Shown piece by piece: positions 1 to 64,000 of a stretch of 64,000 bases of DNA (position 1 is its first letter; each line of letters begins with the position of its first letter). The stretch comes from Deltaproteobacteria bacterium (GTDB taxonomy: Bacteria > Myxococcota_A > Polyangia > HGW-17 > SLPX01). The position numbers and the translations under genes were made by a program. The notes beneath the pieces were generated by a model, which saw only the letters and a program-made list of their open reading frames with translations, did not search any database and was not told the DNA's origin. The stretch covers positions 1 through 64,000 of the forward strand of contig JAGGXR010000111.1 of NCBI GenBank assembly GCA_021162935.1, in the 5' to 3' direction.

Positions 1-125
1 AGCATGCTCCCCGACGTATCCACGTCCAGATACATGGCCGGGCTGATCTCATCGGCCCGGACCGATCCGGTCACGAGCACCCCTGCCAGCACTGCCCCTG
101 CCCACATCCATTGGTAACGACTCAT
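1..125 (-). CDS. Secreted VWA-domain protein, N-terminal fragment
   Basis: Only the first 41 codons are present; the gene runs off the left edge. The reading starts MSRYQWMWAGAVLAG, followed by a hydrophobic stretch and a likely signal-peptidase site after about residue 24. Residues 36-40 read DTSGS, the first part of the MIDAS metal-binding motif (DxSxS) of von Willebrand factor A domains, in the usual context 'LDVDTSGSM'. A GGAGG ribosome site lies 7 bases before the ATG. The product is probably an exported, metal-dependent adhesion or binding protein. The rest of the domain cannot be seen, so the call rests on the signal peptide and one motif. Confidence 0.6.
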   Translation of the reverse strand, partial: MSRYQWMWAGAVLAGVLVTGSVRADEISPAMYLDVDTSGSM

Positions 126-308
126 CACACGCCTCCACATCGGCTCTTCAAGCCTGCTGACCGCGTCGCCAAATCGCGGGAAAACCAGACCACCAGGCCC
201 AGTCGACACCCCATCCAGGCGACGCGACACATTCACCCTTTATACAAATAACACGTACGTAGTGTGACACACATAACATATGGCGTTCAAGAAAAAACGA
301 CAGGCCGG

Positions 309-1703
309 TCAAAACTCCAAATTCCTTGGCGCCCTTGGAAACGGAACCGCGTCCCGGATATTCGCCATTCCTGTGGCATACTGGACCGCCCTGCCAAACC
401 CAAGCCCAAAGCCGGCATGGGGCACCGTGCCGAACCGACGAGTGTCCAGATACCACCGGTAGTCATCCTGACTCAACCCAAATTCGGCCATCCGACGTTC
501 CAGGACATCGTACCGTTCTTCGCGTTGGCTGCCACCAATGATCTCTCCCACCCGAGGCAGAAGCACATCCATGGCCGCCACAGTTTTGTCGTCGTCGTTG
601 ACCCGCATGTAGAAAGCCTTCGATTCCTTCGGATAATTGTAGACCACCACAGGGCCCTTGAAATGCTCCTCGCACAGAAACCGCTCGTGCTCTGTCTGAA
701 GGTCCATCCCCCACGTGACAGGAAACTCGAAACGGCGGCCCGACGACTCCATGATCCTGAGCACATCTTGATAGGACACCCGGGCGAAGCGACGATCCAC
801 ACAGCGCTCCAACTCGGCCACGAGGCCCTTGGACACATTCTTTTCCAAGAATGCAAGGTCGTCCTCGTGGTGATGGAGCACATCGGAAACGAGCGCCCGC
901 AGATAGTCCTCGGCCAGATCAATGTCGTCCTCCAGGTCGCAGAACGCCATCTCCGGCTCCACCATCCAAAACTCGCTGAGATGGCGTGCCGTGTTGCTGT
1001 TTTCCGCCCGAAAGGTCGGGCCAAACGTGTACACGTCGCCCAGACCGAGGGCCATCAACTCAGCTTCGAGCTGCCCCGAAACCGTCAGGCCTGCCTGCTT
1101 GCCGAAAAAATCCCGACCAAAATCCACCTGCCCGGCTGGTGTCTTGGGGACAGCGGCCAGATCCATGGTCGTGACCTGAAACATCTCACCGGCCCCTTCA
1201 CAATCCGACCCGGTCAGAATCGGCGAATGCACATAAACGAACCCTCGATCGCCAAAAAAGTCGTGGGTGGCTCGAGCCAATGCCCCGCGAATCCGAAACA
1301 CGGCGCCGAACGTATTCGTTCTGGTCCGCAGATGAGCAATTTCACGCAAAAACTCGAAGGAATGGCGCTTGGGTTGCAACGGATATTTTTCCGCATCCGC
1401 CTCGCCCACGATCACGATCCGATCGGCGATCAACTCACTCTTCTGGCCTCGTCCTGCCGATTCGACCCAGCGGCCCTGCACGGCCACGGAACTGCCAACC
1501 CCCATACGCAGCACAGCTTCGTAGTTGTCCAACGATGGATCGGCCACGACCTGGGCATGTTGGATCGTGGACCCATCATTGAGATGAATGAAGGTCCGAT
1601 TCTTCTGCGGCCTGATGTTCCGCACCCAACCCATCAAGGTCATTTCAGCGCCGTCGCCATCCTTGTCCAAGGCTTCTCTGATCTTCGTTCTCCTGATCGA
1701 CAT
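309..1703 (-). CDS. asnS: Asparaginyl-tRNA synthetase
   Basis: Charges tRNA-Asn with asparagine in the cytoplasm. The 464-residue length is normal for the family. Residues 1-105 form the OB-fold anticodon-binding domain (GWVRNIRPQKNRTFIHLNDG). The class II catalytic core follows, with motif 2 around FRAENSNTARHLSEFWMVE and motif 3 at about 431-458 (GFGLGFGR). The C-terminal PFPRAPRNLEF is typical of AsnRS rather than AspRS. The ATG is preceded by GAGGAGG, which overlaps the stop of the upstream kinase gene 11 bases away, so the two are probably co-transcribed and possibly coupled. Having a dedicated AsnRS suggests that Asn-tRNA need not be made by transamidation in this organism. Confidence 0.96.
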   Translation of the reverse strand: MSIRRTKIREALDKDGDGAEMTLMGWVRNIRPQKNRTFIHLNDGSTIQHAQVVADPSLDNYEAVLRMGVGSSVAVQGRWVESAGRGQKSELIADRIVIVGEADAEKYPLQPKRHSFEFLREIAHLRTRTNTFGAVFRIRGALARATHDFFGDRGFVYVHSPILTGSDCEGAGEMFQVTTMDLAAVPKTPAGQVDFGRDFFGKQAGLTVSGQLEAELMALGLGDVYTFGPTFRAENSNTARHLSEFWMVEPEMAFCDLEDDIDLAEDYLRALVSDVLHHHEDDLAFLEKNVSKGLVAELERCVDRRFARVSYQDVLRIMESSGRRFEFPVTWGMDLQTEHERFLCEEHFKGPVVVYNYPKESKAFYMRVNDDDKTVAAMDVLLPRVGEIIGGSQREERYDVLERRMAEFGLSQDDYRWYLDTRRFGTVPHAGFGLGFGRAVQYATGMANIRDAVPFPRAPRNLEF

Positions 1704-1714
1704 CTACAGCCTCC

Positions 1715-2530
1715 TCAGTGATTGGTCGCCGTGACGCACTCATCCCAAACCACTCGAGTACCAGTGGGCCGACCAACCAATGCTTCGCCGACTCGACCGG
1801 GCACCAAAGCGTTCACGATCCAGGCCGACACGCCCTGACGTGCCCAATCCATCAGGCTCTCCACTTTGGCGGCCATGCCGCCGGTGACATCCACGTTGTG
1901 CGAGCCGCCCAGCTTCTCTCGAACTTCCTGCCATCGGTGTCGATCCAAAAACTCGATAAAGACGGCATCTGGGTCGTCGTTGGGATCCGACTCATACACG
2001 CCGTCCACGTCGGTGGCATGGATGACCATGTCCAGACCGAGCGCTCGTGCCGCCACCGGAGCGAGCACATCACCTGACAGGATGGCGCAGCCGCCGTGCA
2101 CATCCGCAGCCGGCACACCATAGAGAACCGGCATGAGCCCCTTTTGTACCAGGAGACGCAAGGGTTCCATCTCGACCATCACGAGACGACCGCCATCCAT
2201 CCAGCCGGCACTGGACGCTTGGTAGGGCACTGCCGGCACCCCCTCTGCGAGGAACGCACGGCACACCTGGGCGTTCAATTCGTTTTGAAGGACTTGGGTC
2301 TCGGCCCAGGCTTGTCGGTCCGACTCCGATTCGACCCGCTCGTGAATGCGGGTTCTCGAAACGATGGGATGACCGAAGCTGCCCGCACCGTGCACCAAAA
2401 CCTTTGGACGAGCAACCGGCGGAACCGATGCGATTTCGCGGGCAAGCCGTTCGAGGACATCCTGCCGCACCCGAGGACTGCTGGCCGATTTCACCGTGAT
2501 CACCGACCCACCCAACTTGACGACCGTCAT
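1715..2530 (-). CDS. Isopentenyl phosphate kinase-like amino acid kinase
   Basis: Predicted to phosphorylate isopentenyl phosphate to isopentenyl diphosphate, the last step of the archaeal-type mevalonate route. The fold is amino acid kinase: KLGGSVITVK at the N terminus, HGAGSFGHPIV near residue 50 with the His characteristic of isopentenyl phosphate kinases, and TDVDGVYESDP in the nucleotide-binding half. Length is 271 residues. The ATG at 2530 is chosen over one 15 bases upstream because GGGAGGAG sits before it and because ATGA overlaps the stop of the DUF126 gene. The DUF126 neighbour supports an isoprenoid role. Fosfomycin kinase-like or other amino acid kinase activity is the main alternative. 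Confidence 0.82.
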   Translation of the reverse strand: MTVVKLGGSVITVKSASSPRVRQDVLERLAREIASVPPVARPKVLVHGAGSFGHPIVSRTRIHERVESESDRQAWAETQVLQNELNAQVCRAFLAEGVPAVPYQASSAGWMDGGRLVMVEMEPLRLLVQKGLMPVLYGVPAADVHGGCAILSGDVLAPVAARALGLDMVIHATDVDGVYESDPNDDPDAVFIEFLDRHRWQEVREKLGGSHNVDVTGGMAAKVESLMDWARQGVSAWIVNALVPGRVGEALVGRPTGTRVVWDECVTATNH

Positions 2531-2937
2531 GGACGCTCCTCCCAAGACAACAGGGCTCCGTCCAGACTCGCATCCGATACCCCATCGAGGAGTTCCGCAG
2601 AAAAACCGTCCACACAGGGAATACCGGCCATGATAGCCCCGGTCGCCACGATGGCCTCACAGTGTTCCATAACCAGAGCCGCTGGAGCCAACCCGGAACG
2701 TGCGAGTCGGTAGAGGGCATAGGAACCAACCGTGGAACCTTTGCCCGTTGGGAACACGAGGATCGTACCTGCCAACGACTTCCCTTCGAGAGGATGACCC
2801 GGCTCGGACACGACACCGCTGGTCAGATCGACCCCCCCAAAAAACGAAATCGCCTTGTCGGACAGAAGCACGGGGCCCCGTGCGCGACCTTGTTTGATCA
2901 CTCGCAGTTCGACCTGTTTTCTTGCCACGACACACAC
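2527..2937 (-). CDS. DUF126 / aconitase-X swivel protein (phosphomevalonate dehydratase small subunit-like)
   Basis: A 136-residue protein of the DUF126 (AcnX small subunit, swivel) family, with the core SDKAISFFGGVDLTSGVV, HPLEGKSLAGTILVFPTGKG and ALVMEHCEAIVATGAIMAGIP. In archaea this subunit pairs with a large AcnX [4Fe-4S] subunit to dehydrate mevalonate 5-phosphate. Related proteins act on 3-hydroxyproline. The four-base ATGA overlap with the isopentenyl phosphate kinase gene argues for the isoprenoid role. No large subunit, decarboxylase or mevalonate kinase is in the window. The start is uncertain: GTG at 2937 lies very close to an AGGA, and another GTG lies three codons later. Family assignment is firm; substrate is inferred from context. 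Confidence 0.8.
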   Translation of the reverse strand: MCVVARKQVELRVIKQGRARGPVLLSDKAISFFGGVDLTSGVVSEPGHPLEGKSLAGTILVFPTGKGSTVGSYALYRLARSGLAPAALVMEHCEAIVATGAIMAGIPCVDGFSAELLDGVSDASLDGALLSWEERP

Positions 2938-2965
2938 CGTCCTACGAAGAACCGCCCGGTCCCTC

Positions 2966-5017
2966 TCAGTCGCCTTTGCGCTTGAGGATGATAAACTCCA
3001 CCCGTCGATTCTGGGACCAGCAGGCGGGCGTGTGCTGGCGGCACTTGGGCCGACTCTCGCCGTAGCCTTTGGCCACGAGACGCTTCGGATCGACTCCCTT
3101 GCCCACGAGATACTGTCGCACCGAATTCGCTCTGCGATCCGACAACTGATAGTTGTACTGGTCCGAACCTCGCTCGTCCGTGTGCCCCTGGATCTCCACC
3201 AAAAGAATCTCGGGCTGATCCTGCAGGGTTTCGGCTATGGCATCCAGCAATGGATAGGACACCGGCTTGATGATAGCTTTGTTCGTGACGAAAAAGATCT
3301 TGTCCAGGATGACGATGCCCCTGCTCGTGACCCGCACCCTCGGCTTGTCCGGACAGCCATCGGTATCTTTGTAACGATTGTACGTCTCGGGCTCATCGGG
3401 GCAGATGTCCTTGCCCTTACAGACCTTCTCCCACACGGCAAGATGCTTCTGAATCCGCTGGTTGTCGTCGCAGATTCGATCGTGATCATTATCCGGGTCG
3501 GGACAGCCGTCCGTGTCCTGGAAGCCATCGATGTCCTCGGCCGTCTTGGCAAATCCACTGACCTTGTCGGCGTCCTTGCCTGGGCACTGGTCGTCGGCAT
3601 CAGGCACCCCGTCGTTGTCGTTATCCAGGTCCGGACAGCCGTCCTTGTCCTGGAAGCCATCCACGTCCTCGGGGTCGTCGGGGCACTTGTCCAGGTTGTC
3701 GTTGATCCCGTCTCCGTCTCGATCCAGCGCCTTCTGGGCCGGACAGCCGTCCACGGTTCCCGGTCCCGGTTCGTTCGGACAACGGTCATTCACATCCAGG
3801 ATGCCGTCACGGTCGTTGTCTGGTTCGGGACAGCCGTCGCGATCCTCAAAGTCATCGAAATCCTCGGGGTCGTCGGGACAACGGTCCACATCGTCCTTGA
3901 TGCCGTCACCGTCCCGGTCCCCAATGAGCGGCTCGAACACGAAAGAGGCGAGCACTCGGAAATCCGGCGCGCCTACGTTGTTCAACGGCCCCACCCCGGT
4001 CAGACCGACGCCTCCTGCAACAGCCAAAAACGAATTCGTGGCCAAATACAGCTTGAGTCCCGTGAGCAACTCCATGGGAAAGACACGCTTGGTGTAGTTC
4101 TTTCCCGCAGCAAGACTGGCAAACTCGATGGAGCCATACAACTCGGACACCCAGTCGATTCGTCCCTGAACCAGGGTCCAGTTCAGGCCCACTCCATAGG
4201 TCAGCTCATAAAGACCCTTGACCCGCTTGGTCTCGGCGTTGTCGTCCTCTCCAACGAACTGGCAGGGGCCACTCGTACAGGTGTTCCACCCTGGGTTTTC
4301 GCGCAACTCGCCGTCCGTACCCACGCGCATTCGAAACCCGATGTTTCCGCTCAAAAGCATCTTCTTGGCTTTGTCCAGGAACCGGTCCACCAACAATTTA
4401 GGCCAGAGCATAACGCCGCCAGCGCCCATCAAATGCTGATCTCCTTTGGCGACCCAATGGGACGTGGGGATGCTGAAGGTGAACATGGCCCCGAGCCCCA
4501 CCGGCGACTGGGTGGCGGCCAAAAACCGTAACTTGATGCTGAAATACGTATCACCCATGCCCTGGGCGGAGAAATTGCCGTTCTGCTCATACTTGAGGGG
4601 GGCCTGCACGCCCACCTGTTTCGGATCCTGGTCCCAAATCTGCTCGGCAAGTGGCTTGGCCTTTCCGGTAGTAATATTGACCGGCAGACCGAACCCCACT
4701 TCCATGAAGGGAAGGCGCCCAAGCTTCATCACACCAATGGCGAACTGGAGGTTGGCCGAGGTCAAAAACTTGACGTCGAAGGAATGACCTCCCGAGCCGC
4801 TAAGCTGCAGTGCGTTGTACGCAAAATTCGCGGTCAACCCCAATGAAAACATTCCAGGACTGAGGGTCTGGGTCGTGTCGACGCTCAGGTGCCCCTTGGA
4901 GTCCATGGCGGGATGGAACTGCTGGATGTCCAAGGCACCACCTTGGGCTCTGGCTGTCCCGGCAACGCCAAGCACAACAAACAACGAAACGAGAGCAAAC
5001 CGTTGTGGACCTCGCAT
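2966..5017 (-). CDS. OmpA-family outer-membrane protein with TSP type 3 repeats
   Basis: A 683-residue exported protein that probably links the outer membrane to peptidoglycan. Signal peptide MRGPQRFALVSLFVVLG...ARA is followed by about 350 residues of beta-barrel-like sequence. A calcium-binding thrombospondin type 3 array comes next, with repeats such as DRDGDGIKDDVDRCPDDPED and DNDNDGVPDADDQCPG. The C-terminal OmpA domain has the peptidoglycan-binding motif IQGHTDERGSDQYNYQLSDR. The ATG at 5017 has GGAGG 5 bases upstream; a TTG four codons earlier is less likely. It lies 28 bases before the DUF126 gene and 83 bases after the PEGA protein, all on the minus strand. Confidence 0.93.
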   Translation of the reverse strand: MRGPQRFALVSLFVVLGVAGTARAQGGALDIQQFHPAMDSKGHLSVDTTQTLSPGMFSLGLTANFAYNALQLSGSGGHSFDVKFLTSANLQFAIGVMKLGRLPFMEVGFGLPVNITTGKAKPLAEQIWDQDPKQVGVQAPLKYEQNGNFSAQGMGDTYFSIKLRFLAATQSPVGLGAMFTFSIPTSHWVAKGDQHLMGAGGVMLWPKLLVDRFLDKAKKMLLSGNIGFRMRVGTDGELRENPGWNTCTSGPCQFVGEDDNAETKRVKGLYELTYGVGLNWTLVQGRIDWVSELYGSIEFASLAAGKNYTKRVFPMELLTGLKLYLATNSFLAVAGGVGLTGVGPLNNVGAPDFRVLASFVFEPLIGDRDGDGIKDDVDRCPDDPEDFDDFEDRDGCPEPDNDRDGILDVNDRCPNEPGPGTVDGCPAQKALDRDGDGINDNLDKCPDDPEDVDGFQDKDGCPDLDNDNDGVPDADDQCPGKDADKVSGFAKTAEDIDGFQDTDGCPDPDNDHDRICDDNQRIQKHLAVWEKVCKGKDICPDEPETYNRYKDTDGCPDKPRVRVTSRGIVILDKIFFVTNKAIIKPVSYPLLDAIAETLQDQPEILLVEIQGHTDERGSDQYNYQLSDRRANSVRQYLVGKGVDPKRLVAKGYGESRPKCRQHTPACWSQNRRVEFIILKRKGD

Positions 5018-5100
5018 GCATACCTCCAAACAACCTGGACATCGACCCCGACGAGTCGTTGTTCGGTGCCGTCACACCATATTGGTGCCGTCACTCGATT

Positions 5101-7449
5101 CTAGAATTTGAACGAAACACCTGCCTGTCCGTACACTCCCCAGTCCACCTCTGTCAATACACCCTTGGTGTCCACGCGTGGTCTGGACACATCGCCGTGA
5201 TACTTGTAACTGGACGCCGTGTAGTACTCCATGAAAAGAGCGCGCTGCTGCGCGTTCTGGGCAGGAACGAAATCGACGCGCAAAAACACGTTCAAATACC
5301 GCGTGATTGCTGTTTCCACCATGAATGAAATGAGAAACTTCCAGCCATTGAATCGATGACGAATGTTGTGTTTTGCGAACGTCTTGGGCTGGAGGTACAC
5401 GCGTTTGGTCTGACCCGGATTCTTGGGGTCCGGTACGACCTGATAGGGAGCGTTCCGTCGACCATCCAGACTCGCATCTCTCTGGCCCACCCCGTCCGGA
5501 TCGGTGGGCCAATGTTCGGTGATGGCACAGATATCCGGCTCGGTCTCTCCTGCCGCCGAATCCGCTGGCTTCGTCCGGCACACTCGGTCGGAATACACGT
5601 TGAACCAAAATCCCAGACTTGCGGTCACGAGATTTTTGAACGACAGACTCATCACTGGACCGATGTTCCAAAAAAAGCTATTGCGCCGATCGAGGCCGAC
5701 GCCCGCTCCGAGTTCCGTAAAAAGCCCCAGAGAAAATGGCCCGCGTTGAAAGAGTTGCCCGCGCGCATGGACCGAAAACTCATTCATGTACAAAAAGAGA
5801 GTTCGAAAAGAAATGCCGGCGTCGATGCCGAACATGCCGTGTCTCCAGGCGCCCACGGTCAAACTGGCAGAAGCAATGTACGGAAAGCCGACGGCGATGT
5901 CGGTCGTGAAACTCTTGGGCGGAACCGTACGGGCTCCCATTGAAGAAAGTCCCCTCTTGATGGCGTCAACCTGCTCACGCGATGGCCCGGTGCGTTTGGT
6001 CCGAAATTCGATGGGGAAATTGAGGCTCTGCCCCCCTGCAATCTTGAATGTCTTTCGATAAGGCTCATACTTCCCACCGGGCATCCGGACCTCCATCGTA
6101 TACTCACCCGCCTCGATCTCATGGTGCTCCAGTGGAGTGGTCCCGACCTTGACGGAATCGATGTATACTGCAGCTCCCGCCCTGCGGGTCACTACCTTAA
6201 TGGTGCCTACGGCGAGCAGCTTCGCCGTGATCACCTGGACCGCCCCTTTCTTGACCAAAACCGTCTGCTTGAAATCCCGATAACCCGACTTGCGCACCAC
6301 CACGACATGTGTGCCGATGCTGACGCCCTTGCGCTCCACCGGCGCCTTGCCGATGGACGCCCCATCGAGGAACACCACGGTGTCGGGCCGTTCACTCTGA
6401 ATGCGCAGGGTGCCGACCGGCCGCTCCTCGGGCCGCAACTCCAGATTCAGCTTCACCAAGGACTGCTGCCGGGCAACCACCTTGATCTGCAATTCTTTGT
6501 TCAGATACCCCTTGGCCTTCACCTCGATGAGGTGGTCACCAGGGATCAGGTTGGCCACCGTCACAGGCGACTGCCCCTTGAACTCGCCATCCACGTATAC
6601 GTCTGCCTTGGACAGATTTGACAGCACCCGCACCGAACCCGTGTTCGCCTGGGGCGGTGCCTCTTTGGGGGCCAGATGCGCCACGACCTTGACGAGTTGC
6701 CCAGACTTCACTTCCACGATCTGTTTCCAGACCGGCTTGCCTGCTTTGCGGACCTCAATCGTATGGGCACCTGGTTTGAGCTGACCCACGACACAGGGTG
6801 TCGTGTCCACCCGCTTACCATCCACCAACACATCGGCGCCAGCAGGGTCCGATGTCACCAGGACCGATCCAGTAGGCTTGACCGTTGCAGCCAGCGTCAC
6901 GACGACCGTATAGACCTGTTTCTCGCTCAAGACGATCCACTGGCGCCACTGCTTGTAACCAGGTTTTTGGACGTCCACCGAATGCCGCCCGGGCTGGACC
7001 TTGACGCGACTCGGAACGGTCCCGAGGGCGACTCCATCCACCACGATACGGGCACCCATGGCGGATCCGGCCGTGTCCGCGCGGACGTCGATGATTCCCG
7101 GCTCGATCTTGCGCTGCAGCACAAACCGATACCGACGCGCCCGACGATGCCGCGACACGGTCACCTGGCCCTGAAAACTCTGGAAGCCAGGTTTCTCCAA
7201 AAAGACGGCAAAGGTCCGGCGATAAGGCAGCCGAACCCGACAGGGCGTGTAGCACGCAACGCCGTACGACTTCTTTCCAATGTACACGGCCGCCTGTTGA
7301 GGAGACGAATCGATGGACACAGTCCTTCTCCTTCCACCACGCTTCCACGGAGCCCTCTGCCCGAACGCCGTACCCGACGATGCAAGCATCACCACCACAC
7401 CAAAAAGCATTGCGGACCGAAACTGCTTCGCCACGTGCTTACCGCTCAT
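5101..7449 (-). CDS. Multi-PEGA protein with C-terminal outer-membrane barrel
   Basis: A 782-residue exported protein. After the signal peptide (MSGKHVAKQFRSAMLFGVV... ending GTAFGQ) come six PEGA-like beta units, each reading roughly 'V.VDG...G..P......PG.H.VEV.K.GY'. Examples are ADVLVDGKRVDTTP, ADVYVDGEFKGQSP and VVFLDGASIGKAP. The last 280 or so residues have alternating aromatic and polar strands ending in ...YGQAGVSFKF, a typical C-terminal beta signal of outer-membrane proteins. The start at 7449 has GAGGAGG 6 bases upstream. PEGA domains are usually surface modules; the ligand is unknown. It is followed by the OmpA gene, suggesting a cell-envelope operon. Confidence 0.85.
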   Translation of the reverse strand: MSGKHVAKQFRSAMLFGVVVMLASSGTAFGQRAPWKRGGRRRTVSIDSSPQQAAVYIGKKSYGVACYTPCRVRLPYRRTFAVFLEKPGFQSFQGQVTVSRHRRARRYRFVLQRKIEPGIIDVRADTAGSAMGARIVVDGVALGTVPSRVKVQPGRHSVDVQKPGYKQWRQWIVLSEKQVYTVVVTLAATVKPTGSVLVTSDPAGADVLVDGKRVDTTPCVVGQLKPGAHTIEVRKAGKPVWKQIVEVKSGQLVKVVAHLAPKEAPPQANTGSVRVLSNLSKADVYVDGEFKGQSPVTVANLIPGDHLIEVKAKGYLNKELQIKVVARQQSLVKLNLELRPEERPVGTLRIQSERPDTVVFLDGASIGKAPVERKGVSIGTHVVVVRKSGYRDFKQTVLVKKGAVQVITAKLLAVGTIKVVTRRAGAAVYIDSVKVGTTPLEHHEIEAGEYTMEVRMPGGKYEPYRKTFKIAGGQSLNFPIEFRTKRTGPSREQVDAIKRGLSSMGARTVPPKSFTTDIAVGFPYIASASLTVGAWRHGMFGIDAGISFRTLFLYMNEFSVHARGQLFQRGPFSLGLFTELGAGVGLDRRNSFFWNIGPVMSLSFKNLVTASLGFWFNVYSDRVCRTKPADSAAGETEPDICAITEHWPTDPDGVGQRDASLDGRRNAPYQVVPDPKNPGQTKRVYLQPKTFAKHNIRHRFNGWKFLISFMVETAITRYLNVFLRVDFVPAQNAQQRALFMEYYTASSYKYHGDVSRPRVDTKGVLTEVDWGVYGQAGVSFKF

Positions 7450-7668
7450 AGAAAACCTCCTCACCAAGAGGGTCGCCGTTGTTCGCCCCAGCGTTCCCTG
7501 CCCGTTCCATCCTTCGCACAAAACCTCGTCGTGCAGGCAGAGTACGGCAGGTCCATGACACGCGTCAAGCACTGCGCGGCCCTGCTGCATGGTCCACGCG
7601 TATCACAAACGAGTTTTTTCTTGTACGCTTCGTTGCCCCCAAGTACATTCGGCTCCATGGAGCACACC

Positions 7669-8472
7669 ATGAGCCATGATGAATTCGTGGACTTCGCAAA
7701 GCAGCATCTTCTTGCGATCTACGATGTCGTCTTCCGTGCCACGAATCATGACGAACAGGCCACGAAAATCGTCCTGGCTACATTCGAACGGGCCTATATC
7801 GGATATGAAAACATTGACCCTTCCAAGCCCAAACTCATGCGTGCATGGCTCTTTCGCATCGCCGCCGACCTGGCGAGCCATGTCGTCAAGAACAGTGCGT
7901 CCATGTCATTTGATGCCCTCGACGACATAATTCGATCCGACCCGACCCGCGTCACCAGGGTGCAGGGGCTTCCTGATTCGGAACGAAACAATCTCTTGTG
8001 GAACCTGGAGCAGGGGTGTCTCACCTCCGTCTTGAGCTGTCTGAACACCGCCGAACGCCTTGCCTTCATTCTGGCCACCACGGCCGGCCTATCGGACAAA
8101 GAAGCCGCCAGGGTACTCGACATTTCCGTGCCCGCCTACCGCGTGCGTCTGTCCCGGGCGAGAAAAAAGGTCGTCGGATATCTCGCCCCCAGGTGTAGCC
8201 ACATCAACCCGGCCAACCCGTGCCACTGTCCCTCCAGGCTCGGCGTCGCTCTGGACAAGGGATTCGTCAGCCCCTTGTCCGCCCCCATCCGCCCAAAGAA
8301 CTTCGATTCCCAGGCCACCAGGGGCGATGTCGGTCGTCTCTACGAGACGCTCCCCGCCGTCCCCCCCCCCAAAGACATCATTGCCTTGGTCAAAGAAAAA
8401 CTCTCTGTGGGCCGATGGGATCGGCTGCGCCAGGCAGCCCTCAAAGAACGCCACCAAAGCCAACAATCATAG
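7669..8472 (+). CDS. ECF-type RNA polymerase sigma factor with Cys-containing tail
   Basis: A 267-residue sigma-70 family protein. Region 2 lies in about residues 8-75 (IYDVVFRATNHDEQATKIVLATFERAY) and region 4 in about 118-168 (LNTAERLAFILATTAGLSDKEAARVLDIS then RLSRARKKV). The roughly 100-residue tail is unusual. It opens with Cys176, Cys185 and Cys187 in CSHINPANPCHC, which could bind zinc or sense redox state. The second ATG at 7669 is chosen because GGAG lies 6 bases before it; the ATG at 7657 has no ribosome site. The gene diverges from the PEGA protein and converges on the DUF4097 lipoprotein. No anti-sigma factor is adjacent, so the tail may have a regulatory role. Confidence 0.85.
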   Translation: MSHDEFVDFAKQHLLAIYDVVFRATNHDEQATKIVLATFERAYIGYENIDPSKPKLMRAWLFRIAADLASHVVKNSASMSFDALDDIIRSDPTRVTRVQGLPDSERNNLLWNLEQGCLTSVLSCLNTAERLAFILATTAGLSDKEAARVLDISVPAYRVRLSRARKKVVGYLAPRCSHINPANPCHCPSRLGVALDKGFVSPLSAPIRPKNFDSQATRGDVGRLYETLPAVPPPKDIIALVKEKLSVGRWDRLRQAALKERHQSQQS

Positions 8473-8483
8473 CGTCGAGACCG

Positions 8484-9512
8484 TCACCGCCCCGCAGACC
8501 TCCCATGATGGGCCTTCGCAGAAGGCGCAGCGCCCATGGATGAATGCGCTGAATCCTGTGAGGGGCGCACAGAACCTTTCACCGGACTGCGACGTCTGGG
8601 ATCAGGCGTCCGTAGCATCACTGCAGGACGGCCAGACTGGGACGGTTTGACCCAATGTCCTCCGCGAATGGGTGGAGGTCCTTTCCTGTTAATATGGACC
8701 ACCGGCATGGCGGGCAAACGAATGAGTTCCACCTTCCCGTTGGGGGCCTCCACGGAAAACAACGTGCCGCCGCCCGCCAGCGATGCCGTCGCCTGGCCCT
8801 TGCCAACATGCTTCAGGTCGAAATTCGCCGACAAGCCTTTGCCGGACCGAATCACCAGATTCGCCTTGAGATCGTCGGGGAACTGGACCCGCACGTTCCC
8901 GTGATCAGACCGGATCAGACTGGGTGCCAACCCTGCTTTGGGCGCTCGATTCCAACGCACCCTCACGTCCCCATGGCCCGTGGTCGCCTCCACAGCATAC
9001 AGAAACCCCGTGACGACCACATCCCCATGTTTCGTGTGTGCTTTGACGGATCCCACCATCCCTCTCAGATCGACGGCGCCCCGATCGACATCCGCGGCTA
9101 CCTGGCCATGAATCCCATAAATCTTGATTTTGCCGTGAACCGTGACCACCGACAGGTCGGCATCCACGGGCATCTTGAGTTTGAGGTCCGCCGTCGCCCA
9201 GGATCCACCACCCACCACCGAATACTTCAGGGTCCCCTGGCCCGCTTCGTGAACGACCGCCAACTTGTCCAGACGATCCTTCGCCTTCTTGGCATTGGCT
9301 GCTGTGACCTTGCGGACCATATGCCCCCAACAGGCCGAAGGCAGGCTCCTGGCCCCCAAAATGAACACCGAGCCCCACTTGTTCGACACCGTGAACCGAC
9401 TCCTGCCTTGAATCTTCACCTTGTCTACCTTCACAACGTCGGACAGGGACTTCGAAGAACCGCAGGACAAAAACAACGATGAAAGAGCCAAGACCAACAA
9501 CAATCTTTGCAT
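8484..9512 (-). CDS. DUF4097-like beta-strand-repeat lipoprotein
   Basis: A 342-residue lipoprotein. The signal MQRLLLVLALSSLFLSC ends in a lipobox (LFLSC). The middle is a run of short beta strands with recurring '.G.V.V' and 'HG.V' units (VTVHGKIKIYGIHGQVAADV, KHGDVVVTG, GHGDVRVRW, DHGNVRVQF), the pattern of the DUF4097 adhesin-like right-handed repeat. The C-terminal 70 residues are Pro, Arg and Ser rich and probably disordered. GGAGG precedes the ATG. It converges with the sigma factor gene, with 11 bases between the two stops. Members of this family often sit with ECF sigma or anti-sigma genes, but the role is not known. Confidence 0.75.
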   Translation of the reverse strand: MQRLLLVLALSSLFLSCGSSKSLSDVVKVDKVKIQGRSRFTVSNKWGSVFILGARSLPSACWGHMVRKVTAANAKKAKDRLDKLAVVHEAGQGTLKYSVVGGGSWATADLKLKMPVDADLSVVTVHGKIKIYGIHGQVAADVDRGAVDLRGMVGSVKAHTKHGDVVVTGFLYAVEATTGHGDVRVRWNRAPKAGLAPSLIRSDHGNVRVQFPDDLKANLVIRSGKGLSANFDLKHVGKGQATASLAGGGTLFSVEAPNGKVELIRLPAMPVVHINRKGPPPIRGGHWVKPSQSGRPAVMLRTPDPRRRSPVKGSVRPSQDSAHSSMGAAPSAKAHHGRSAGR

Positions 9513-9604
9513 GGGGACCTCCACGTGGTGTCGTTCGGACCGAAACCTGATGGGCCACTATAGCGCCCGGGGGGGGGAAGGCAACCCGAACGCCGTTGAT
9601 CGGT

Positions 9605-9649
9605 GGATTCCGGCTATTGGCCACAATTGGGATCCGGCTATTGGCCACA
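9605..9649. repeat. Two tandem 20-21 bp direct repeats
   Basis: GGATTCCGGCTATTGGCCACA (9605-9625, 21 bp) and GGATCCGGCTATTGGCCACA (9630-9649, 20 bp) differ by a single base. They lie in the 204-base gap between the starts of the DUF4097 lipoprotein and the end of the acyl-CoA dehydrogenase gene. The core GGCTATTGGCCACA could be a regulator-binding site or the remnant of a longer array. Confidence 0.6.
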
Positions 9650-9716
9650 CAGGGAACCGAATGTGGCTTGGAACAAAATCGCGGGGAAGACGGAAGAAGA
9701 CGAAACGGAGCACCAA

Positions 9717-11597
9717 CTACTCGACAGGATCGTAGACCCAGTCCATGGCGCTCTTGTCCCCCGAACGAATGGCGTCCGCCTTACCAGGAGCAAGGGGCAA
9801 GATGCTGTTCGAGAAAAACACGGCGGCCTTGAGCTTCCCGTCGTAGAAACGGGCGTCCCGGTCGTCGGCAAGCAGCTTCCGCATCTTGCGCTTCCGCGAC
9901 GAATCGATGCCCTTGGCCTGGCAGATTCCCTCCAATTTCTCGTGAGCGATCACCGCCTGATCGAGCAGATAATATCCAGTCAGCACGTCGCCAAACAACT
10001 CCAAGTATGGAGTCGCGTTCAATAATACGGCCAAAAATTCACCGCTCTGTCCCGAGGTGAAGAAATACATGTTCACCTCGTTGAGGGCATCGCGGGCCGC
10101 AGCGAGCCTGGCCACGGCGCTGCCCAATAACGGATGGTCCTTATGGGCTGCGATGAACTCGTTCAGCATGGCCATGACGGTCATCAGATTCGCCCCCGTC
10201 TTGGCCGTGATCTTGCGCCCCACTAAGTCGAGTGCCTGCACGCCGTTTGTGCCCTCGTAAATCGACCCGATCTTCACATCCCGCAGATACCGCTCCACCG
10301 GATATTCCGCCATGTACCCATATCCACCCATGGTCTGGACTGCCCACTCGGTCACCCGGAATCCCATGTCGGAACCGTAGGCCTTTGCCACGGGGGTCAT
10401 AATCTCGACGAGGCCGTTGTACTTGTCGAACTCCTCCTCGTTGCCCGCGGCATGGGCGATCCTCGCCCGGTCTGCAAAATAGCCGACGTGCAAAAGAAAT
10501 GAGCGCATACCTTCAGAGTATGCCTTCTGCAACATGAGAAGCCGCCGAACGTCGGGATGTTCGATGATGGCAACCTTCGGGGCGGTCTTGTCCTTCATTT
10601 TCGTATAATGTGGGCTCTGCAGGCGCTCTTTGGCATAGGCCAGTGCGGCCTGGTACGCCGCATTGGCCGCAGCCTCTCCTTGCAGGCCGACGGCGCGACG
10701 GGCGGCGTTCATCATCTGGAACATCTCCCGCATGCCCTTGCTCTGTTCGCCCAGGAGCCAGCCCTTGCAGTGACCGTCTTCACCCAGTACGATCGTGGCG
10801 GTCGGAGACGCATGGATCCCCATCTTGTTTTCGAGGCCCGCGCACTTGACGTCGTTGAACTCACCAATGGAGCCATCGGGATTCGGCAAATACTTGGGCA
10901 CAACGAAGAGGCTGATGCCCTTGGTCCCGGGAGGATCTCCTTCAACCCGCGCCAGCACGGCATGAATGATGTTCTCGGTCATGTCGTGATCTCCATACGT
11001 GATGAAGATCTTCTGGCCCTCGATGCGGTACGAGCCATCCCCGTTGGGGATCGCATTGGTCTTGACCGCACCCACGTCGGTGCCGGCCTGTGGCTCGGTC
11101 AGACACATGGTGCCCGCCCACTTGCCCGTATACATATTCTCGAGGTAGGTATTCTTGAGTTCTTCGGTGCCGAAGGTCTCGACCAGGTGAGCCGCCTCGG
11201 TGGTCAGCATGGTCGAGAGGTCGAAGGATGTGTTGGCCCCCACGAACCAATCTCCACAAGCCATCACGACCGTTTGCGGAACGCCCATGCCGCCATACTC
11301 GGGACTGTAGCCCATCCCAAGGAAGCCCAGTTCGGCAAACTGCTGGTATGCCTCCTTGTACCCGGCGGGCATGGTCACGCTACCGTCCTCGGGATGATAC
11401 TGGCAATGCTCCTTGTCGCCCGTCTCAGCAATAGGAGACAGGACCTCCTTGGAAAACTTGGCCGCTTGCTCCACGATCGCCAACAGGTCGTCGATCTCCC
11501 AATCCGAGTAGACGTCCGACTTGAGCAATGCATCCAGCCCGATTTGTTCGTTGAGCACGAAAAGCATGTCTCTCAGGTCAACATAAAAATCCGCCAC
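9717..11597 (-). CDS. Acyl-CoA dehydrogenase, long DmdC/AidB-like class
   Basis: Oxidises an acyl-CoA thioester to the 2-enoyl-CoA, with FAD and electron-transfer flavoprotein as acceptor. At 626 residues it belongs to the long class with a C-terminal extension. Visible landmarks are CLTEPQAGTD (165-174), the middle flavin-binding region FITYGDHDMTEN, RYLRDVKIGSIYEGTNGVQA with the probable catalytic base Glu448, and a helical tail to 626. GTG is the start: AGGAG lies 8 bases upstream. It is divergent from the sigma-54-type regulator, with 237 bases between. Substrate chain length cannot be told from sequence; 3-methylmercaptopropionyl-CoA dehydrogenases belong to the same class. Confidence 0.93.
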   Translation of the reverse strand: MADFYVDLRDMLFVLNEQIGLDALLKSDVYSDWEIDDLLAIVEQAAKFSKEVLSPIAETGDKEHCQYHPEDGSVTMPAGYKEAYQQFAELGFLGMGYSPEYGGMGVPQTVVMACGDWFVGANTSFDLSTMLTTEAAHLVETFGTEELKNTYLENMYTGKWAGTMCLTEPQAGTDVGAVKTNAIPNGDGSYRIEGQKIFITYGDHDMTENIIHAVLARVEGDPPGTKGISLFVVPKYLPNPDGSIGEFNDVKCAGLENKMGIHASPTATIVLGEDGHCKGWLLGEQSKGMREMFQMMNAARRAVGLQGEAAANAAYQAALAYAKERLQSPHYTKMKDKTAPKVAIIEHPDVRRLLMLQKAYSEGMRSFLLHVGYFADRARIAHAAGNEEEFDKYNGLVEIMTPVAKAYGSDMGFRVTEWAVQTMGGYGYMAEYPVERYLRDVKIGSIYEGTNGVQALDLVGRKITAKTGANLMTVMAMLNEFIAAHKDHPLLGSAVARLAAARDALNEVNMYFFTSGQSGEFLAVLLNATPYLELFGDVLTGYYLLDQAVIAHEKLEGICQAKGIDSSRKRKMRKLLADDRDARFYDGKLKAAVFFSNSILPLAPGKADAIRSGDKSAMDWVYDPVE

Positions 11598-11834
11598 GGC
11601 CCTTTCTCCTTTCTATCGATGTCACAGTCCGTCGTTTGTGAATGTTAACTAACCTTTTCGTACCCTCAACCATTGTGCTTGTCGAGAAAAAAGGAAACTC
11701 GTTGACAACCGTGGGACGGCAACGCTAATCCAAGACGCAAGACTAGAATCGTTTCGTCGCGGCTGTTCCGCCCAGCCCACCTGGAAGGCGGCGTGATTCG
11801 GACCGACCCACCCCTCGTGGGAGACGCCTAAGCC

Positions 11835-13259
11835 ATGGAGCCGACTGCTGTGTTCGCCCTCGACCAGGACATCACCACACTCATCTTGGAAAGCCTGGAT
11901 GAGGGGGTCTTCACCGTGGATCGACGGTCCCACATCACATACATGAACAAGGCGGCGGAACAGATCACCGGCTGGAACCGAAATGACGCTGTCGGCACAC
12001 TCTGTCACGACGTCCTCAAAGCGAGCATCTGTCAGCAGCAATGCGCTTTGGAAAAGACCATGGAAACGGGCAGAGCCCAACGAAACATCAGGGCCACCAT
12101 CCTGACCGCTGACATGGAAGAAATTCCCATCTGCCTGTCCACGGCCGTTCTCCGAGACGCCAACGGCACCATGCTCGGCAGCGTGGAGATCTTCAGGGAC
12201 GTGTCGGACGTGGAAACACTGCGACATGAACTGGCGGAAAAATACGTCTTCGCGGACATCATCGGCGCCAGCCGCCCCATGCAGGAACTCTTTCGCATTC
12301 TGCCCGACGTGGCGGACTCCGATGCCCCCATCCTCATAGAAGGCCCGAGCGGCAGCGGCAAGGAACTCGTGGCCCAGGCCATCGTGGACCTGAGCGCGCG
12401 CCGGGAAGGGCCGTTCGTTCGAATCAACTGCGGAGCCCTGCCGGACACGCTTCTCGAGTCTGAACTGTTCGGATACAAGAAGGGAGCATTCACCAACGCC
12501 TTCCGGGATCGCCCCGGCAAGTTCATGCAGGCCAACCGAGGAACGTTGTTCCTTGATGAAATCGGTGACACGTCCCCGGCGTTCCAGGTCAAACTCCTGC
12601 GAGTCCTCCAGGATGGGCTGGTCACCCCACTCGGGGACAACGAAAGCCACCAAGTCGACGTTCGGGTCATTGCCGCCACGAACAAGCATCTCAAGAAAAG
12701 AATCGCCGAAGGGACGTTCCGCGAGGATCTCTATTACCGGCTGGCCGTGGTCCCCCTGTACCTGCCGCCACTGAGAGAACGACGCAAGGACATCATCCTA
12801 CTGGCCGAGCATTTCCTGGCCCGAAGCAGTCTGAAACGAGCAAAGGCCATCGATCGGTTCACATCGCGGGCGCTCAAGGCCCTGTATGATTACGATTATC
12901 CGGGCAATGTCCGCGAATTGGAGAACATTATCGAACGCGCCGTTGTCCTGTGTCACAGTGACGAAATCGACATCGAACATCTGCCGGACGAGGTGGTCGT
13001 ACCGATGCAGACCAACGCTGAAGCATCGGCGGATTCCATGGACGAAATCGACCTTGGTGACAGGCGACGTCCCACCACGAGACGAATCCTGTCGGCTCGG
13101 GCTCCGGATCGCAAAGTCGCCCACCTCACTGCAGAAGCAAAAAAACTGGTCCAGGTGCTCGATGCCCATGGATGGAACAGACAACAGACGGCACGAGCCC
13201 TTGGAATCAGTCGCAACACGTTGTGGCGCCGAATGAAGGAATATGGTCTCATTCCATAG
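11835..13259 (+). CDS. PAS / sigma-54 AAA+ activator / Fis-type HTH regulator
   Basis: A 474-residue enhancer-binding transcription activator. An N-terminal PAS domain (about 15-125) contains Cys57, Cys66 and Cys70 in CHDVLKASICQQQC, a possible redox or metal site. The AAA+ domain has Walker A GPSGSGKE (170-177) and Walker B GTLFLDE (236-242). The sigma-54 contact loop reads GAFTNA (217-222) instead of the standard GAFTGA. Arginine-finger context is FREDLYYRL. The C terminus is a Fis-like HTH (QTARALGISRNTLWRRMKEYG). There is no receiver domain, so input is probably through the PAS. It diverges from the acyl-CoA dehydrogenase gene, a possible target. Confidence 0.93.
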   Translation: MEPTAVFALDQDITTLILESLDEGVFTVDRRSHITYMNKAAEQITGWNRNDAVGTLCHDVLKASICQQQCALEKTMETGRAQRNIRATILTADMEEIPICLSTAVLRDANGTMLGSVEIFRDVSDVETLRHELAEKYVFADIIGASRPMQELFRILPDVADSDAPILIEGPSGSGKELVAQAIVDLSARREGPFVRINCGALPDTLLESELFGYKKGAFTNAFRDRPGKFMQANRGTLFLDEIGDTSPAFQVKLLRVLQDGLVTPLGDNESHQVDVRVIAATNKHLKKRIAEGTFREDLYYRLAVVPLYLPPLRERRKDIILLAEHFLARSSLKRAKAIDRFTSRALKALYDYDYPGNVRELENIIERAVVLCHSDEIDIEHLPDEVVVPMQTNAEASADSMDEIDLGDRRRPTTRRILSARAPDRKVAHLTAEAKKLVQVLDAHGWNRQQTARALGISRNTLWRRMKEYGLIP

Positions 13260-13409
13260 ACTATGGGTGAAACGACGCCGCACAAGTATTGACGACCGTA
13301 TCGATCTGAGTCATGGTGAAAGACGCGCGTAACCAACGTCGAAACGACGGCTGCGCCCAACGAGCAAACAGCGGCTGAGGCCACAGCAACATCGAACCAG
13401 GAAGACTTC

Positions 13410-15626
13410 TTGGCACGCAAGCGGCGAAAGAAAAAACGGCGATCGGGACCCGATACGTCACAGGTACCGAAGACGCCAAACCAGAGTAGCGAACAGCCCC
13501 TGTCCGGCTCCTCGTCATTGAAGAATGCGGCCCAAGTCGCCTCGCCCACACCTGCCTCCTCGCCTCCCCAGCCCGGCACACCCACACCTGCCTCCTCGCC
13601 TCCCCAGCCCGCAAAAGAAGCCAAAACATCCACGTCCGAAACGACTCGTGCACGCGCACCATCGGGACGAACGGGCCCTGTCCCCGAACCGCAGACGGAA
13701 CGGCCGCGTGAAGAATCCGTTAGCGCCAGACGACCATTGAAAAAGGCCAAGCCGAAGGCAAAAGGGACCACCGGCGAGATCCATGTGAAAGAAGATCCGT
13801 CTCGCCCCAGCCGGGCATCGGCAGCAAAATCGTCCTCCCCACGAAAGGCTCGGCCGGCAGACCGGCCAAAGAGTTCACCTGCCTTGGCGGTGACCTTCGG
13901 CGAGCCGACTTCCATCGTCATCGATGACCAATACCAGGCCCTGGCGGAAGCGCTCGAACAGGACGAATCATCGGTGAGCCTCCAGGGTCTCCCGACGGAA
14001 TCAACGAAACCGAAGGCGTCCGAATCGACTCAGGCTGCCGGTCCAGACGCATCAGTCGCGCCGTCTCACGCGCAACCTCGCAGCCCTGACGAACAAATCG
14101 ACCAAAAAGATACAGACGACATCACAGCCAAGATGCTCAAGATTCCCCTCGCCAGGGAAGCAATTTCAAAGAACCTAATCAAAGCCAAACAGGCGCGTCA
14201 TGCAGAATCCGAGGGCTCTGAAACAAGCCCGCAATCCACAGATTGGGCGGCCGGCGGCCCAACCAGCCTCATGGCACGCCTGGACTGGGATGGCCTCCCC
14301 ATCCGACCAAAGAAGGAATTAGACGACACCACCGGACGGTTCCGTCTCGTCCATCCATCACCATTTGGGCTGAGCCCCGACCTTTCGGACAGGGACGCCA
14401 CGACAAAAAAGAAACAACCCGACAAAGGCCTGTTCTCGGGGACCAGTACCGCAACCGCGGCGGATCGAGAAAGCAGGCGGCCGGGCATCATCACGGACAT
14501 CGGACCGTCTGGCGCAAGTCAGGCAAAAACGAGCCGGGGCAAGCGAGAATCGGCCTTTGCATCCGACTCGAAATCCAAGTTCCTCGACCTCGTCGACGAA
14601 AACGACCTGGTGAGCACCACTGCGGCCTCCGCGGCGCAAATACCGGACCAATCCAGAAACCAACAGACAAAGAAAGCACCTGCTTCAAGAACAAACGTTC
14701 TACCGCCGCCGCCGGTTCCTGCGGCCAAGGACAAAAAGCTTGGCACGTCCATCGCAAAAACGGGCCAAATGCCGCCACCGCCGGCTCCTCCCGTTCGTGC
14801 GACCAAGGATAAGGAGCTTGGCACGCCCACCGAAAAGACGGGCCAAATGCCGCCACCGCCGGCTCCTCCCGTTCCTGCAGCCAAGGACAAAAAGCCTGAC
14901 GCGTCCACCGAAAAGACGGGCCAAATGCCGCCACCGCCACTATCCATGGCGGCGACCCCCGATCGTCGACCAGTGGAGGCCCGCCTGGTGGACGAAGAAC
15001 TCCTTGGACGAGGAACGCCAGTGAAGGAACCGCACGAACCAGGCAAGAGCCCGGACCGAAACGCCACGAAAAGGACGGCGACGACCAAAGCGTCTCGATC
15101 CATCGCAGGCGAAATGTCTGTTCCATCACCAAAACCAACCAAGCCCCCTGTTGTGCATCAAGGTGGAGGCATCGAATACATCCGGGGCCTCGAATCGGAT
15201 CTTCCGCCACCAGCGTCCTCGGGGATGGCCGGGGAAATGCCCGACCTGGAGACACCGGCGTCGAAAAACGCCTTTTCGGATTTAGAAAATGCGTTCTTCG
15301 ACAAGAGTGCCGAACACGAACAGGAGGACCTCGATACGTTCGATGACCTCTTCGTGGACGCGCCGGACACGCCGTCGCTCTGGAACTGGCTGAAGGGTAA
15401 GTCCGGAAGCACAACTCGCAACGCCGGCAGGGGTCGCAGTGGAAAAAACGGCAACGGGACACACGCCCAAAAACATGCGGCTGCCGTTTCTACCAAAAAG
15501 AACGCGCAAAACAAAGCGGTCTCAACACAACAGACCGACGCCTCAAACAGTCACAAATCCGGGCCTCAGGCCACCAAGACCAACAACCGCAAAGCGTCCA
15601 ACAAGAAACGTCCGAAAAAAAAGTAG
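13410..15626 (+). CDS. Large disordered Pro/Lys/Thr-rich protein
   Basis: I do not recognise a family. The 738 residues are low complexity. Both ends are strongly basic (MARKRRKKKRRSG at the start, KKRPKKK at the end) and the centre is rich in Pro, Ala, Ser, Thr, Lys and Asp. There is no signal peptide or membrane segment. Two repeats are visible: PTPASSPPQPGT near residue 45 and a 26-residue unit with TGQMPPPPAPPV around residues 450-510. A more ordered acidic patch (FDDLFVDAPDTPSLWNWLKG) lies near residue 650. The TTG start is supported by AGGA upstream. Composition suggests a nucleic-acid-binding or scaffolding protein. The frame is open for 2.2 kb, but so are some antisense frames here, so reality is probable rather than certain. 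Confidence 0.6.
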   Translation: MARKRRKKKRRSGPDTSQVPKTPNQSSEQPLSGSSSLKNAAQVASPTPASSPPQPGTPTPASSPPQPAKEAKTSTSETTRARAPSGRTGPVPEPQTERPREESVSARRPLKKAKPKAKGTTGEIHVKEDPSRPSRASAAKSSSPRKARPADRPKSSPALAVTFGEPTSIVIDDQYQALAEALEQDESSVSLQGLPTESTKPKASESTQAAGPDASVAPSHAQPRSPDEQIDQKDTDDITAKMLKIPLAREAISKNLIKAKQARHAESEGSETSPQSTDWAAGGPTSLMARLDWDGLPIRPKKELDDTTGRFRLVHPSPFGLSPDLSDRDATTKKKQPDKGLFSGTSTATAADRESRRPGIITDIGPSGASQAKTSRGKRESAFASDSKSKFLDLVDENDLVSTTAASAAQIPDQSRNQQTKKAPASRTNVLPPPPVPAAKDKKLGTSIAKTGQMPPPPAPPVRATKDKELGTPTEKTGQMPPPPAPPVPAAKDKKPDASTEKTGQMPPPPLSMAATPDRRPVEARLVDEELLGRGTPVKEPHEPGKSPDRNATKRTATTKASRSIAGEMSVPSPKPTKPPVVHQGGGIEYIRGLESDLPPPASSGMAGEMPDLETPASKNAFSDLENAFFDKSAEHEQEDLDTFDDLFVDAPDTPSLWNWLKGKSGSTTRNAGRGRSGKNGNGTHAQKHAAAVSTKKNAQNKAVSTQQTDASNSHKSGPQATKTNNRKASNKKRPKKK
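14702..14939 (+). repeat. 78-bp tandem repeat encoding Pro-rich units
   Basis: The string ACGGGCCAAATGCCGCCACC recurs at 14760, 14838 and 14916, a strict 78-bp period, with a partial copy before the first. Each unit encodes 26 residues of the form TGQMPPPPAPPVxAxKDKxxGTxTEK inside the disordered protein. The strict period keeps the reading frame, which supports the gene being translated. Confidence 0.85.
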
Positions 15627-15634
15627 GGGGCCGA

Positions 15635-16915
15635 CTACCGAGTGACTTCCTGGTAACCATCCTGGGTGAAGTGATACCGCACGCTTTTGTGCTCGCCCCA
15701 GGGAGTCAGGATCGTCTGGATATCTTTCGCCTCGACATCAGGGTGATTCTGAGCGGTGAACCCCTTGCAACGATCCACCCGAAATTCCATGTCATACCCT
15801 TGCTTCGTGCGGATATAGCGATACCGGTTCGTCAGAATCTTGCCGCCTGGACCGCGGTGGACGATCACCTGTCCAAAGATCAGCCCGATCCCTCCCGTGT
15901 CTTGATATCGATAGATGAGAAACACCTCGCGGATCCTGCCCGCGACCGCCTGTCTCAGCCGGACGAGGATCTCCGGTTGACCGTCCCCATCCATATCACG
16001 AGCTGCGAATCGGAGGATGTCGGATGCAGTGCGGACCGGCAAGGTCAAGAAGAACCAACCGCCTCCTGTGATGTCTCCCCCCATGACCGCCAAATAGCGG
16101 TCTGCGATGATGGCACGTTCCAAGCTTGGCCCTGTCACGAAATTGTCGATTTTATTGAACACGATCTGCGAAGTCCGCAGACCTCGACTGGCCAGAAACC
16201 GCTTGAGGAGCACGGCGGCCTCCTCGAACACGATGCGCCCCAGGGACGTCTGCGTCCCGGTCCCCATCACGGTCTGGGGGACCAAGTGCGTCTTGCTGTC
16301 CGCGTCGCTCACCACGACACTCACGCGCAGAGCCGCAGAATCCGAGCCATACGAAGGCACCGCCTGATTGGCCATGCTCAACTCGATGCCATATCCATCG
16401 GCCAGACGAAAAATCGCGGCATCCATCCCGCGTGCCCGCCGCAGCCGCAGGCGATGACGGCGGCGATGGCGGCGATGGCGGCCACTGGGCGGCAACCAAC
16501 CCCAGACCGATCGATTTTGCCCATCGGAAGGAAACAAGACCAGGGTTTTTGCGATTCCTCCGTCCAAAAAACACAACGCCACGTGGTCCTGCTTCAGATC
16601 CGCTTTATGAAGACGGACCACGTACTCGTCACGGACCCGAATCAAAAGGTACAGATGACTCGACGTGTACTGACACAGGACCCGAACGGAAAGATCCGAC
16701 CGCCCCGACCAGGATCCCAATCCTCCGGGAATGATGGCCGAGCGGCTATCCAAAACCGTCTGACCCACCCCTTTCCAATCGGAGGTCACCCCATCGGCCA
16801 GAATCGAACCAGCCTGGGCACGTTGACAAACAATGGGTGCCGCCTGCGCGCTACGGCTGTGGACGAGGGGGAACGCTGCGGCCAAAAACATCATGACAAG
16901 GCTTGTTGATCTCAT
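15635..16915 (-). CDS. Secreted protein with CBM9-like start and FG-GAP-like segment
   Basis: A 426-residue exported protein without a firm family. The signal peptide is MRSTSLVMMFLAAAFPLVHS...AQA. Residues 30-110 (ILADGVTSDWKGVGQ ... LYLLIRVRDEYV) look like the start of a family 9 carbohydrate-binding-type fold. Near residue 320 is FAARDMDGDGQPEILVRL, which resembles FG-GAP or calcium-loop units. A striking Arg/His-rich stretch (RHRRHRRRHRLRLRRARG) lies near residue 155. The ATG at 16915 follows GGAAGGAAT. It converges with the disordered protein, the stops only 8 bases apart. Function unknown. Confidence 0.7.
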   Translation of the reverse strand: MRSTSLVMMFLAAAFPLVHSRSAQAAPIVCQRAQAGSILADGVTSDWKGVGQTVLDSRSAIIPGGLGSWSGRSDLSVRVLCQYTSSHLYLLIRVRDEYVVRLHKADLKQDHVALCFLDGGIAKTLVLFPSDGQNRSVWGWLPPSGRHRRHRRRHRLRLRRARGMDAAIFRLADGYGIELSMANQAVPSYGSDSAALRVSVVVSDADSKTHLVPQTVMGTGTQTSLGRIVFEEAAVLLKRFLASRGLRTSQIVFNKIDNFVTGPSLERAIIADRYLAVMGGDITGGGWFFLTLPVRTASDILRFAARDMDGDGQPEILVRLRQAVAGRIREVFLIYRYQDTGGIGLIFGQVIVHRGPGGKILTNRYRYIRTKQGYDMEFRVDRCKGFTAQNHPDVEAKDIQTILTPWGEHKSVRYHFTQDGYQEVTR

Positions 16916-17114
16916 GAAACACGATTCCTTCCATACTTGAGAGAGCAACAGATATCGAAATCAGTCCGTCTTGTCTAGCCATCGTTGGTATGCTACAAAC
17001 GACCGCCAATTGGTCAGACGCGCAACACACCGATTCATTGCGGTTCTTGTTGCGACTGCGACGTGGACGACCCCGTTGCCCGATGGCGTCCAAGATTAAA
17101 CAAGGGTGTATGCG

Positions 17115-18743
17115 ATGCTTGAAGCATTGAGCAAAGGTTTTCGGACAGCAAAACAGCACTTGGCCGGAGAGGCCGAGCTGAACGAAAAAAACATCTCCGA
17201 GGCGCTTCGAGACGTTCGAATGTCGCTGCTGGAAGCCGACGTGGAATTCCGCGTGACCAAGGCCTTCCTGAAGCGCGTCAAAGAGAAGGCCTTGGGCGAA
17301 GTCGTTCGACTCAAGGTCAAACACAAAGGAAAAAGGAAGAAGCTCGCGCCAGGTGAGCATTTCGTTAAGATCTGCCAGAACGAACTCGTTCAGCTCATGG
17401 GGCCGGTGGACACCTCCATCACCTTTGCCAAACGGGGCCCAACCGGCATCATGCTCGTGGGTCTGCAAGGCTCTGGAAAGACCACCACGATAGCCAAGTT
17501 GGCCCGACTCCTCGAAAAGGAAGGAAAGAAGCCCCTTCTGGTCGCCGCCGACGTCTATCGCCCCGCCGCCATCGAGCAGCTTCAGGCGCTCGGAGAGCAA
17601 CTCAAGCTCCCCGTGTACTCCGAAGTGGGGCAGGACCCAGTCGACATCTGTGAACGAGCCGTCAAGTTCGCGGCCACGAAGGGGCGCGACGTGGTGCTCA
17701 TGGACACGGCGGGGCGCCTGGCCATCGATGAACCGCTCATGCAGGAGCTGGTCAACATCAAGGGCAAGGTCAAACCGGCGAACGTCTTCCTGGTCATCGA
17801 CGCCATGATTGGACAAGACGCTGTCGGGACCGCCAAGGAATTCGACAAACGTCTCGATTTGAGTGGAGTCATCCTGACCAAGCTCGACGGGGACGCCAGA
17901 GGCGGTGCCGCTCTGTCCATCAAGGAAGTCACCGGCAAACCAATCAAATTCGTCGGGATGGGTGAAAGCCTGGACCGCCTCGAGGAATTCCGTCCCGAAG
18001 GCATCGCCAGCCGCATCCTTGGGCTTGGAGACGTGGTTGGACTCGTCAAGGACTTCGAGGATGTCGTGGACGCGGAGCAGGCCGAAAAAGACGCCGAACG
18101 GATGCTCCGCGGCCATTTCAACATGCAGGACTTCCTCGAACAGATCAAACTCCTGAAGAAAATGGGGTCCCTGACGGACCTCATCGACAAGCTTCCTTTC
18201 TTCCCCGACGGCCTTCCCAACGACATCGTCGTGGATGACCGAGAACTTGGAAAAATCGAAGCGATCATCCACTCCATGACGAAACAGGAGCGACAGAATC
18301 CCGAGGTGTTCGTGATCACCAGCTTCGAGGAGATCAAGGACAAGAAAGGCCGAAAAAAGGGACGGCGTGCAGTGAGCGATTACGAACTGGGCCGCGTGCG
18401 TCGAGTGGCACGCGGAGCGGGACGAAAAGAAGGTGACGTCAAGGACCTGTTGGTCAAGTTTGCCACCATGCGCCAATTCATGATGCTCATGGGCGCCCAG
18501 CAGGGGCTCCTCGGCAAGATTCCCGGAATGAAGAACCTCGCCAGACTCAAGCAGTTTGCCGGCATGGACATGGAACAGATGTTTAAAGGCATCGCTCGAT
18601 TCCAGAATGCATCCGGCCAGGTGAACCAACCTCACCCCAAGGAAACAAGAACCGGCTACGGTCGCTCCGCATCACGGGAGAAGATGAAACGCAAAAGAAA
18701 GCAGGCCCGCAAAGACCGAAAACGCACGAAGAAACGCAAGTAG
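17115..18743 (+). CDS. ffh: Signal recognition particle GTPase Ffh
   Basis: Binds 4.5S RNA and signal sequences on ribosomes and delivers them to FtsY at the membrane. The N domain starts MLEALSKGFRTAKQH. The G domain has GLQGSGKTTT, DVYRPAAIEQL, DTAGR and TKLDGDARGG. The Met-rich M domain contains MRQFMMLMGAQQGLLGKIPGMKNL. At 542 residues it is longer than usual (about 450). The extra length comes from a Lys-rich insertion in the N domain (KHKGKRKKLAPG), a charged insertion before the M domain and a very basic tail (MKRKRKQARKDRKRTKKRK). The ATG at 17115 has AAGGG 8 bases upstream; a GTG three codons earlier is less likely. Confidence 0.95.
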   Translation: MLEALSKGFRTAKQHLAGEAELNEKNISEALRDVRMSLLEADVEFRVTKAFLKRVKEKALGEVVRLKVKHKGKRKKLAPGEHFVKICQNELVQLMGPVDTSITFAKRGPTGIMLVGLQGSGKTTTIAKLARLLEKEGKKPLLVAADVYRPAAIEQLQALGEQLKLPVYSEVGQDPVDICERAVKFAATKGRDVVLMDTAGRLAIDEPLMQELVNIKGKVKPANVFLVIDAMIGQDAVGTAKEFDKRLDLSGVILTKLDGDARGGAALSIKEVTGKPIKFVGMGESLDRLEEFRPEGIASRILGLGDVVGLVKDFEDVVDAEQAEKDAERMLRGHFNMQDFLEQIKLLKKMGSLTDLIDKLPFFPDGLPNDIVVDDRELGKIEAIIHSMTKQERQNPEVFVITSFEEIKDKKGRKKGRRAVSDYELGRVRRVARGAGRKEGDVKDLLVKFATMRQFMMLMGAQQGLLGKIPGMKNLARLKQFAGMDMEQMFKGIARFQNASGQVNQPHPKETRTGYGRSASREKMKRKRKQARKDRKRTKKRK

Positions 18744-18770
18744 ACCCAGCCTCCCTCCTCCCGAATCACT

Positions 18771-19985
18771 CTATGCGGCAAAGAACAGGTACAAAAGGCC
18801 ACCAATCGCTAGAAGAACGAACAGGACCCCAACAGCCCCGGCAGCCCACCATTTCCAGATGGAAGAATCGTTGAAGGTCGTCTTGGAGACATCGACCGCC
18901 CGAACGGCAATACTATCCGACCGTTGTTGAACTGCCGACTCAGACGGCGACGCCGATGTCAGTCCTTTCGACGGCGCTTCCGGACCAGCCCCAACATGAC
19001 GTTCTGCCCCCGCCTCATCCGCTACTCCCCGATCACGTGATTCCTCTAAACCCGATGGTACGACAGCCTGATCTCCCTGGAGCAAACCTCCATCTTCCCC
19101 TCGATCCCATCTAGACTCTAATGCGAGCGACGGCCTGGCGTCTGGAGGCACGCCGCCCCACATCGACACATCGTCCCCCCGCGCGTCTCCCTCATGGTTC
19201 ATGACCTTCGCCTCGGGGGAGCCGTCCGCAACCGCTGCTGCCGCGACATCCGCTCCAGCATCCAAAAGCTTGAGATACTCTTCGGCCGGATCCACAAAGA
19301 CGATGCTCGTAGATCCTGTTTCTATGACCTGTCCTGACTGCAACTGCCAATGACCGGCAATGGCCCGTCCATCGACCCTCGTGCCGTTCCTACTGTGGAG
19401 ATCCGTGAGCCAACAGCCCTCGGCATCCGTGTAGAGCTTCGCGTGGCGGTGAGAGATGTCCGGATCGTCGACAAAGGCATGACAGCCGGGATCTCGCCCA
19501 ATCACAATGACCCGCCCGCGAGGCACCGCCACCTGAAGGCCTGCAGCAGGTCCAACGGTGACCTCGATCGTGGGCGGCCGTTCGGCACCACTTTCCATGA
19601 CCTGCTGCACGAACTCGATGGCAAGGCTGTGCGTGGAAGTTCCACTGCCCTGGGTGGCCGGTACATCGGCTGCACCAAAGCACAGAATCGCCGGCCCCAC
19701 CCGGACCACGTCGCCGGGCTGAACCATCGCCTTTCTGCCGTGCTGGATGCGACGTTCGTTGACAAAGGTGCCGTTCTCGCTGTTCAGATCCTCGATCCAT
19801 AGGACCCCTGCAGACAGAGAGACTTTGCAATGCTCAGCGGTCACTGTTGGATGGGCCACCAGGAGTGCGCAGCCCTGCGATCGCCCCACCGTCACCCCCT
19901 CACCATCCCCCAAAACAAAGGATTGTGTCGTCTCGGTGCCGGCAGAAGGGCCACGCAGCATCCGAACCTGAATCGTCAGTTCCAA
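18771..19985 (-). CDS. Tandem FHA-domain protein with C-terminal membrane anchor
   Basis: A 404-residue phosphothreonine-recognition protein. FHA domain 1 spans about 25-105 (GRSQGC, HPTVTAEHCKV, NSENGTFVN). FHA domain 2 spans about 150-235 (GRDPGCHAFVDDPDISHRHAK, HSRNGTRVDG). Both keep the Gly-Arg, Ser/Thr-x-x-His and Asn-Gly-Thr positions needed for binding. A disordered acidic linker leads to one transmembrane helix near the C terminus (WWAAGAVGVLFVLLAIGGLLYLF). TTG is the start, preceded by GAGAGG. It probably scaffolds partners of a Ser/Thr kinase at the inner membrane. A kinase-like gene lies at the far right of the window, but no operon link is visible. Confidence 0.9.
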   Translation of the reverse strand: MELTIQVRMLRGPSAGTETTQSFVLGDGEGVTVGRSQGCALLVAHPTVTAEHCKVSLSAGVLWIEDLNSENGTFVNERRIQHGRKAMVQPGDVVRVGPAILCFGAADVPATQGSGTSTHSLAIEFVQQVMESGAERPPTIEVTVGPAAGLQVAVPRGRVIVIGRDPGCHAFVDDPDISHRHAKLYTDAEGCWLTDLHSRNGTRVDGRAIAGHWQLQSGQVIETGSTSIVFVDPAEEYLKLLDAGADVAAAAVADGSPEAKVMNHEGDARGDDVSMWGGVPPDARPSLALESRWDRGEDGGLLQGDQAVVPSGLEESRDRGVADEAGAERHVGAGPEAPSKGLTSASPSESAVQQRSDSIAVRAVDVSKTTFNDSSIWKWWAAGAVGVLFVLLAIGGLLYLFFAA

Positions 19986-20014
19986 AAGATCCTCTCCATG
20001 ATCAAATCTGTATC

Positions 20015-20042
20015 ATGATACCAGGTTGCAGGCAGAGGCCAA
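20015..20042 (-). promoter_or_regulatory. Candidate promoter for the FHA gene, with palindromic -10
   Basis: On the minus strand TTGGCC (20042-20037) and TATCAT (20020-20015) are separated by 16 bases. The -10 lies inside the perfect palindrome GTATCATGATAC (20010-20021). It is 30 bases before the FHA start. The rest of the 306-base gap up to 20291 holds only the dispersed repeat listed separately. Confidence 0.4.
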
Positions 20043-20207
20043 GCCCTAGATCGAGCTGAAAGAGCCCCCTTTTTAATTCCAGAGGGGACCGTTCTCGTGC
20101 CGTCGGCCCGCCAAGGATCCTCCCCCCCGGGACCCTTGTGGATGGTCGAATCGTCGATCGTCCAAGGGGATAGGAGGCTAGTCAGAACAAATCTATCATC
20201 TGAGACG

Positions 20208-20246
20208 CCGATCCATCCCGCCTGGCTTTGTCGCTCCTTGGTTGCG
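20208..20246. repeat. Dispersed 40-bp repeat, copy 1
   Basis: Contains CTGGCTTTGTCGCTCCTT and matches the copy at 43579-43618 with two substitutions in the first 32 bases and a one-base indel near the end. Both copies lie between genes. Family unknown; orientation is the same in both. Confidence 0.65.
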
Positions 20247-20291
20247 TACCACCCGCGCCCTCGTCGCTTCGTGCCAAACAGGCGCCTTAGG

Positions 20292-21353
20292 CTAACGCGA
20301 AATCTGCTTGCCGGCAAAGACGGAACCAAGAGCGGCTCGACGCCAGGAAGCCTGCCCTCTGGTGAGACCAACCCGACAGGCAGCGATCACTCTGACAGCC
20401 TGTACAAACTTCGGTTTGACCTTCAAAGCACGCTGCAGGATAGAAATGGCCTCTTGGAACCGCTTCTGCTGAAACAAGGCGTATCCGAGGGCAAAAAGAA
20501 CTTCGGGCTGCTTCGGCTTCCTAGCCAGAACCCGAAGCAACTGCTCGATCGCGGCACCGGGCTGATTCAAAATGATGAGACTGACCGCCAGGTAATGTCG
20601 AGCCTGCCAATCAGAGGCATCCACGGCCAATGCGCGCCGGAATTCCTGCACGGCCTCGACATGAGCGGAACGGATCTGCAAAAGTCTGCCCTTGGCCTTG
20701 TGGGCCGCTGCCATCTTGGGATCCAACTCCAGGGCCCGGGCGACGTCTCGCCCTGCGGAAGCGAACTGTCGGAGCCGAATCTCGATCAGAGCAAGCTGTG
20801 CCCACCCCCACGGCTTCTGCGGTGCACTCACCGTCAACTTGACCAGCTGGCCACGAGCCTGTACAAGACGCCCCTGTCGAAGAAGCGCCAGGACCAAATT
20901 GTGTCTTGCGTCGCTGTATCCCGGGTCGATCCCCAGAGCAGCGATAAGATGCTGCCGACATTGCTCATACTTGTGACGCCGACACAACAGGACACCCAGA
21001 TTATTGTGTGCCTCTGCCAAATCCTCGTTGAGCGACAGGGCACGGACAAACAATCGCTCAGCCCGACGCCGTTCCCCACGTGCCATGGCCACCAGACCCA
21101 ACCCATTGTATCCTTTCGCCAGATTCGGCCGGTACTCCACGGCCATGCTGAAGGTTGCTTCTGCTCGATTGAGGTCTCCACGGGCCAGGAACTGCGCACC
21201 ATTATTCAACAAGGCACCCACCTGGGGCGGAATCTTCTTGGGTGCATGGGCACAACCCACACCCAAAACAATGGCAACTCCGACAGCCACTCCAACAAGG
21301 GTACCAACGAAAAACGGTGGGATGCGTTCTTCCGACTCGTTCCATTTTTTCAT
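20292..21353 (-). CDS. TPR-repeat lipoprotein
   Basis: A 353-residue lipoprotein with about eight tetratricopeptide repeats. A charged N terminus (MKKWNESEERI) is followed by a long hydrophobic stretch ending in a lipobox (VLGVGC). TPR units are clear from AQFLARGDLNRAEATFSMAVEYRP to FALGYALFQQKRFQEAISILQRAL, with canonical 'A...LG.......A' spacing. The ATG at 21353 has AAGGAGG 8 bases upstream; longer readings start in non-coding sequence. It probably works as a periplasmic scaffold, like PilF/PilW or Bam-associated TPR lipoproteins, but the partner is unknown. It diverges from a small lipoprotein gene. Confidence 0.87.
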   Translation of the reverse strand: MKKWNESEERIPPFFVGTLVGVAVGVAIVLGVGCAHAPKKIPPQVGALLNNGAQFLARGDLNRAEATFSMAVEYRPNLAKGYNGLGLVAMARGERRRAERLFVRALSLNEDLAEAHNNLGVLLCRRHKYEQCRQHLIAALGIDPGYSDARHNLVLALLRQGRLVQARGQLVKLTVSAPQKPWGWAQLALIEIRLRQFASAGRDVARALELDPKMAAAHKAKGRLLQIRSAHVEAVQEFRRALAVDASDWQARHYLAVSLIILNQPGAAIEQLLRVLARKPKQPEVLFALGYALFQQKRFQEAISILQRALKVKPKFVQAVRVIAACRVGLTRGQASWRRAALGSVFAGKQISR

Positions 21354-21500
21354 CACAACTGCCTCCTTTGCTGCATCCTGATTATCGGTCGATCGGCAAA
21401 CTTGTTGCGCCGAGATCGGTTTCGAGAGAAGATTTTTCAAGTTGTAGCCGTATATCGTTATGTTAGACTGTCTACATCGACTCAATGAAAGGAGAGCATG

Positions 21501-21941
21501 ATGCCAGGCAAGAAATTACTTTGGGCACTCGTGTTGGTCGCTGGTATTGGGACCTTCGGGGTGTCGGGTTGTGTCGTACGCCCGTATCCAGCCAGAGCGT
21601 CGGTGGTCGCATATGACTATCAGCCAATGCTGTATAACGGATACGTCGTCTACTACGACCGTGCTGCTCAGCCCTATTACTACATCGGCGGATCCCGATA
21701 CTGGGTACCCAGAACCTACTGGGGCCGGTATCGCAGCCACTACCGTAACAACCGTAGCTATTACTGGCGCTGGTACCGCGCTCGTGGCCATTATTATCGC
21801 GGACGTCACTATCGCAAGGGCTATTTTCGACGAGGACGATACCGCAGGCGGGGACGCGTCCGCAGGCGGGGACGCGTCCGCGGGCGAGGACGCGTCCGCG
21901 GGCGAGGACACGTTCGCCGTCGCCGTCGTTATCATTACTGA
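21501..21941 (+). CDS. Tyr/Arg-rich small lipoprotein
   Basis: A 146-residue lipoprotein. The signal MPGKKLLWALVLVAGIGTFGVSGC ends in a lipobox. The mature part is extraordinarily rich in Tyr and Arg (YYYIGGSRYWVPRTYWGRYR), and the last third is almost pure Arg/Gly/Tyr, with RRRGRVRRRGRVRGRGRVRG encoded by an 18-bp tandem repeat. AGGAG precedes two adjacent ATG codons; the second (21501) has the better spacing. No family recognised. The composition suggests a polycationic surface protein that could bind polysaccharide, nucleic acid or acidic surface polymers. Confidence 0.75.
   Translation: MPGKKLLWALVLVAGIGTFGVSGCVVRPYPARASVVAYDYQPMLYNGYVVYYDRAAQPYYYIGGSRYWVPRTYWGRYRSHYRNNRSYYWRWYRARGHYYRGRHYRKGYFRRGRYRRRGRVRRRGRVRGRGRVRGRGHVRRRRRYHY
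21843..21912 (+). repeat. 18-bp tandem repeat in a lipoprotein gene
   Basis: About four copies of an 18-bp unit centred on GGACGCGTCCGC, drifting from GCAGGC to GCGGGC. Each encodes RRGRVR or RGRGRV. Because 18 is a multiple of 3, copy-number change would keep the frame. Confidence 0.85.
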
Positions 21942-22054
21942 CCACTGTCCAAACTCCCTTTGTTCCTTCCTTACCTCGTATCTGCTTCTCATGAAGGCAA
22001 AAGGCCCACCCAAGACGCTATCGTCCCGTGTCGTCATTGCTGGAAGACCATGTG

Positions 22055-24070
22055 ATGAACAGGGACCATGTGACGGGAGGTCTCGGTAGTCTCATGTCCT
22101 CCAAAGAGAGCCGACCACGCTTCTTGATGATCACGCACCCTTCGAAGACGCTCGCCCTCACCGCCCTGGGCGTGCTCACCATCCTGGTGACCGTAACCTA
22201 CCACATCGAATACCCACGGCGTTCGGTCTTCGCCTCGGCGCCAATTTCCGATGCCGCTCAGTACCACCAGATGGCCTGTGCTCTGGCCAAAGGGCACGAC
22301 CGCCCAAGCCCTGAACTGGCTCGACACACAGTGGGCTATCCCCTCGTCCTGGCCACCATCTACACCCGGTTCGGGTGCCGACCGGCCTGGGCGCGGATCG
22401 TACAAGCAGGCGTGGGAATCCTCATCATCGGCGCCACCATGCTGCTCGCGCTCCTCCTGTTCGACCTTTCAGTGGCCGTCCTCGCAGGCCTGGCCACCCT
22501 TCTGTACGGTCCCTTGCTGTTCTATGAATCCAAACTGATGCCCACGGTGATCGCAACGTTCCTGGGACTCCTGCTTCTGATCGTGGCCGAGCTCTTTCGC
22601 AGACGTCCCTCCTGGTCTCTGGCCCTGACAGCCGGCGGAACCGCTGGTTTGGCCCTGCTCTTTCGGCCGAACATGCTCCTAATGGTAATCTTTCTTGGCG
22701 CTGCCATGGCCTGGACGTTGTGGAGGTCCGTTCGCTCGGCTCCACGCGTACAGCCTCGGCTCGCATCCACTCAAGCACCCAAGGCCCCAGGGGCGCAGCC
22801 ACGAAAGACTGCAAAGGCGGCCATCGGCCCCGTCCACGCGACGGCCATGGGGCTGCTGACCATCGCTGGCTTCGTCGTTGCCCTGTCGCCAGGCATCCTT
22901 CGGCTCCGTTCGGCAACGAAATCTTGGCATCTCATGCCCGCCACTGCGGGTGTGACCCTCCTGGCAGGCAACCATCGGGGAGCCAACGGTTTGTATGAAC
23001 CCGTCGGCGGCCTCAGCGGCGATAAAGCAAGCCAGTATGGCCAAACGTTTCGGATGGCGACCCGCCTATCGGGTCATTCGCCTCAGGCCCTCGACCCGTA
23101 CGAAGTGTCCGCGATTCTCACGCGGCACACAGTGAGCTGGATCATCGGCCACCCCGGACAGTGGCTCGCGTTGCTCAGCATCAAGGCCTACCGCTTCGCC
23201 ATGGCCGCCGAGCCGAGATCGTCCTACTCCTTCGACCAAGAACGTCGCATCATTCCGATCTTGAACCTGACGTTTCTGCCCTGGTCGTTCCTGTTCACCT
23301 TGGGCCTGCTCGGCATGGCACTGACCCGAAAGCGGCCTGGCGTTCTGGCGTCATTCGTCTACATCGGAGTCTTTGCCGCCACCGCGCTCATTTTTTTCGT
23401 CTCCTGCCGCTATCGAGTGCCCGCTGCGCCGGTGCTCGCGGTTTTCGCCGCCGCCGGCCTCAAAAAAGTCGTCACAGGTCTCCGGTGGCACCGTTGGGCG
23501 TTGCTCGGGGCCCTGGCCGCCGGGTTCCTGATGACCATCGACCCACTCGACGATCCCATCCGACTCGACTCAGTCGAACAGTACAACCAGGCTGTGGCGC
23601 TCGAGCACCTCGGACGAAAGCAACTCGCACTGAAACGGTACCATAAGGCCATCCTTTTGAGTCCATCGACCTCCGTGTACCGCATGGGAGAAGCAAACCT
23701 GCTCGTGCGCATGGGGCGTCTCCAACTGGCCCGACAGCGCTACCGTACCCTGTGCACCATGCATCCACGCAATGAACAGGCCCACATCAATCTGGGCGTC
23801 ATTGCCTCACGGTTGGGGCGCCTCGATGACGCCGCATCTGCACTCCAACGTGCCGTCGCCCTGGACCCCACAGATGCACGAGCCCGTATCCGTTTGGCTC
23901 ACGTCCTCACCCGTCTGGGCCACTATGAGCAGGCAGAGCATCAGTTTCAGATGGGACTCAAGCTTCTGCGGCCCGGTGAGCACATGGAACACGCGTCCGT
24001 CCAACGATCGCTCAGAGCCCTCGCTCGCACCAAACGCCGAGCTCTGAAATCGGGTCCCCTGCCGCCATAG
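22055..24070 (+). CDS. Polytopic glycosyltransferase-like membrane protein with C-terminal TPRs
   Basis: About 670 residues. The first 480 carry roughly ten hydrophobic helices, with an acidic first loop after helix 1 (SAPISDAAQYHQMACAL), as in the PMT/ArnT-like (GT-C) superfamily that uses lipid-linked sugars. The last 170 residues are soluble TPR repeats (YNQAVALEHLGRKQLALKRY, AHINLGVIASRLGRLDDAASAL). This fusion suggests an enzyme with its own protein-docking arm in the periplasm. The start is uncertain: ATG at 22055 follows GGAAGACC, while ATG at 22094 lies 14 bases after GGGAGG and GTG at 22028 is also in frame. The acceptor is unknown. Confidence 0.8.
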   Translation: MNRDHVTGGLGSLMSSKESRPRFLMITHPSKTLALTALGVLTILVTVTYHIEYPRRSVFASAPISDAAQYHQMACALAKGHDRPSPELARHTVGYPLVLATIYTRFGCRPAWARIVQAGVGILIIGATMLLALLLFDLSVAVLAGLATLLYGPLLFYESKLMPTVIATFLGLLLLIVAELFRRRPSWSLALTAGGTAGLALLFRPNMLLMVIFLGAAMAWTLWRSVRSAPRVQPRLASTQAPKAPGAQPRKTAKAAIGPVHATAMGLLTIAGFVVALSPGILRLRSATKSWHLMPATAGVTLLAGNHRGANGLYEPVGGLSGDKASQYGQTFRMATRLSGHSPQALDPYEVSAILTRHTVSWIIGHPGQWLALLSIKAYRFAMAAEPRSSYSFDQERRIIPILNLTFLPWSFLFTLGLLGMALTRKRPGVLASFVYIGVFAATALIFFVSCRYRVPAAPVLAVFAAAGLKKVVTGLRWHRWALLGALAAGFLMTIDPLDDPIRLDSVEQYNQAVALEHLGRKQLALKRYHKAILLSPSTSVYRMGEANLLVRMGRLQLARQRYRTLCTMHPRNEQAHINLGVIASRLGRLDDAASALQRAVALDPTDARARIRLAHVLTRLGHYEQAEHQFQMGLKLLRPGEHMEHASVQRSLRALARTKRRALKSGPLPP

Positions 24071-24074
24071 GATC

Positions 24075-24932
24075 TCAACGCGAACGCACGATCAGAATGC
24101 GCATAAAGGTTCCATCCAACCCTCGCGTGAGGCGCATGGTCACGGTCCGATGCTTGTTGGAAAACACGAGCACCCTGAAGTCAGGACCACCCAAAGTCTT
24201 GCCGGAACCGGCAATCCGAGCCCACCCCTTATGCCTCATGGCTCCCACGACCCCACGTACCAGAAGCCCCATGTTTCGCGATTCGTTCCGAAAGGTGACG
24301 CCGAAATTGAGACGCGGATCTCGATACCGATGCCACCCGTCAGGCACATGGATGTCCTTGGGCAGCCTATACGCAAAGGCCACTGCGTCCCCCTTGTGCT
24401 TAGGACGGCCTGACCTCGCCCCCAAAGACACTGGATGCGCCTGATCCGTGATTCGGGGCCCCCGCTTCAAATCCGATGCTGATCGCTCGCCCGTAGCGTC
24501 GCCGGTTGGACTCTGTGTCGGTGACGACCGCGCGGCACGATGCTCCTTTTCCTGAACGAGCGCTTCGGTCTCTGTACGCTTCCACCGATGCAGGGTCAAA
24601 CGCGCATGTGCCCTGCTGTGGATCTCGATGACCAATTCCAGCCGATCCAACCCCCTGGTGGCATCCAGACGCATGCGATCCGGCCCCAATGAACGCGTCT
24701 CCACGCCCCATCGACGACGAAACAACAGGTTGCGGTAGTATCGAGCGACCCTTGGAACCGGAGCCGGCACAGCCACGACAGCGCGCACATCTCCGCCAGA
24801 ACTTTTCGTCGAAATCACGCTCGATCCAGGATACAACGGGATATCCCCGATGGAATCCCTATCCCGCGTCGGCCCATTTTTGTGGCAAGAAACCAGCATC
24901 GCCGCCACCACCAGGCCCCCTGCACGATACAT
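24075..24932 (-). CDS. Lipoprotein of unknown function, coupled to gyrA
   Basis: A 285-residue lipoprotein. The signal [16 protein letters not shown] ends in a lipobox. Residues 25-110 (DIPLYPGSSVI ... VARYYRNLLFRRRWGVETR) resemble a domain common in myxobacterial lipoproteins that begins with 'P.YPGA'. A basic disordered linker follows, and the C-terminal half (HVPDGWHRYRDPRLNFGVTF) is globular. Two adjacent ATGs lie over the gyrA stop (ATGATG); GGAG favours the second. Translational coupling to gyrA is likely, though a functional link is not evident. Confidence 0.72.
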   Translation of the reverse strand: MYRAGGLVVAAMLVSCHKNGPTRDRDSIGDIPLYPGSSVISTKSSGGDVRAVVAVPAPVPRVARYYRNLLFRRRWGVETRSLGPDRMRLDATRGLDRLELVIEIHSRAHARLTLHRWKRTETEALVQEKEHRAARSSPTQSPTGDATGERSASDLKRGPRITDQAHPVSLGARSGRPKHKGDAVAFAYRLPKDIHVPDGWHRYRDPRLNFGVTFRNESRNMGLLVRGVVGAMRHKGWARIAGSGKTLGGPDFRVLVFSNKHRTVTMRLTRGLDGTFMRILIVRSR

Positions 24933-27649
24933 CATGGCTCCATCTCGTCCCCATCGCCAGCATCGGAACCTGCAGGGCCACCATCGGGCCCTTCCGATGC
25001 CTTCGAATCCCCTTCCGAATCCGACATCTCGGCATCCACGTCGTCCGTCGCCTGGTCCCCATCGCTTTCAGCAGTATCGGCTGTCAGACTACCTTCGGGC
25101 GACTCGCCGTCCTGCTCTCCGCCCTCGCCCTCATCATCCTCATCCTCGGCGCTGAACGGTATCCGAGCAACGACGTTCACCGCTTCATCGGAATCCGTCT
25201 TGACCAGGGTCACGCCCGTCGTGACCCTGCCACGAACGGAGATGGAGTCAACAGGAATCCGAATCACCTTTCCTCGTGTGGTGATCAGCATGAGCTGATC
25301 GCCCATCTCCACGATCCGGAGGGCAACGACCTCTCCGAACTTTTCCCCGAGCCTTGCGGTCAAGACCCCAACCCCGCCCCGATGACGCACGGGAAACTGA
25401 GACAGTGGACTCAGCTTTCCATACCCGCGCTCAGTGACGGTCAAGACGAAAACATCACTTTCGGGCAAAACGGTCGTCATGCTGACGACCCGGTCCCCTG
25501 TCCGCAGGGTCATTCCCTTGACCCCCCGACTGACACGCCCCATGGACCGAATCTGGCTCTCTAGAAACCGTATCCCCTGCCCCATGGCGGTCGCCAGGAC
25601 GACCTGCTCGTTGCCGTCTGTAATGCGAACCTCGATCAGGCTATCGTCTTCGTCGAGCACCACCGCGATGATTCCCGAAGACCGGACGTTGCTGAAGGCT
25701 TGCAGCTCAGTCTTTTTGACGATTCCATTGCGAGTCGCCGTGACCACATACCGGTTCTCTTCAAACTCGCCGACCGGGAGCATCTCGACAACCCGCTCGC
25801 CTTCCTGCATCTCAATCAAATTCACCAACGCCTTGCCCTGGGAGGACGTCGATCGCTGGGGAATTTCGTACACCCGCTTGGAGAAAACACGCCCCCGATC
25901 CGTAAAGAGCAGCACATGCGCGAGGGCTCCGCCGATGAACATACTCATCAATTCGTCCTCGGCGCGCACGTGGACCCCGCTGCGGCCCTTGCCCCCACGC
26001 TGCTGCGCCCGAAACTCGGACAACGGCGTTCGTTTGACATATCCGGACGTAGTCATGGTCACGACCATATCTTCGTCGGCAATGAGATCTTCTGGATTGA
26101 TCTCGCCGGATCGATCCACGATTTCGGTCCGACGTGCGTCATCGTACGCTGCCAGGATCTCGTCGAGTTCGCTCCGGATCACCTCTTTGAGACGCTCCTC
26201 GTCTGACAGGATAAGCTCAAACTCCGCAATCTTGACGCAAAGCTCACCGTATTCCTGCGCCAACTTCTCCTGTTGCAGCCCTGTCAGATTCTGCAGCCTC
26301 ATTTCCAGAATCGCCTTGGTCTGCCGCTCAGAGAGATGGTAGATGTCGGAAGCCTGCTGCACCTTGTCTTCTGGTTGACCAGCGCGACGCAAAAACTCGG
26401 CCAACCCACCGAACGCATGCTCCATCAAGCGACTCTTGGCCTCATCACGATCCTTGCTCGTCCGAATGAGATGAACCACAAGGTCGATCTCCACGGCGGC
26501 CAAACCGAGCCCCTCGACCAACTCACGGCGCAGCATCGCCTGGTCGAGCAGATACCTGGTGCGGCGAACCACCACCTCTCGGCGATGCCGCAAGAAAACG
26601 GCCAGACCGGACTTGAGGGTCAACATCTTGGGCCGTCGGTCCACGATGGCGATCAGATTCATGCCGTAGCTCGTTTGGAGCCACCGCATCTTATAAAGAT
26701 TGTTGAGCAACACCTCCGGCTGAACGTCTTTCTTGAGAGCGATGACCACCCTGATACCATGGCGATCGGACTCGTCCCTGATATCGGAAATTCCTTCGAT
26801 CTTCTTGTCCTTGACGTGATCGGCGATGGATTCGAGCATCCTGGCCTTGTTGACCTGATACGGAATCTCGGTCACGATGATCTGGCTGCGCCCTCCTGGG
26901 AGCTCCTCGATCTCGGTCTTGGCCCGCACTGTGATGGTCCCACGGCCCGTCTCGTACGCGGTGCGAATGCCTGCCCTGCCGTAGATGATTCCACCAGTGG
27001 GGAAGTCCGGCCCAGGGACAAAGGCCATGAGTTCCCTGGTGGTCATCTGCGGATTGTCCAACAAAGCCTTGGTGGCCCGGATCATCTCCCCCATGTTATG
27101 AGGAGGTATCTTGGTGGCCATGCCGACGGCGATGCCCGATGCCCCGTTGACGAACAAGTTGGGGAACCGCGACGGAAGGACCGCTGGCTCCAGGTCCTTG
27201 TCATCATAGTTGGGGATCATATCGACTGTGTCCTGGTCGATATCCGCCAACAAAGAGTCCGAAAGCCTCTCCATGCGCACTTCGGTGTATCGCATGGCAG
27301 CCGGTGGATCTCCGTCGATGCTTCCGAAATTCCCCTGTCCGTCCACGAGGCAGTAGCGCAACGAAAAATCCTGCGCCATCCGTACCAAAGCCTCATATAT
27401 GGCCGAATCACCATGTGGGTGCAATTTCCCCATGGTGTCGCCGATGACTCTGGCCGACTTGACGTAGGACTGGTCCTTGGTGTTATGCAGCCGATACATC
27501 GTGTACAAAATACGACGATGAACCGGCTTGAGGCCATCCCGAGCATCGGGCAGAGCCCGTGAGATGATCACGCTCATGGCATAATCCATGAACGAGTTCC
27601 TCATCTCGTCTTCCATGTTGACAGTGGTCACTCTTGGGGTATCAGTCAT
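24932..27649 (-). CDS. gyrA: DNA gyrase subunit A
   Basis: Breaks and rejoins DNA during negative supercoiling, together with GyrB. The N-terminal winged-helix domain has [32 protein letters not shown]. The catalytic Tyr121 lies in AAMRYTE. The quinolone-determining region reads [12 protein letters not shown] (Ser82, Glu86; E. coli has Ser83, Asp87). The gyrase-specific GyrA box QRGGKGR is near residue 560, which separates it from ParC. Six beta-pinwheel blades follow. The C-terminal 85 residues are extremely acidic (Asp, Glu, Gly, Ser). ATG at 27649 is chosen (GGAA 6 bases before); a TTG at 27667 overlapping the upstream stop is an alternative. Length 905. Confidence 0.97.
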
Positions 27650-27663
27650 GAAATGTTCCGCAC

Positions 27664-29220
27664 TCAACTTTCCTGCTGTTTGTCCAACATCAGGTCATCG
27701 CGATAGATTTCGATTTTCTTCAAAAAGACCTCGACCACCGATGGGTCGAACTGAGTCCCGGCGCAACGAATCAACTCGTCCCGCGCCACTTCATGGGATA
27801 ACGCCTTCCGATAAGGCCGATCGGAGGTCATGGCATCGTACGTATCGGCCACGGCGATGATCCGACCCAGCAAGGGGATGTCTTCGCGTGCCAGGCCTTC
27901 GGGATAACCCGAACCATCGAAGTGCTCGTGATGGTAGAGGATTCCAGGAATGAGATCACGCATGAAGGGAATCCCCTCCAAAATGTGCTGTCCGATGATC
28001 GGGTGGCGACGAAACATCTCCACCTCACTGGGAGACAACTTCCCGGGCTTGTTCAATTTTTCATACGCGATGCCGATCTTGCCGATGTCATGCATGAGGC
28101 CCGTCTGATAGGCCAGCTCGATCCTGGCTTCCTCCATCCCCATGCCCTCGGCAATGAGGCGTGTGTACACGGCGACGCGCTCCGAATGACCTCTCGTATA
28201 CCGATCATTCTCTTCGAGGGCCTTGGCGAAGCCCTGAATGGTCTTGAGAAAGTTCTCCTGCAGGCTCAGATTCACCTGCCGAAGCTGATCGTTGGTCTGG
28301 CGCAAATGTTTGACCAGGCGAGCATTTTCAATAGCAACAGCGGCCCGACTCCCGAGGACGGCGAGGAGTTTCCGATGTCCCTCTGTGAACCGGTGCCCAC
28401 GGGTGAAGCTATACGCATTGATCACCCCGACGAGGCGTTCCTGCACCCGCAAAGGCACACTACAAAAAGACACGAGCGGCAACTCACCGGGCAACCGCAG
28501 GAAGAACACGTGGGTCGCCACACCATGCGCTCGAACAGGAACGGCATCTTCGAAAAAATGAAGTAATTCGTCCATATTCGGCTCGCCGGCATCCACATCC
28601 TCGACGATGCCGGTTCGCGTCCTGTGGAGACTCTCCACCCATCGGGACTGATCTTCCTCCCTGAGATGGAGTTGGATGAGATCCGCTTCAGCCTCTGTGA
28701 TGGAAACGTCCAGGATCAAATCCAGAACCGCACTAAGCTCATTGTTTTCTGCGATGGCCTGAGAGATCCGATAGAGACTCACCGCTTCCTTGAGCTGGAT
28801 GTTCTCGATTTCCAGTCGCTGCCGTTCGAGCCCCCTCTTGATGATGTGAACAATTTCATCGAACTTGAATGGTTTGAGAACATAGTCGTACGCACCACGC
28901 TTCATCGCCTGGATGGCCGATTCCACGGTTCCAAAACCCGTCATGATAATGGTCAGGACTTTGAAATCGTGACGCTTGATTTCTTCGAGGAGCTCAAGGC
29001 CGCCCATATTCGGAATCTTCAAATCCGAAATCACAATATCATAGGATGTGCGCCGCAGTTCCTCGACGGCACGGAGCCCATTCTCTACGGCTCGCACCAG
29101 GTATCCCTCGGTGGACAAGAAATCCGTCAGCACGTCACGGATGACACGATCATCATCGACCACCAGAATCCGTGCCGGCTCATCACTTAAGACTTCTTGT
29201 GTATCGACCGTAAAACCCAT
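27664..29220 (-). CDS. Response regulator with REC, GAF-like and HD-GYP domains
   Basis: A 518-residue c-di-GMP phosphodiesterase-type regulator. The receiver domain (about 17-130) has the acidic pocket VDDDR and phospho-acceptor Asp66 in SDLKIP. Residues 150-310 look like a GAF sensor ([22 protein letters not shown]). The HD-GYP domain (about 330-510) contains [18 protein letters not shown], and [14 protein letters not shown], so all metal ligands and the GYP motif are kept. AGGA precedes the ATG. It ends 15 bases before gyrA and starts 7 bases after the end of the PilZ gene, so the three are tightly packed. No sensor kinase is nearby. Confidence 0.94.
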
Positions 29221-29226
29221 GACGTC

Positions 29227-32115
29227 CTAGCGACGGAACAGGCGCCTGAAAATGCCCTTCTTCTTTCCGCCGTCCTCTGTGTCCAATTCGTCGTCTCTGT
29301 CTTCTGTGCTTTCCTCGACGGACGCCTCGCCCTCCCGGGGTTGGCCGTCCTCGCGAGCCGGGGAAGATCCCTTCCCTGGCTCCCCCAAATCGCCTGCGCC
29401 GCGCTCCTGAGGCTCGACGGAACCAGCCGATGACGATTCTTCCGCCTCGGTACTGGACTCAGCTTGATGCCCAGGTTCTCTGTCCAGAGTCTTCTCGTTC
29501 CAATCGAAATCAAAAGCAGGAACATCGACCTTGCGCTCCGGGGGCTGACTATCCGACATCCCTTCCCACAAGAAACCAAGGCCCTTTTCCAAAACGGAAT
29601 TACTGGCAGACCCCACCGGCTTGCGCGCCTTGGCCCGTTCCTTTCGTTGCTCCGCTGTATCGATCTCGGTCTCGTCGTCCAGGTCCAACTCGGAAGAAGG
29701 CGACGGCCCTACATTCCCAGCGCCAACGTCCAAACCCGCCCGAGGCTCCGACTGTTCCTGTGCCTCCACGCCAGCCGCTGCCACGTCCCGTCCAGACGCG
29801 TCCTTGTGTTCTGCATCAATCTGTGAGCGACCGAACTCGTCCTTGACGTCGGTCCGAATGTTCTCGAAAGCCGCACTCAGGTCCAACTCGACCCCCAATG
29901 AATCACTGGCGAATCCTGATTTTGCTCCTAATTTGCCAGTTACACCGCCTGATTCTACGACAGCGGGAGGCTCCAAAATCCTGCCGGCATGTTCCCGAGA
30001 AATATCGTCGAACCCGCCCACAGGGGCACGCGGGGCCTTTTTGGCACCAGGAACCGGCGGGGGCACAGGCACGAAGGGTTCGCCGCGATAATCGCCTTCA
30101 CGGGGCTCTTCTTCCACGACGAGTTCATCTGCATCCTGGACCAACTCGATCTCGTCCGATGCAATCATGCCGACCTCGTTATCGGACATGCTGTCCCAAT
30201 CTTCGACCAGTTCCCGCTCCCCCTCCCGAAGAACAACATCCTCGTCAACCGTTCCATGACCTGCTGCCTCAACAACCGGTGCCGGCTCGTCATCCACGCG
30301 GCGCCCATCTCCCTCGACAGCAAAAGCCGATTCCGCCGCCTCCAAAGCAGATGGCAACCGCTCCGGAATCGTCGTCTCCACCCGAATCTCTTGGGCCCCA
30401 ACCACGTCAAGAGGGGACTCCTCAGCAGACGATTCGACCCCGTGCTCTGCTTCGGACGGCCCTGCCTCAGGCAAACCACCCGCACCAACTGCGCGCTCAG
30501 GCACCTCTCCGACGTGCGCCACCACCGGGGGACTCTGTTGGTGGGCCTCATCGCGCTCCAACCGATCCCGCTCCGTGACCTGTTCGGTCACGTCTGGAAA
30601 CAACAGGTCATCACCGCCTTGCCCGGCATCCCATTCTGCAGCAAGATCTCTTGGGGGCACCGCATCCCGAGGCTCCTCACCCGCCGCGCCAAACATCTCA
30701 TCCGACTCGGGGGGCAATTCTCCATCTTCCCCACCGGTCCCCTGGGACTGTGAAAACTCCGCCTCACCCCCCATCACGTCGGCCCCCTCTTCATCGACCA
30801 AGGCCCCGACGCCTTCCTGCTCTCCTGCGACCCATGCATCCATTTCCGGCACATGCTGCGCGAGATCCAAATCCGTGGTCCTCGGACTCCGCGCCTCTGG
30901 TTCCCCCGCTGCATCCGAATCAGGATGAACCCCACCCCCCGCTTGCCGCTTCCCAGGAACCTCCTCAGAAGGCATCGACGACTCATCCCAAAGGGCATCG
31001 GCCGCCTCCACCCAATGATTCGACGCCCCTTCGGTTCCAGGCACAGCTCCTGCGTCAGACGACGCCATCGTCTCTTTCGGAATGGCTTCTGCGATGGGCG
31101 ACGCACCGCGCACAGGTCCATCCGTGCTGCCAATCTCCTCCAAAATGTCGTCGAGACTCTCCAAGGTCGCGGTCTTCTTCTTGCGAACCCGGTCCATCAC
31201 GGACCGGACCAACCCCTCAGACGTTCCCTCCCCGCCCAAAAGGGCGTCCAACCCCGCGTCGAATCCATCCGAGGCAGACACCTCGGCCGGTGATTCCGGC
31301 TTGGCCGGTTGTTCAGGCTTGGCAGCCTGTTCTGACTCGGCAGCTTGTTTCGACTCGGCAGCCTGTTCCGACTCGGCAGCTTGTTTCGACTCGGCAGCTT
31401 GTTTCGACTCGGCAGCTTGTTTCGACTCGGCAGCCTGTTCCGACTCGGCAGCCTGTTCTGACTCGGCACCTTGTTCCGACTCGGCAGCCTGTTCCGACTC
31501 GGCAGCTTGTTTCGACTCGGCAGCCTGTTCTGACTCGGCAGCCTGTTCCGACTCGGCAGCCTGTTCTGACTCGGCAGCTTGTTTCGACTCGGCAGCTTGT
31601 TTCGACTCGGCAGCTTGTTCCGACTCGGCAGCTTGTTTCGACTCGGCAGCTTGTTCTGACTCGGCAGCCTGTTCCGACTCGGCAGCTTGTTTCGACTCGG
31701 CCGGTTGTTTCGACTCGGCCGGTTGTTTCACACCCCTTGTCCGCTTCGATGCGGACTTTCGCGCCTCCTTTGCCTCCTTGACCGCCACCATTTGCTCCAC
31801 AATGGGGCGACTCTCTTCATCGAGACGGGAAAATTCTACTCCCATACCATGTTGTTTGCTGGGATGATCTGGATCAAAGGGCTTGATCCACTTGACGACG
31901 CCCTCTCCTCGCACAAGCTTCGTGCCGTCTGTGAGCACGAGTTCGAACCGAACTTTGGTGTCCACCGGCCTCGGCTTGCGACTCACGATAAAGATCCCAC
32001 CCTTGGAGATGTTGTTCGAGTACTTCTTGATGAAGGTGTCCACGTCAGGATACTTGAGCTTGATCCTCAAGGCCACCTTTGTTCTCTTGCTTGTGCGTCT
32101 GTCGGCGTCCGTCAC
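29227..32115 (-). CDS. PilZ-domain protein with long acidic repeat region
   Basis: A 962-residue protein. Residues 1-110 form a PilZ domain of the myxobacterial TIGR02266-like type (RRTSKRTKVALRIKLKY, NNISKGGIFI, GEGVVKWIKPF, GMGVEFSRL), which may bind c-di-GMP. After a basic patch comes a run of 24 hexapeptides QAAESK/E (about residues 130-273). More than 600 acidic, probably disordered residues follow, with a few conserved-looking islands and a basic end (KKKGIFRRLFRR). GTG is the start, with GGGGAG 6 bases upstream. The adjacent HD-GYP phosphodiesterase makes a c-di-GMP link plausible. The PilZ part is certain; the tail has no known function. Confidence 0.85.
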   Translation of the reverse strand: MTDADRRTSKRTKVALRIKLKYPDVDTFIKKYSNNISKGGIFIVSRKPRPVDTKVRFELVLTDGTKLVRGEGVVKWIKPFDPDHPSKQHGMGVEFSRLDEESRPIVEQMVAVKEAKEARKSASKRTRGVKQPAESKQPAESKQAAESEQAAESEQAAESKQAAESEQAAESKQAAESKQAAESEQAAESEQAAESEQAAESKQAAESEQAAESEQGAESEQAAESEQAAESKQAAESKQAAESKQAAESEQAAESKQAAESEQAAKPEQPAKPESPAEVSASDGFDAGLDALLGGEGTSEGLVRSVMDRVRKKKTATLESLDDILEEIGSTDGPVRGASPIAEAIPKETMASSDAGAVPGTEGASNHWVEAADALWDESSMPSEEVPGKRQAGGGVHPDSDAAGEPEARSPRTTDLDLAQHVPEMDAWVAGEQEGVGALVDEEGADVMGGEAEFSQSQGTGGEDGELPPESDEMFGAAGEEPRDAVPPRDLAAEWDAGQGGDDLLFPDVTEQVTERDRLERDEAHQQSPPVVAHVGEVPERAVGAGGLPEAGPSEAEHGVESSAEESPLDVVGAQEIRVETTIPERLPSALEAAESAFAVEGDGRRVDDEPAPVVEAAGHGTVDEDVVLREGERELVEDWDSMSDNEVGMIASDEIELVQDADELVVEEEPREGDYRGEPFVPVPPPVPGAKKAPRAPVGGFDDISREHAGRILEPPAVVESGGVTGKLGAKSGFASDSLGVELDLSAAFENIRTDVKDEFGRSQIDAEHKDASGRDVAAAGVEAQEQSEPRAGLDVGAGNVGPSPSSELDLDDETEIDTAEQRKERAKARKPVGSASNSVLEKGLGFLWEGMSDSQPPERKVDVPAFDFDWNEKTLDREPGHQAESSTEAEESSSAGSVEPQERGAGDLGEPGKGSSPAREDGQPREGEASVEESTEDRDDELDTEDGGKKKGIFRRLFRR
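31296..31728 (-). repeat. 18-bp minisatellite, 24 copies, inside the PilZ gene
   Basis: The 18-bp unit (plus strand GACTCGGCAGCTTGTTTC or GACTCGGCAGCCTGTTCC) repeats without interruption for about 432 bases and encodes QAAESK or QAAESE. The first two units are QPAESK, one unit is QGAESE, and the last two degenerate to QAAKPE and QPAKPE. Near-identity of the units points to recent slippage or unequal recombination, always in frame. Confidence 0.95.
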
Positions 32116-32361
32116 GACGAACTCCCCGATGGCTGACTCGATCTCGAAAACACATCCTGTGGAGCCATCTCGCTATGGTCTCTTTTCGATTCGAGGCACA
32201 CTGTACCCCGATGCCCGTTCTGGGTGAAGAAAAAAGTGTTTCTTTTTGAAATGATTAGCAAAAAATATCTTCACAAGCAACGGTTCCATGGACACCCACG
32301 GCTCAATCACCAAAGCCGTCTCACCGGTCATTTCTCCCCGGAAAAAGGAGCCTCCTCCGAG

Positions 32362-33252
32362 TCATCGATTTTCATATCGTCCATCTTCTCCCATAATGAC
32401 CCGACCGTCAGCAACGAGACTTTCCAGATGCTTGGCAATCATCTGTCCCTCCCAATACCGCGTCAAGGCAGCATTATCCCGATGGCCACCATAGATGGGA
32501 GAAAACTCGACGAGTTCATCGAGCGTGGATCGTCCAGCACGCACGAGTTCCACGATGGCCCCCTCCCGCGCATCCAATACATGGAGATAGCGGCGAAACC
32601 GCTCCTGGATATGGTCTCGAATAATGCCCATATGACTCGACACGACCGTTCTCGGCTCCAGGTCCATCAACGTTTGGATGGTGGCCCGAAAGGCCTCGAT
32701 ACTCGATTCACGATGACCATACCATGGCCCAAACGGAGTCAGATCCACGTCGAAACTGATCAGAACCCCCGTGGTGGACTCGAACAGTGCCATATGGTCC
32801 TTGGTGTGCCCAGGAGCACTGATGGCCACGAAATGGAGTTCGCCGAGCCGAAAAGTCGTCCCGTCGTCATACAGGTCGGAAAACGAACAGTCTTCGAATC
32901 CCATGGCACCTGTCACGAACGACTTCCACGTCGTGGCCAAGGGTCCGGGCTCCACGAAACGTTCTGCAAGGAGATCCTTGCGCCCGAAACTGTCTGCTGC
33001 CAGACGAGGAATCACGATCGGACGATCCTCGAGCATGGAACACCCTGCACAGTGGTCTGGATGCGAATGGGATACGATCACCTGCTCAGGGTTTGCCATT
33101 TCGAGCAATTCGGCCAAAATACCGACTCCACAACCGGCGTCGATGAGGGTGACCGGAGAGCTGTCCGCCAAGAGACAATGGGAAAAGGGGAATCGCCCCC
33201 GGCCGGCTCCCGGGATCAGAAACAGATGTGGGACGATCGGGACCAACTCCAT
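32362..33252 (-). CDS. Metallo-beta-lactamase-fold hydrolase
   Basis: A 296-residue MBL-fold protein. The binuclear metal motif is SHSHPDHCAG (HxHxDH), with further ligands in APGHTKDH, FDVDL and SSHMG. The arrangement, with a C-terminal 'HMG......H' and a helical tail, resembles the glyoxalase II / LACTB2-like group that cleaves thioesters or acts on nucleic acids. The substrate cannot be told. GAGGGAA precedes the ATG. It follows the AI-2E permease gene by 12 bases and is probably in the same transcript. The 246-base gap between it and the PilZ gene shows nothing clear. Confidence 0.9.
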   Translation of the reverse strand: MELVPIVPHLFLIPGAGRGRFPFSHCLLADSSPVTLIDAGCGVGILAELLEMANPEQVIVSHSHPDHCAGCSMLEDRPIVIPRLAADSFGRKDLLAERFVEPGPLATTWKSFVTGAMGFEDCSFSDLYDDGTTFRLGELHFVAISAPGHTKDHMALFESTTGVLISFDVDLTPFGPWYGHRESSIEAFRATIQTLMDLEPRTVVSSHMGIIRDHIQERFRRYLHVLDAREGAIVELVRAGRSTLDELVEFSPIYGGHRDNAALTRYWEGQMIAKHLESLVADGRVIMGEDGRYENR

Positions 33253-33264
33253 GGAGTACTTCCC

Positions 33265-34467
33265 TCACTCCTTGTCTCGGGTCGCTGGTCGTCGACCAGA
33301 TGTCACGTCCACGACCACACGAGGGGTGCCTACCCCTGGAGCCAACGTCCTCGTATGAATCCCGTCGGGGGCGTCTGCATTGAAAAAAGCGCTCGCTCGA
33401 TAGGATTCCATACTCCGCCGCAGCAACACGTGGATGATTCCAGCCACGGGAACGGCAAGCAAGACTCCCACGAGTCCGAACAGCTTTCCGAAGACCAACA
33501 GCGCCAGCACGACCACGGCTGGGCTCAATCCTGTTTCGTACCCAAGAATATTCGGTGTGATGAAAAGACCGTCGAGGGTCTGCACCGTTGCGAAAACACC
33601 CGCAACGCCGAAAACATGGCTCCAACCCTGCCAATCGAGAAACGCCATGGTCAACGCCATGGCAAAGCCCAATGCAGCCCCCAAATATGGAATGAACGCC
33701 ATCAAACCCGTCAGCATCCCAATGACGAGACCCAATGGGATACCGACCAAAACATACCCTGTCGAGTAAAGCGTCCCCAACACGAGCATGACGAGGAGTT
33801 GACCGCGGATCCAACCGGACAGCGTTTCATCGATCTCGGTCCAGGTTTGTCTGGCCCAATCCCGGTGACGATGCGGGATCAAGCCATGAATCAACTCTGC
33901 CATCTTGTCGAAATCACGGAGAAGAAAGAACGTAAAAAAGGGAATCAACACGAGCCCGGCCAAGAACATGACAACCTGATACGCGCCCTGGACCGCCCGA
34001 CCAGCCAGCCCACTGATGGGCTGAACCGCTTTTTGACTCAACTCCTGAAGACTGTAGCCGAATCGGTCTGCCAACTCGGTCGTGGTCTTCGGTATGGTGA
34101 AATGAAACGCCTGTTCAACCCAAGGAATCGTGTCCTGTTTGATCCGGGCCACGAAACGGGGTATCTCCCGGCCGAAGTTGGAAAACTCCCGCCCCACAAG
34201 CGGTATCACCAGCAAAACGAAGGCGGTCATCACCACGATGACCCCGACGAGAAGCACCACGACTCCAAGGGTCCGACTCAGCCCGTGCACCTCGAACCAG
34301 TCGATGACCGGGTCGAGGAGATAGGCCAACAAGAAAGCGATGACCAGAGGCGTCAAGATGGCCTTCAGTTCTCGAACCGCATAGAAGACCACGAACAGCA
34401 TGGCGAACCCAAACGCCATCTGCCAAACCAAATGAGACCGCCGCATGCGCGTCAGATACCCACTCAT
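33265..34467 (-). CDS. AI-2E family transporter (PerM/YhhT-like)
   Basis: A 400-residue inner-membrane protein with about eight transmembrane helices. Family marks are PLVIAFLLAYLLDPVIDWFE near the N terminus, the long soluble segment after helix 3, ATVQTLDGLFITPNILGYETGLSPAVVVLALLVFG and GVLLAVPVAGI near the end. Members include TqsA, which exports autoinducer 2, and sodium/proton antiporters; the substrate here is unknown. Its ATGA overlaps the stop of the upstream PEGA lipoprotein gene. The C-terminal 50 residues are polar and cytoplasmic. Confidence 0.92.
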   Translation of the reverse strand: MSGYLTRMRRSHLVWQMAFGFAMLFVVFYAVRELKAILTPLVIAFLLAYLLDPVIDWFEVHGLSRTLGVVVLLVGVIVVMTAFVLLVIPLVGREFSNFGREIPRFVARIKQDTIPWVEQAFHFTIPKTTTELADRFGYSLQELSQKAVQPISGLAGRAVQGAYQVVMFLAGLVLIPFFTFFLLRDFDKMAELIHGLIPHRHRDWARQTWTEIDETLSGWIRGQLLVMLVLGTLYSTGYVLVGIPLGLVIGMLTGLMAFIPYLGAALGFAMALTMAFLDWQGWSHVFGVAGVFATVQTLDGLFITPNILGYETGLSPAVVVLALLVFGKLFGLVGVLLAVPVAGIIHVLLRRSMESYRASAFFNADAPDGIHTRTLAPGVGTPRVVVDVTSGRRPATRDKE

Positions 34468-34808
34468 CGCGGCCTCGCTCCCCGTGGCCAGTCCGGCAGC
34501 ATACGACGCAGCACCAACTTCAGGGTCACCACTTCATGAGGCCGCACCGTCACCATACGATACCGGGGGAAATACCCGTGTCGCCGCACGGCGACACGGT
34601 GCGTTCCTGGCGGCAGGGCCACGATACGATCCTGCAGGACCTGCAATCTGCCCACGTACTTGCCGTCCACGAACACGGATGCATCCAGAACCGCACAGAC
34701 GACCCGAAGCCCCGTCACGTCCGACCTAGGCGCACAGCCAAACCCCATCGCCGTCCAGAAAGCGACGATCATGATGGTCCAAGTCCCGCTCCTGCGTCTA
34801 TCTATCAT
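34464..34808 (-). CDS. Small PEGA-domain lipoprotein
   Basis: A 114-residue lipoprotein. The signal MIDRRRSGTWTIMIVAFWTAMGFGC ends in a lipobox. One PEGA unit follows (DASVFVDGKYVGRLQVLQDR, then LPPGTHRVAVRRHGYFPRYR). The ATG at 34808 has GGAGGA upstream and overlaps the end of the upstream gene by 11 bases; the next gene overlaps its stop by ATGA. The three are evidently one operon. It is probably an envelope accessory to the neighbouring secreted protein. Confidence 0.82.
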   Translation of the reverse strand: MIDRRRSGTWTIMIVAFWTAMGFGCAPRSDVTGLRVVCAVLDASVFVDGKYVGRLQVLQDRIVALPPGTHRVAVRRHGYFPRYRMVTVRPHEVVTLKLVLRRMLPDWPRGARPR

Positions 34809-35784
34809 CTGGTTCCTCCGGGTCGAGTCTGATCGACAACCATCCTGGCCGCTTCTTCCCAATGGTGAGCCGAGCCCCGGAAACCTGCAAACCCACGAGA
34901 ACCGAAGCCAGATCCTTCACGCAACGATTCAAAAAGAGACGCACGATCACGCGCCCCCTGGAAAACTGCATTGCGGAGACCGCTGCGGCTGAAAACCGCC
35001 GAATGAGCGTCTGAACGACTCGAAACTGTATCAAGAACCCCGTGGCCCCATCGATGACCACCGTCCAAGGTCGACGGCAGGTCGCCGAAAGCTCCCCCAA
35101 AATCTTCCGACCAAGTTCGATGCCAGCCAGGACTTGGGCTCTCCCAATGGCCTGAGCCGCTGTGGCCCCAAGACCGCTTCGCACCACGCTCCATCGGCGC
35201 TGCGAGGAACCCGTTGCCCGCACCACTTCACAATGGACCGTGGCCCCACGCATCGCAGCCACGCCCCCCTGCTGCACGACCGCACAAGACACTGTCACCG
35301 ACGCCCCTGCTCCCCGGCAAGGAACGCTAATTCCATGAACCCGCAACCGACTGGCCAGGGCCCTGACCACATCGCTGGGCCCACTCACGGTGAAACAGGG
35401 CCCTGTCTCCTTCCGTTGACTCTGCCCAAATCCCCTGGCCAAAGCAACGCCGTCCACATGGACTTCGAGACTGACATGATAGGACCCCGATGCACCCTGG
35501 CCAACAAACCACTCTCGAAGCATCCGGTACGAGACCACGAAGCGCCGAAATCGAGACAGCACGAGACGAGACATGGTGGGGGAAATGGTGCCCGAACCGC
35601 CCAAACGAATCGCCTCCTGGCGGACCGCCATGCGCAACGCCCTGTCGATGGCACGACGTCGTGCCCGAACACGGTGCCCCTGGACCACGAGGCTGTCGGC
35701 TTGCACCACCACAGTGCCTGGAGGTCGATCCATGGTCGGCTGTGCCACGAACGCAGTCACAAACACCAGACAGAGACTGAACAT
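34798..35784 (-). CDS. Exported protein with FlgT/LPP20-like N-terminal region
   Basis: A 328-residue exported protein. The short signal MFSLCLVFVTAFVAQ precedes VVVQADSLVVQGHRVRARRRAIDRALRMAVRQEA, the pattern of LPP20 / FlgT N-terminal domains (ARxxAxxxAxxxAV). Later segments (VVSYRMLREWFVGQG, YHVSLEVHVDG) continue that fold. The C-terminal half is of unknown fold with alternating strands. GAGGAA precedes the ATG. It leads the operon with the PEGA lipoprotein, the AI-2E permease and the MBL hydrolase. No flagellar genes are near, so a flagellar role is unlikely. Confidence 0.7.
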   Translation of the reverse strand: MFSLCLVFVTAFVAQPTMDRPPGTVVVQADSLVVQGHRVRARRRAIDRALRMAVRQEAIRLGGSGTISPTMSRLVLSRFRRFVVSYRMLREWFVGQGASGSYHVSLEVHVDGVALARGFGQSQRKETGPCFTVSGPSDVVRALASRLRVHGISVPCRGAGASVTVSCAVVQQGGVAAMRGATVHCEVVRATGSSQRRWSVVRSGLGATAAQAIGRAQVLAGIELGRKILGELSATCRRPWTVVIDGATGFLIQFRVVQTLIRRFSAAAVSAMQFSRGRVIVRLFLNRCVKDLASVLVGLQVSGARLTIGKKRPGWLSIRLDPEEPDDR

Positions 35785-35862
35785 GACGGATGTTCCTCAA
35801 AAAGACGTGATGACACGAAGCATACCCAAAAGAATCACTCATCGAAACGGCCCTTTTTCGAG

Positions 35863-35891
35863 TTGTAACAACTGTCCTCTTCTGACACAAT
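35863..35891 (+). promoter_or_regulatory. Candidate promoter for the MopE-like lipoprotein gene
   Basis: TTGTAA (35863-35868) and CACAAT (35886-35891) with a 17-base spacer, in an AT-rich stretch between divergent genes, about 80 bases before the start at 35973. A TATAAT on the opposite strand (35911-35916) might serve the minus-strand operon but lacks a clear -35. Confidence 0.35.
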
Positions 35892-35972
35892 AAAAATGAG
35901 ATTCTATCTTATTATACGATACACGCCTATGGCCGTGCCCGTGGGCTGCTATAGGCCGTCAGCAAAGGACCA

Positions 35973-37394
35973 ATGGACCGACGAATGCTCATACGTTTCC
36001 TGTCGATTTCCCTCGTTCTCTCCTTGACGGGTTGTGCGAAGTCTTGGTCGGCCCACCAGTCGAACACAAACAAAGACTCTGGGGTTGGGCCCTTTGACGG
36101 TACCACGGGAAAACTCGCCACCGGCGAACGCTGCACCGCATCGTCCGACTGCACAAGCGGCCTCTGCCTGGGTGTCGGCACTGAACTGCTCTGTTCGGAA
36201 CTCTGTGGCCCATGCCCCAAACCAACGTATTGCAGCCATGTGGATCCCCACACGGCACCTGACGGCGAGGAGCCGGCTGCCAGCGGATTCTACTGCCTGC
36301 CCGATCGAGGGGGCCTGTGCAAACCCTGCGGCTCCGACGTAAACTGCACCTATCCAGGCGACAAGTGCCTCGACTTGGGAGGCGGCGAGAAGGCCTGCGG
36401 TCGGGACTGTTCATACGACCAAACCTGCCCAGTGGGGTATCAATGCATCGGTGGACAGTGCCATCCCAACGGAGGGAGCTGTGACTGCACCACCGACCGT
36501 ATCGGCGCAACGCAGCGCTGTGAGAATTCAAACGACTTCGGCACCTGCCATGGCTCGCAAACCTGTTCGACCACCGGATGGGAGGACTGCGATGCGCAAG
36601 AACCTGGCCCCGAGGTCTGTAACGGCCTCGATGACGACTGCGATGGTGTCCTGCCCGACGATGAAAAAGACACGGACGGCAACGGCATCATCCAATGCCA
36701 AGAACACTGTCAGCCGCAACCAGAGCAATGCAACCTCAAAGATGACGACTGCAATTCCGTCGTGGACGATGGCGACCCCGTTGTCATGTGTGGCTCCGTG
36801 GATCACGGCCTGCCTGCATGCGTGGCCGGAGCATGTCAGATCGACCGATGCGACGACGGCTACAGAGACCTCGACGAAAGCTTCGACAATGGATGCGAAT
36901 GTCAGATCCCGCCGTCCGGCGGTACCGCCTGCGCCGCAGCGGAAAACCTTGGCTCGGTGGATGACTCGGGCCAAATCCTCACGGTGGGCACGGTTTTGGG
37001 TCAGGACGAAGAGGTCTGGTACAAAGTGCAGTCCGTGGATCTTCCCGAAGGAGCAAACAGCACCTGCGACACCTTTCACTTCCGCGCCCAGTTCACGTCC
37101 AATCCAGACGACTCCTACTTGATGGATGTATTTTCGGGCGACTGCACGCAACAGGCCGTCTGCCCGCAATCCATGACCGATTTTTCCTGGTACACAAACT
37201 TCCGCCAGGGTTCCGGTTCATCTGCCATCGGTGAATGTGACTGTCTCGACGATCCCACGCAGAACGGCGAGGGGTACAACCAATGCCAGGACAACAGTGC
37301 CACCTATCTGATCCGAGTCTACAAGATCCCAAACGGCACAGTCAGCTGCCAGGCATTCCAACTGGAAGTCTCGAATGGCGTCTACTCGCCGTAG
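35973..37394 (+). CDS. Cys-rich MopE-like lipoprotein
   Basis: A 473-residue surface lipoprotein. The signal (MDRRMLIRFLSISLVLSLTGC) ends in a lipobox. The mature part has over 35 Cys residues in spaced pairs (CTASSDCTSGLC, CGPCPKPTYC). Two MopE-type putative metal-binding units follow (PEVCNGLDDDCDGVLPDDEK and EQCNLKDDDCNSVVDDGD). The C-terminal 150 residues form a beta-rich domain with CDTFHFRAQFTSNPDDSYLMD. Such proteins are common in Myxococcota and are thought to bind copper or calcium on the surface. AAGGACC precedes the ATG. It lies 119 bases before a radical SAM gene on the same strand. Confidence 0.88.
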   Translation: MDRRMLIRFLSISLVLSLTGCAKSWSAHQSNTNKDSGVGPFDGTTGKLATGERCTASSDCTSGLCLGVGTELLCSELCGPCPKPTYCSHVDPHTAPDGEEPAASGFYCLPDRGGLCKPCGSDVNCTYPGDKCLDLGGGEKACGRDCSYDQTCPVGYQCIGGQCHPNGGSCDCTTDRIGATQRCENSNDFGTCHGSQTCSTTGWEDCDAQEPGPEVCNGLDDDCDGVLPDDEKDTDGNGIIQCQEHCQPQPEQCNLKDDDCNSVVDDGDPVVMCGSVDHGLPACVAGACQIDRCDDGYRDLDESFDNGCECQIPPSGGTACAAAENLGSVDDSGQILTVGTVLGQDEEVWYKVQSVDLPEGANSTCDTFHFRAQFTSNPDDSYLMDVFSGDCTQQAVCPQSMTDFSWYTNFRQGSGSSAIGECDCLDDPTQNGEGYNQCQDNSATYLIRVYKIPNGTVSCQAFQLEVSNGVYSP

Positions 37395-37513
37395 GGAATC
37401 CGGGACATTGTGGTGCCACGAACATCAGTTGAGGACTTCCAGAGACCCGGACCGACGATGCTGTGGACCTGATGAGTCGCATCAGTTCTTCTCGGCCGGG
37501 ACGTGACACGGCG

Positions 37514-38590
37514 ATGAAGCACAAAAGATTGCACCAAGACCAAGTCGCACTGTCCCAAACGCCTGAGTCAGCCCAGCGACCTCGTCAGCCGGCCCTGCGC
37601 GTGGACATGAAACTGGGGTTCTCCTGCAACAACAGGTGTCAATTCTGCGTCCAAGGCGACAAGCGACGCCGCTACGCCGACCTATCGACAGAAGAGGCCA
37701 AGAAACGCATCGACCAGGCAGCCGCCCACACGGATCGCATCGTGCTCACCGGTGGAGAGGTGACTATCCGAGCGGATCTCGTGGACCTCGTCTCCCATGC
37801 CCGCAAACGAGGTTTCCGTGAGATCCAGATCCAGACCAACGGCCGGATGCTCGCCTACGAGGCCCTCTGCCACAACCTGGTCGCCGCCGGGGCCACAGAG
37901 TTCTCACCAGCTCTCCATGGACATATCGCCTCCTTGCACGACTTCCTGACACGGGTGCCCGGGAGTTTCGACCAGACGGTCCAGGGGATCAAGAATCTCG
38001 CCAGCCTCAAGGTCCCAATCGTCACAAACACAGTGATCACACGATCCAATTTCAGGCATCTGGCCGCCCTTGCAAGCCTCCTCATCGACCTGGGTGTCAC
38101 ACAGTATCAATTCGCCTTTGTTCACGGCCTCGGCTCAGCAGCCAAGTACTTCGACTCCATCGTGCCCAGGATGGAGCTCCTCGCCCCCCATATCGCGGCA
38201 GGTCTGGAAAAGGGTCGCCAGGCTGGCGTCTGGGCCACCACCGAAGCCATCCCGCCCTGTCTGCTCAAGGGATACGAAGAACACATGGCTGAGTGGGTCG
38301 TACCCGACACGCGCATCTACGACGCCGACATGATCCTCGACAGCTATCAGGAATACCGGTGGACCGAAGGCAAAACCAAGGGTCCGGCCTGCCGTTCCTG
38401 TGGTTGGTATCCGTGGTGCGAAGGCCCATGGCGCGAGTATCCCGAACGGTTTGGTTGGTCCGAGTTCCGATCCGTAGCCCCTAAAGACGTTCGGAGGAGC
38501 ATCGCCGAGGCTAGGCGTCGGGCACCCAGTCGGGTTGAGACTCTGCCGACGACTCCAAAACCTGTCGTCGCACCAACGCCGGATCGATGA
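37514..38590 (+). CDS. Radical SAM enzyme with C-terminal Cys motif, unknown substrate
   Basis: A 358-residue radical SAM protein. The cluster motif is Cys38, Cys42, Cys45 in FSCNNRCQFCVQGD. TGGEVTIR follows as the SAM-contacting 'GGE' motif. A second Cys set near the end, Cys293, Cys296 and Cys302 in CRSCGWYPWCEG, followed by REYPERFGWSEFRSV, suggests an auxiliary iron-sulfur cluster like that of SPASM or twitch proteins. The start is uncertain; ATG at 37514 is used, with an in-frame GTG at 37463. Its last 80 bases overlap the end of the convergent radical SAM gene. It could modify a peptide or cofactor. The Cys-rich lipoprotein upstream is a possible partner, which is only inference. Confidence 0.87.
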   Translation: MKHKRLHQDQVALSQTPESAQRPRQPALRVDMKLGFSCNNRCQFCVQGDKRRRYADLSTEEAKKRIDQAAAHTDRIVLTGGEVTIRADLVDLVSHARKRGFREIQIQTNGRMLAYEALCHNLVAAGATEFSPALHGHIASLHDFLTRVPGSFDQTVQGIKNLASLKVPIVTNTVITRSNFRHLAALASLLIDLGVTQYQFAFVHGLGSAAKYFDSIVPRMELLAPHIAAGLEKGRQAGVWATTEAIPPCLLKGYEEHMAEWVVPDTRIYDADMILDSYQEYRWTEGKTKGPACRSCGWYPWCEGPWREYPERFGWSEFRSVAPKDVRRSIAEARRRAPSRVETLPTTPKPVVAPTPDR

Positions 38591-39479
38591 ACAGAGGATA
38601 CAGTTCATTCGGATCGAAAAACTCGGGTGCACCGTACAGGCCTGCACAAATCGAATCGAGACGACAGACCCTGCAGGCCTGTGCCTTGAAATGGGTCCAC
38701 TCCGTCTGGAGCACCGTGCCCTTGTGCTCGTCCAAAAAATGGACCACGCGTTCCTCCTTCTTGACGATCTTACGGGTTTCGGTGGAACAACGTGCAAAAT
38801 CAGCCATATAGCATAAAGGAACCCGCTCCACCCGGAACGTGCGCCGCGACCGGGCGACCAGGGCCATCGCGCGATGCAGGCTCACCTCGAAATCCGCCAG
38901 CCGGGGAATCACCTCAGGATTCTGTCGACAACGATCCGTATCAGGATCCAGGTTGTTCCAGACGAAATGACGAATATGGGGATGGTGCTCCAGGACCCAG
39001 GCAACGGTCTCTTCGAGGTGATCCGCATTCTGGGCACAAATGACCGTGTTGATATCGGCGGTCACCCCAACCACGGCCAGGTTGGAGAGGGCAGCGGCGA
39101 TATTCTCGAAAGACCTCGGGTTTTTCGTGATCCAGGCCTGAACCTCCGATCGACTCGAATGGAGCGAGACATGCACGTGATCGAGGCCCGCCGCCACCAG
39201 GAGTTCCAGGTAGTCCAAGTTCGACAGGCGCTGCCCATTCGTGATGATCCTGGCGGCAATGCCCATGCCCGAACAAAAACGAATGGCATCTGGGAGAAAA
39301 GGCACCAACGTCGGTTCTCCACCGGTGAGGATCACGCCATCGTAGCCCCGTTCGGCCAGGTCTTCGATCTGCGCGCAGACGCGGTCGAACGTTTGCTTCG
39401 TCTCGATGGGCGGATTGGAGCAAAAACGACAATGCTGATTGCAGTCGCGGGTCACCTGAATGTAGCCGAGATTCGCCAT
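38511..39479 (-). CDS. Second radical SAM enzyme, convergent partner
   Basis: A 322-residue radical SAM protein. The cluster motif is Cys13, Cys17, Cys20 in RDCNQHCRFCSNPP, followed by LTGGEPTLVPFLP. The C-terminal motif Cys269, Cys272, Cys278 in CRVCRLDSICAG has the same CX2CX5CxG spacing as the convergent enzyme, so both probably carry an auxiliary cluster. The MoaA/SPASM-like fold is clear, but no substrate family is recognised. It is transcribed divergently from a Cys-containing lipoprotein gene across a 153-base region with an inverted repeat. The 80-base tail overlap with the opposite gene is unusual for two enzymes of the same superfamily. Confidence 0.88.
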   Translation of the reverse strand: MANLGYIQVTRDCNQHCRFCSNPPIETKQTFDRVCAQIEDLAERGYDGVILTGGEPTLVPFLPDAIRFCSGMGIAARIITNGQRLSNLDYLELLVAAGLDHVHVSLHSSRSEVQAWITKNPRSFENIAAALSNLAVVGVTADINTVICAQNADHLEETVAWVLEHHPHIRHFVWNNLDPDTDRCRQNPEVIPRLADFEVSLHRAMALVARSRRTFRVERVPLCYMADFARCSTETRKIVKKEERVVHFLDEHKGTVLQTEWTHFKAQACRVCRLDSICAGLYGAPEFFDPNELYPLFIDPALVRRQVLESSAESQPDWVPDA

Positions 39480-39518
39480 ATCGACCTATTCGTATCATGT
39501 GGGCCCAAGAACACAACG

Positions 39519-39547
39519 TTGTCCGCTAGCTGAGTCGGTGCTAAGAT
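39519..39547 (+). promoter_or_regulatory. Candidate promoter between radical SAM and lipoprotein genes
   Basis: TTGTCC (39519-39524) and TAAGAT (39542-39547) with a 17-base spacer, reading toward the lipoprotein at 39633. The inverted repeat listed next begins three bases after the -10, where a repressor would block the start site. Confidence 0.4.
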
Positions 39548-39549
39548 AT

Positions 39550-39585
39550 CAGTATCACGGCCGTTGGACGAATACTGAACGGCCG
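39550..39585. promoter_or_regulatory. Interleaved inverted repeats, operator-like
   Basis: CGGCCGTT (39558-39565) and AACGGCCG (39578-39585) are perfect 8-base arms with 12 bases between, so their centres are 20 bases apart, two helical turns. A second pair, CAGTAT (39550-39555) and ATACTG (39572-39577), interleaves with it. The position just after a candidate -10 suggests a binding site for a dimeric regulator. No regulator gene is adjacent. Confidence 0.5.
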
Positions 39586-39632
39586 AGAGGCACAATGCCA
39601 TACACAAACATGATGCTACCGTAGGTGCTGCC

Positions 39633-40436
39633 ATGAAACGTCTTTTTTTTCTTTCGATGCCCATCCTGGCGATGTTCGTCCTGGGGAACTGCATCCTCTC
39701 AAAGAATGTGGACGACTTCGATTTCCAACTTCCAAACAAAACATTCGAAGTGGATGTCTCCCTCCTCGGCCTGAGCACAACGACGGATATTCAATGCTCC
39801 GGGGCCGTCGATACCTGCAGCCAAGTGAACGCGGCCCTCGTCTGCGACAAGCAGGCCGGGTACTGCACCCTCGCCCAGAACTCAACCTTTCCCAACATCG
39901 ACTGTTCCGCCCAGGATATCTGCCAGTCCTTTGGAGAGGTGGTCCATTGCGACGGATCAGTCTGCCGGGCAGCCGTGCCCCTACAGCTGAGCGCTTCGGT
40001 CAATCTCGCCGAGGAAGTCCCGGAACTCAAAGACGTGGCGAATCTGACCTTCACGGAAGTGCGGCTCAAGGACCTGTACATGGACATTGAAGTGAACAGT
40101 CTCGGGATAGACCTGCCCCCCATGGACCTCTATGTCGGCCCGGACGCACTGGCCACCCTGACGCTCGATGGAGACGGAAACGTCACAGATATGGACGTCT
40201 CCAAAGTCGGCACCATTCCTGTAACACCGGCAGGATTCACAGGGCGCCAAGAGGTCGACATGTCCGATGCCGGACGCCACTCCCTGACGAAACGCATGAA
40301 AACTCCCGCTGTTCCCTTCCGATTTTTCCTCGTGGCGCAGATCGCCCTTGACCCCGGCGACCCACTACCAGACCTGACGGCGGGACAGGTGCAGGGCGTC
40401 GTATCGGGACACGCCACCGCCAGCTTGGCTCGATGA
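39633..40436 (+). CDS. Lipoprotein with Cys pairs, unknown function
   Basis: A 267-residue lipoprotein. The signal MKRLFFLSMPILAMFVLGNC ends in a lipobox. Residues 55-115 carry spaced Cys residues (CSGAVDTCSQ, CDKQAGYC, CSAQDICQSFGEVVHCDGSVC), reminiscent of the disulfide-rich repeats of the MopE-like lipoprotein on the other side of the radical SAM pair. The rest is beta-rich with an all-beta 'LKDLYMDIEVNSLGIDLPP' segment. Probably an envelope protein. The shared Cys pattern on both flanks of the radical SAM genes may be meaningful or just typical of this organism. Confidence 0.78.
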   Translation: MKRLFFLSMPILAMFVLGNCILSKNVDDFDFQLPNKTFEVDVSLLGLSTTTDIQCSGAVDTCSQVNAALVCDKQAGYCTLAQNSTFPNIDCSAQDICQSFGEVVHCDGSVCRAAVPLQLSASVNLAEEVPELKDVANLTFTEVRLKDLYMDIEVNSLGIDLPPMDLYVGPDALATLTLDGDGNVTDMDVSKVGTIPVTPAGFTGRQEVDMSDAGRHSLTKRMKTPAVPFRFFLVAQIALDPGDPLPDLTAGQVQGVVSGHATASLAR

Positions 40437-40668
40437 TCGTCAGCAGGTGCCGCAGCATTCTTCTTCGCTTCCGACAGAAATACGTTCGACAGGAACCGAA
40501 ATGGATTCCGTGCTTTTTCCTGCTGGATCGCAGCCTGTTCATGCGCTATCATGCCGTGTATCAAGTAAGCAAGGTGACGATTTTCGCAGCGACACACAGA
40601 GCAACCACGGACCCCTGGAGCGCCGAACGAGAAGCCCCCGACGCACAGGGATGGAGGTACGACGGACC

Positions 40669-41943
40669 ATGACCAAACACGCATTGAGCTTCGGAGTAAT
40701 CGGTCTCGGGCAAGGCGGCGGAAACCTGGCTGCAGAGTTTCACGCACTGGGTTATCCTGCCATCGCCGTCAACGTATCGGAGGCTGACCTTTCGTCTATC
40801 GAAGGACTCGAAGACGACGCCAAACTGTTCATCGGTAAAGAAGGGATGAATGGAACGGGACAAAATCGATCCGTGGCCAAGGAACGCATCGAGGCTCAAT
40901 CCGACGCCATCATGAAGCTCGTCGACTCGAAGTTGGGCGAAGCTGAAATCCTCATGGTCACCACCGGCCTTGGAGGAGGAACAGGTGGCGCCGCCGCCGA
41001 CTTGGTCCTCAAAATTCAAGGCCAAGAGCGTCCCGTGGTCGTGATTGCAATGCTGCCACGCCAATCGGAAAGTCATGTGGCTAAAATCTGTGCCCTTCAG
41101 GGACTGAACGATCTGTTGGATACGGACTTCGCCTCATTGATTCTGGTGGACAACCAAAAGGTCTTCGACGTCCACTCGTCTGAAGGTGTTGCCAGCTTCC
41201 TGCAGAAGGGCAATGCGGAAATCGCTTCGCTGCTGGACCGCTTCAGCCACATCGGCGAGCCGTCCAACATGAAGAGCATCCAGACGATCGATGACGAGGG
41301 ACTTCGGAAGGTCTTCCTGTCAGGCGGCATTTCCTTGCTCGGTGTCGCGGAACCGAGTTCTCCGCTGACCACGGACAACCTGATGGATGCATTCCAAAAC
41401 CAGGTGACGAGCAACGCGCTGCTGGCAGAAACGTTCGATCTGTCCGACATCATGGCGGCAGCCGCGATCCTCGTTGCTTCAGATGACGTTCTGAGCGAAA
41501 CGCCGGCCGATGAAATCGACCGTTTCTGGAAGGAACTCAAGAAGGCAACGTCGGGCGCCACCCAATTCACCGGCATCTATGCGGCAGATGGATCCTCGGC
41601 ACTCTACGCACTTGCCGGGGGCCTGCCCCTGCCAACCAGAGCCTCGGCCCTCCTTCAAGAGGCCACCGAGGAGGCTGCTCGATTTTCGACCAAGAAAGAG
41701 GCCAAACGCCGCATCAAAAAACTGGATCTGTCCGGTCTTTCTCTTGGTGGCAGCCCGGTCTCGGACTCCGCACCAGACACGCCAACCAAGGGAATGGCGA
41801 AGCACCCTGGTCCCAACACTGAAGACGAATCGGCCAAAAACGACCAGGACGACGAGCCACAAGAAGAAATCAGTGAGCCCGTCGAAGAAGAAGTGGTCGA
41901 AGAAGAAGTTCTCGACCTAGACGAGGGCTGGGACGAAGAGTAG
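40669..41943 (+). CDS. Divergent tubulin/FtsZ-superfamily GTPase
   Basis: A 424-residue protein of the tubulin/FtsZ superfamily but not canonical FtsZ. The N-terminal nucleotide loop is FGVIGLGQGGGNLAAEF (8-24). The tubulin signature reads GLGGGTGGAAA (100-110; FtsZ has GGGTGTG). VVVIAMLPRQSESH...ALQGLNDLLDTDFASLILVDN matches the H7-to-T6 region of FtsZ and TubZ. In the T7 loop the NxDxxD motif appears as TxDxxG (Thr206, Asp208, Gly211), so hydrolysis may be altered. The last 75 residues are acidic and disordered, ending EEVLDLDEGWDEE. ATG at 40669 follows GGAGG at a long spacing. It probably forms cytoskeletal filaments; the role is unknown. No ParB/TubR-like partner is adjacent. Confidence 0.82.
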   Translation: MTKHALSFGVIGLGQGGGNLAAEFHALGYPAIAVNVSEADLSSIEGLEDDAKLFIGKEGMNGTGQNRSVAKERIEAQSDAIMKLVDSKLGEAEILMVTTGLGGGTGGAAADLVLKIQGQERPVVVIAMLPRQSESHVAKICALQGLNDLLDTDFASLILVDNQKVFDVHSSEGVASFLQKGNAEIASLLDRFSHIGEPSNMKSIQTIDDEGLRKVFLSGGISLLGVAEPSSPLTTDNLMDAFQNQVTSNALLAETFDLSDIMAAAAILVASDDVLSETPADEIDRFWKELKKATSGATQFTGIYAADGSSALYALAGGLPLPTRASALLQEATEEAARFSTKKEAKRRIKKLDLSGLSLGGSPVSDSAPDTPTKGMAKHPGPNTEDESAKNDQDDEPQEEISEPVEEEVVEEEVLDLDEGWDEE

Positions 41944-41955
41944 CCCCCCCCAAAA

Positions 41956-42018
41956 AAAGCCGTCCCCACCCTCGATTTTCCCAGGACACCTACGATCGTC
42001 CGTGCAGAAGACGGCTTT
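41956..42018. terminator. Inverted repeat between convergent genes, possible bidirectional terminator
   Basis: AAAGCCGTC (41956-41964) and GACGGCTTT (42010-42018) are perfect 9-base arms flanked by A-runs on the left. The 45-base loop is long for an intrinsic terminator, so this is weak, but the position between the tubulin-like gene and the convergent small lipoprotein gene fits. Confidence 0.25.
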
Positions 42019-42075
42019 GTGTCCAATGATGTGAAGAAAAAAATCACAAGGGTTGAACGACGGACCGACCTCGGT

Positions 42076-42306
42076 CTAGAGCCCTGCGTCACGCTGCTGT
42101 TCCGCAGCATCCACTTCCGCATCCAGATCGCCCAGTGGACTCGTGAAGGCCATGCAGAGGCCGGTCTTCTTCTCACACCAACGAACCGGCTGCCCCGCCC
42201 GGTTGCAATCGTCGTCCGTCTTGCACCCAAGCGAAGTGGACGTCGCGTTGCCATCACAGGCAGGAAACAGAATGAGCGCCAAGAATACGACCCATCGTTT
42301 CATCAT
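42076..42306 (-). CDS. Small Cys-containing lipoprotein
   Basis: A 76-residue lipoprotein. The signal MMKRWVVFLALILFPAC ends in a lipobox (LFPAC). The mature part has spaced Cys (LGCKTDDDCNRAGQPVRWCEKKTGLC), the same style as the disulfide-rich units of the larger lipoproteins nearby. The tail is acidic. Either of two adjacent ATGs could start. It lies 31 bases downstream of rlmN on the same strand. Function unknown. Confidence 0.7.
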   Translation of the reverse strand: MMKRWVVFLALILFPACDGNATSTSLGCKTDDDCNRAGQPVRWCEKKTGLCMAFTSPLGDLDAEVDAAEQQRDAGL

Positions 42307-42337
42307 GGGAAAACCTTATGGCACCACCGAAAACCTG

Positions 42338-43387
42338 TCAATGAGAGGTCCGGTCCGGCCCAGGCTGGAGAGCCAATTGTCCGCAGCCTGCGGCAATTTC
42401 CGAACCGCGGCTCCGGCGTAGGATCACGGTCACGTTCCGTGCGCGCACCAACTGCTCGAATCGCTCTGTCCGTTTCACAGTCGGAGGCGAAAACGGGCAG
42501 CCCACGAACGGATTGAGGCGAATGAGATTGACCTTACTCCTCATGGAACGGGCAATGGACGCCAAACGCTCCGCGTCCTCGTCGCTGTCATTGACGCCGT
42601 CGATGAGGACGTATTCCAGCGTGATGCGACGCCGCTTCTCCAAAGGAAACCGCCGCAAGGTTTCCAACAGCGCTTGCAGCGGCCACCGCTTCGATGCCGG
42701 CATGATCGTCTCTCGAACCTGCTGGGTCGTGGCATTGAGCGACACGGCGAGGTTGACCTGGAGGTCCTCTCGGCTCAGCCGTGACAGACCATCGATGTGG
42801 CCAACCGTCGAGATGGTGATCTTGCGGGTCGAAAAATGGCGCCCCAAGGGTTCGAGCAGAATCCGCACGGAATCCAAGGTGCCGTCGTAGTTGTCGAAAG
42901 GCTCACCCATACCCATGTACACGAGGTTCGACAGACGCATCCCATGTGCCTCGGCCCAGGCAACACCGTGACGCACCTGAGCTACAATCTCACCGGGCGT
43001 CAGATTCCTGGTCAGCCCCAACTGCGCCGTGGCACAAAACCGACAGCCCATCCGACAACCGACCTGGGTAGAGACGCATTGGGTCAGCTTGCGTTCTTCG
43101 GGGATGAGGACTGTCTCGATTCGATGTCCATCGCCTGTAGCCAACACGAGCTTCGAGGTACCGTCTTCGGTATCGAGTTGACGATCGAGCACGAGGTCCT
43201 CGATCATCCACTCCTCAGCCAGACGCTCCCGCAATGGACGCGCCAGGTTCGTCATGGCATCCCAACGGGTCACCCCCCGACCGTGGATCCAGGAAAAAAT
43301 CTGATCGGCTCGAAATCGTTCCAGGCCAGCCTTGGCCACCAATGCCTGCAACGCGCTCATAGGAAGGGAACTGACCGCCGTTTTCAT
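42338..43387 (-). CDS. rlmN: 23S rRNA (adenine-2503-C2)-methyltransferase RlmN
   Basis: A radical SAM enzyme that methylates C2 of A2503 in 23S rRNA, and probably A37 of some tRNAs. It has the conserved TQCVSTQVGCRMGCRFCATA with cluster Cys111, Cys115 and Cys118, YMGMGEPFDNYD, and the methyl-carrying Cys335 near the C terminus (RGSEIAAGCGQL). Length 349 is typical. ATG at 43387 is used; AGGAG is 16 bases upstream, longer than ideal, and no other start fits. The next upstream gene is ndk, after 238 bases that hold copy 2 of the dispersed repeat. Confidence 0.95.
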   Translation of the reverse strand: MKTAVSSLPMSALQALVAKAGLERFRADQIFSWIHGRGVTRWDAMTNLARPLRERLAEEWMIEDLVLDRQLDTEDGTSKLVLATGDGHRIETVLIPEERKLTQCVSTQVGCRMGCRFCATAQLGLTRNLTPGEIVAQVRHGVAWAEAHGMRLSNLVYMGMGEPFDNYDGTLDSVRILLEPLGRHFSTRKITISTVGHIDGLSRLSREDLQVNLAVSLNATTQQVRETIMPASKRWPLQALLETLRRFPLEKRRRITLEYVLIDGVNDSDEDAERLASIARSMRSKVNLIRLNPFVGCPFSPPTVKRTERFEQLVRARNVTVILRRSRGSEIAAGCGQLALQPGPDRTSH

Positions 43388-43578
43388 GAAAAAATCACCG
43401 ATTCTCCTACAAAACCATCGAAGACCATCTGATTGACGACGATCGACGTGCCCGAGACCCCACGAAAAACCGTCCAATCCATCTCCTGGGCAAGGGCCCA
43501 CCGACAGCCCCTGTTGCCGCATGGATCGAGCCTATCGACTCTCAGTCGGCCGTTCAGAACCATTTCCCATCTGGAACA

Positions 43579-43618
43579 CCGATCCACCCCGTCTGGCTTT
43601 GTCGCTCCTTCGGCTGCG
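43579..43618. repeat. Dispersed 40-bp repeat, copy 2
   Basis: Second copy of the element at 20208-20246, with the core CTGGCTTTGTCGCTCCTT. It ends 8 bases before the ndk stop codon, between ndk and rlmN. It may act as a transcript-end or mobile repeat element. Confidence 0.65.
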
Positions 43619-43625
43619 CAGACAA

Positions 43626-44048
43626 TTACTTGACCTGCTCGAACCCTGAGAACAGATATCCGATCTCGAAAGCCGCCGTCTCCGAAGCATCGGAACCATG
43701 GGTCGCGTTCGCTTCGATGCTCGTTCCATAGTCCCCGCGAAGGGTTCCCGTTGGCGCCTTGGTCGCGTCGGTCGGGCCCATGAGATCCCGCCATTTCTTG
43801 ATGGCATCGGGCCCCTCGAACAGCACGGCCACAACCGGCCCCGAGGTCATGTATTCCACGAGCGATCCGAAAAACGGCCGTTCCTTGTGCACCGCGTAGA
43901 AGCCTGCCGCCTCGTCGCGCGTCCAATGAACGGTCTTGAGCGCCACGATCGTCAGGCCAGCCTCTTCGGCTCGTGCCAGAATCCGACCCACGACCCCTTT
44001 GGCATAGGCATCGGGCTTGATCAACCCCAGGGTACGTTCCACTTCCAT
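43626..44048 (-). CDS. ndk: Nucleoside diphosphate kinase
   Basis: Transfers the terminal phosphate of ATP to other nucleoside diphosphates through a phosphohistidine. Length 140 is standard. LGLIKPDAYAKGVVG opens the protein, the active-site His117 lies in IEANATHGSDA, and AFEIGYLF closes the family pattern. AGGAGGAG lies before the ATG. It sits between the REP block and the dispersed repeat. It is a single-gene unit as far as can be seen. Confidence 0.97.
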   Translation of the reverse strand: MEVERTLGLIKPDAYAKGVVGRILARAEEAGLTIVALKTVHWTRDEAAGFYAVHKERPFFGSLVEYMTSGPVVAVLFEGPDAIKKWRDLMGPTDATKAPTGTLRGDYGTSIEANATHGSDASETAAFEIGYLFSGFEQVK

Positions 44049-44141
44049 ATGTCTCCTCCTGATATGCAACGACCGGTCAATACCACCACCGAAATTCTTC
44101 ACGACGTATCGCCAAACAATCCATGGGCGCGATGAATCCAT

Positions 44142-44299
44142 GGGCGCGATCAATCGCGCCCCTACGAAAACGAATCCGTGGGCGCGATGAATCCGTGGGC
44201 GCGATGAATCGCGCCCCTACGAAAACGAAAACCGTCGTTTCCTTGGGCCATCGCGTCCCGGAGGGCGCGACAAATCATTGGGCGCGACAAATCGCGCCC
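44142..44299 (+). repeat. REP palindromes, left block (three copies)
   Basis: Palindromes at 44142-44161, 44197-44216 and 44280-44299 follow the form GGGCGCGAT-NN-ATCGCGCCC (the third has 8-base arms and a CAAA loop). Each is preceded by a half copy ending in ATCC or ATCATT and followed by CTACG. The last abuts the stop codon of the transposase gene. Confidence 0.92.
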
Positions 44300-44869
44300 C
44301 TACGAAGAACCTGACCAATGTCTGGTGGTGCCTACATTCCGCAGGACACGATCCGCATTGGCCGGGTTGTCATGATCCTCGACCCAGCGTCCCGGATTCC
44401 CCATGATATATTCCCGAATGCGGTCCAGGTCCTTTTCGTTGCGCACGACGTGTTCATAGTAGTTACGCTGCCAGACCCGCACAACAGAAATATTGCTCAT
44501 CCGGTTGATTCCAATCGTTACGCGCCCCTTGAACCCTCGTACCACATTCCCCAGCGTAGGGGCGCGATTCATCGCGCCCTCCGCTCCTGCGGCCGACGAC
44601 GATTCGTCCGGTGCCAACACAATGATACCGTGGACATGGTTTGGCATGATCACAAATGCGTCTGTTTCCATCCTCGCGTAGTGCCGTGGCAGATCATCCC
44701 ACACCTTCTCGACAACCCGCCCTGCATCGTTCAGCACCATCGTGCCATCCACAATCCGTCCGAACAGGCATCTGTGCTCATGCGTGCAGATCGTGACAAA
44801 ATATGCCCCGGCACGACCATAGTCGTATCCAGCAAGCCGCATCACCCGACGCTCGTGTTTCTTTTCCAT
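44300..44869 (-). CDS. REP-associated tyrosine transposase (RAYT, Y1/HUH family)
   Basis: A 189-residue single-strand nuclease that recognises and spreads REP palindromes. The HUH motif is MPNHVHGIIVL. The catalytic Tyr region is RVWQRNYYEHVVRNEKDLDRI with IREYIMGNPGRW after it. The N-terminal YFVTICTHEHRCLFG is a family hallmark. The ATG at 44869 has GGGGAAG upstream. The residues [17 protein letters not shown] between the HUH and Tyr parts are encoded by an inverted REP copy inside the gene. The TAG stop is made of CTA from the REP flank. The frame is intact, so the enzyme may be active. Confidence 0.93.
   Translation of the reverse strand: MEKKHERRVMRLAGYDYGRAGAYFVTICTHEHRCLFGRIVDGTMVLNDAGRVVEKVWDDLPRHYARMETDAFVIMPNHVHGIIVLAPDESSSAAGAEGAMNRAPTLGNVVRGFKGRVTIGINRMSNISVVRVWQRNYYEHVVRNEKDLDRIREYIMGNPGRWVEDHDNPANADRVLRNVGTTRHWSGSS
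44560..44579 (-). repeat. Inverted REP copy inside the transposase gene
   Basis: GGGCGCGAT-TC-ATCGCGCCC, with CGTAG on its left, so it is in the opposite orientation to the flanking copies. It keeps the transposase reading frame and encodes part of EGAMNRAPT. Confidence 0.9.
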
Positions 44870-44942
44870 GTCTTCCCCGACACAATGGCCCAATGCCCAT
44901 TTTTCCGCAGAAGGCGATGCCCCAAGGCCCTCGCCTCTCGGA

Positions 44943-45080
44943 GGGCGCGATGAATCCTTGGGCGCGATGAATCCTTGGGCGCGATGAATCGCGCCCCTAC
45001 GAAAACGAAAAAACTCGTTTCCTTGGGCCATCGCGTCCTCGGAGGGCGCGATGAATCCGTGGGCGCGATGAATCGCGCCC

Positions 45081-45084
<4 letters not shown>
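44943..45084 (+). repeat. REP palindromes, right block (two copies plus half copies)
   Basis: Palindromes at 44977-44996 and 45061-45080 with half copies GGGCGCGATGAATCC before them. The last palindrome is followed by CTAC, whose CTA is the stop codon of sucD read on the minus strand. Confidence 0.92.
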
Positions 45085-45950
<866 letters not shown>

Positions 45951-45980
45951 GTTTCTCCATCCTTTCCGAGTCGGTTGCGG

Positions 45981-47177
45981 TCAACCGGCCAGTTCCACGG
46001 CCTTCCGGGCACCATCGGCCATATTGGCCGCCGTCACGATGTCCAAACCGGAGGCCGCCAGAATCTCCTTGCCCTCGTCCACCTTCGTCCCCTCGAGCCG
46101 CACCACGAGCGGCACCTTGAGCCCAACCTCTCGAACGGCCTGGACCACGCCGGTCGCAATCACGTCGCAGCGCATGATGCCGCCGAAAATGTTGATAAAA
46201 ATGGCCCGAACCTTGGGGTCTGCCGTGATAATCTTGAATGCTGCCGTCACCTGATCGGCCTTGGCGCCGCCGCCCACGTCCAGGAAGTTGGCCGGGTTAC
46301 CGCCTTCGAGTTTGATGATGTCCATGGTGGCCATGGCGAGGCCTGCTCCGTTTACCATGCAGCCAATATTTCCATCCATGGAAATGTAGCTCAGACCCCA
46401 CTTGCGTCCTTCCTGTTCCGATGGATCCTCCTCGTCCGGGTCGCGAAGCTCCGCCCAGTCGGGATGTCGGAACGCCGCGTTGTCATCCAGGTTTACCTTG
46501 GCATCGAGCGCCACGACCCGACCATCTGTGGTCACCACCAGGGGATTGATCTCCACCAAAGATGCATCCAACTCGAAGAACGCTTTGCCACAGGCCTGGA
46601 GCAGAGCCGACGCCGTGCGAAAAACAGAACCTTCCAAACCAAGACGGCTGGCAATGTTTCTGGCCCGAAAAGGAAGGAACCCACGCACCGGGTCACCTGG
46701 CTCGGCAACGATCTTGTCGGGATGATGCGCCGCCACCTCTTCGATTTCCATGCCGCCTTCGGTAGAAGCCATGAGCACCGGACGTTCGGAAACACGGTCC
46801 ACCACGAGGCCTGCATACAGCTCGCGTTCGATATCGAGACCTTCTTCGACGAGCAGGCGTCGCACGGTCTTGCCGTCGGGTCCGGTCTGCTTCGTCACAA
46901 GCACGGACCCGAGCATGGCGCCAGCCAACTCCCGCACCTCGTCCACCGAGTGGGCGAGCTTCACACCGCCCAGATCGTCGTGGCCCACGAATCGGCCCTT
47001 GCCTCGACCCCCTGCATGAATCTGTGCCTTGAGAACCACCAGGTCCTTGCCCGTCTCCTTCATGAGACGCGCCGCCTCGTCAGCAGCCTGCTGGGGTGTG
47101 GTCACCATGACGCCTCGGGGCACAGTGACCCCCAAATCGGCGAGCAATCGCTTTGCCTGATACTCGTGAATCTTCAT
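45981..47177 (-). CDS. sucC: Succinyl-CoA synthetase beta subunit
   Basis: The nucleotide-binding subunit of succinyl-CoA synthetase. Length 398 is normal. The ATP-grasp fold shows [21 protein letters not shown] at the start, [14 protein letters not shown], the metal-binding [21 protein letters not shown], and [28 protein letters not shown] near the end. AGGAG lies 6 bases before the ATG at 47177. Longer open sequence upstream is non-coding. It forms an operon with sucD. The last step of the complex can run in either direction depending on the cell's need for CoA and ATP or GTP. Confidence 0.97.
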
Positions 47178-47273
47178 ATCGGACTCCTGCGACGGGCGGC
47201 CCGTGTCGCCCAGGGTTGTAAGCCTTCCCCGGTCGACCGGCCGGGGCGTTTCATTCCATCCAAGGCGGCAGTG

Positions 47274-47302
47274 TATATAACAGTGCGGATGCAACGAATC
47301 AA
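47274..47302 (-). promoter_or_regulatory. Candidate promoter for sucCD
   Basis: On the minus strand TTGATT (47302-47297) and TATATA (47279-47274) with a 17-base spacer, about 90 bases before sucC. This is one of the better matches in the window. The remainder of the 393-base gap between sucC and metK holds the metK promoter candidate and an A-rich stretch at 47471-47480. Confidence 0.5.
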
Positions 47303-47412
47303 CTGCCTTGGCGGCACCATTCACCACACAGCCACAGGGGCCACTCGCGCCCGCCCCAGTCGGGAGTTTCCTCGTGTCCGCCCATGCCAGAAACAGAATT
47401 CGTTTTCGATTC

Positions 47413-47441
47413 TTGACAGATCGCAAGAAGCAAAACACACT
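47413..47441 (+). promoter_or_regulatory. Candidate promoter for metK
   Basis: A perfect TTGACA (47413-47418) and a weak CACACT (47436-47441) with a 17-base spacer, about 130 bases before metK. I see no known SAM riboswitch in the leader. Confidence 0.4.
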
Positions 47442-47570
47442 ACCGTGCTGTTTTACGTGGGGTCGCGTCAGCAAAAAAAAAACAGATAGATGCGCCATCT
47501 CCCATGATGAAGAAGAAAGCGATAGCAGGCACAGATCATTTCTGCGCGTCACGAAAGAATGGAGGTTCTG

Positions 47571-48857
47571 ATGAGTGAATTCGTATTTACGTCCGAGTCG
47601 GTGACCGAAGGGCACCCCGACAAGGTCTGTGACCAAATTTCCGATGCGGTACTCGACGCCATCATCGCCAACGATCCAGCTTGCCGCGTGGCCTGTGAAA
47701 CGTCGGTGAAGACCGGCTACGTTCTGATCGCCGGAGAGATCACCACGAGTACGTACGTCCATTTTCCCAGGATCGTCCGAGAAACGATCAAAAGCATCGG
47801 ATACGACAACTCCGACTTGGGATTCGACTATCGCACCTGTGCCGTGTTGTCGGCCATCGAACAGCAGTCGCCAGACATCGCCCGCGGCGTAGCAGGCAAA
47901 GGCGCCTATACGAAACGGGATCAAGGGGCTGGCGACCAGGGCATGATGTTCGGCTACGCGGTTAACGAGACAAAGGAACTGATGCCGGCAACGGCCATCT
48001 GGTCCCACCGGCTCGCGGAACGTCTGGCCAAGGTGCGCAAGAACAAAACCCTGGACTTCCTGCGCCCAGACGGCAAAAGCCAAGTCTCCGTCCGATACCG
48101 CGACGGCAAACCCGTGGCCATCGACAGCGTGGTGGTGTCGTCTCAGCACAGTGCAGACGTGAGCCGAAAGACGTTGGTCGAGGGCATCATGGAGACCGTC
48201 GTCAAGAAGGTGCTTCCCGCCAGGATGCTCCACGCCAAAACCAAATACTACATCAACCCCACCGGACGATTCGTGTTGGGCGGGCCACTTGCCGACTCGG
48301 GCCTGACCGGGCGCAAGATCATCGTCGATACTTATGGCGGCTGGGGCCGCCATGGTGGCGGAGCGTTTTCCGGCAAGGACCCAAGTAAAGTGGATCGCTC
48401 TGCCAGCTACTACGCACGCTACATGGCCAAGAACGTGGTCGCCGCCGGTCTGGCGGACCGCTGCGAGATCCAACTCGCCTATGCCATCGGTGTGGCACGC
48501 CCCGTCAGCCTCCACGTGGACACGTTTGGAACCGGAATTCTGTCCGATGACCGGATCGCCAAGATCGTGGGCAAAGTGTTCGACCCGAGGCCAGCCGTCA
48601 TCATCGAGGAACTGGACCTGCTGCGGCCCATCTATCTACGGACTGCTACCTACGGCCACTTCGGCAGGCCTCAGAAGAGCTTCACGTGGGAACGGACCGA
48701 CCGAGTCGACGCGCTCCGCGCCGCTGCCGGGCTGGAGAAGGAGCCGACCGCTGCAAGCAGCCGGTCGAAATCCAAGCCCCGGACCGTCGTTGCTAAACGC
48801 GTCGTGGCAAAAAAAACGAAATCCAACAAGAAAAAGAGCCGTTCTGCAAAGAAATAG
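47571..48857 (+). CDS. metK: S-adenosylmethionine synthetase with basic C-terminal tail
   Basis: Makes S-adenosylmethionine from methionine and ATP. Conserved parts are [35 protein letters not shown], the glycine-rich [22 protein letters not shown] and HVDTFGTG. The catalytic body ends around residue 390. An extra 40 residues follow that are almost entirely Lys, Arg, Ser, Thr and Ala ([20 protein letters not shown]). Total 428, compared with about 385-400 for the family. GGAGG lies 5 bases before the ATG at 47571. It is divergent from sucCD and convergent with ahcY. It supplies SAM for RlmN and the radical SAM enzymes of this window. Confidence 0.96.
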
Positions 48858-49105
48858 TCCCAACGCAGATCCCAGCCAGTCGGACGCACCTCACGTTGCC
48901 CCTGTACCTTTCCCCCCTAAAAAAAAGACCATTCCAGTACCAACGACTGCGCCCTCCTTTGACTCGCACACAGACAAATGAATAATGAATGCGGCACGTC
49001 GTTCTGCCCGTGCCCTATTTTCTTGATGAAAGCATGACGTGTCGCGAGCAGGAAGAGGAACGAAAAAGGGAGGAGAGAACCGAGCGTGGTCGTGCGACTG
49101 AGCAA

Positions 49106-50359
49106 TCAGGTTCCGGCAGAGTAGTCCACCGCGTACCGCTTCTGCTCCTCGGTCAACTCGTCGATGTCGATGCCCATGGTCCTGAGCTTGATGCCCGCGA
49201 TCTCCTGGTCCTGCTCCTCGGGCAGTTCGTGGACCTTGGACTCGAATTTCTCCCGCTTGGAGGACAAGAGAATCTGCGCCAGGAATTGATTGGCGAAGGA
49301 CATATCCATGACCTCGGAAGGATGCCCCTCGGCCGCCGCCAAATTCACGAGTCGCCCCTGTGCAAGAACATAGATCTTGCGCCCGTCCTTCATCAGGTAC
49401 TCTTCGTTGTTGGTCCTGATGGTCCGCACCCGTTCGGTCTTGTCGGAAAGGTCCGGCAGCTTCAGTTCGCAGTCGTAGTGCCCTGTGTTGCAGACAACAG
49501 CGCCTTCTTTCAGACTATCGAAATGCCGCCCCACGATGACGTCCTTCATCCCGGTGGCCGTAATGAACACGTCCCCAATCTTGGCGGCTTCGTCCATGGG
49601 CATGACTCGATAGCCCTCCAGGGTCGCCTTGAGCGCGGCTGTCGGCTTGACCTCGGTCACCACCACGTTGGCGCCCATTCCTTTTGCACGCATGGCACAG
49701 CCGCGTCCGCAATGTCCGAATCCCGCCACCACGATCGTTTTGCCAGCGAGCAGAATTGACGTCGCCCGCAGAATACCATCGAGCGAAGACTGACCTGTCC
49801 CGTAGACGTTATCGAAATCCCACTTGGTCTCGGCATCGTTCACGGCGATCACCGGATACTTCAGAGCGCCGTCGTCCGCCATGGCGCGCAGACGATGCAC
49901 ACCAGTGGTGGTCTCCTCGGTTCCACCGAGCACGTGCGGAATCAGGTCCGGATGCTTGGAATGGAGGGAAAAGATGAGATCCGCACCGTCGTCGAGCGTC
50001 AAGGTGGGCTGAATCTCCAACACTTTGTCGATGGCCCAATAGAATTCCTCGGTGTTCATGCCATGCCAGGCGTAGATGGGAATTCCTTCCTCGGCCAGAG
50101 CCGCGGCCACATCATCCTGGGTGGACAGGGGGTTGCAGCCGCTCCAGCAGACCTCGGCCCCTGCGGCCACGAGGGTCCGAACCAGCACCGCAGTCTCTTT
50201 GGTCACGTGGAGGCACCCGGCGATCCGCTGCCCCTTGAGAGGCTTCTCTTTCTCATATCGTTCCCTGAGCGCACGCAAGACGGGCATCCGTGATTCCGCC
50301 CAGTCAATCTTGAGCCGTCCCTGCTCCGCCAAGCCGATATCGGCAACCTTGTAGTTCAT
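49106..50359 (-). CDS. ahcY: S-adenosylhomocysteine hydrolase, short Thermotoga-type
   Basis: Splits S-adenosylhomocysteine into adenosine and homocysteine with tightly bound NAD. Length 417 with no 40-residue insertion places it with the short thermophile and archaeal type. Landmarks are RIAGCLHVTKETAVLVRTL, NDAETKWDFDNVYGTGQSSLDGILRAT, the NAD loop GFGHCGRGCAMRAKG and the C-terminal YAVDYSAGT. AAGGAAGG lies 9 bases before the ATG at 50359. It may be co-transcribed with the HU gene 309 bases upstream; that gap holds two hairpins. Convergent with metK. A 248-base gap to metK shows nothing clear. Confidence 0.96.
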   Translation of the reverse strand: MNYKVADIGLAEQGRLKIDWAESRMPVLRALRERYEKEKPLKGQRIAGCLHVTKETAVLVRTLVAAGAEVCWSGCNPLSTQDDVAAALAEEGIPIYAWHGMNTEEFYWAIDKVLEIQPTLTLDDGADLIFSLHSKHPDLIPHVLGGTEETTTGVHRLRAMADDGALKYPVIAVNDAETKWDFDNVYGTGQSSLDGILRATSILLAGKTIVVAGFGHCGRGCAMRAKGMGANVVVTEVKPTAALKATLEGYRVMPMDEAAKIGDVFITATGMKDVIVGRHFDSLKEGAVVCNTGHYDCELKLPDLSDKTERVRTIRTNNEEYLMKDGRKIYVLAQGRLVNLAAAEGHPSEVMDMSFANQFLAQILLSSKREKFESKVHELPEEQDQEIAGIKLRTMGIDIDELTEEQKRYAVDYSAGT

Positions 50360-50393
50360 ATCGCTACCTTCCTTTCCATATTCATCCAACCAT

Positions 50394-50464
50394 CGATTGC
50401 GCGACTCACCCCGCAATCGGTCTGGTCGAGACGTTCTCGTGCGATGCACGCCTCAATCGTCTCG
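50394..50464 (-). promoter_or_regulatory. Two-hairpin structured leader upstream of ahcY
   Basis: Hairpin A pairs CGAGACG (50458-50464 and 50427-50433) and contains an inner CGTGC/GCACG stem with a 3-base loop (50438-50450). Hairpin B is a perfect 8-base stem, CGATTGCG/CGCAATCG (50394-50401 and 50412-50419), with a 10-base loop. It ends 35 bases before the ahcY start. The layout resembles an RNA regulatory leader. It does not match the SAH riboswitch consensus as I know it. The other part of the 309-base gap shows nothing firm. Confidence 0.5.
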
Positions 50465-50668
50465 TTGTCTCCTCGTGGGCCGACGATCATCCTGCGATCC
50501 GAAAGCCTGTGGTCGCGTCACAATCGCCTACCGCCCATACCACGGCTCACCAGCAGGCGCACCCAGAAAGACACGAGGCCTCGCATCTGTGGGGCGACCA
50601 TGATGGAATTTGAAACTGAAATCAAGACAGAAGCTGTACCGATGCCCCCAAAATCACACGTGCCAACC

Positions 50669-50977
50669 TCACGATCCGAATGATTCGTCTTCCAGGCGAG
50701 ACGCGGCATTGATTCGCTCCCTCAACTCCTTGCCCGCTTTGAAGAACGGCAGTTTCTTGGGCGCGACGTGCACCGGATCACCGGTCCTGGGATTCCGTCC
50801 TTCATACGAATCGTAATGCCGAACCTCGAAACTACCGAAGCCGCGGATTTCGATCCGTTCTTCTCGAATCATTGCATCGCGTAAAGCGTCAAACACCGTG
50901 TTGACGGTGACCTGAGCCTTGCCCTTGGAGAGTTTCATTCGTGTAGAGACTTCTTCGATAAGCTGAGATTTGGTCAT
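50669..50977 (-). CDS. HU/IHF-family DNA-binding protein
   Basis: A 102-residue nucleoid protein that bends DNA as a dimer. MTKSQLIEEVSTRMKLSK opens the helical dimerisation part; GFGSFEVRHYDSYEGRNPRTGDPVHVAPKKLPFFKAGKELRERI carries the beta-arm with the intercalating Pro in NPRTG. The arm sequence is closer to IHF-beta than to HU, but the paralog cannot be fixed by eye. A weak ribosome site precedes the ATG. Promoter candidate at 51071-51099. Confidence 0.93.
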   Translation of the reverse strand: MTKSQLIEEVSTRMKLSKGKAQVTVNTVFDALRDAMIREERIEIRGFGSFEVRHYDSYEGRNPRTGDPVHVAPKKLPFFKAGKELRERINAASRLEDESFGS

Positions 50978-51070
50978 GTTTCTGATTCGCCTATAATCCT
51001 CGTTCGTTGTCAGACGGAGCGACGCGGCCGTTTACTTCAAGACAAAGTGCATGCCAAAATTGTGCGCAGA

Positions 51071-51099
51071 TGATACATGATGGTAGATACGAGATCAAC
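51071..51099 (-). promoter_or_regulatory. Candidate promoter for the HU/IHF gene
   Basis: On the minus strand TTGATC (51099-51094) and TATCAT (51076-51071) with a 17-base spacer. The 353-base gap up to 51330 also holds the inverted repeat listed next; otherwise nothing clear. Confidence 0.5.
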
Positions 51100-51118
51100 A
51101 GTGTTTCTTGACACTGTA
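51099..51118. promoter_or_regulatory. Operator-like inverted repeat ACAGTG-N8-CACTGT
   Basis: Perfect 6-base arms with an 8-base spacer, overlapping the -35 edge of the HU promoter candidate and containing TTGACA in the plus direction. It could be a site for a dimeric regulator acting on either divergent gene. Confidence 0.4.
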
Positions 51119-51330
51119 AAGTCATACGGGAACGACCGACTCCATTTCGCAGATTCGTGGATGAAACTGCGAAATAAAAAACCCGTGGTCCAGAGCCACA
51201 TACGAGAGGAGCCGGTCGATGAATATTATGGAAGATGTCGGTCTTGATGTCCATGCAGAATCCATCTCTATTGCCGCTGCAAGCTGGGATGGTGTTGCCC
51301 GGTCGTTCCATGTAAAAGGAGGTCCCACAG

Positions 51331-51822
51331 ATGAAGCGATTCGTGTCCATCCCAATCATCGTGGCATTGCTTTACGCACCGGTCCTAGCATCGCCGGCGG
51401 GTCGGGCATCCCGAACGATCTGGAGTCGCTCCAAAAACTGGAAGATCACCAAACGCATGCCAGGACCCGGGGGAAAAAAAGCGGGACTGGACATCACGTT
51501 GCGCCTCAATGGAAAACTGACCGGTCGTGTGGCGGACCTGGATGCCGTTTTGGACATGGCCTGGCAGGGCGCGACATGCAAGCTCCACATCAACGCGGGA
51601 CTCTTCGATGGCAGCTACGGAACGACCGGCTCTGCCAAGACGCCCTACGTCAAAGGGACGATCAAGGTCGACAAGGTCAAGGCATCCTGTTCCCTACCAA
51701 GTGCCTTTCTCACCCAGGTCAAAAGCGTAAAGCTCCACATCAACCTCCACCTCATGGGCCGCAGACTCTGCCCCGTCCACAAAGGGACCAAACCCTCCGA
51801 TTGCCTGATGCCCGTCAAGTAG
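51331..51822 (+). CDS. Small exported protein, unknown function
   Basis: A 163-residue protein with the signal peptide MKRFVSIPIIVALLYAPVLA. The mature protein is basic and beta-rich (LDITLRLNGKLTGRVADLDAVLD, CKLHINAGLFDG, VKLHINLHLMGRRLCPVHKG) with four Cys that could form two disulfides. AAGGAGG lies 7 bases before the ATG. No family recognised. It diverges from the HU gene and converges with the TPR membrane protein. Confidence 0.75.
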   Translation: MKRFVSIPIIVALLYAPVLASPAGRASRTIWSRSKNWKITKRMPGPGGKKAGLDITLRLNGKLTGRVADLDAVLDMAWQGATCKLHINAGLFDGSYGTTGSAKTPYVKGTIKVDKVKASCSLPSAFLTQVKSVKLHINLHLMGRRLCPVHKGTKPSDCLMPVK

Positions 51823-51859
51823 CATAGAGCCGCCCGGCAACGCCAGGCCGACCGATCTC

Positions 51860-52693
51860 CTAGCGATGGCTGAGCTGACGCAGCTTGCCCTTCACGATGG
51901 CGGCATATTCACTGTGAGGAAAGCGCTCCAACAGTTGCTTGTAATACCGTCTGGCAGCAGGCTCCTCTTTGAGGATGTCGTGCGCGTGCGCCAAGCGGAA
52001 CAGGCCGCTGTCATCAAGCATCTTGGGTTCCTGTCGGGTCACGGCCTCGAAGTGTTCGGCCGCATCCCGAAAATGGGACGACTGGTAGTAGGCCAGCCCC
52101 AGCCGATAATGGATCTTGCCTGCTAATGGGCCATCTGGCGCATAGCGCAAGGCGGACAGAAGATGCTTCGCTGCGGTCTTGTAATGCTTTTCCTCCATCT
52201 CTGCCAGGCCGTGGGCATACTCCTGCTGCGCCGACCGGAGACGAAGGCCACGGCTGACAAACGCCACCACGGCACGGGCAAGTGGTCCCTTGCCCCTCTT
52301 GACCGCATCGGTCTGCAAGGCAAGAGCCTTGTCCGTCTGGCCCTTCAGGAACAACTCGAAGTAGCGCACGATGCGCTCGGCGTTTTTCAACCTCTTTGTT
52401 TTGCCAACACGTTGCTGCGTCGTCAAGGCATCGACTCGGCGTTGCAGGCTTTCCGAGTGCCTCGTGGCCCTAGCCAAATCGTACGAGAAATGCTTCGTCG
52501 TCGTCCTCACCCACAAGTAGGCCGCTGCAGCGCAGAAAATTGCAAACAGGGCAAAGCTGACAATGCTCGCCGCAAGGATACGATTCCCAAGCCGCCCCAC
52601 GTGCTCGCCGAGCAGACGGAGGTCGTCACGTTGGGTTCTTTGGACATCGACGATTTGTTTCAAGCTGGTTTCGGAATTCTGGTCCTGGCTCAT
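51860..52693 (-). CDS. Inner-membrane TPR/coiled-coil protein
   Basis: A 277-residue protein with a cytoplasmic N terminus, one transmembrane helix (ILAASIVSFALFAIFCAAAAYLW, about 38-61), a short coiled coil (LARATRHSESLQRRVDALTTQQ) and a C-terminal TPR array (YKTAAKHLLSALRYAPDGPL, FRDAAEHFEAVTRQEP, RYYKQLLERFPHSEYA). The last repeat resembles YbgF/CpoB units. GGAGG precedes the ATG. It may organise envelope complexes in the periplasm; the partner is unknown. Confidence 0.82.
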   Translation of the reverse strand: MSQDQNSETSLKQIVDVQRTQRDDLRLLGEHVGRLGNRILAASIVSFALFAIFCAAAAYLWVRTTTKHFSYDLARATRHSESLQRRVDALTTQQRVGKTKRLKNAERIVRYFELFLKGQTDKALALQTDAVKRGKGPLARAVVAFVSRGLRLRSAQQEYAHGLAEMEEKHYKTAAKHLLSALRYAPDGPLAGKIHYRLGLAYYQSSHFRDAAEHFEAVTRQEPKMLDDSGLFRLAHAHDILKEEPAARRYYKQLLERFPHSEYAAIVKGKLRQLSHR

Positions 52694-52743
52694 TCGACCT
52701 CCACGGCATAGCGCACAATGCCAATACCCGTTTCGAGACGACT

Positions 52744-52773
52744 ATTATATGAAAAAGAAACTCGCTTGTACAA
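52744..52773 (-). promoter_or_regulatory. Candidate promoter for the TPR membrane protein
   Basis: A perfect TATAAT (52749-52744) with TTGTAC (52773-52768) 18 bases upstream, about 50 bases before the start at 52693. The remaining gap to 53039 shows no convincing gene. Confidence 0.55.
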
Positions 52774-53039
52774 TGATCCCCGTGACACAACGGATCCTGC
52801 TCCTTCGTCTTGCACAGCGATCACCTTCGGCTTCGGCCTATCTTTCCTGCGTCGAACCCAAAGCGCCCCATCCATCTGGTGCCCGAACCCCTTCCGCTCC
52901 AAGACAAACCTCCCGTCCGCCTCGCCAAACCACGGCCATGAGGGTGGACAATCTGCAGTCCTGATGCTAGAAAAGCGAAAGTTTTTCCGATATGTGGCGA
53001 CTCCGAAGCGAGCTGCCCAACCGAAAAAAGGAGAGCATG

Positions 53040-53150
53040 ATGGGCAGAGGTGATAAGAGACATTCCCAGAAAATGCGACGACGACAGCGGCAAAACAAAA
53101 AGAAGGACCGGATCAAGAAGGCCGCCCAGGAAGGTAAGAGCGCCCGCTAA
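53040..53150 (+). CDS. Very small basic protein (36 residues)
   Basis: Reads MGRGDKRHSQKMRRRQRQNK followed by KKDRIKKAAQEGKSAR and a TAA stop. Over 40% of the residues are Lys or Arg. AAAGGAG lies 6 bases before this ATG; an adjacent ATG three bases upstream is also possible. It ends 53 bases before xseB on the same strand. The pattern is like small ribosome- or RNA-associated basic proteins, but I cannot name a family. The strong ribosome site and the high charge bias make it more likely than not to be real. Confidence 0.65.
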   Translation: MGRGDKRHSQKMRRRQRQNKKKDRIKKAAQEGKSAR

Positions 53151-53203
53151 GGCGAATATCTGTCTCGTCGGCCAAGCCGATGGACGACCGGGAGGTCAGC
53201 GCG

Positions 53204-53476
53204 ATGGCTTCCAAAAAAAAAGACGACCGGGAGCATCAAAAAGAACCTGGTTTCGACGAAACCCTGGCCAAACTGTCTCTGCTCGTCGAGGCTTTGGAGT
53301 CTGCGGGTCTCTCTCTGGAGGAATCGCTTGGCCTCTTCGAAAAAGGAATGGCCATGGTCCGACAGGCGGAAACCATGCTGGACCAGGCGGAACAAAAAGT
53401 GGAGCGGCTCGTTTCTGGCGGAGCCACGCCGCACACCGAGCCTTTCGCAGGCCCCCTGGAAAACATCGATCCCTAG
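53204..53476 (+). CDS. xseB: Exodeoxyribonuclease VII small subunit
   Basis: A 90-residue partner of XseA, which degrades single-stranded DNA. The family pattern is complete: FDETLAKLSLLVEALESAGLSLEESLGLFEKGMAMVRQAETML. The start at 53204 has GGAGG 6 bases upstream; an ATG 24 bases earlier includes a less conserved extension. XseA is not in the window, which is unusual since the two are often adjacent. The 164-base gap to the next gene shows nothing. Confidence 0.93.
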   Translation: MASKKKDDREHQKEPGFDETLAKLSLLVEALESAGLSLEESLGLFEKGMAMVRQAETMLDQAEQKVERLVSGGATPHTEPFAGPLENIDP

Positions 53477-53640
53477 TCACCGATCGTCCTTGGCCCCCCC
53501 CTTGTCAGGCAAACGGCCGCGACAAAGGGCTTCAAGTTTCCGATTTGAACCCCCGAGCATATGATGATATTCTAGAAAAAATGAACATCGGTCGCCGACG
53601 TCACGAAATCAAATGCGTAGCTGGCACACGGATGTGAGGT

Positions 53641-54456
53641 ATGGCTGACTCGAGCCCCGCAGATATGCTCCGTCGATTCGTCTTGGACTTCCTGGTCGAA
53701 CAAGCCCTAAAAAAAGACCCCTTTGTCGATGGTCGCAGCAGAAAAGCGCTCGCCGCGTCCTTTTCCATCGAACCCTTGGTGGATCTGGGCAATGCCCGAA
53801 AATACCGGATCATCAACACGGAAACCGCAGCGAACCGGCGAGTGTACCTCTTTTTCCTCGGTCGTCCCAGTACGGATCACGACTTTCCCACGACCGAAAT
53901 CTGTTTCAAGCGAGCCGTCGCCGTCCTTAGAGATGGCCTCACCGCCGACTCCAGCAACCATCGAGATCTGTTGGTTCGAGAACGGATCCGTAGGCAGCGA
54001 TCCCACGAGCAAGTCGGCCTCATACTCACCGAAGTGATGACCCCTCACCCCAAGCAGGCCCCTCTGGATGTCTCGGAGGTCACCGAGATACCCCGGTCTC
54101 TTCTGGCACTCGGCATCGTCGAGGCCTATCCGGCAGGAAGCTTCTCGGCGGAAGATACTCCTGAAACAGGGAGACTGGTTCGCACCCCTATGTGGGCCCC
54201 CGACCGCCAGGATATGGCGCATCAGGATTTCGCGCCCCAAGTGTCCGTCCACGACTGGCTGCAGCGCGCATACAAGGACACCTTTGGCGAGCCGCCGATA
54301 CACGTAAGCACGTCCTCGGAACAGGGGCCCGTCTATACCGTCCGCGTCAAGGAAATCACACCGAAACACGAACAGTGGGTGATCGAGGTGACCAGGCACC
54401 TACGAGTCCGCGAAGGCGCCCTCAAACTTCAGGTCCAGCTCCTCGACGTGCGATGA
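53641..54456 (+). CDS. Conserved-looking protein of unknown function
   Basis: A 271-residue cytoplasmic protein without signal peptide or membrane helix. The N-terminal 30 residues (MLRRFVLDFLVEQALKKDPFVDG) are helical. A mixed alpha/beta core (RVYLFFLGRPSTDHDFPTTEICFKRAV, HEQVGLILTEVMTPH) follows, and the C terminus (YTVRVKEITPKHEQWVIEVTRHLRV) has strands. GAGGT is close to the ATG. No motif or family recognised. It is co-directional with xseB and the next lipoprotein, but gaps of more than 100 bases make an operon uncertain. Confidence 0.65.
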   Translation: MADSSPADMLRRFVLDFLVEQALKKDPFVDGRSRKALAASFSIEPLVDLGNARKYRIINTETAANRRVYLFFLGRPSTDHDFPTTEICFKRAVAVLRDGLTADSSNHRDLLVRERIRRQRSHEQVGLILTEVMTPHPKQAPLDVSEVTEIPRSLLALGIVEAYPAGSFSAEDTPETGRLVRTPMWAPDRQDMAHQDFAPQVSVHDWLQRAYKDTFGEPPIHVSTSSEQGPVYTVRVKEITPKHEQWVIEVTRHLRVREGALKLQVQLLDVR

Positions 54457-54597
54457 ACGTTCCCTGGTATCGAGGACCAGGGAAGATAGAAACGCGATGT
54501 TCCGTATGATGAGTGATCCGTACGATTGATGACATGAAGAGAGTTGTTTGTTGCACCGATACACAAAGATGAACCATCGACACGGAGGGAACCGGTC

Positions 54598-55122
54598 ATG
54601 ACCAAGAAATTCACACACCCGCTCTTCATTGCCGCTGTGGGGTTGCTCCTCGTTGCCTGCCACGGCCCGAAGACAAACAAACGATTCGAAAAACGGTTTG
54701 CTGCGGCAAAGAAGGCGAACGACCTCGATCACCCTGTCGTCATTTCCGCAGGTGACGGCCAGGCGCTGCAGACCAATGTGCAAAAAGTTGGAGAACCGAT
54801 CCCTCCTGCAGGCACTGCCATGAGCCGGACGGTCCCAGAAACACTCTCTGCGAGGACCCTTGCTCGACTGCTGAGGCACAAGGTTTCCCGCCTGAAGTAC
54901 TGCATGTTCAACAGCTCCCTGCGAGGAAAATCCGGCAAAGCCGTCCTGACCCTCGAGGTCGCACCTTCCGGGTACGTCACGAACGTGTCCGTGGACGCGC
55001 CCGCCTTCCGCGGCACCTCCCTCGCCAGCTGCATCCGCAAGTCCGCGGAACTGTGGCGGTTCCCAAGGTTTCATCACGGAACCCTCCACCATTCATACCC
55101 CATCATTTTCCGCGGCCGCTAG
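54598..55122 (+). CDS. Lipoprotein with AgmX/TonB-like C-terminal domain
   Basis: A 174-residue lipoprotein. The signal MTKKFTHPLFIAAVGLLLVAC ends in a lipobox. A disordered linker leads to LARLLRHKVSRLKYCMFNSS, GKAVLTLEVAPSGYVTNVSV and ASCIRKSAELWRFPRF, the pattern of the AgmX/PglI-type C-terminal domain found in myxobacterial gliding and TonB-related proteins. GGAGGG precedes the ATG. Two Cys in the domain could pair. Probably a periplasmic or envelope link protein. Confidence 0.75.
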   Translation: MTKKFTHPLFIAAVGLLLVACHGPKTNKRFEKRFAAAKKANDLDHPVVISAGDGQALQTNVQKVGEPIPPAGTAMSRTVPETLSARTLARLLRHKVSRLKYCMFNSSLRGKSGKAVLTLEVAPSGYVTNVSVDAPAFRGTSLASCIRKSAELWRFPRFHHGTLHHSYPIIFRGR

Positions 55123-55195
55123 TCCTCGACTGACGACGCCCCCCCCCGAAACAGCTCTCTGAAAAAAAAAGAAGAAACCTGTGCGCCTGACGCCG

Positions 55196-56539
55196 CTACT
55201 TCTTACAAACGGACGGGGTGTCCAGACCCCCACACCATGCTTTGGGCCGCATGTCATTCTTGAGCTTCGCACCAAGCATCTCCAACGGCCCTCTCACGTT
55301 CTTTTGGGCTATTCCCAGGGCTTTGGCCAACTCCTCACGCCCCTGATCCACCGCAGTCTGGTTCCAGGGCTCCACCCCACCGGCGATGGCAGCCATTGCC
55401 TTGCAGGTCGTTTGCACCAGAGCCAAAGCCTGCTGCTTCAGTTCTGGAATCTTGAAACTCTTGTCGTCGTACTTCTTGTTGATGGCACGAATCGACCGTT
55501 TGAGCGAAATACAACCATCGGACCACCCCTTGAGGATCTTGTGAAACTTGTTCGTTGCGAGCGTCGCCCGCCAGTGGCCGTCCAGAAATGATTTCCCGTG
55601 CTCGCGCTTGATCCGGACAAAATCGATGCCCGCAAAGTTCATCTTCTTGCGGCCTTTAGAAATTATCTTCTTGCCGCTCAAGGCGAGGATCCCAGGAAAT
55701 TTTTTGGCCGCGGTCTTCTTGAGCTGCGGAAAACTCAACCCCCTTCTGTTCTGATCCCAGAAGGACCGATAGACCCCCTTGCCCACGACGAATCGCCCAC
55801 CACCGATCGTGATCGTGGACATACGGATGGTGGACCCCAGCACCCGCTCCTTTTCTGTAAAATTGAGGTCGATGGTCAGACGATGTTCCTTGTCCACGTA
55901 TGCCAACAGGACGGGACAACGAAACCAATTGAATCCATCAAGCGGAAGAGCCGAGCCGGTTCCGGGCTCCACGTTCAGTTCCACCTTTTTTTCCTTCTTC
56001 GTGGCAGTGATGAGGCGTTCTCGTTCCACGAGGGAGGACGTGACGTGAAAACGATGCTGGCGGTACTCGTCACAGGGACCGGAAAAGTATCCAACCATGG
56101 CCTTGCGAATCTCATCATGCCACTTGACGAGCTGCTCGAACTCCTCATCTTGGAGCCCCTTGACCGACACGGTGGCCGTGCCGATCTTGACCGTGATCCC
56201 GCCAGCTTTGGTCTTCTTGGACCCTTTCATGGCGCGATACCCGAAGAACCCACCGACGGCGACCAAAACGAGGATCACGGCGATAATCACCCCAAGGTGG
56301 CTCTTGCGCGATTCCGGCTCTGCGGCTGCCGCATGAGACGGCGAACCCGTCGCCCCGGAGCCAACCGTCGCCGGGACCGACGCCTGAGACGCAGAAACCG
56401 TAGCTTCATCGGACAAAGAGGCCTCCTCTTCGACCGGACTTTCTTCAGGTGGCCAGGGTTCGTGACAGAACGGACATGCGTCCTGACTTTTCTTGACGCG
56501 ATCGGGAATTTGTTCGTGACAATTTGGACAAACGTACAT
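55196..56539 (-). CDS. Zinc-ribbon membrane protein, unknown function
   Basis: A 447-residue protein. A zinc ribbon at the N terminus uses Cys4, Cys7, Cys22 and Cys25 (CPNC and CPFC). An acidic disordered segment leads to one transmembrane helix (LGVIIAVILVLVAVGGFFGY, about 82-101). The large outside domain has beta strands and a conserved-looking helical end (DEIRKAMVGYFSGPCDEYRQ, FHKILKGWSDGCISLKRSIR). The ribbon and anchor layout resembles many deltaproteobacterial signalling proteins. AAGGATG lies before the ATG. The function is unknown. Confidence 0.75.
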   Translation of the reverse strand: MYVCPNCHEQIPDRVKKSQDACPFCHEPWPPEESPVEEEASLSDEATVSASQASVPATVGSGATGSPSHAAAAEPESRKSHLGVIIAVILVLVAVGGFFGYRAMKGSKKTKAGGITVKIGTATVSVKGLQDEEFEQLVKWHDEIRKAMVGYFSGPCDEYRQHRFHVTSSLVERERLITATKKEKKVELNVEPGTGSALPLDGFNWFRCPVLLAYVDKEHRLTIDLNFTEKERVLGSTIRMSTITIGGGRFVVGKGVYRSFWDQNRRGLSFPQLKKTAAKKFPGILALSGKKIISKGRKKMNFAGIDFVRIKREHGKSFLDGHWRATLATNKFHKILKGWSDGCISLKRSIRAINKKYDDKSFKIPELKQQALALVQTTCKAMAAIAGGVEPWNQTAVDQGREELAKALGIAQKNVRGPLEMLGAKLKNDMRPKAWCGGLDTPSVCKK

Positions 56540-56792
56540 GGCATCCTTTCCTGTGCTGATGCTTGGCTGCTCGATCGACGGGCAACCCGCGCCATTCGGG
56601 ACGGTCTTAGGTCACGTCAGTTTTAGGCAAGACCCACCGATTGTCCAGTCGGTTCGTAACCTGCCCGTCGTTTCTCTCTCATCACCGCCATACGACATGG
56701 GCCCTATCAGCCAAAACAATCTTTGAGATGCCCAGAAGTGACCGGACAGCCGCCCTTGGGCCACAGGCCAAAACCGTGAAAAACGAAAACAA

Positions 56793-58397
56793 CTACTGGG
56801 CCACGAAGAGCCAGTCGCCCTTGGCATAAAACTGACTCCAACGCCCAAAGCTGAGTGCCCCGAAGGTGTGCCAGACGATCCCCCAGAGAATGAGACTCTT
56901 GGCCAAAGGCCCAAACTTTCGCCCCGTCATGGTGAGCAATACGAGAAGCAGCGGCGTGTAATCCAGGCTGAACCGGTAGGTGAACTGCACGTAACCGGAA
57001 TTTTGATACATGAAATGCAGGAGCGCTATGGGGAAAATGGACAGCCAGCAAGCATAATGCAAAGGGCCCTTTTGCTTCGGCCACATCGCATAGACGAAAA
57101 AGGGCGTGACAGCGAGTAGACTGATTCCGTGTCGGCTGATGACGATGTATGGATAGTGCGTCTGGATGTAGGGAAGCAGCGTGAAGGCGGCAGACAGGTT
57201 CCTGGACATGTAATGCACGTTGAACAGGCCCCAACGCTCGATCCTCGGCAGCCACCGAATGTTGAGATACGTGTGGCCGAACTCGAAGGGATTGTCGAAC
57301 CGCTGCCAGTTCAGATAGGCCATCCATAGCCCTATCACCATCACAGGGAGGGCGAAGGAAAGAAGGGGGTGGATCGTTTTGCGCCAGGCGACTTTCCTAA
57401 ACAGATCCTTGAAACCTTGTTTCGGATCGAGGCCCGATGGCTTGAGCACCATGAGGACAAAAAATGGAAAGGCCATCAACATCGGCGTCCTGGTGATAAA
57501 AGCGGCACCGAGACACAGGCCGGCAGCAAAGGGCTCGTGCCCATCCACGGACGCCAAGAGATAGGACAAAAGCAGCGTGGTCCCCACGATATGGGCCGTG
57601 TACCAGACCTCGCCAATGACCGCACAATAAAAATGGACCGTACCGAAGGTGAAAAACGCGGTCAGCCACAGGTTGTCCACGATACCCATGGCATTGTAGC
57701 CGGAACGCCGAAGTTCCACGAGCAACAAGAAGGCAAGGACCGGATTGAGCGCCGCCACGATCACGGTGAACCACACGTCATTGAATTGGTACCCGTCCGC
57801 CGCCACTCCCGGCATCATCAGCATCGCAGGAAGAGGGGGGAACGACACGTACCAGGTCGTTTCCGTCCTTCGGACCGAACCGGGCATCACATGGACAATC
57901 TTGCCCTTGGTCGTTCGGAATGCGTGCTGCCCAGCCGCTTTCCACCACTGTCCCCGCAAAGTTTTTCCACTTGAGAGGGTCAGTGTCATCACGCGAGCCC
58001 AATCGTTTTGATGGGGAGGATGCTTGCGGAGACGCAACTGTCCATGGTTGAGGGAATCCGCCAGGTACACGAAATGATTGTCCACCGAAGGACGCTTCAG
58101 TCGGGAGCCCGATGCTGCCACCAATCCGCCGAGCGCAACGAGATAAATGACAGCCGGCTCCCACCACGGAACCTCTCGGAGCCGTCGCAATGCGGACACG
58201 AGAATCCCTGCCACCCCACCAACAGCCGCTCCCGCCACGAACCCAGCCGCAAGCGTGACCAAGGCCATGCTGCGCGTGGCCCCATAGATGAGACCCAACG
58301 AGCCTCCGACGAGGATCGAGACAACGGGCAGAGACCATGCGGTTCGATGATTCGAAATCGCTGGTGCTGCCTGACTGGACTGCCCTAATTCGTTCAT
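56793..58397 (-). CDS. Polytopic glycosyltransferase-like membrane protein (GT-C type)
   Basis: A 534-residue inner-membrane protein with about eleven hydrophobic helices. A charged loop after the third helix (VDNHFVYLADSLNHGQLRLRK) and later loops (YVSFPPLPAMLMMPG, LNWQRFDNPFEFGHTYLN) resemble the GT-C superfamily of dolichol- or undecaprenyl-phosphate-dependent mannosyl/arabinosyl transferases. The start overlaps the stop of the Tex-like gene by ATGA, so the two are coupled. Acceptor and donor unknown. The 253-base gap below it shows nothing clear. Confidence 0.82.
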   Translation of the reverse strand: MNELGQSSQAAPAISNHRTAWSLPVVSILVGGSLGLIYGATRSMALVTLAAGFVAGAAVGGVAGILVSALRRLREVPWWEPAVIYLVALGGLVAASGSRLKRPSVDNHFVYLADSLNHGQLRLRKHPPHQNDWARVMTLTLSSGKTLRGQWWKAAGQHAFRTTKGKIVHVMPGSVRRTETTWYVSFPPLPAMLMMPGVAADGYQFNDVWFTVIVAALNPVLAFLLLVELRRSGYNAMGIVDNLWLTAFFTFGTVHFYCAVIGEVWYTAHIVGTTLLLSYLLASVDGHEPFAAGLCLGAAFITRTPMLMAFPFFVLMVLKPSGLDPKQGFKDLFRKVAWRKTIHPLLSFALPVMVIGLWMAYLNWQRFDNPFEFGHTYLNIRWLPRIERWGLFNVHYMSRNLSAAFTLLPYIQTHYPYIVISRHGISLLAVTPFFVYAMWPKQKGPLHYACWLSIFPIALLHFMYQNSGYVQFTYRFSLDYTPLLLVLLTMTGRKFGPLAKSLILWGIVWHTFGALSFGRWSQFYAKGDWLFVAQ

Positions 58398-60097
58398 TTC
58401 TTGAAGAGATTTTCGAGTTGCGCGAGCGCATCTGACTTCGACTTGGGACGATCGTGCGGCCGCTCTCTGCGACGATGCGATCGGTTCGCCCCGTCGGGAT
58501 CAGCCGTTTTGAGAGTCAGAGCCACGCGCTTCTTGTCCGAGTCCACCTCGAGCACCCTGGCCGACACTTCCTGTCCCATAGAGACCACGTCTTCTGGATT
58601 GGACACGAACTCGGAGGACAACTCGGAAATGTGGATCATGGCGTCTTCTTCGAGGCCCATGTCCACAAACACGCCGAACCGGGTCACATTGGAAATTGTT
58701 CCATGAACGGTCATTCCGGGCCGCAGATCGGCAATGCTGCCCACCAAGGGATTCGGCTTCGCCTTCTGCTTGGTGGCCACTTGGGCGGTCCGTAGCCTCG
58801 GCTCCGCCCCCCTGCCGGACGCCGGTCTGTTCTTTCTCACATGGAGCGCCAACGCATCGCAAAGGGCAGCATGGAGATGGTCGACATCGATATCGTGCTG
58901 ATAGTCCGCCAGGCCGAGACCCACCGGATTGACTTTGGCCCACTCAGCCCCCGGATCCAACGCGCGGCGGGCCAGCACCATGGCAGACGCTATTGGGGCC
59001 GCAATCGTCCTGTCCGCTTCGCGGATCTGTCTGCGTGCCTCTGCCAACGCTGCGGTCCGAACCGTGATCACGGCAAACTGTTCCGCCAATCCAGACCGAA
59101 CCTCTGCCAAAAACTCTCGATCAGGGGCCGTGTTGGGCAAAACGACCTGTTCGATCCGATGCTGAAACAGGAAATCGACGATGTCTTTTCTCCTGTCCTG
59201 CCCCGGTTCGACAAGAATCCCAGCCAGCAACTTCCCGTGTCCATCCAAAACCGCCACACCGAGTTCCGCATCCGACCGAAGCACGGCGACCGCCCCGACC
59301 GGCGCATCACAGAACCGTGGGCTGTTCAGTAACTCCGCATACTGGGTGACGGCACTCTTGATCGCCTCGTCCTCGACCCGCCTGTCGAGCACGGCACGCA
59401 CCGCTTCGGTCAGATGGGAGGTGACGAATATCTCCGTCAAATTCTCGGGCACGGCCGCACCCATCCGACTCTTGAGGGAATCGACCAAAGCGGTGATATT
59501 CGCCATGGGCCACTCAAAATCGATATCAAGGGCACCCAATCGTTCGCCACGCCTCATAGCCAGCCACCGATGCCCTGGCAGACCGGAGAGGTTCTCCCGA
59601 CGCCGTGCATAATCCTGAAACCGATTCGCCTCGGCATGCTCCGTGTCGAGACGACAATGGAGCTGCCCCCGCTTGATGGCGAGATTCACCGCTCCGCTCC
59701 AGGCCTGCAGATGCGCATCCAAGGCGTCTGTCCACTCCGCGTCACCGTCGAACCCATCCCGAGGACACAAAGATACCGCCCGCTCCAGAGCCGCAATTTT
59801 GTGCGGCACCATGGCCCGCTCCAGCACGTCTCCGGGAGGTTCGGGCAGCTTACGATCTCGCAATAAATCGAGCAATGCGGCCAATGCACGCTCTCGATCC
59901 TGCCAAGCCCGACAGGCATCGGACAGACGTTGCAGGTGCACCTGGGGGACCGCCTCCGTGGCCGCGAACCAGGAATCGCCCATGGAAGCCATGGACGGGT
60001 CCTTTTCCAAAACGGCAAGTAACTCGTCGAGCCGGTCCTGGGGGAAAACCTCCAGGTCCACCATCCGAGTCTTGGTCACGAAATCCTTGAGTCTCAC
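58394..60097 (-). CDS. Truncated Tex-like protein with S1 RNA-binding domain
   Basis: A 567-residue protein related to the transcription accessory factor Tex. A helical N-terminal part is followed by a YqgF/RuvX-like domain (AVAVLRSDAELGVAVLDGHG, VVLPNTAPDREFLAEV). NPVGLGLADYQHDIDVDHL matches the Tex region before the helix-hairpin-helix. The C terminus is an S1 domain (LRPGMTVHGTISNVTRFGVF, GLEEDAMIHISELS). The helix-hairpin-helix modules of full Tex (about 770 residues) are missing. The frame is intact, so this is a shortened subfamily and not an obvious pseudogene. GTG is the start, with GGAAGGG upstream. Probably binds RNA. Confidence 0.8.
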   Translation of the reverse strand: MRLKDFVTKTRMVDLEVFPQDRLDELLAVLEKDPSMASMGDSWFAATEAVPQVHLQRLSDACRAWQDRERALAALLDLLRDRKLPEPPGDVLERAMVPHKIAALERAVSLCPRDGFDGDAEWTDALDAHLQAWSGAVNLAIKRGQLHCRLDTEHAEANRFQDYARRRENLSGLPGHRWLAMRRGERLGALDIDFEWPMANITALVDSLKSRMGAAVPENLTEIFVTSHLTEAVRAVLDRRVEDEAIKSAVTQYAELLNSPRFCDAPVGAVAVLRSDAELGVAVLDGHGKLLAGILVEPGQDRRKDIVDFLFQHRIEQVVLPNTAPDREFLAEVRSGLAEQFAVITVRTAALAEARRQIREADRTIAAPIASAMVLARRALDPGAEWAKVNPVGLGLADYQHDIDVDHLHAALCDALALHVRKNRPASGRGAEPRLRTAQVATKQKAKPNPLVGSIADLRPGMTVHGTISNVTRFGVFVDMGLEEDAMIHISELSSEFVSNPEDVVSMGQEVSARVLEVDSDKKRVALTLKTADPDGANRSHRRRERPHDRPKSKSDALAQLENLFKK

Positions 60098-60223
60098 AGC
60101 CCTTCCCTTCCGTGGGAACAGTCCCTAGCCCGATGTCACCAAGTTTGCCTGGAGCGTGACTGGTCCAGTCCGCAAAGGGCAGCTTGTGCTGGGTGAACGT
60201 CCAAAACAGTCGAACAGGCTTTT

Positions 60224-60252
60224 AAAATATTTCCCCTGCTGTTTTCCGTCAA
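60224..60252 (-). promoter_or_regulatory. Candidate promoter for the Tex-like operon
   Basis: On the minus strand TTGACG (60252-60247) and TATTTT (60229-60224) with a 17-base spacer, about 125 bases before the GTG start. This is the only clear element in the 320-base gap 60098-60417. Confidence 0.5.
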
Positions 60253-60417
60253 GCTGTTTTCCCAAGTTTTCCGATGCCCACCACTGTCTGTACACTTGGG
60301 TCGATTCGTTGTCCCATCGACACACGGACTGCGCCGAGAACCGACAGAAGCCCCCAGTCGGTTGGCGGAACACCCGATTCGAACGAACCCTGTCAGACCA
60401 CAAAAAGAGCGGACGTG

Positions 60418-61023
60418 TCACTCACTGGAAGGGTGACCTTCACTGGGAATCTGGAGGCTCGATGGATTCTCCCGCTCCAAAACGAAATATGAGACGAACA
60501 CCCGAATAGGCCCGGCCAACGCCACGTAGGCCTTGCCCAGGAACAGATCCTTGTTGTCCTGATAGAGCTGTACCACGTAGTCCCGCAGCCTCGTAGAGGG
60601 GTCGTACGACTTTGCCTCCGGGCAATCATAGTTGACGAGCACCGCATTGGGATACCGGCAATCCACCTCTGTCATCCGCACTGGGTAACATCGATACCAG
60701 GCATGCTTGATCGACAGGCCGCCCTTGACCCGATCGAACCAAGGATCGGCAAGGGGTGTCTGCACGACCTGGACGTTGTATCCGTTCAGGTAGGAAGGAT
60801 CTTGCTCACTCGGATCGGCCTGGTAGAAGCCCTTTTTGAACTTACGAAAGCCCAACATCTCGGTGAGGACCAACGTGTTGTACCCTCGAAATTCCCAGCC
60901 GGCCAGGTCCTCCAGTCGCGGACGAACTCCCTGTCGCATGGCCATTTCGAGTTGGTCGTTGGACGCCACACACAGGGACAGGTAATCATATCGTTGGCCA
61001 TTGGGCTGCTTTGGAATCGTCAT
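60418..61023 (-). CDS. Protein of unknown function next to an SDR
   Basis: A 201-residue soluble protein. A conserved-looking central block, GWEFRGYNTLVLTEMLGFRKFKKGF, is followed by QTPLADPWFDRVKGG and, near the end, VNYDCPEAKSYDPSTRLRDYVVQLYQDNKDLFLGKAYVALAG. No signal peptide or membrane helix stands out, though the end is moderately hydrophobic. ATG at 61023 follows GAGG; an ATG 45 bases earlier lacks a ribosome site. It lies 108 bases downstream of the SDR gene on the same strand, so a shared pathway is plausible. No family name can be given. Confidence 0.7.
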   Translation of the reverse strand: MTIPKQPNGQRYDYLSLCVASNDQLEMAMRQGVRPRLEDLAGWEFRGYNTLVLTEMLGFRKFKKGFYQADPSEQDPSYLNGYNVQVVQTPLADPWFDRVKGGLSIKHAWYRCYPVRMTEVDCRYPNAVLVNYDCPEAKSYDPSTRLRDYVVQLYQDNKDLFLGKAYVALAGPIRVFVSYFVLERENPSSLQIPSEGHPSSE

Positions 61024-61131
61024 ATTCTTTGCCTCGTCTTTCTTCGGTCCACCGGTATCATCCACCATGTTGCGTCGATCCGCATTACGCCCGGTCCGGA
61101 TCCGCTCGATGCTTCGGAACCAAATTCTGAA

Positions 61132-62178
61132 TCAGATCCACCCATTCCGCTGGTACCAGACAACGGTATCGGCGATACCCCTGCGGGCATCTGGATATTG
61201 AAACTGGAACCCGCTGCTCTTGATCTTGTGGTTCGAATAGACGAAATCGACACCCAGATACTTGATCGTATCGGCTTCGATGGGGGGCGGCCGATGTGTG
61301 ATGTTCGTCGAGGTCCACTGCAGGGCACGTGCAAGCGGCATCAAGGCGGTTTTGACCACCCCAATGGGCACAGAAGGAGCCTTGACGAATGGATGCCCGG
61401 TCAAACTCGCAGTAAACGCAAAGAAGTCCACGGTGGTCATTTGCGAGTCATCGTTGACAATGTAGTCCTGTCCATCCATAGATGAATGCTCCGCCGCGTG
61501 AAGGGCCGCCCGACACATGTCCACCGCATGCACGAAGGGAATCCGGAAGGTCCAATTCCTTGGGGCGACGGCGACGGGCTGCGTCGCGGCCTGCATAAGG
61601 AGCGGGCCGCTCCCATAAGCGGCCCTGGGCCCATAGACCGTCGTGCCTCGAACAATGGAATAGGCCATGTCGTGTTTTTCGCAAAAGTCCCGAACGACCT
61701 GCTCCGCCTGCCATTTGGACTCAAGATAATTGTTCGTGGGCCGAATCGGACTTTCTTCCGTGATGGGCAACGAAGCGGTCTCGATGTCGTAGATGCCGCC
61801 AGCCCCCCAATACACGATTTTCTTGAACGAGTTCTGCTCCTGGAGCAACTCGAGGAGATTGCGCGTTCCTGCGACATTGACGGCTTCGAGCAAGGCCCAC
61901 GGAGCCGTATAGTTGAAAACGGCGCCAAGATGGAAGACGTACCCCACCCCCTCGACAGCCTTTTCAAGGGAAGCCTTGTCGGTAAGATCCGCTGCCACGA
62001 ACGGGACATCCAGGGCATCCAAAACCGAGGGGAAATGCCCCAAGATTCGATCATCCCGCTCATGCGCCGAAGCCAAATCCGTTGCCCGAACCGGAAACCC
62101 CGCCTCTTTGAGAATCTCGACCATATGGGTCCCCATGAATCCACAGGATCCCGTGACCAAACAAAGTGGTCTGCCCAT
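61132..62178 (-). CDS. Extended SDR, NAD-dependent epimerase/3-beta-HSD-like
   Basis: A 348-residue extended short-chain dehydrogenase. The dinucleotide loop is VTGSCGFMGTHMVE (GxxGxxG). HLGAVFNYTAPW lies where 'HLAA' is usual. The catalytic Tyr and Lys are in NNYLESKWQAE. RGTTVYGPRAAYGSGPLL and IPFVHAVDMCRAALHAAE are typical of the 3-beta-hydroxysteroid/sugar epimerase branch. The substrate could be a sterol-like or NDP-sugar compound. ATG at 62178 has GAGG 7 bases upstream. It probably forms a unit with the gene of unknown function downstream. Confidence 0.88.
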   Translation of the reverse strand: MGRPLCLVTGSCGFMGTHMVEILKEAGFPVRATDLASAHERDDRILGHFPSVLDALDVPFVAADLTDKASLEKAVEGVGYVFHLGAVFNYTAPWALLEAVNVAGTRNLLELLQEQNSFKKIVYWGAGGIYDIETASLPITEESPIRPTNNYLESKWQAEQVVRDFCEKHDMAYSIVRGTTVYGPRAAYGSGPLLMQAATQPVAVAPRNWTFRIPFVHAVDMCRAALHAAEHSSMDGQDYIVNDDSQMTTVDFFAFTASLTGHPFVKAPSVPIGVVKTALMPLARALQWTSTNITHRPPPIEADTIKYLGVDFVYSNHKIKSSGFQFQYPDARRGIADTVVWYQRNGWI

Positions 62179-62318
62179 CCGTGCACCTCTCTTGTGTTGC
62201 GTCGCCTCACCCATCACGGACCACTGACCCAGTCGACATGGCCGCAGGCGCCAAGCGCTCCGATATGGAGCCGCCGAACCCACACGTTGAAACTTCGGTC
62301 CATGAATCTAGGCGTAAA

Positions 62319-62346
62319 GCTATCAAACGATAACGCACCGTGTCAA
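62319..62346 (-). promoter_or_regulatory. Candidate promoter for the SDR gene
   Basis: On the minus strand a perfect TTGACA (62346-62341) and GATAGC (62324-62319) with a 16-base spacer, about 140 bases before the SDR start. The 11-mer TCAACAGTGTT at 62343-62353 also occurs at 51096-51106, beside the HU promoter. Confidence 0.45.
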
Positions 62347-62550
62347 CAGTGTTAAGCCTCGCGTCTGACGGACACGGAAACGGCGTTGGGCCGCCAAAAC
62401 CGACGAGTCATGGATCGACACACCGACTGAACACCAACCTAGCCTTGTATCAGGTACGTATCGTCCCAACGAACGGCTCTGGAACCACGCAATGATCGAC
62501 GCCCCTGCTGGCATGAAATCGACGGATGTGTGCCTTTCAAAATAAACATT

Positions 62551-62590
62551 GGATCGATTTGTTGATCGATCCCCACCCAATGGCTAGTAT
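62551..62590 (+). promoter_or_regulatory. Promoter with overlapping palindromic operator for the small PilZ gene
   Basis: TTGATC (62562-62567) and TAGTAT (62585-62590) with a 17-base spacer. The perfect palindrome GGATCGAT-TTGTTG-ATCGATCC (62551-62572) covers the -35. It is 90 bases before the PilZ start. In the rest of the 502-base gap between SDR and PilZ genes I see only the SDR promoter. Confidence 0.55.
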
Positions 62591-62680
62591 AGGGGAAGCG
62601 ATGGCAACTTGGGCGGGCACCGAACTCGGTGCTTCTTGCAGGTCCGAAAAACGCCTCAAATCTCGAGAAAAGGTGGCACC

Positions 62681-63037
62681 GTGACACAGGATGAAACAGG
62701 CAGTGATCGACGAGAATTCCCCAGACTGGATGCCCGGGTGGATGTGTCCATGACCTTTCTGGCCGACAAAGATGCAATCAGGCAGAACTTTCAGTCGGAG
62801 AATTTGAGCCTTGGCGGAATCTGCATGCAAACGGATCAGCCGGTGGAACAAGGAGCTTTCGTGGCCGTCGAACTAAACCTACCCGGTGGCGAGGAAACGG
62901 CTGACCTCTTCGCTGAAGTGGTTTGGGCAAGACCGGAGGGCAAGGACTCGTACCTTCTCGGGCTCCGCTTCATTGCAAGCTCAGACGACAGCCTGATGAA
63001 CCTTGGCCGCTTTCTGGAACCAGAACTCAGCCAGTGA
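62681..63037 (+). CDS. PilZ-domain protein
   Basis: A 118-residue, single-domain PilZ protein that may bind c-di-GMP. RREFPRLDARVDVSM carries the RxxxR-like start and NLSLGGICMQTD matches the (D/N)xSxxG motif. VELNLPGGEETADLFAEVVWAR and LLGLRFIA complete the barrel. The start is GTG at 62681, with AAAGGTGG 5 bases upstream; longer readings begin in the promoter region. It lies 45 bases before the kinase-like gene on the same strand. The HD-GYP regulator and the long PilZ protein are possible members of the same signalling network. Confidence 0.9.
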   Translation: MTQDETGSDRREFPRLDARVDVSMTFLADKDAIRQNFQSENLSLGGICMQTDQPVEQGAFVAVELNLPGGEETADLFAEVVWARPEGKDSYLLGLRFIASSDDSLMNLGRFLEPELSQ

Positions 63038-63082
63038 TCCCGACAGCATTGTCGGCAAACGACGACGAGGGATAACGAGCCT

Positions 63083-64000
63083 ATGTACCAGCTTCGGGGC
63101 AGACTTGGGCGTTGGGGGCTGGGAGAGCTGTACGAAGCTCTCGACACGGAATCCAACCGCGTTCGAATGCTCAAGTTGATACGTGGTCGAAGGGCCCAGG
63201 ACACCCACATCCGCCACCACATGCGACACGAATATGAGGCCGCGTGCACGGTTCTCCACCCAGGGATCGTCAAAATCCACGCCCTCGAAGAGGAACCGAA
63301 TCTCGGTCTGTATCACGTCATGGACGTGGTCCGCGGCGACACCTTGTCCGCCACCCAAAAACGGGGGCTGACGTTCCTGCCAGCCAGAGCACTCGAACTC
63401 GTGGGTACTGCAGCATCGGCCATTTCAGCGCTCGAAGAACACGATGTCGGTCATTTCGAGTTGAGCCCGGACAGCTTGTTCCTCCCCAATGCAGCAGGTG
63501 GCAAAGCACCCATCCCTTTGATCATCAACTTCGGCCTGCCCCCGAACGAGGACCAAGTGCCCCCACTCCCCCTCGAAGCACTGGCCTACGCCGCGCCTGA
63601 ACGTCGGGCATCATCCAAGTGGGACCATCGCGCCGACGTCTATTCGACCTGCGCCATCCTGATGCAGCTCCTGCTTGGGCGCACCCCTCCACCACAAGGC
63701 TGGGTTCGCCCACCGGCCCTGCCGGACGACAGCGACCCCCTTGCCAAAGACCTCTATGAAATTGCACAGCGCGGCCTGAACAGCACCCCAGCTCAGCGCT
63801 ACCCATCGATGAAGGCGCTCTACGGAGCCCTCGATTTTCTGGCAAACTCCGTATCGGTCACCCTCCCTGCGCCATCGTCACCATCCAGCGCAGGCAAACC
63901 GGCACGACCGCAGCCGGCATACAAAGAGACCCGAACCGTTCTAGGAATGGGAACCCAAGGACTGGCGGACCAGACAAAAACCGAGACATCCGACGGATCT
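63083..64000 (+). CDS. Hanks-type pseudokinase, C-terminal part beyond right edge
   Basis: An open frame of 306 codons that runs off the window. It has a Ser/Thr kinase-like fold. The N-terminal loop is RGRLGRWGLGELYEAL. The lysine-bearing strand reads VRMLKLIR. The catalytic loop is HFELSPDSLF where HRDLKPxNIL is expected, and DFG is replaced by NFG in LIINFGLP. APERRASSKWDHRADVYSTC keeps the APE and DvYs parts. So the catalytic Asp, Lys and metal Asp are all changed, which predicts no phosphotransfer. The tail after residue 255 is Pro/Ser-rich. It follows the PilZ gene by 45 bases and may be in the same transcript. Confidence 0.78.
   Translation, partial: MYQLRGRLGRWGLGELYEALDTESNRVRMLKLIRGRRAQDTHIRHHMRHEYEAACTVLHPGIVKIHALEEEPNLGLYHVMDVVRGDTLSATQKRGLTFLPARALELVGTAASAISALEEHDVGHFELSPDSLFLPNAAGGKAPIPLIINFGLPPNEDQVPPLPLEALAYAAPERRASSKWDHRADVYSTCAILMQLLLGRTPPPQGWVRPPALPDDSDPLAKDLYEIAQRGLNSTPAQRYPSMKALYGALDFLANSVSVTLPAPSSPSSAGKPARPQPAYKETRTVLGMGTQGLADQTKTETSDGS

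Follow-up and report, generated by a model that had tools for sequence, protein, structure and literature searches.

Within the tubulin/FtsZ superfamily of GTPases, TubZ has been described as a plasmid or phage protein of DNA movement. TubZ proteins have flexible tails, some short and acidic and others long, which touch the next subunit; the tail is required for assembly and bears the partner-binding site (PMC5322520). Phage TubZ carries an acidic C-terminal knuckle (PMC3678025). The E200A variant of Clostridium phage TubZ (CbTubZ) assembles, and 80% of the nucleotide in its filaments is GTP, compared to 4% for the wild type (PMC5322520). The matching change in E. coli FtsZ, D212G, did not support division without suppressors (PMC5405962). 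Bacteria can also harbor additional FtsZ-like proteins: FtsZ-like 1 (FtsZl1) is characterized by Tubulin_2, a coiled coil, and a vWA operon, and FtsZ-like 2 (FtsZl2) by an alpha/beta C-terminal region of about 300 aa (PMC2875224).

Here, we analyzed a TubZ-like gene in a 64,000 nt stretch of DNA from a Deltaproteobacteria bacterium (contig JAGGXR010000111.1), which is referred to as the window.

The Gene and Its Surroundings

The open reading frame has 424 codons for a protein of 424 aa and contains every motif quoted by the initial annotation (Table 1). A GGAGGT sequence is located about 10 nt upstream of the ATG at 40669. For the in-frame GTG at 40447, the codon usage of the extension was -0.19 per codon, compared to +0.13 to +0.30 for genes. 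Since the frame from this GTG has non-coding codon usage, the start was assigned to the ATG at 40669, and in the alignment the orthologs share the same start residue with the window protein. Initiation at the upstream GTG is highly improbable.

Table 1. Features of the TubZ-like locus (positions in the window).
Feature	Position	Strand	Basis
TubZ-like tubulin/FtsZ-superfamily GTPase gene, 424 aa	40669..41943	+	domain searches, predicted fold; start by ortholog alignment and codon usage
Ribosome-binding site GGAGGT	40653..40658	+	sequence
Intergenic stretch 5' of the gene, lacking iterons and a TubR-like gene	40437..40668	+	sequence and repeat search, codon usage
79-codon open frame, near-non-coding codon usage	40433-40672	+	codon usage
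T1 loop VIGLGQGGGN, residues 10-19	40696..40725	+	alignment
T4 signature loop GLGGGTGGAAA, residues 100-110	40966..40998	+	alignment; Thr105 and GGGTG core retained
T7 loop TIDDEG, residues 206-211	41284..41301	+	alignment; Asp208 retained, Gly211 in place of acidic residue
KKLDLSGL motif, residues 350-357, after helix H11	41716..41739	+	alignment; conserved through family, also in several mobile tubulins
C-terminal tail, residues 358-424, predicted disordered	41740..41940	+	AlphaFold model and composition

The genes rlmN, ndk, sucCD, and metK follow on the 3' side, and therefore the locus is chromosomal. Two radical SAM genes and genes for predicted lipoproteins are located on the 5' side. 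This agrees with the setting described by the initial annotation, and the setting is not kept in relatives. No neighbor was common to the window gene and its orthologs that could be an operon partner. The two radical SAM genes, 37463-38590 (+) and 38511-39479 (-), are HxsC/HxsC4-like and convergent, with 3' ends overlapping by about 80 nt and predicted lipoprotein genes on either side. The predicted lipoprotein encoded at 35973-37394 (+) is Cys-rich and has weak MopE-like metal-binding motifs. Adjoining ndk, an IS200/Y1-like transposase (possibly REP-associated) is encoded at 44300-45031 (-), as indicated by a weak Pfam match below the cut-off. PADLOC returned no match, and a defense system, being unsupported by this search, was ruled out. 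An Rfam search of the window for RNA elements also gave no match.

A gene of about 100 aa was found directly upstream of plasmid TubZ genes and of phage G TubZ, and TubR-like winged-helix genes were present 5' of several viral-contig members. At the window locus, the position of TubR is occupied by the 79-codon frame listed in Table 1, which overlaps the upstream stop codon and, by ATGA, the TubZ-like start. No counterpart of this frame was present in orthologs. Neither a TubR-like gene nor iterons or centromere-like repeats were found at the window locus, the relatives likewise lacked them, and no plasmid genes were present near the locus. With no TubR, no iterons, and only this near-non-coding frame, which is missing in orthologs, a type III partition locus was ruled out. 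Three phage-contig tubulins (L065, L118, and L066), which belong to the mobile group closest to the chromosomal family, have no TubR-like neighbors either, and each lies near a phage-type DNA helicase.

Relationship to TubZ, FtsZ, and CetZ

The window protein scored 62 bits against Pfam Tubulin (cut-off 33), and the AlphaFold model was confident up to residue ~330. Because of this score, and because the core of the model mostly exceeded a pLDDT of 90, the superfamily match is not due to chance. Against the NCBIfam FtsZ model TIGR00065 the protein reached 64.6 bits, far less than the cut-off of 295. Domain scans covered 26 members of the family. FtsZ_C (PF12327) was found in none of them, with the FtsZ of the same genome as control (116.8 bits), and CetZ_C (PF21011) was also found in none, with a CetZ control at 270.6 bits. 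Tubulin_2 (PF13809) did not match the window protein and gave two weak matches among the 26 members. TubZ-like_C (PF22453) was detected in 14 of the 26, among them the ortholog L028 (27.9 bits) and L025 (34.0 bits) at a cut-off of 26; the window protein itself gave no match. In the controls, CetZ_C hit only CetZ, FtsZ_C only FtsZ, and TubZ-like_C plasmid TubZ.

When the family profile was compared with the PDB, TubZ 4ei7 ranked first (3e-35, nearly full length), followed by CetZ2 (6e-30) and FtsZ (1e-23). Profile-profile comparison of the window clade gave 2e-41 for phage tubulins, 2e-34 and 6e-34 for plasmid TubZ, 2e-18 for FtsZ, and 5e-17 for CetZ. All top Foldseek matches of the predicted model were TubZ (2xka, 6e-24; 4ei7, TM 0.80, rmsd 3.0 A), with CetZ and FtsZ ranking behind, and the best fold match among the BFVD viral models was a Caudovirales phage 'FtsZ' (2.7e-28). 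The predicted activation domain appears to be of the TubZ fold. By its sequence, the window protein is a tubulin/FtsZ-superfamily GTPase but not an FtsZ. Profile search, profile-profile comparison, and the predicted fold all identify plasmid/phage TubZ proteins as its closest characterized relatives. A canonical FtsZ, or a copy from a recent duplication of FtsZ, was ruled out on the basis of cut-offs, domains, and motifs; the deep tree on its own leaves room for kinship. FtsZl1 was ruled out by domain content. The view of the initial annotation that the protein is a divergent GTPase outside FtsZ was thus borne out: the profile search did not place it inside canonical FtsZ, and the predicted structure has the tubulin core, with a fold matched to TubZ, CetZ, and FtsZ.

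Distribution, Phylogeny, and Selection

The genome is 97% complete and encodes only one other member of the superfamily, a canonical FtsZ, whose gene adjoins ftsA on another contig. As the initial annotation had stated, the window gene is part of neither a division cluster nor a plasmid partition locus. A scan of the whole genome collection with the single protein as query gave no matches; with an alignment as query, relatives were recovered. In the same order, searches of related genomes yielded homologs of 39-41% identity from two genomes; the gene is present in 3/13 genomes of the order. Alignment-based searches found it in 22/318 genomes of its class and, outside the class, in one sampled genome of the phylum and in Nitrospirota genomes. 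Two of these genomes also encode canonical FtsZ. In an early family profile, members scored >245 bits and canonical FtsZ at most 71.

The family set comprises 30 sequences. In a maximum-likelihood tree of 57 rows, the 30 chromosomal members formed one clade (99/98), with the window protein in a subclade of 12 rows (100/100). Groupings of the family with FtsZ and with CetZ were both not rejected by the AU test (p 0.28 and 0.11, respectively). The core dN/dS ranged from 0.05 to 0.26 within the family, and pairs with altered T7 were near 0.26. The family is under purifying selection, altered-T7 pairs included. In one subgroup, a Ser/Thr protein kinase gene is located directly 3' of the TubZ-like gene (L095:8530-9921, L091:3357-4844, L054:2261-3388).

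A search of the literature accessible without subscription found no description of chromosomal TubZ in these phyla, and the chromosomal family is apparently undescribed. The initial annotation had proposed a new cytoskeletal family. The newness holds for the family, for which no description was found, but not for the kind of protein, since TubZ is a close known kind.

The T7 Loop and the C-Terminal Region

Loops T1, T4, and T6 of the window protein are intact, and the signature and the TxDxxG form of T7 quoted by the initial annotation are present at residues 100-110 and 206-211. In the alignment, T7 of FtsZ was NVDxxD, and that of TubZ and of phage tubulins lacked Asn and followed xxDxx(D/E). 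Members of the family have the consensus (S/T)xDxxD; both aspartates are kept in 22/30, and the last position is acidic in 23/30. In view of these consensus sequences, TxDxxG is a T7 of the TubZ type, altered solely at the last acid. The last residue is Glu in the ortholog L028, Gln in L023, Gly211 in the window protein, Ala in L063 and L064, and Arg, Arg, and Gln in L060-L062. Mapping of these states on the tree thus indicates at least four separate losses of the last acid. We conclude that the T7 change is real and limited to some branches.

Gly211 aligns with E200 of CbTubZ, which corresponds to chain residue 202 of 3v3t (E202, the second acid); the chain is numbered +2, since the T100A change appears at position 102 of the chain. 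The acidic T7 residue mutated in GTP-locked TubZ filaments is Gly in the window protein; slow hydrolysis is therefore plausible, and by analogy with this distant homolog the filaments may be unusually stable. Asp208 is retained; a total loss of hydrolysis is therefore not implied, and some hydrolysis may remain. Three members (L060, L061, and L062) have a degenerate T7, in L061 together with T4, and are candidate pseudo-GTPases. Genomes G290 and G291 each encode two paralogs (L054/L055 and L064/L063), one of them with intact T4/T7; in the second paralog T4 is changed to GGSVG, T7 is lost, and the disordered tail comprises 350-430 aa.

The LDL(S/G) motif following H11 was present family-wide wherever the C-terminus was readable and also in some mobile tubulins; this conserved motif is new here. 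The C-terminus of the window protein ends EEVLDLDEGWDEE, and the last 65 residues include 24 D/E and 3 K/R, in line with the long acidic tail noted by the initial annotation. Since the tails of TubZ and phage TubZ are similar, this tail is of a known kind (PMC5322520, PMC3678025). The altered T7 and the acidic tail had been taken as marks of newness. This did not hold up, because an Asn-less T7 and an acidic tail are both ordinary for TubZ and phage tubulins (PMC5322520, PMC3678025); among these oddities only the residue at the end of T7 stands out, and both acids are kept in 22/30 members. A HEAT-like helical module was present at the C-terminus of many relatives from the other subclade and of the Nitrospirota members and was missing in the branch of the window protein.

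Discussion

We favor, with a probability of about 0.6, a TubZ family that is chromosomal and whose representative in the window would form GTP-bound filaments with slow turnover. While fold and family come from sequence or prediction, we infer polymerization, slow hydrolysis, and a cargo. The protein would bind GTP and probably forms filaments; its subunits would associate head to tail as protofilaments, in which the C-terminal tail would touch the next subunit as in TubZ. With Gly as the last T7 residue the catalytic loop would dock and GTP hydrolysis would be slow; because of the missing acid, the filaments would stay GTP-bound with little turnover. Because TubR and centromere repeats are absent, the protein would no longer move a plasmid. 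Its role is probably that of a stable intracellular scaffold or positioner, with the cargo picked by the tail (by HEAT-like modules in many relatives). Altogether, we infer filaments that reside in the cell and whose cargo is selected by the tail. Points against this reading are the missing TubZ-like_C match of the window protein, the ambiguity of the tree in the AU test, and the lack of a conserved cargo or partner nearby.

The degenerate T7 would also suit a non-polymerizing GTP-binding regulator or scaffold that kept the tubulin fold and lost filament formation, similar to a pseudo-GTPase. T4 and T7 are both lost in L063, L064, and L061, yet L063/L064 are under purifying selection (core dN/dS 0.255). 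However, the window protein has intact T1, T4, and T6, as well as the H11-LDL motif and the acidic tail, which aid TubZ polymerization, and T7 is complete in 22/30 members, which makes a mere regulator unlikely. Its patchy distribution and the location of its nearest non-family relatives beside phage-type helicases on viral contigs could point to a captured plasmid/phage partition gene that persists as a relic without host function. The family as a whole may have come from a mobile element, but a relic is improbable for a monophyletic chromosomal family of 30 members from several families and two phyla, which is under purifying selection, and for a gene in housekeeping surroundings with no plasmid genes nearby.

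Descent from FtsZ or CetZ rather than TubZ, as a second division or cell-shape protein, would fit the best single-sequence PDB match (CetZ2, 2e-16) and the AU test. We give it little credence, since FtsZ_C and CetZ_C were absent from all members scanned although the controls were positive, the T1 GLGQ and the Asn-less T7 are unlike FtsZ, the context is no division cluster, and TubZ was ahead by some 16 orders of magnitude in the profile comparisons.

If a conserved chromosomal TubZ family without TubR is confirmed, tubulins of this type would have been taken up as a cellular cytoskeleton, or would have arisen as one, in bacteria that have large genomes and already possess FtsZ. Lineages that lost the catalytic acid independently and yet stayed under purifying selection would then provide natural tests of tubulin filaments without nucleotide turnover. 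Tentatively, and with less confidence than in the favored reading, we suggest that the TubR-free chromosomal tubulins of Myxococcota and Nitrospirota are a resident cytoskeleton in which several lineages, including that of the window protein, abandoned hydrolysis for static, GTP-locked filaments.

Comparison with Known Systems

Like FtsZl1 and FtsZl2, the protein occurs alongside a canonical FtsZ (PMC2875224). Tubulin_2, the coiled coil, and the vWA operon of FtsZl1 were not seen in the protein or at its locus, and the C-terminal part of about 210 aa, a TubZ-like fold plus a disordered tail, may set it apart from FtsZl2 as described. With FtsZ it shares the GTPase domain and the GGGTG signature, but it has no FtsZ_C and no division-cluster context, T7 is TIDDEG instead of NxDxxD, T1 is not GVGG, and the score is far below the FtsZ cut-off. 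The haloarchaeal shape protein CetZ likewise has Q in T1, DN in T6, and a T7 without Asn; the window protein differs by the lack of CetZ_C, its bacterial origin, and another tail.

Phage tubulins (Bacillus phage G gp138, the L065/L118/L066/L123 type, and PhuZ) are the nearest non-family group by profile-profile comparison, and some have an LDL-type tail. In contrast to them, the window protein is not encoded in a phage, its acidic tail is longer, T4 ends with GGAA and not GSG, and identity is 21-26%. The type III partition systems of plasmids and phages combine TubR upstream, tubC iterons, and location on a plasmid or phage; the window gene is chromosomal, with no TubR gene or iterons upstream, and identity to the plasmid TubZ/RepX group is about 22%. 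Nevertheless, it shares with plasmid TubZ/RepX (Bacillus, 2xka and 4ei7) the fold, the full-length profile match, a T1 of GxGQ or similar, common also to CetZ and phage tubulins, the T7 pattern xxDxx(D/E) without Asn, apart from Gly in place of the last acid, the H11 helix, and the flexible charged tail.
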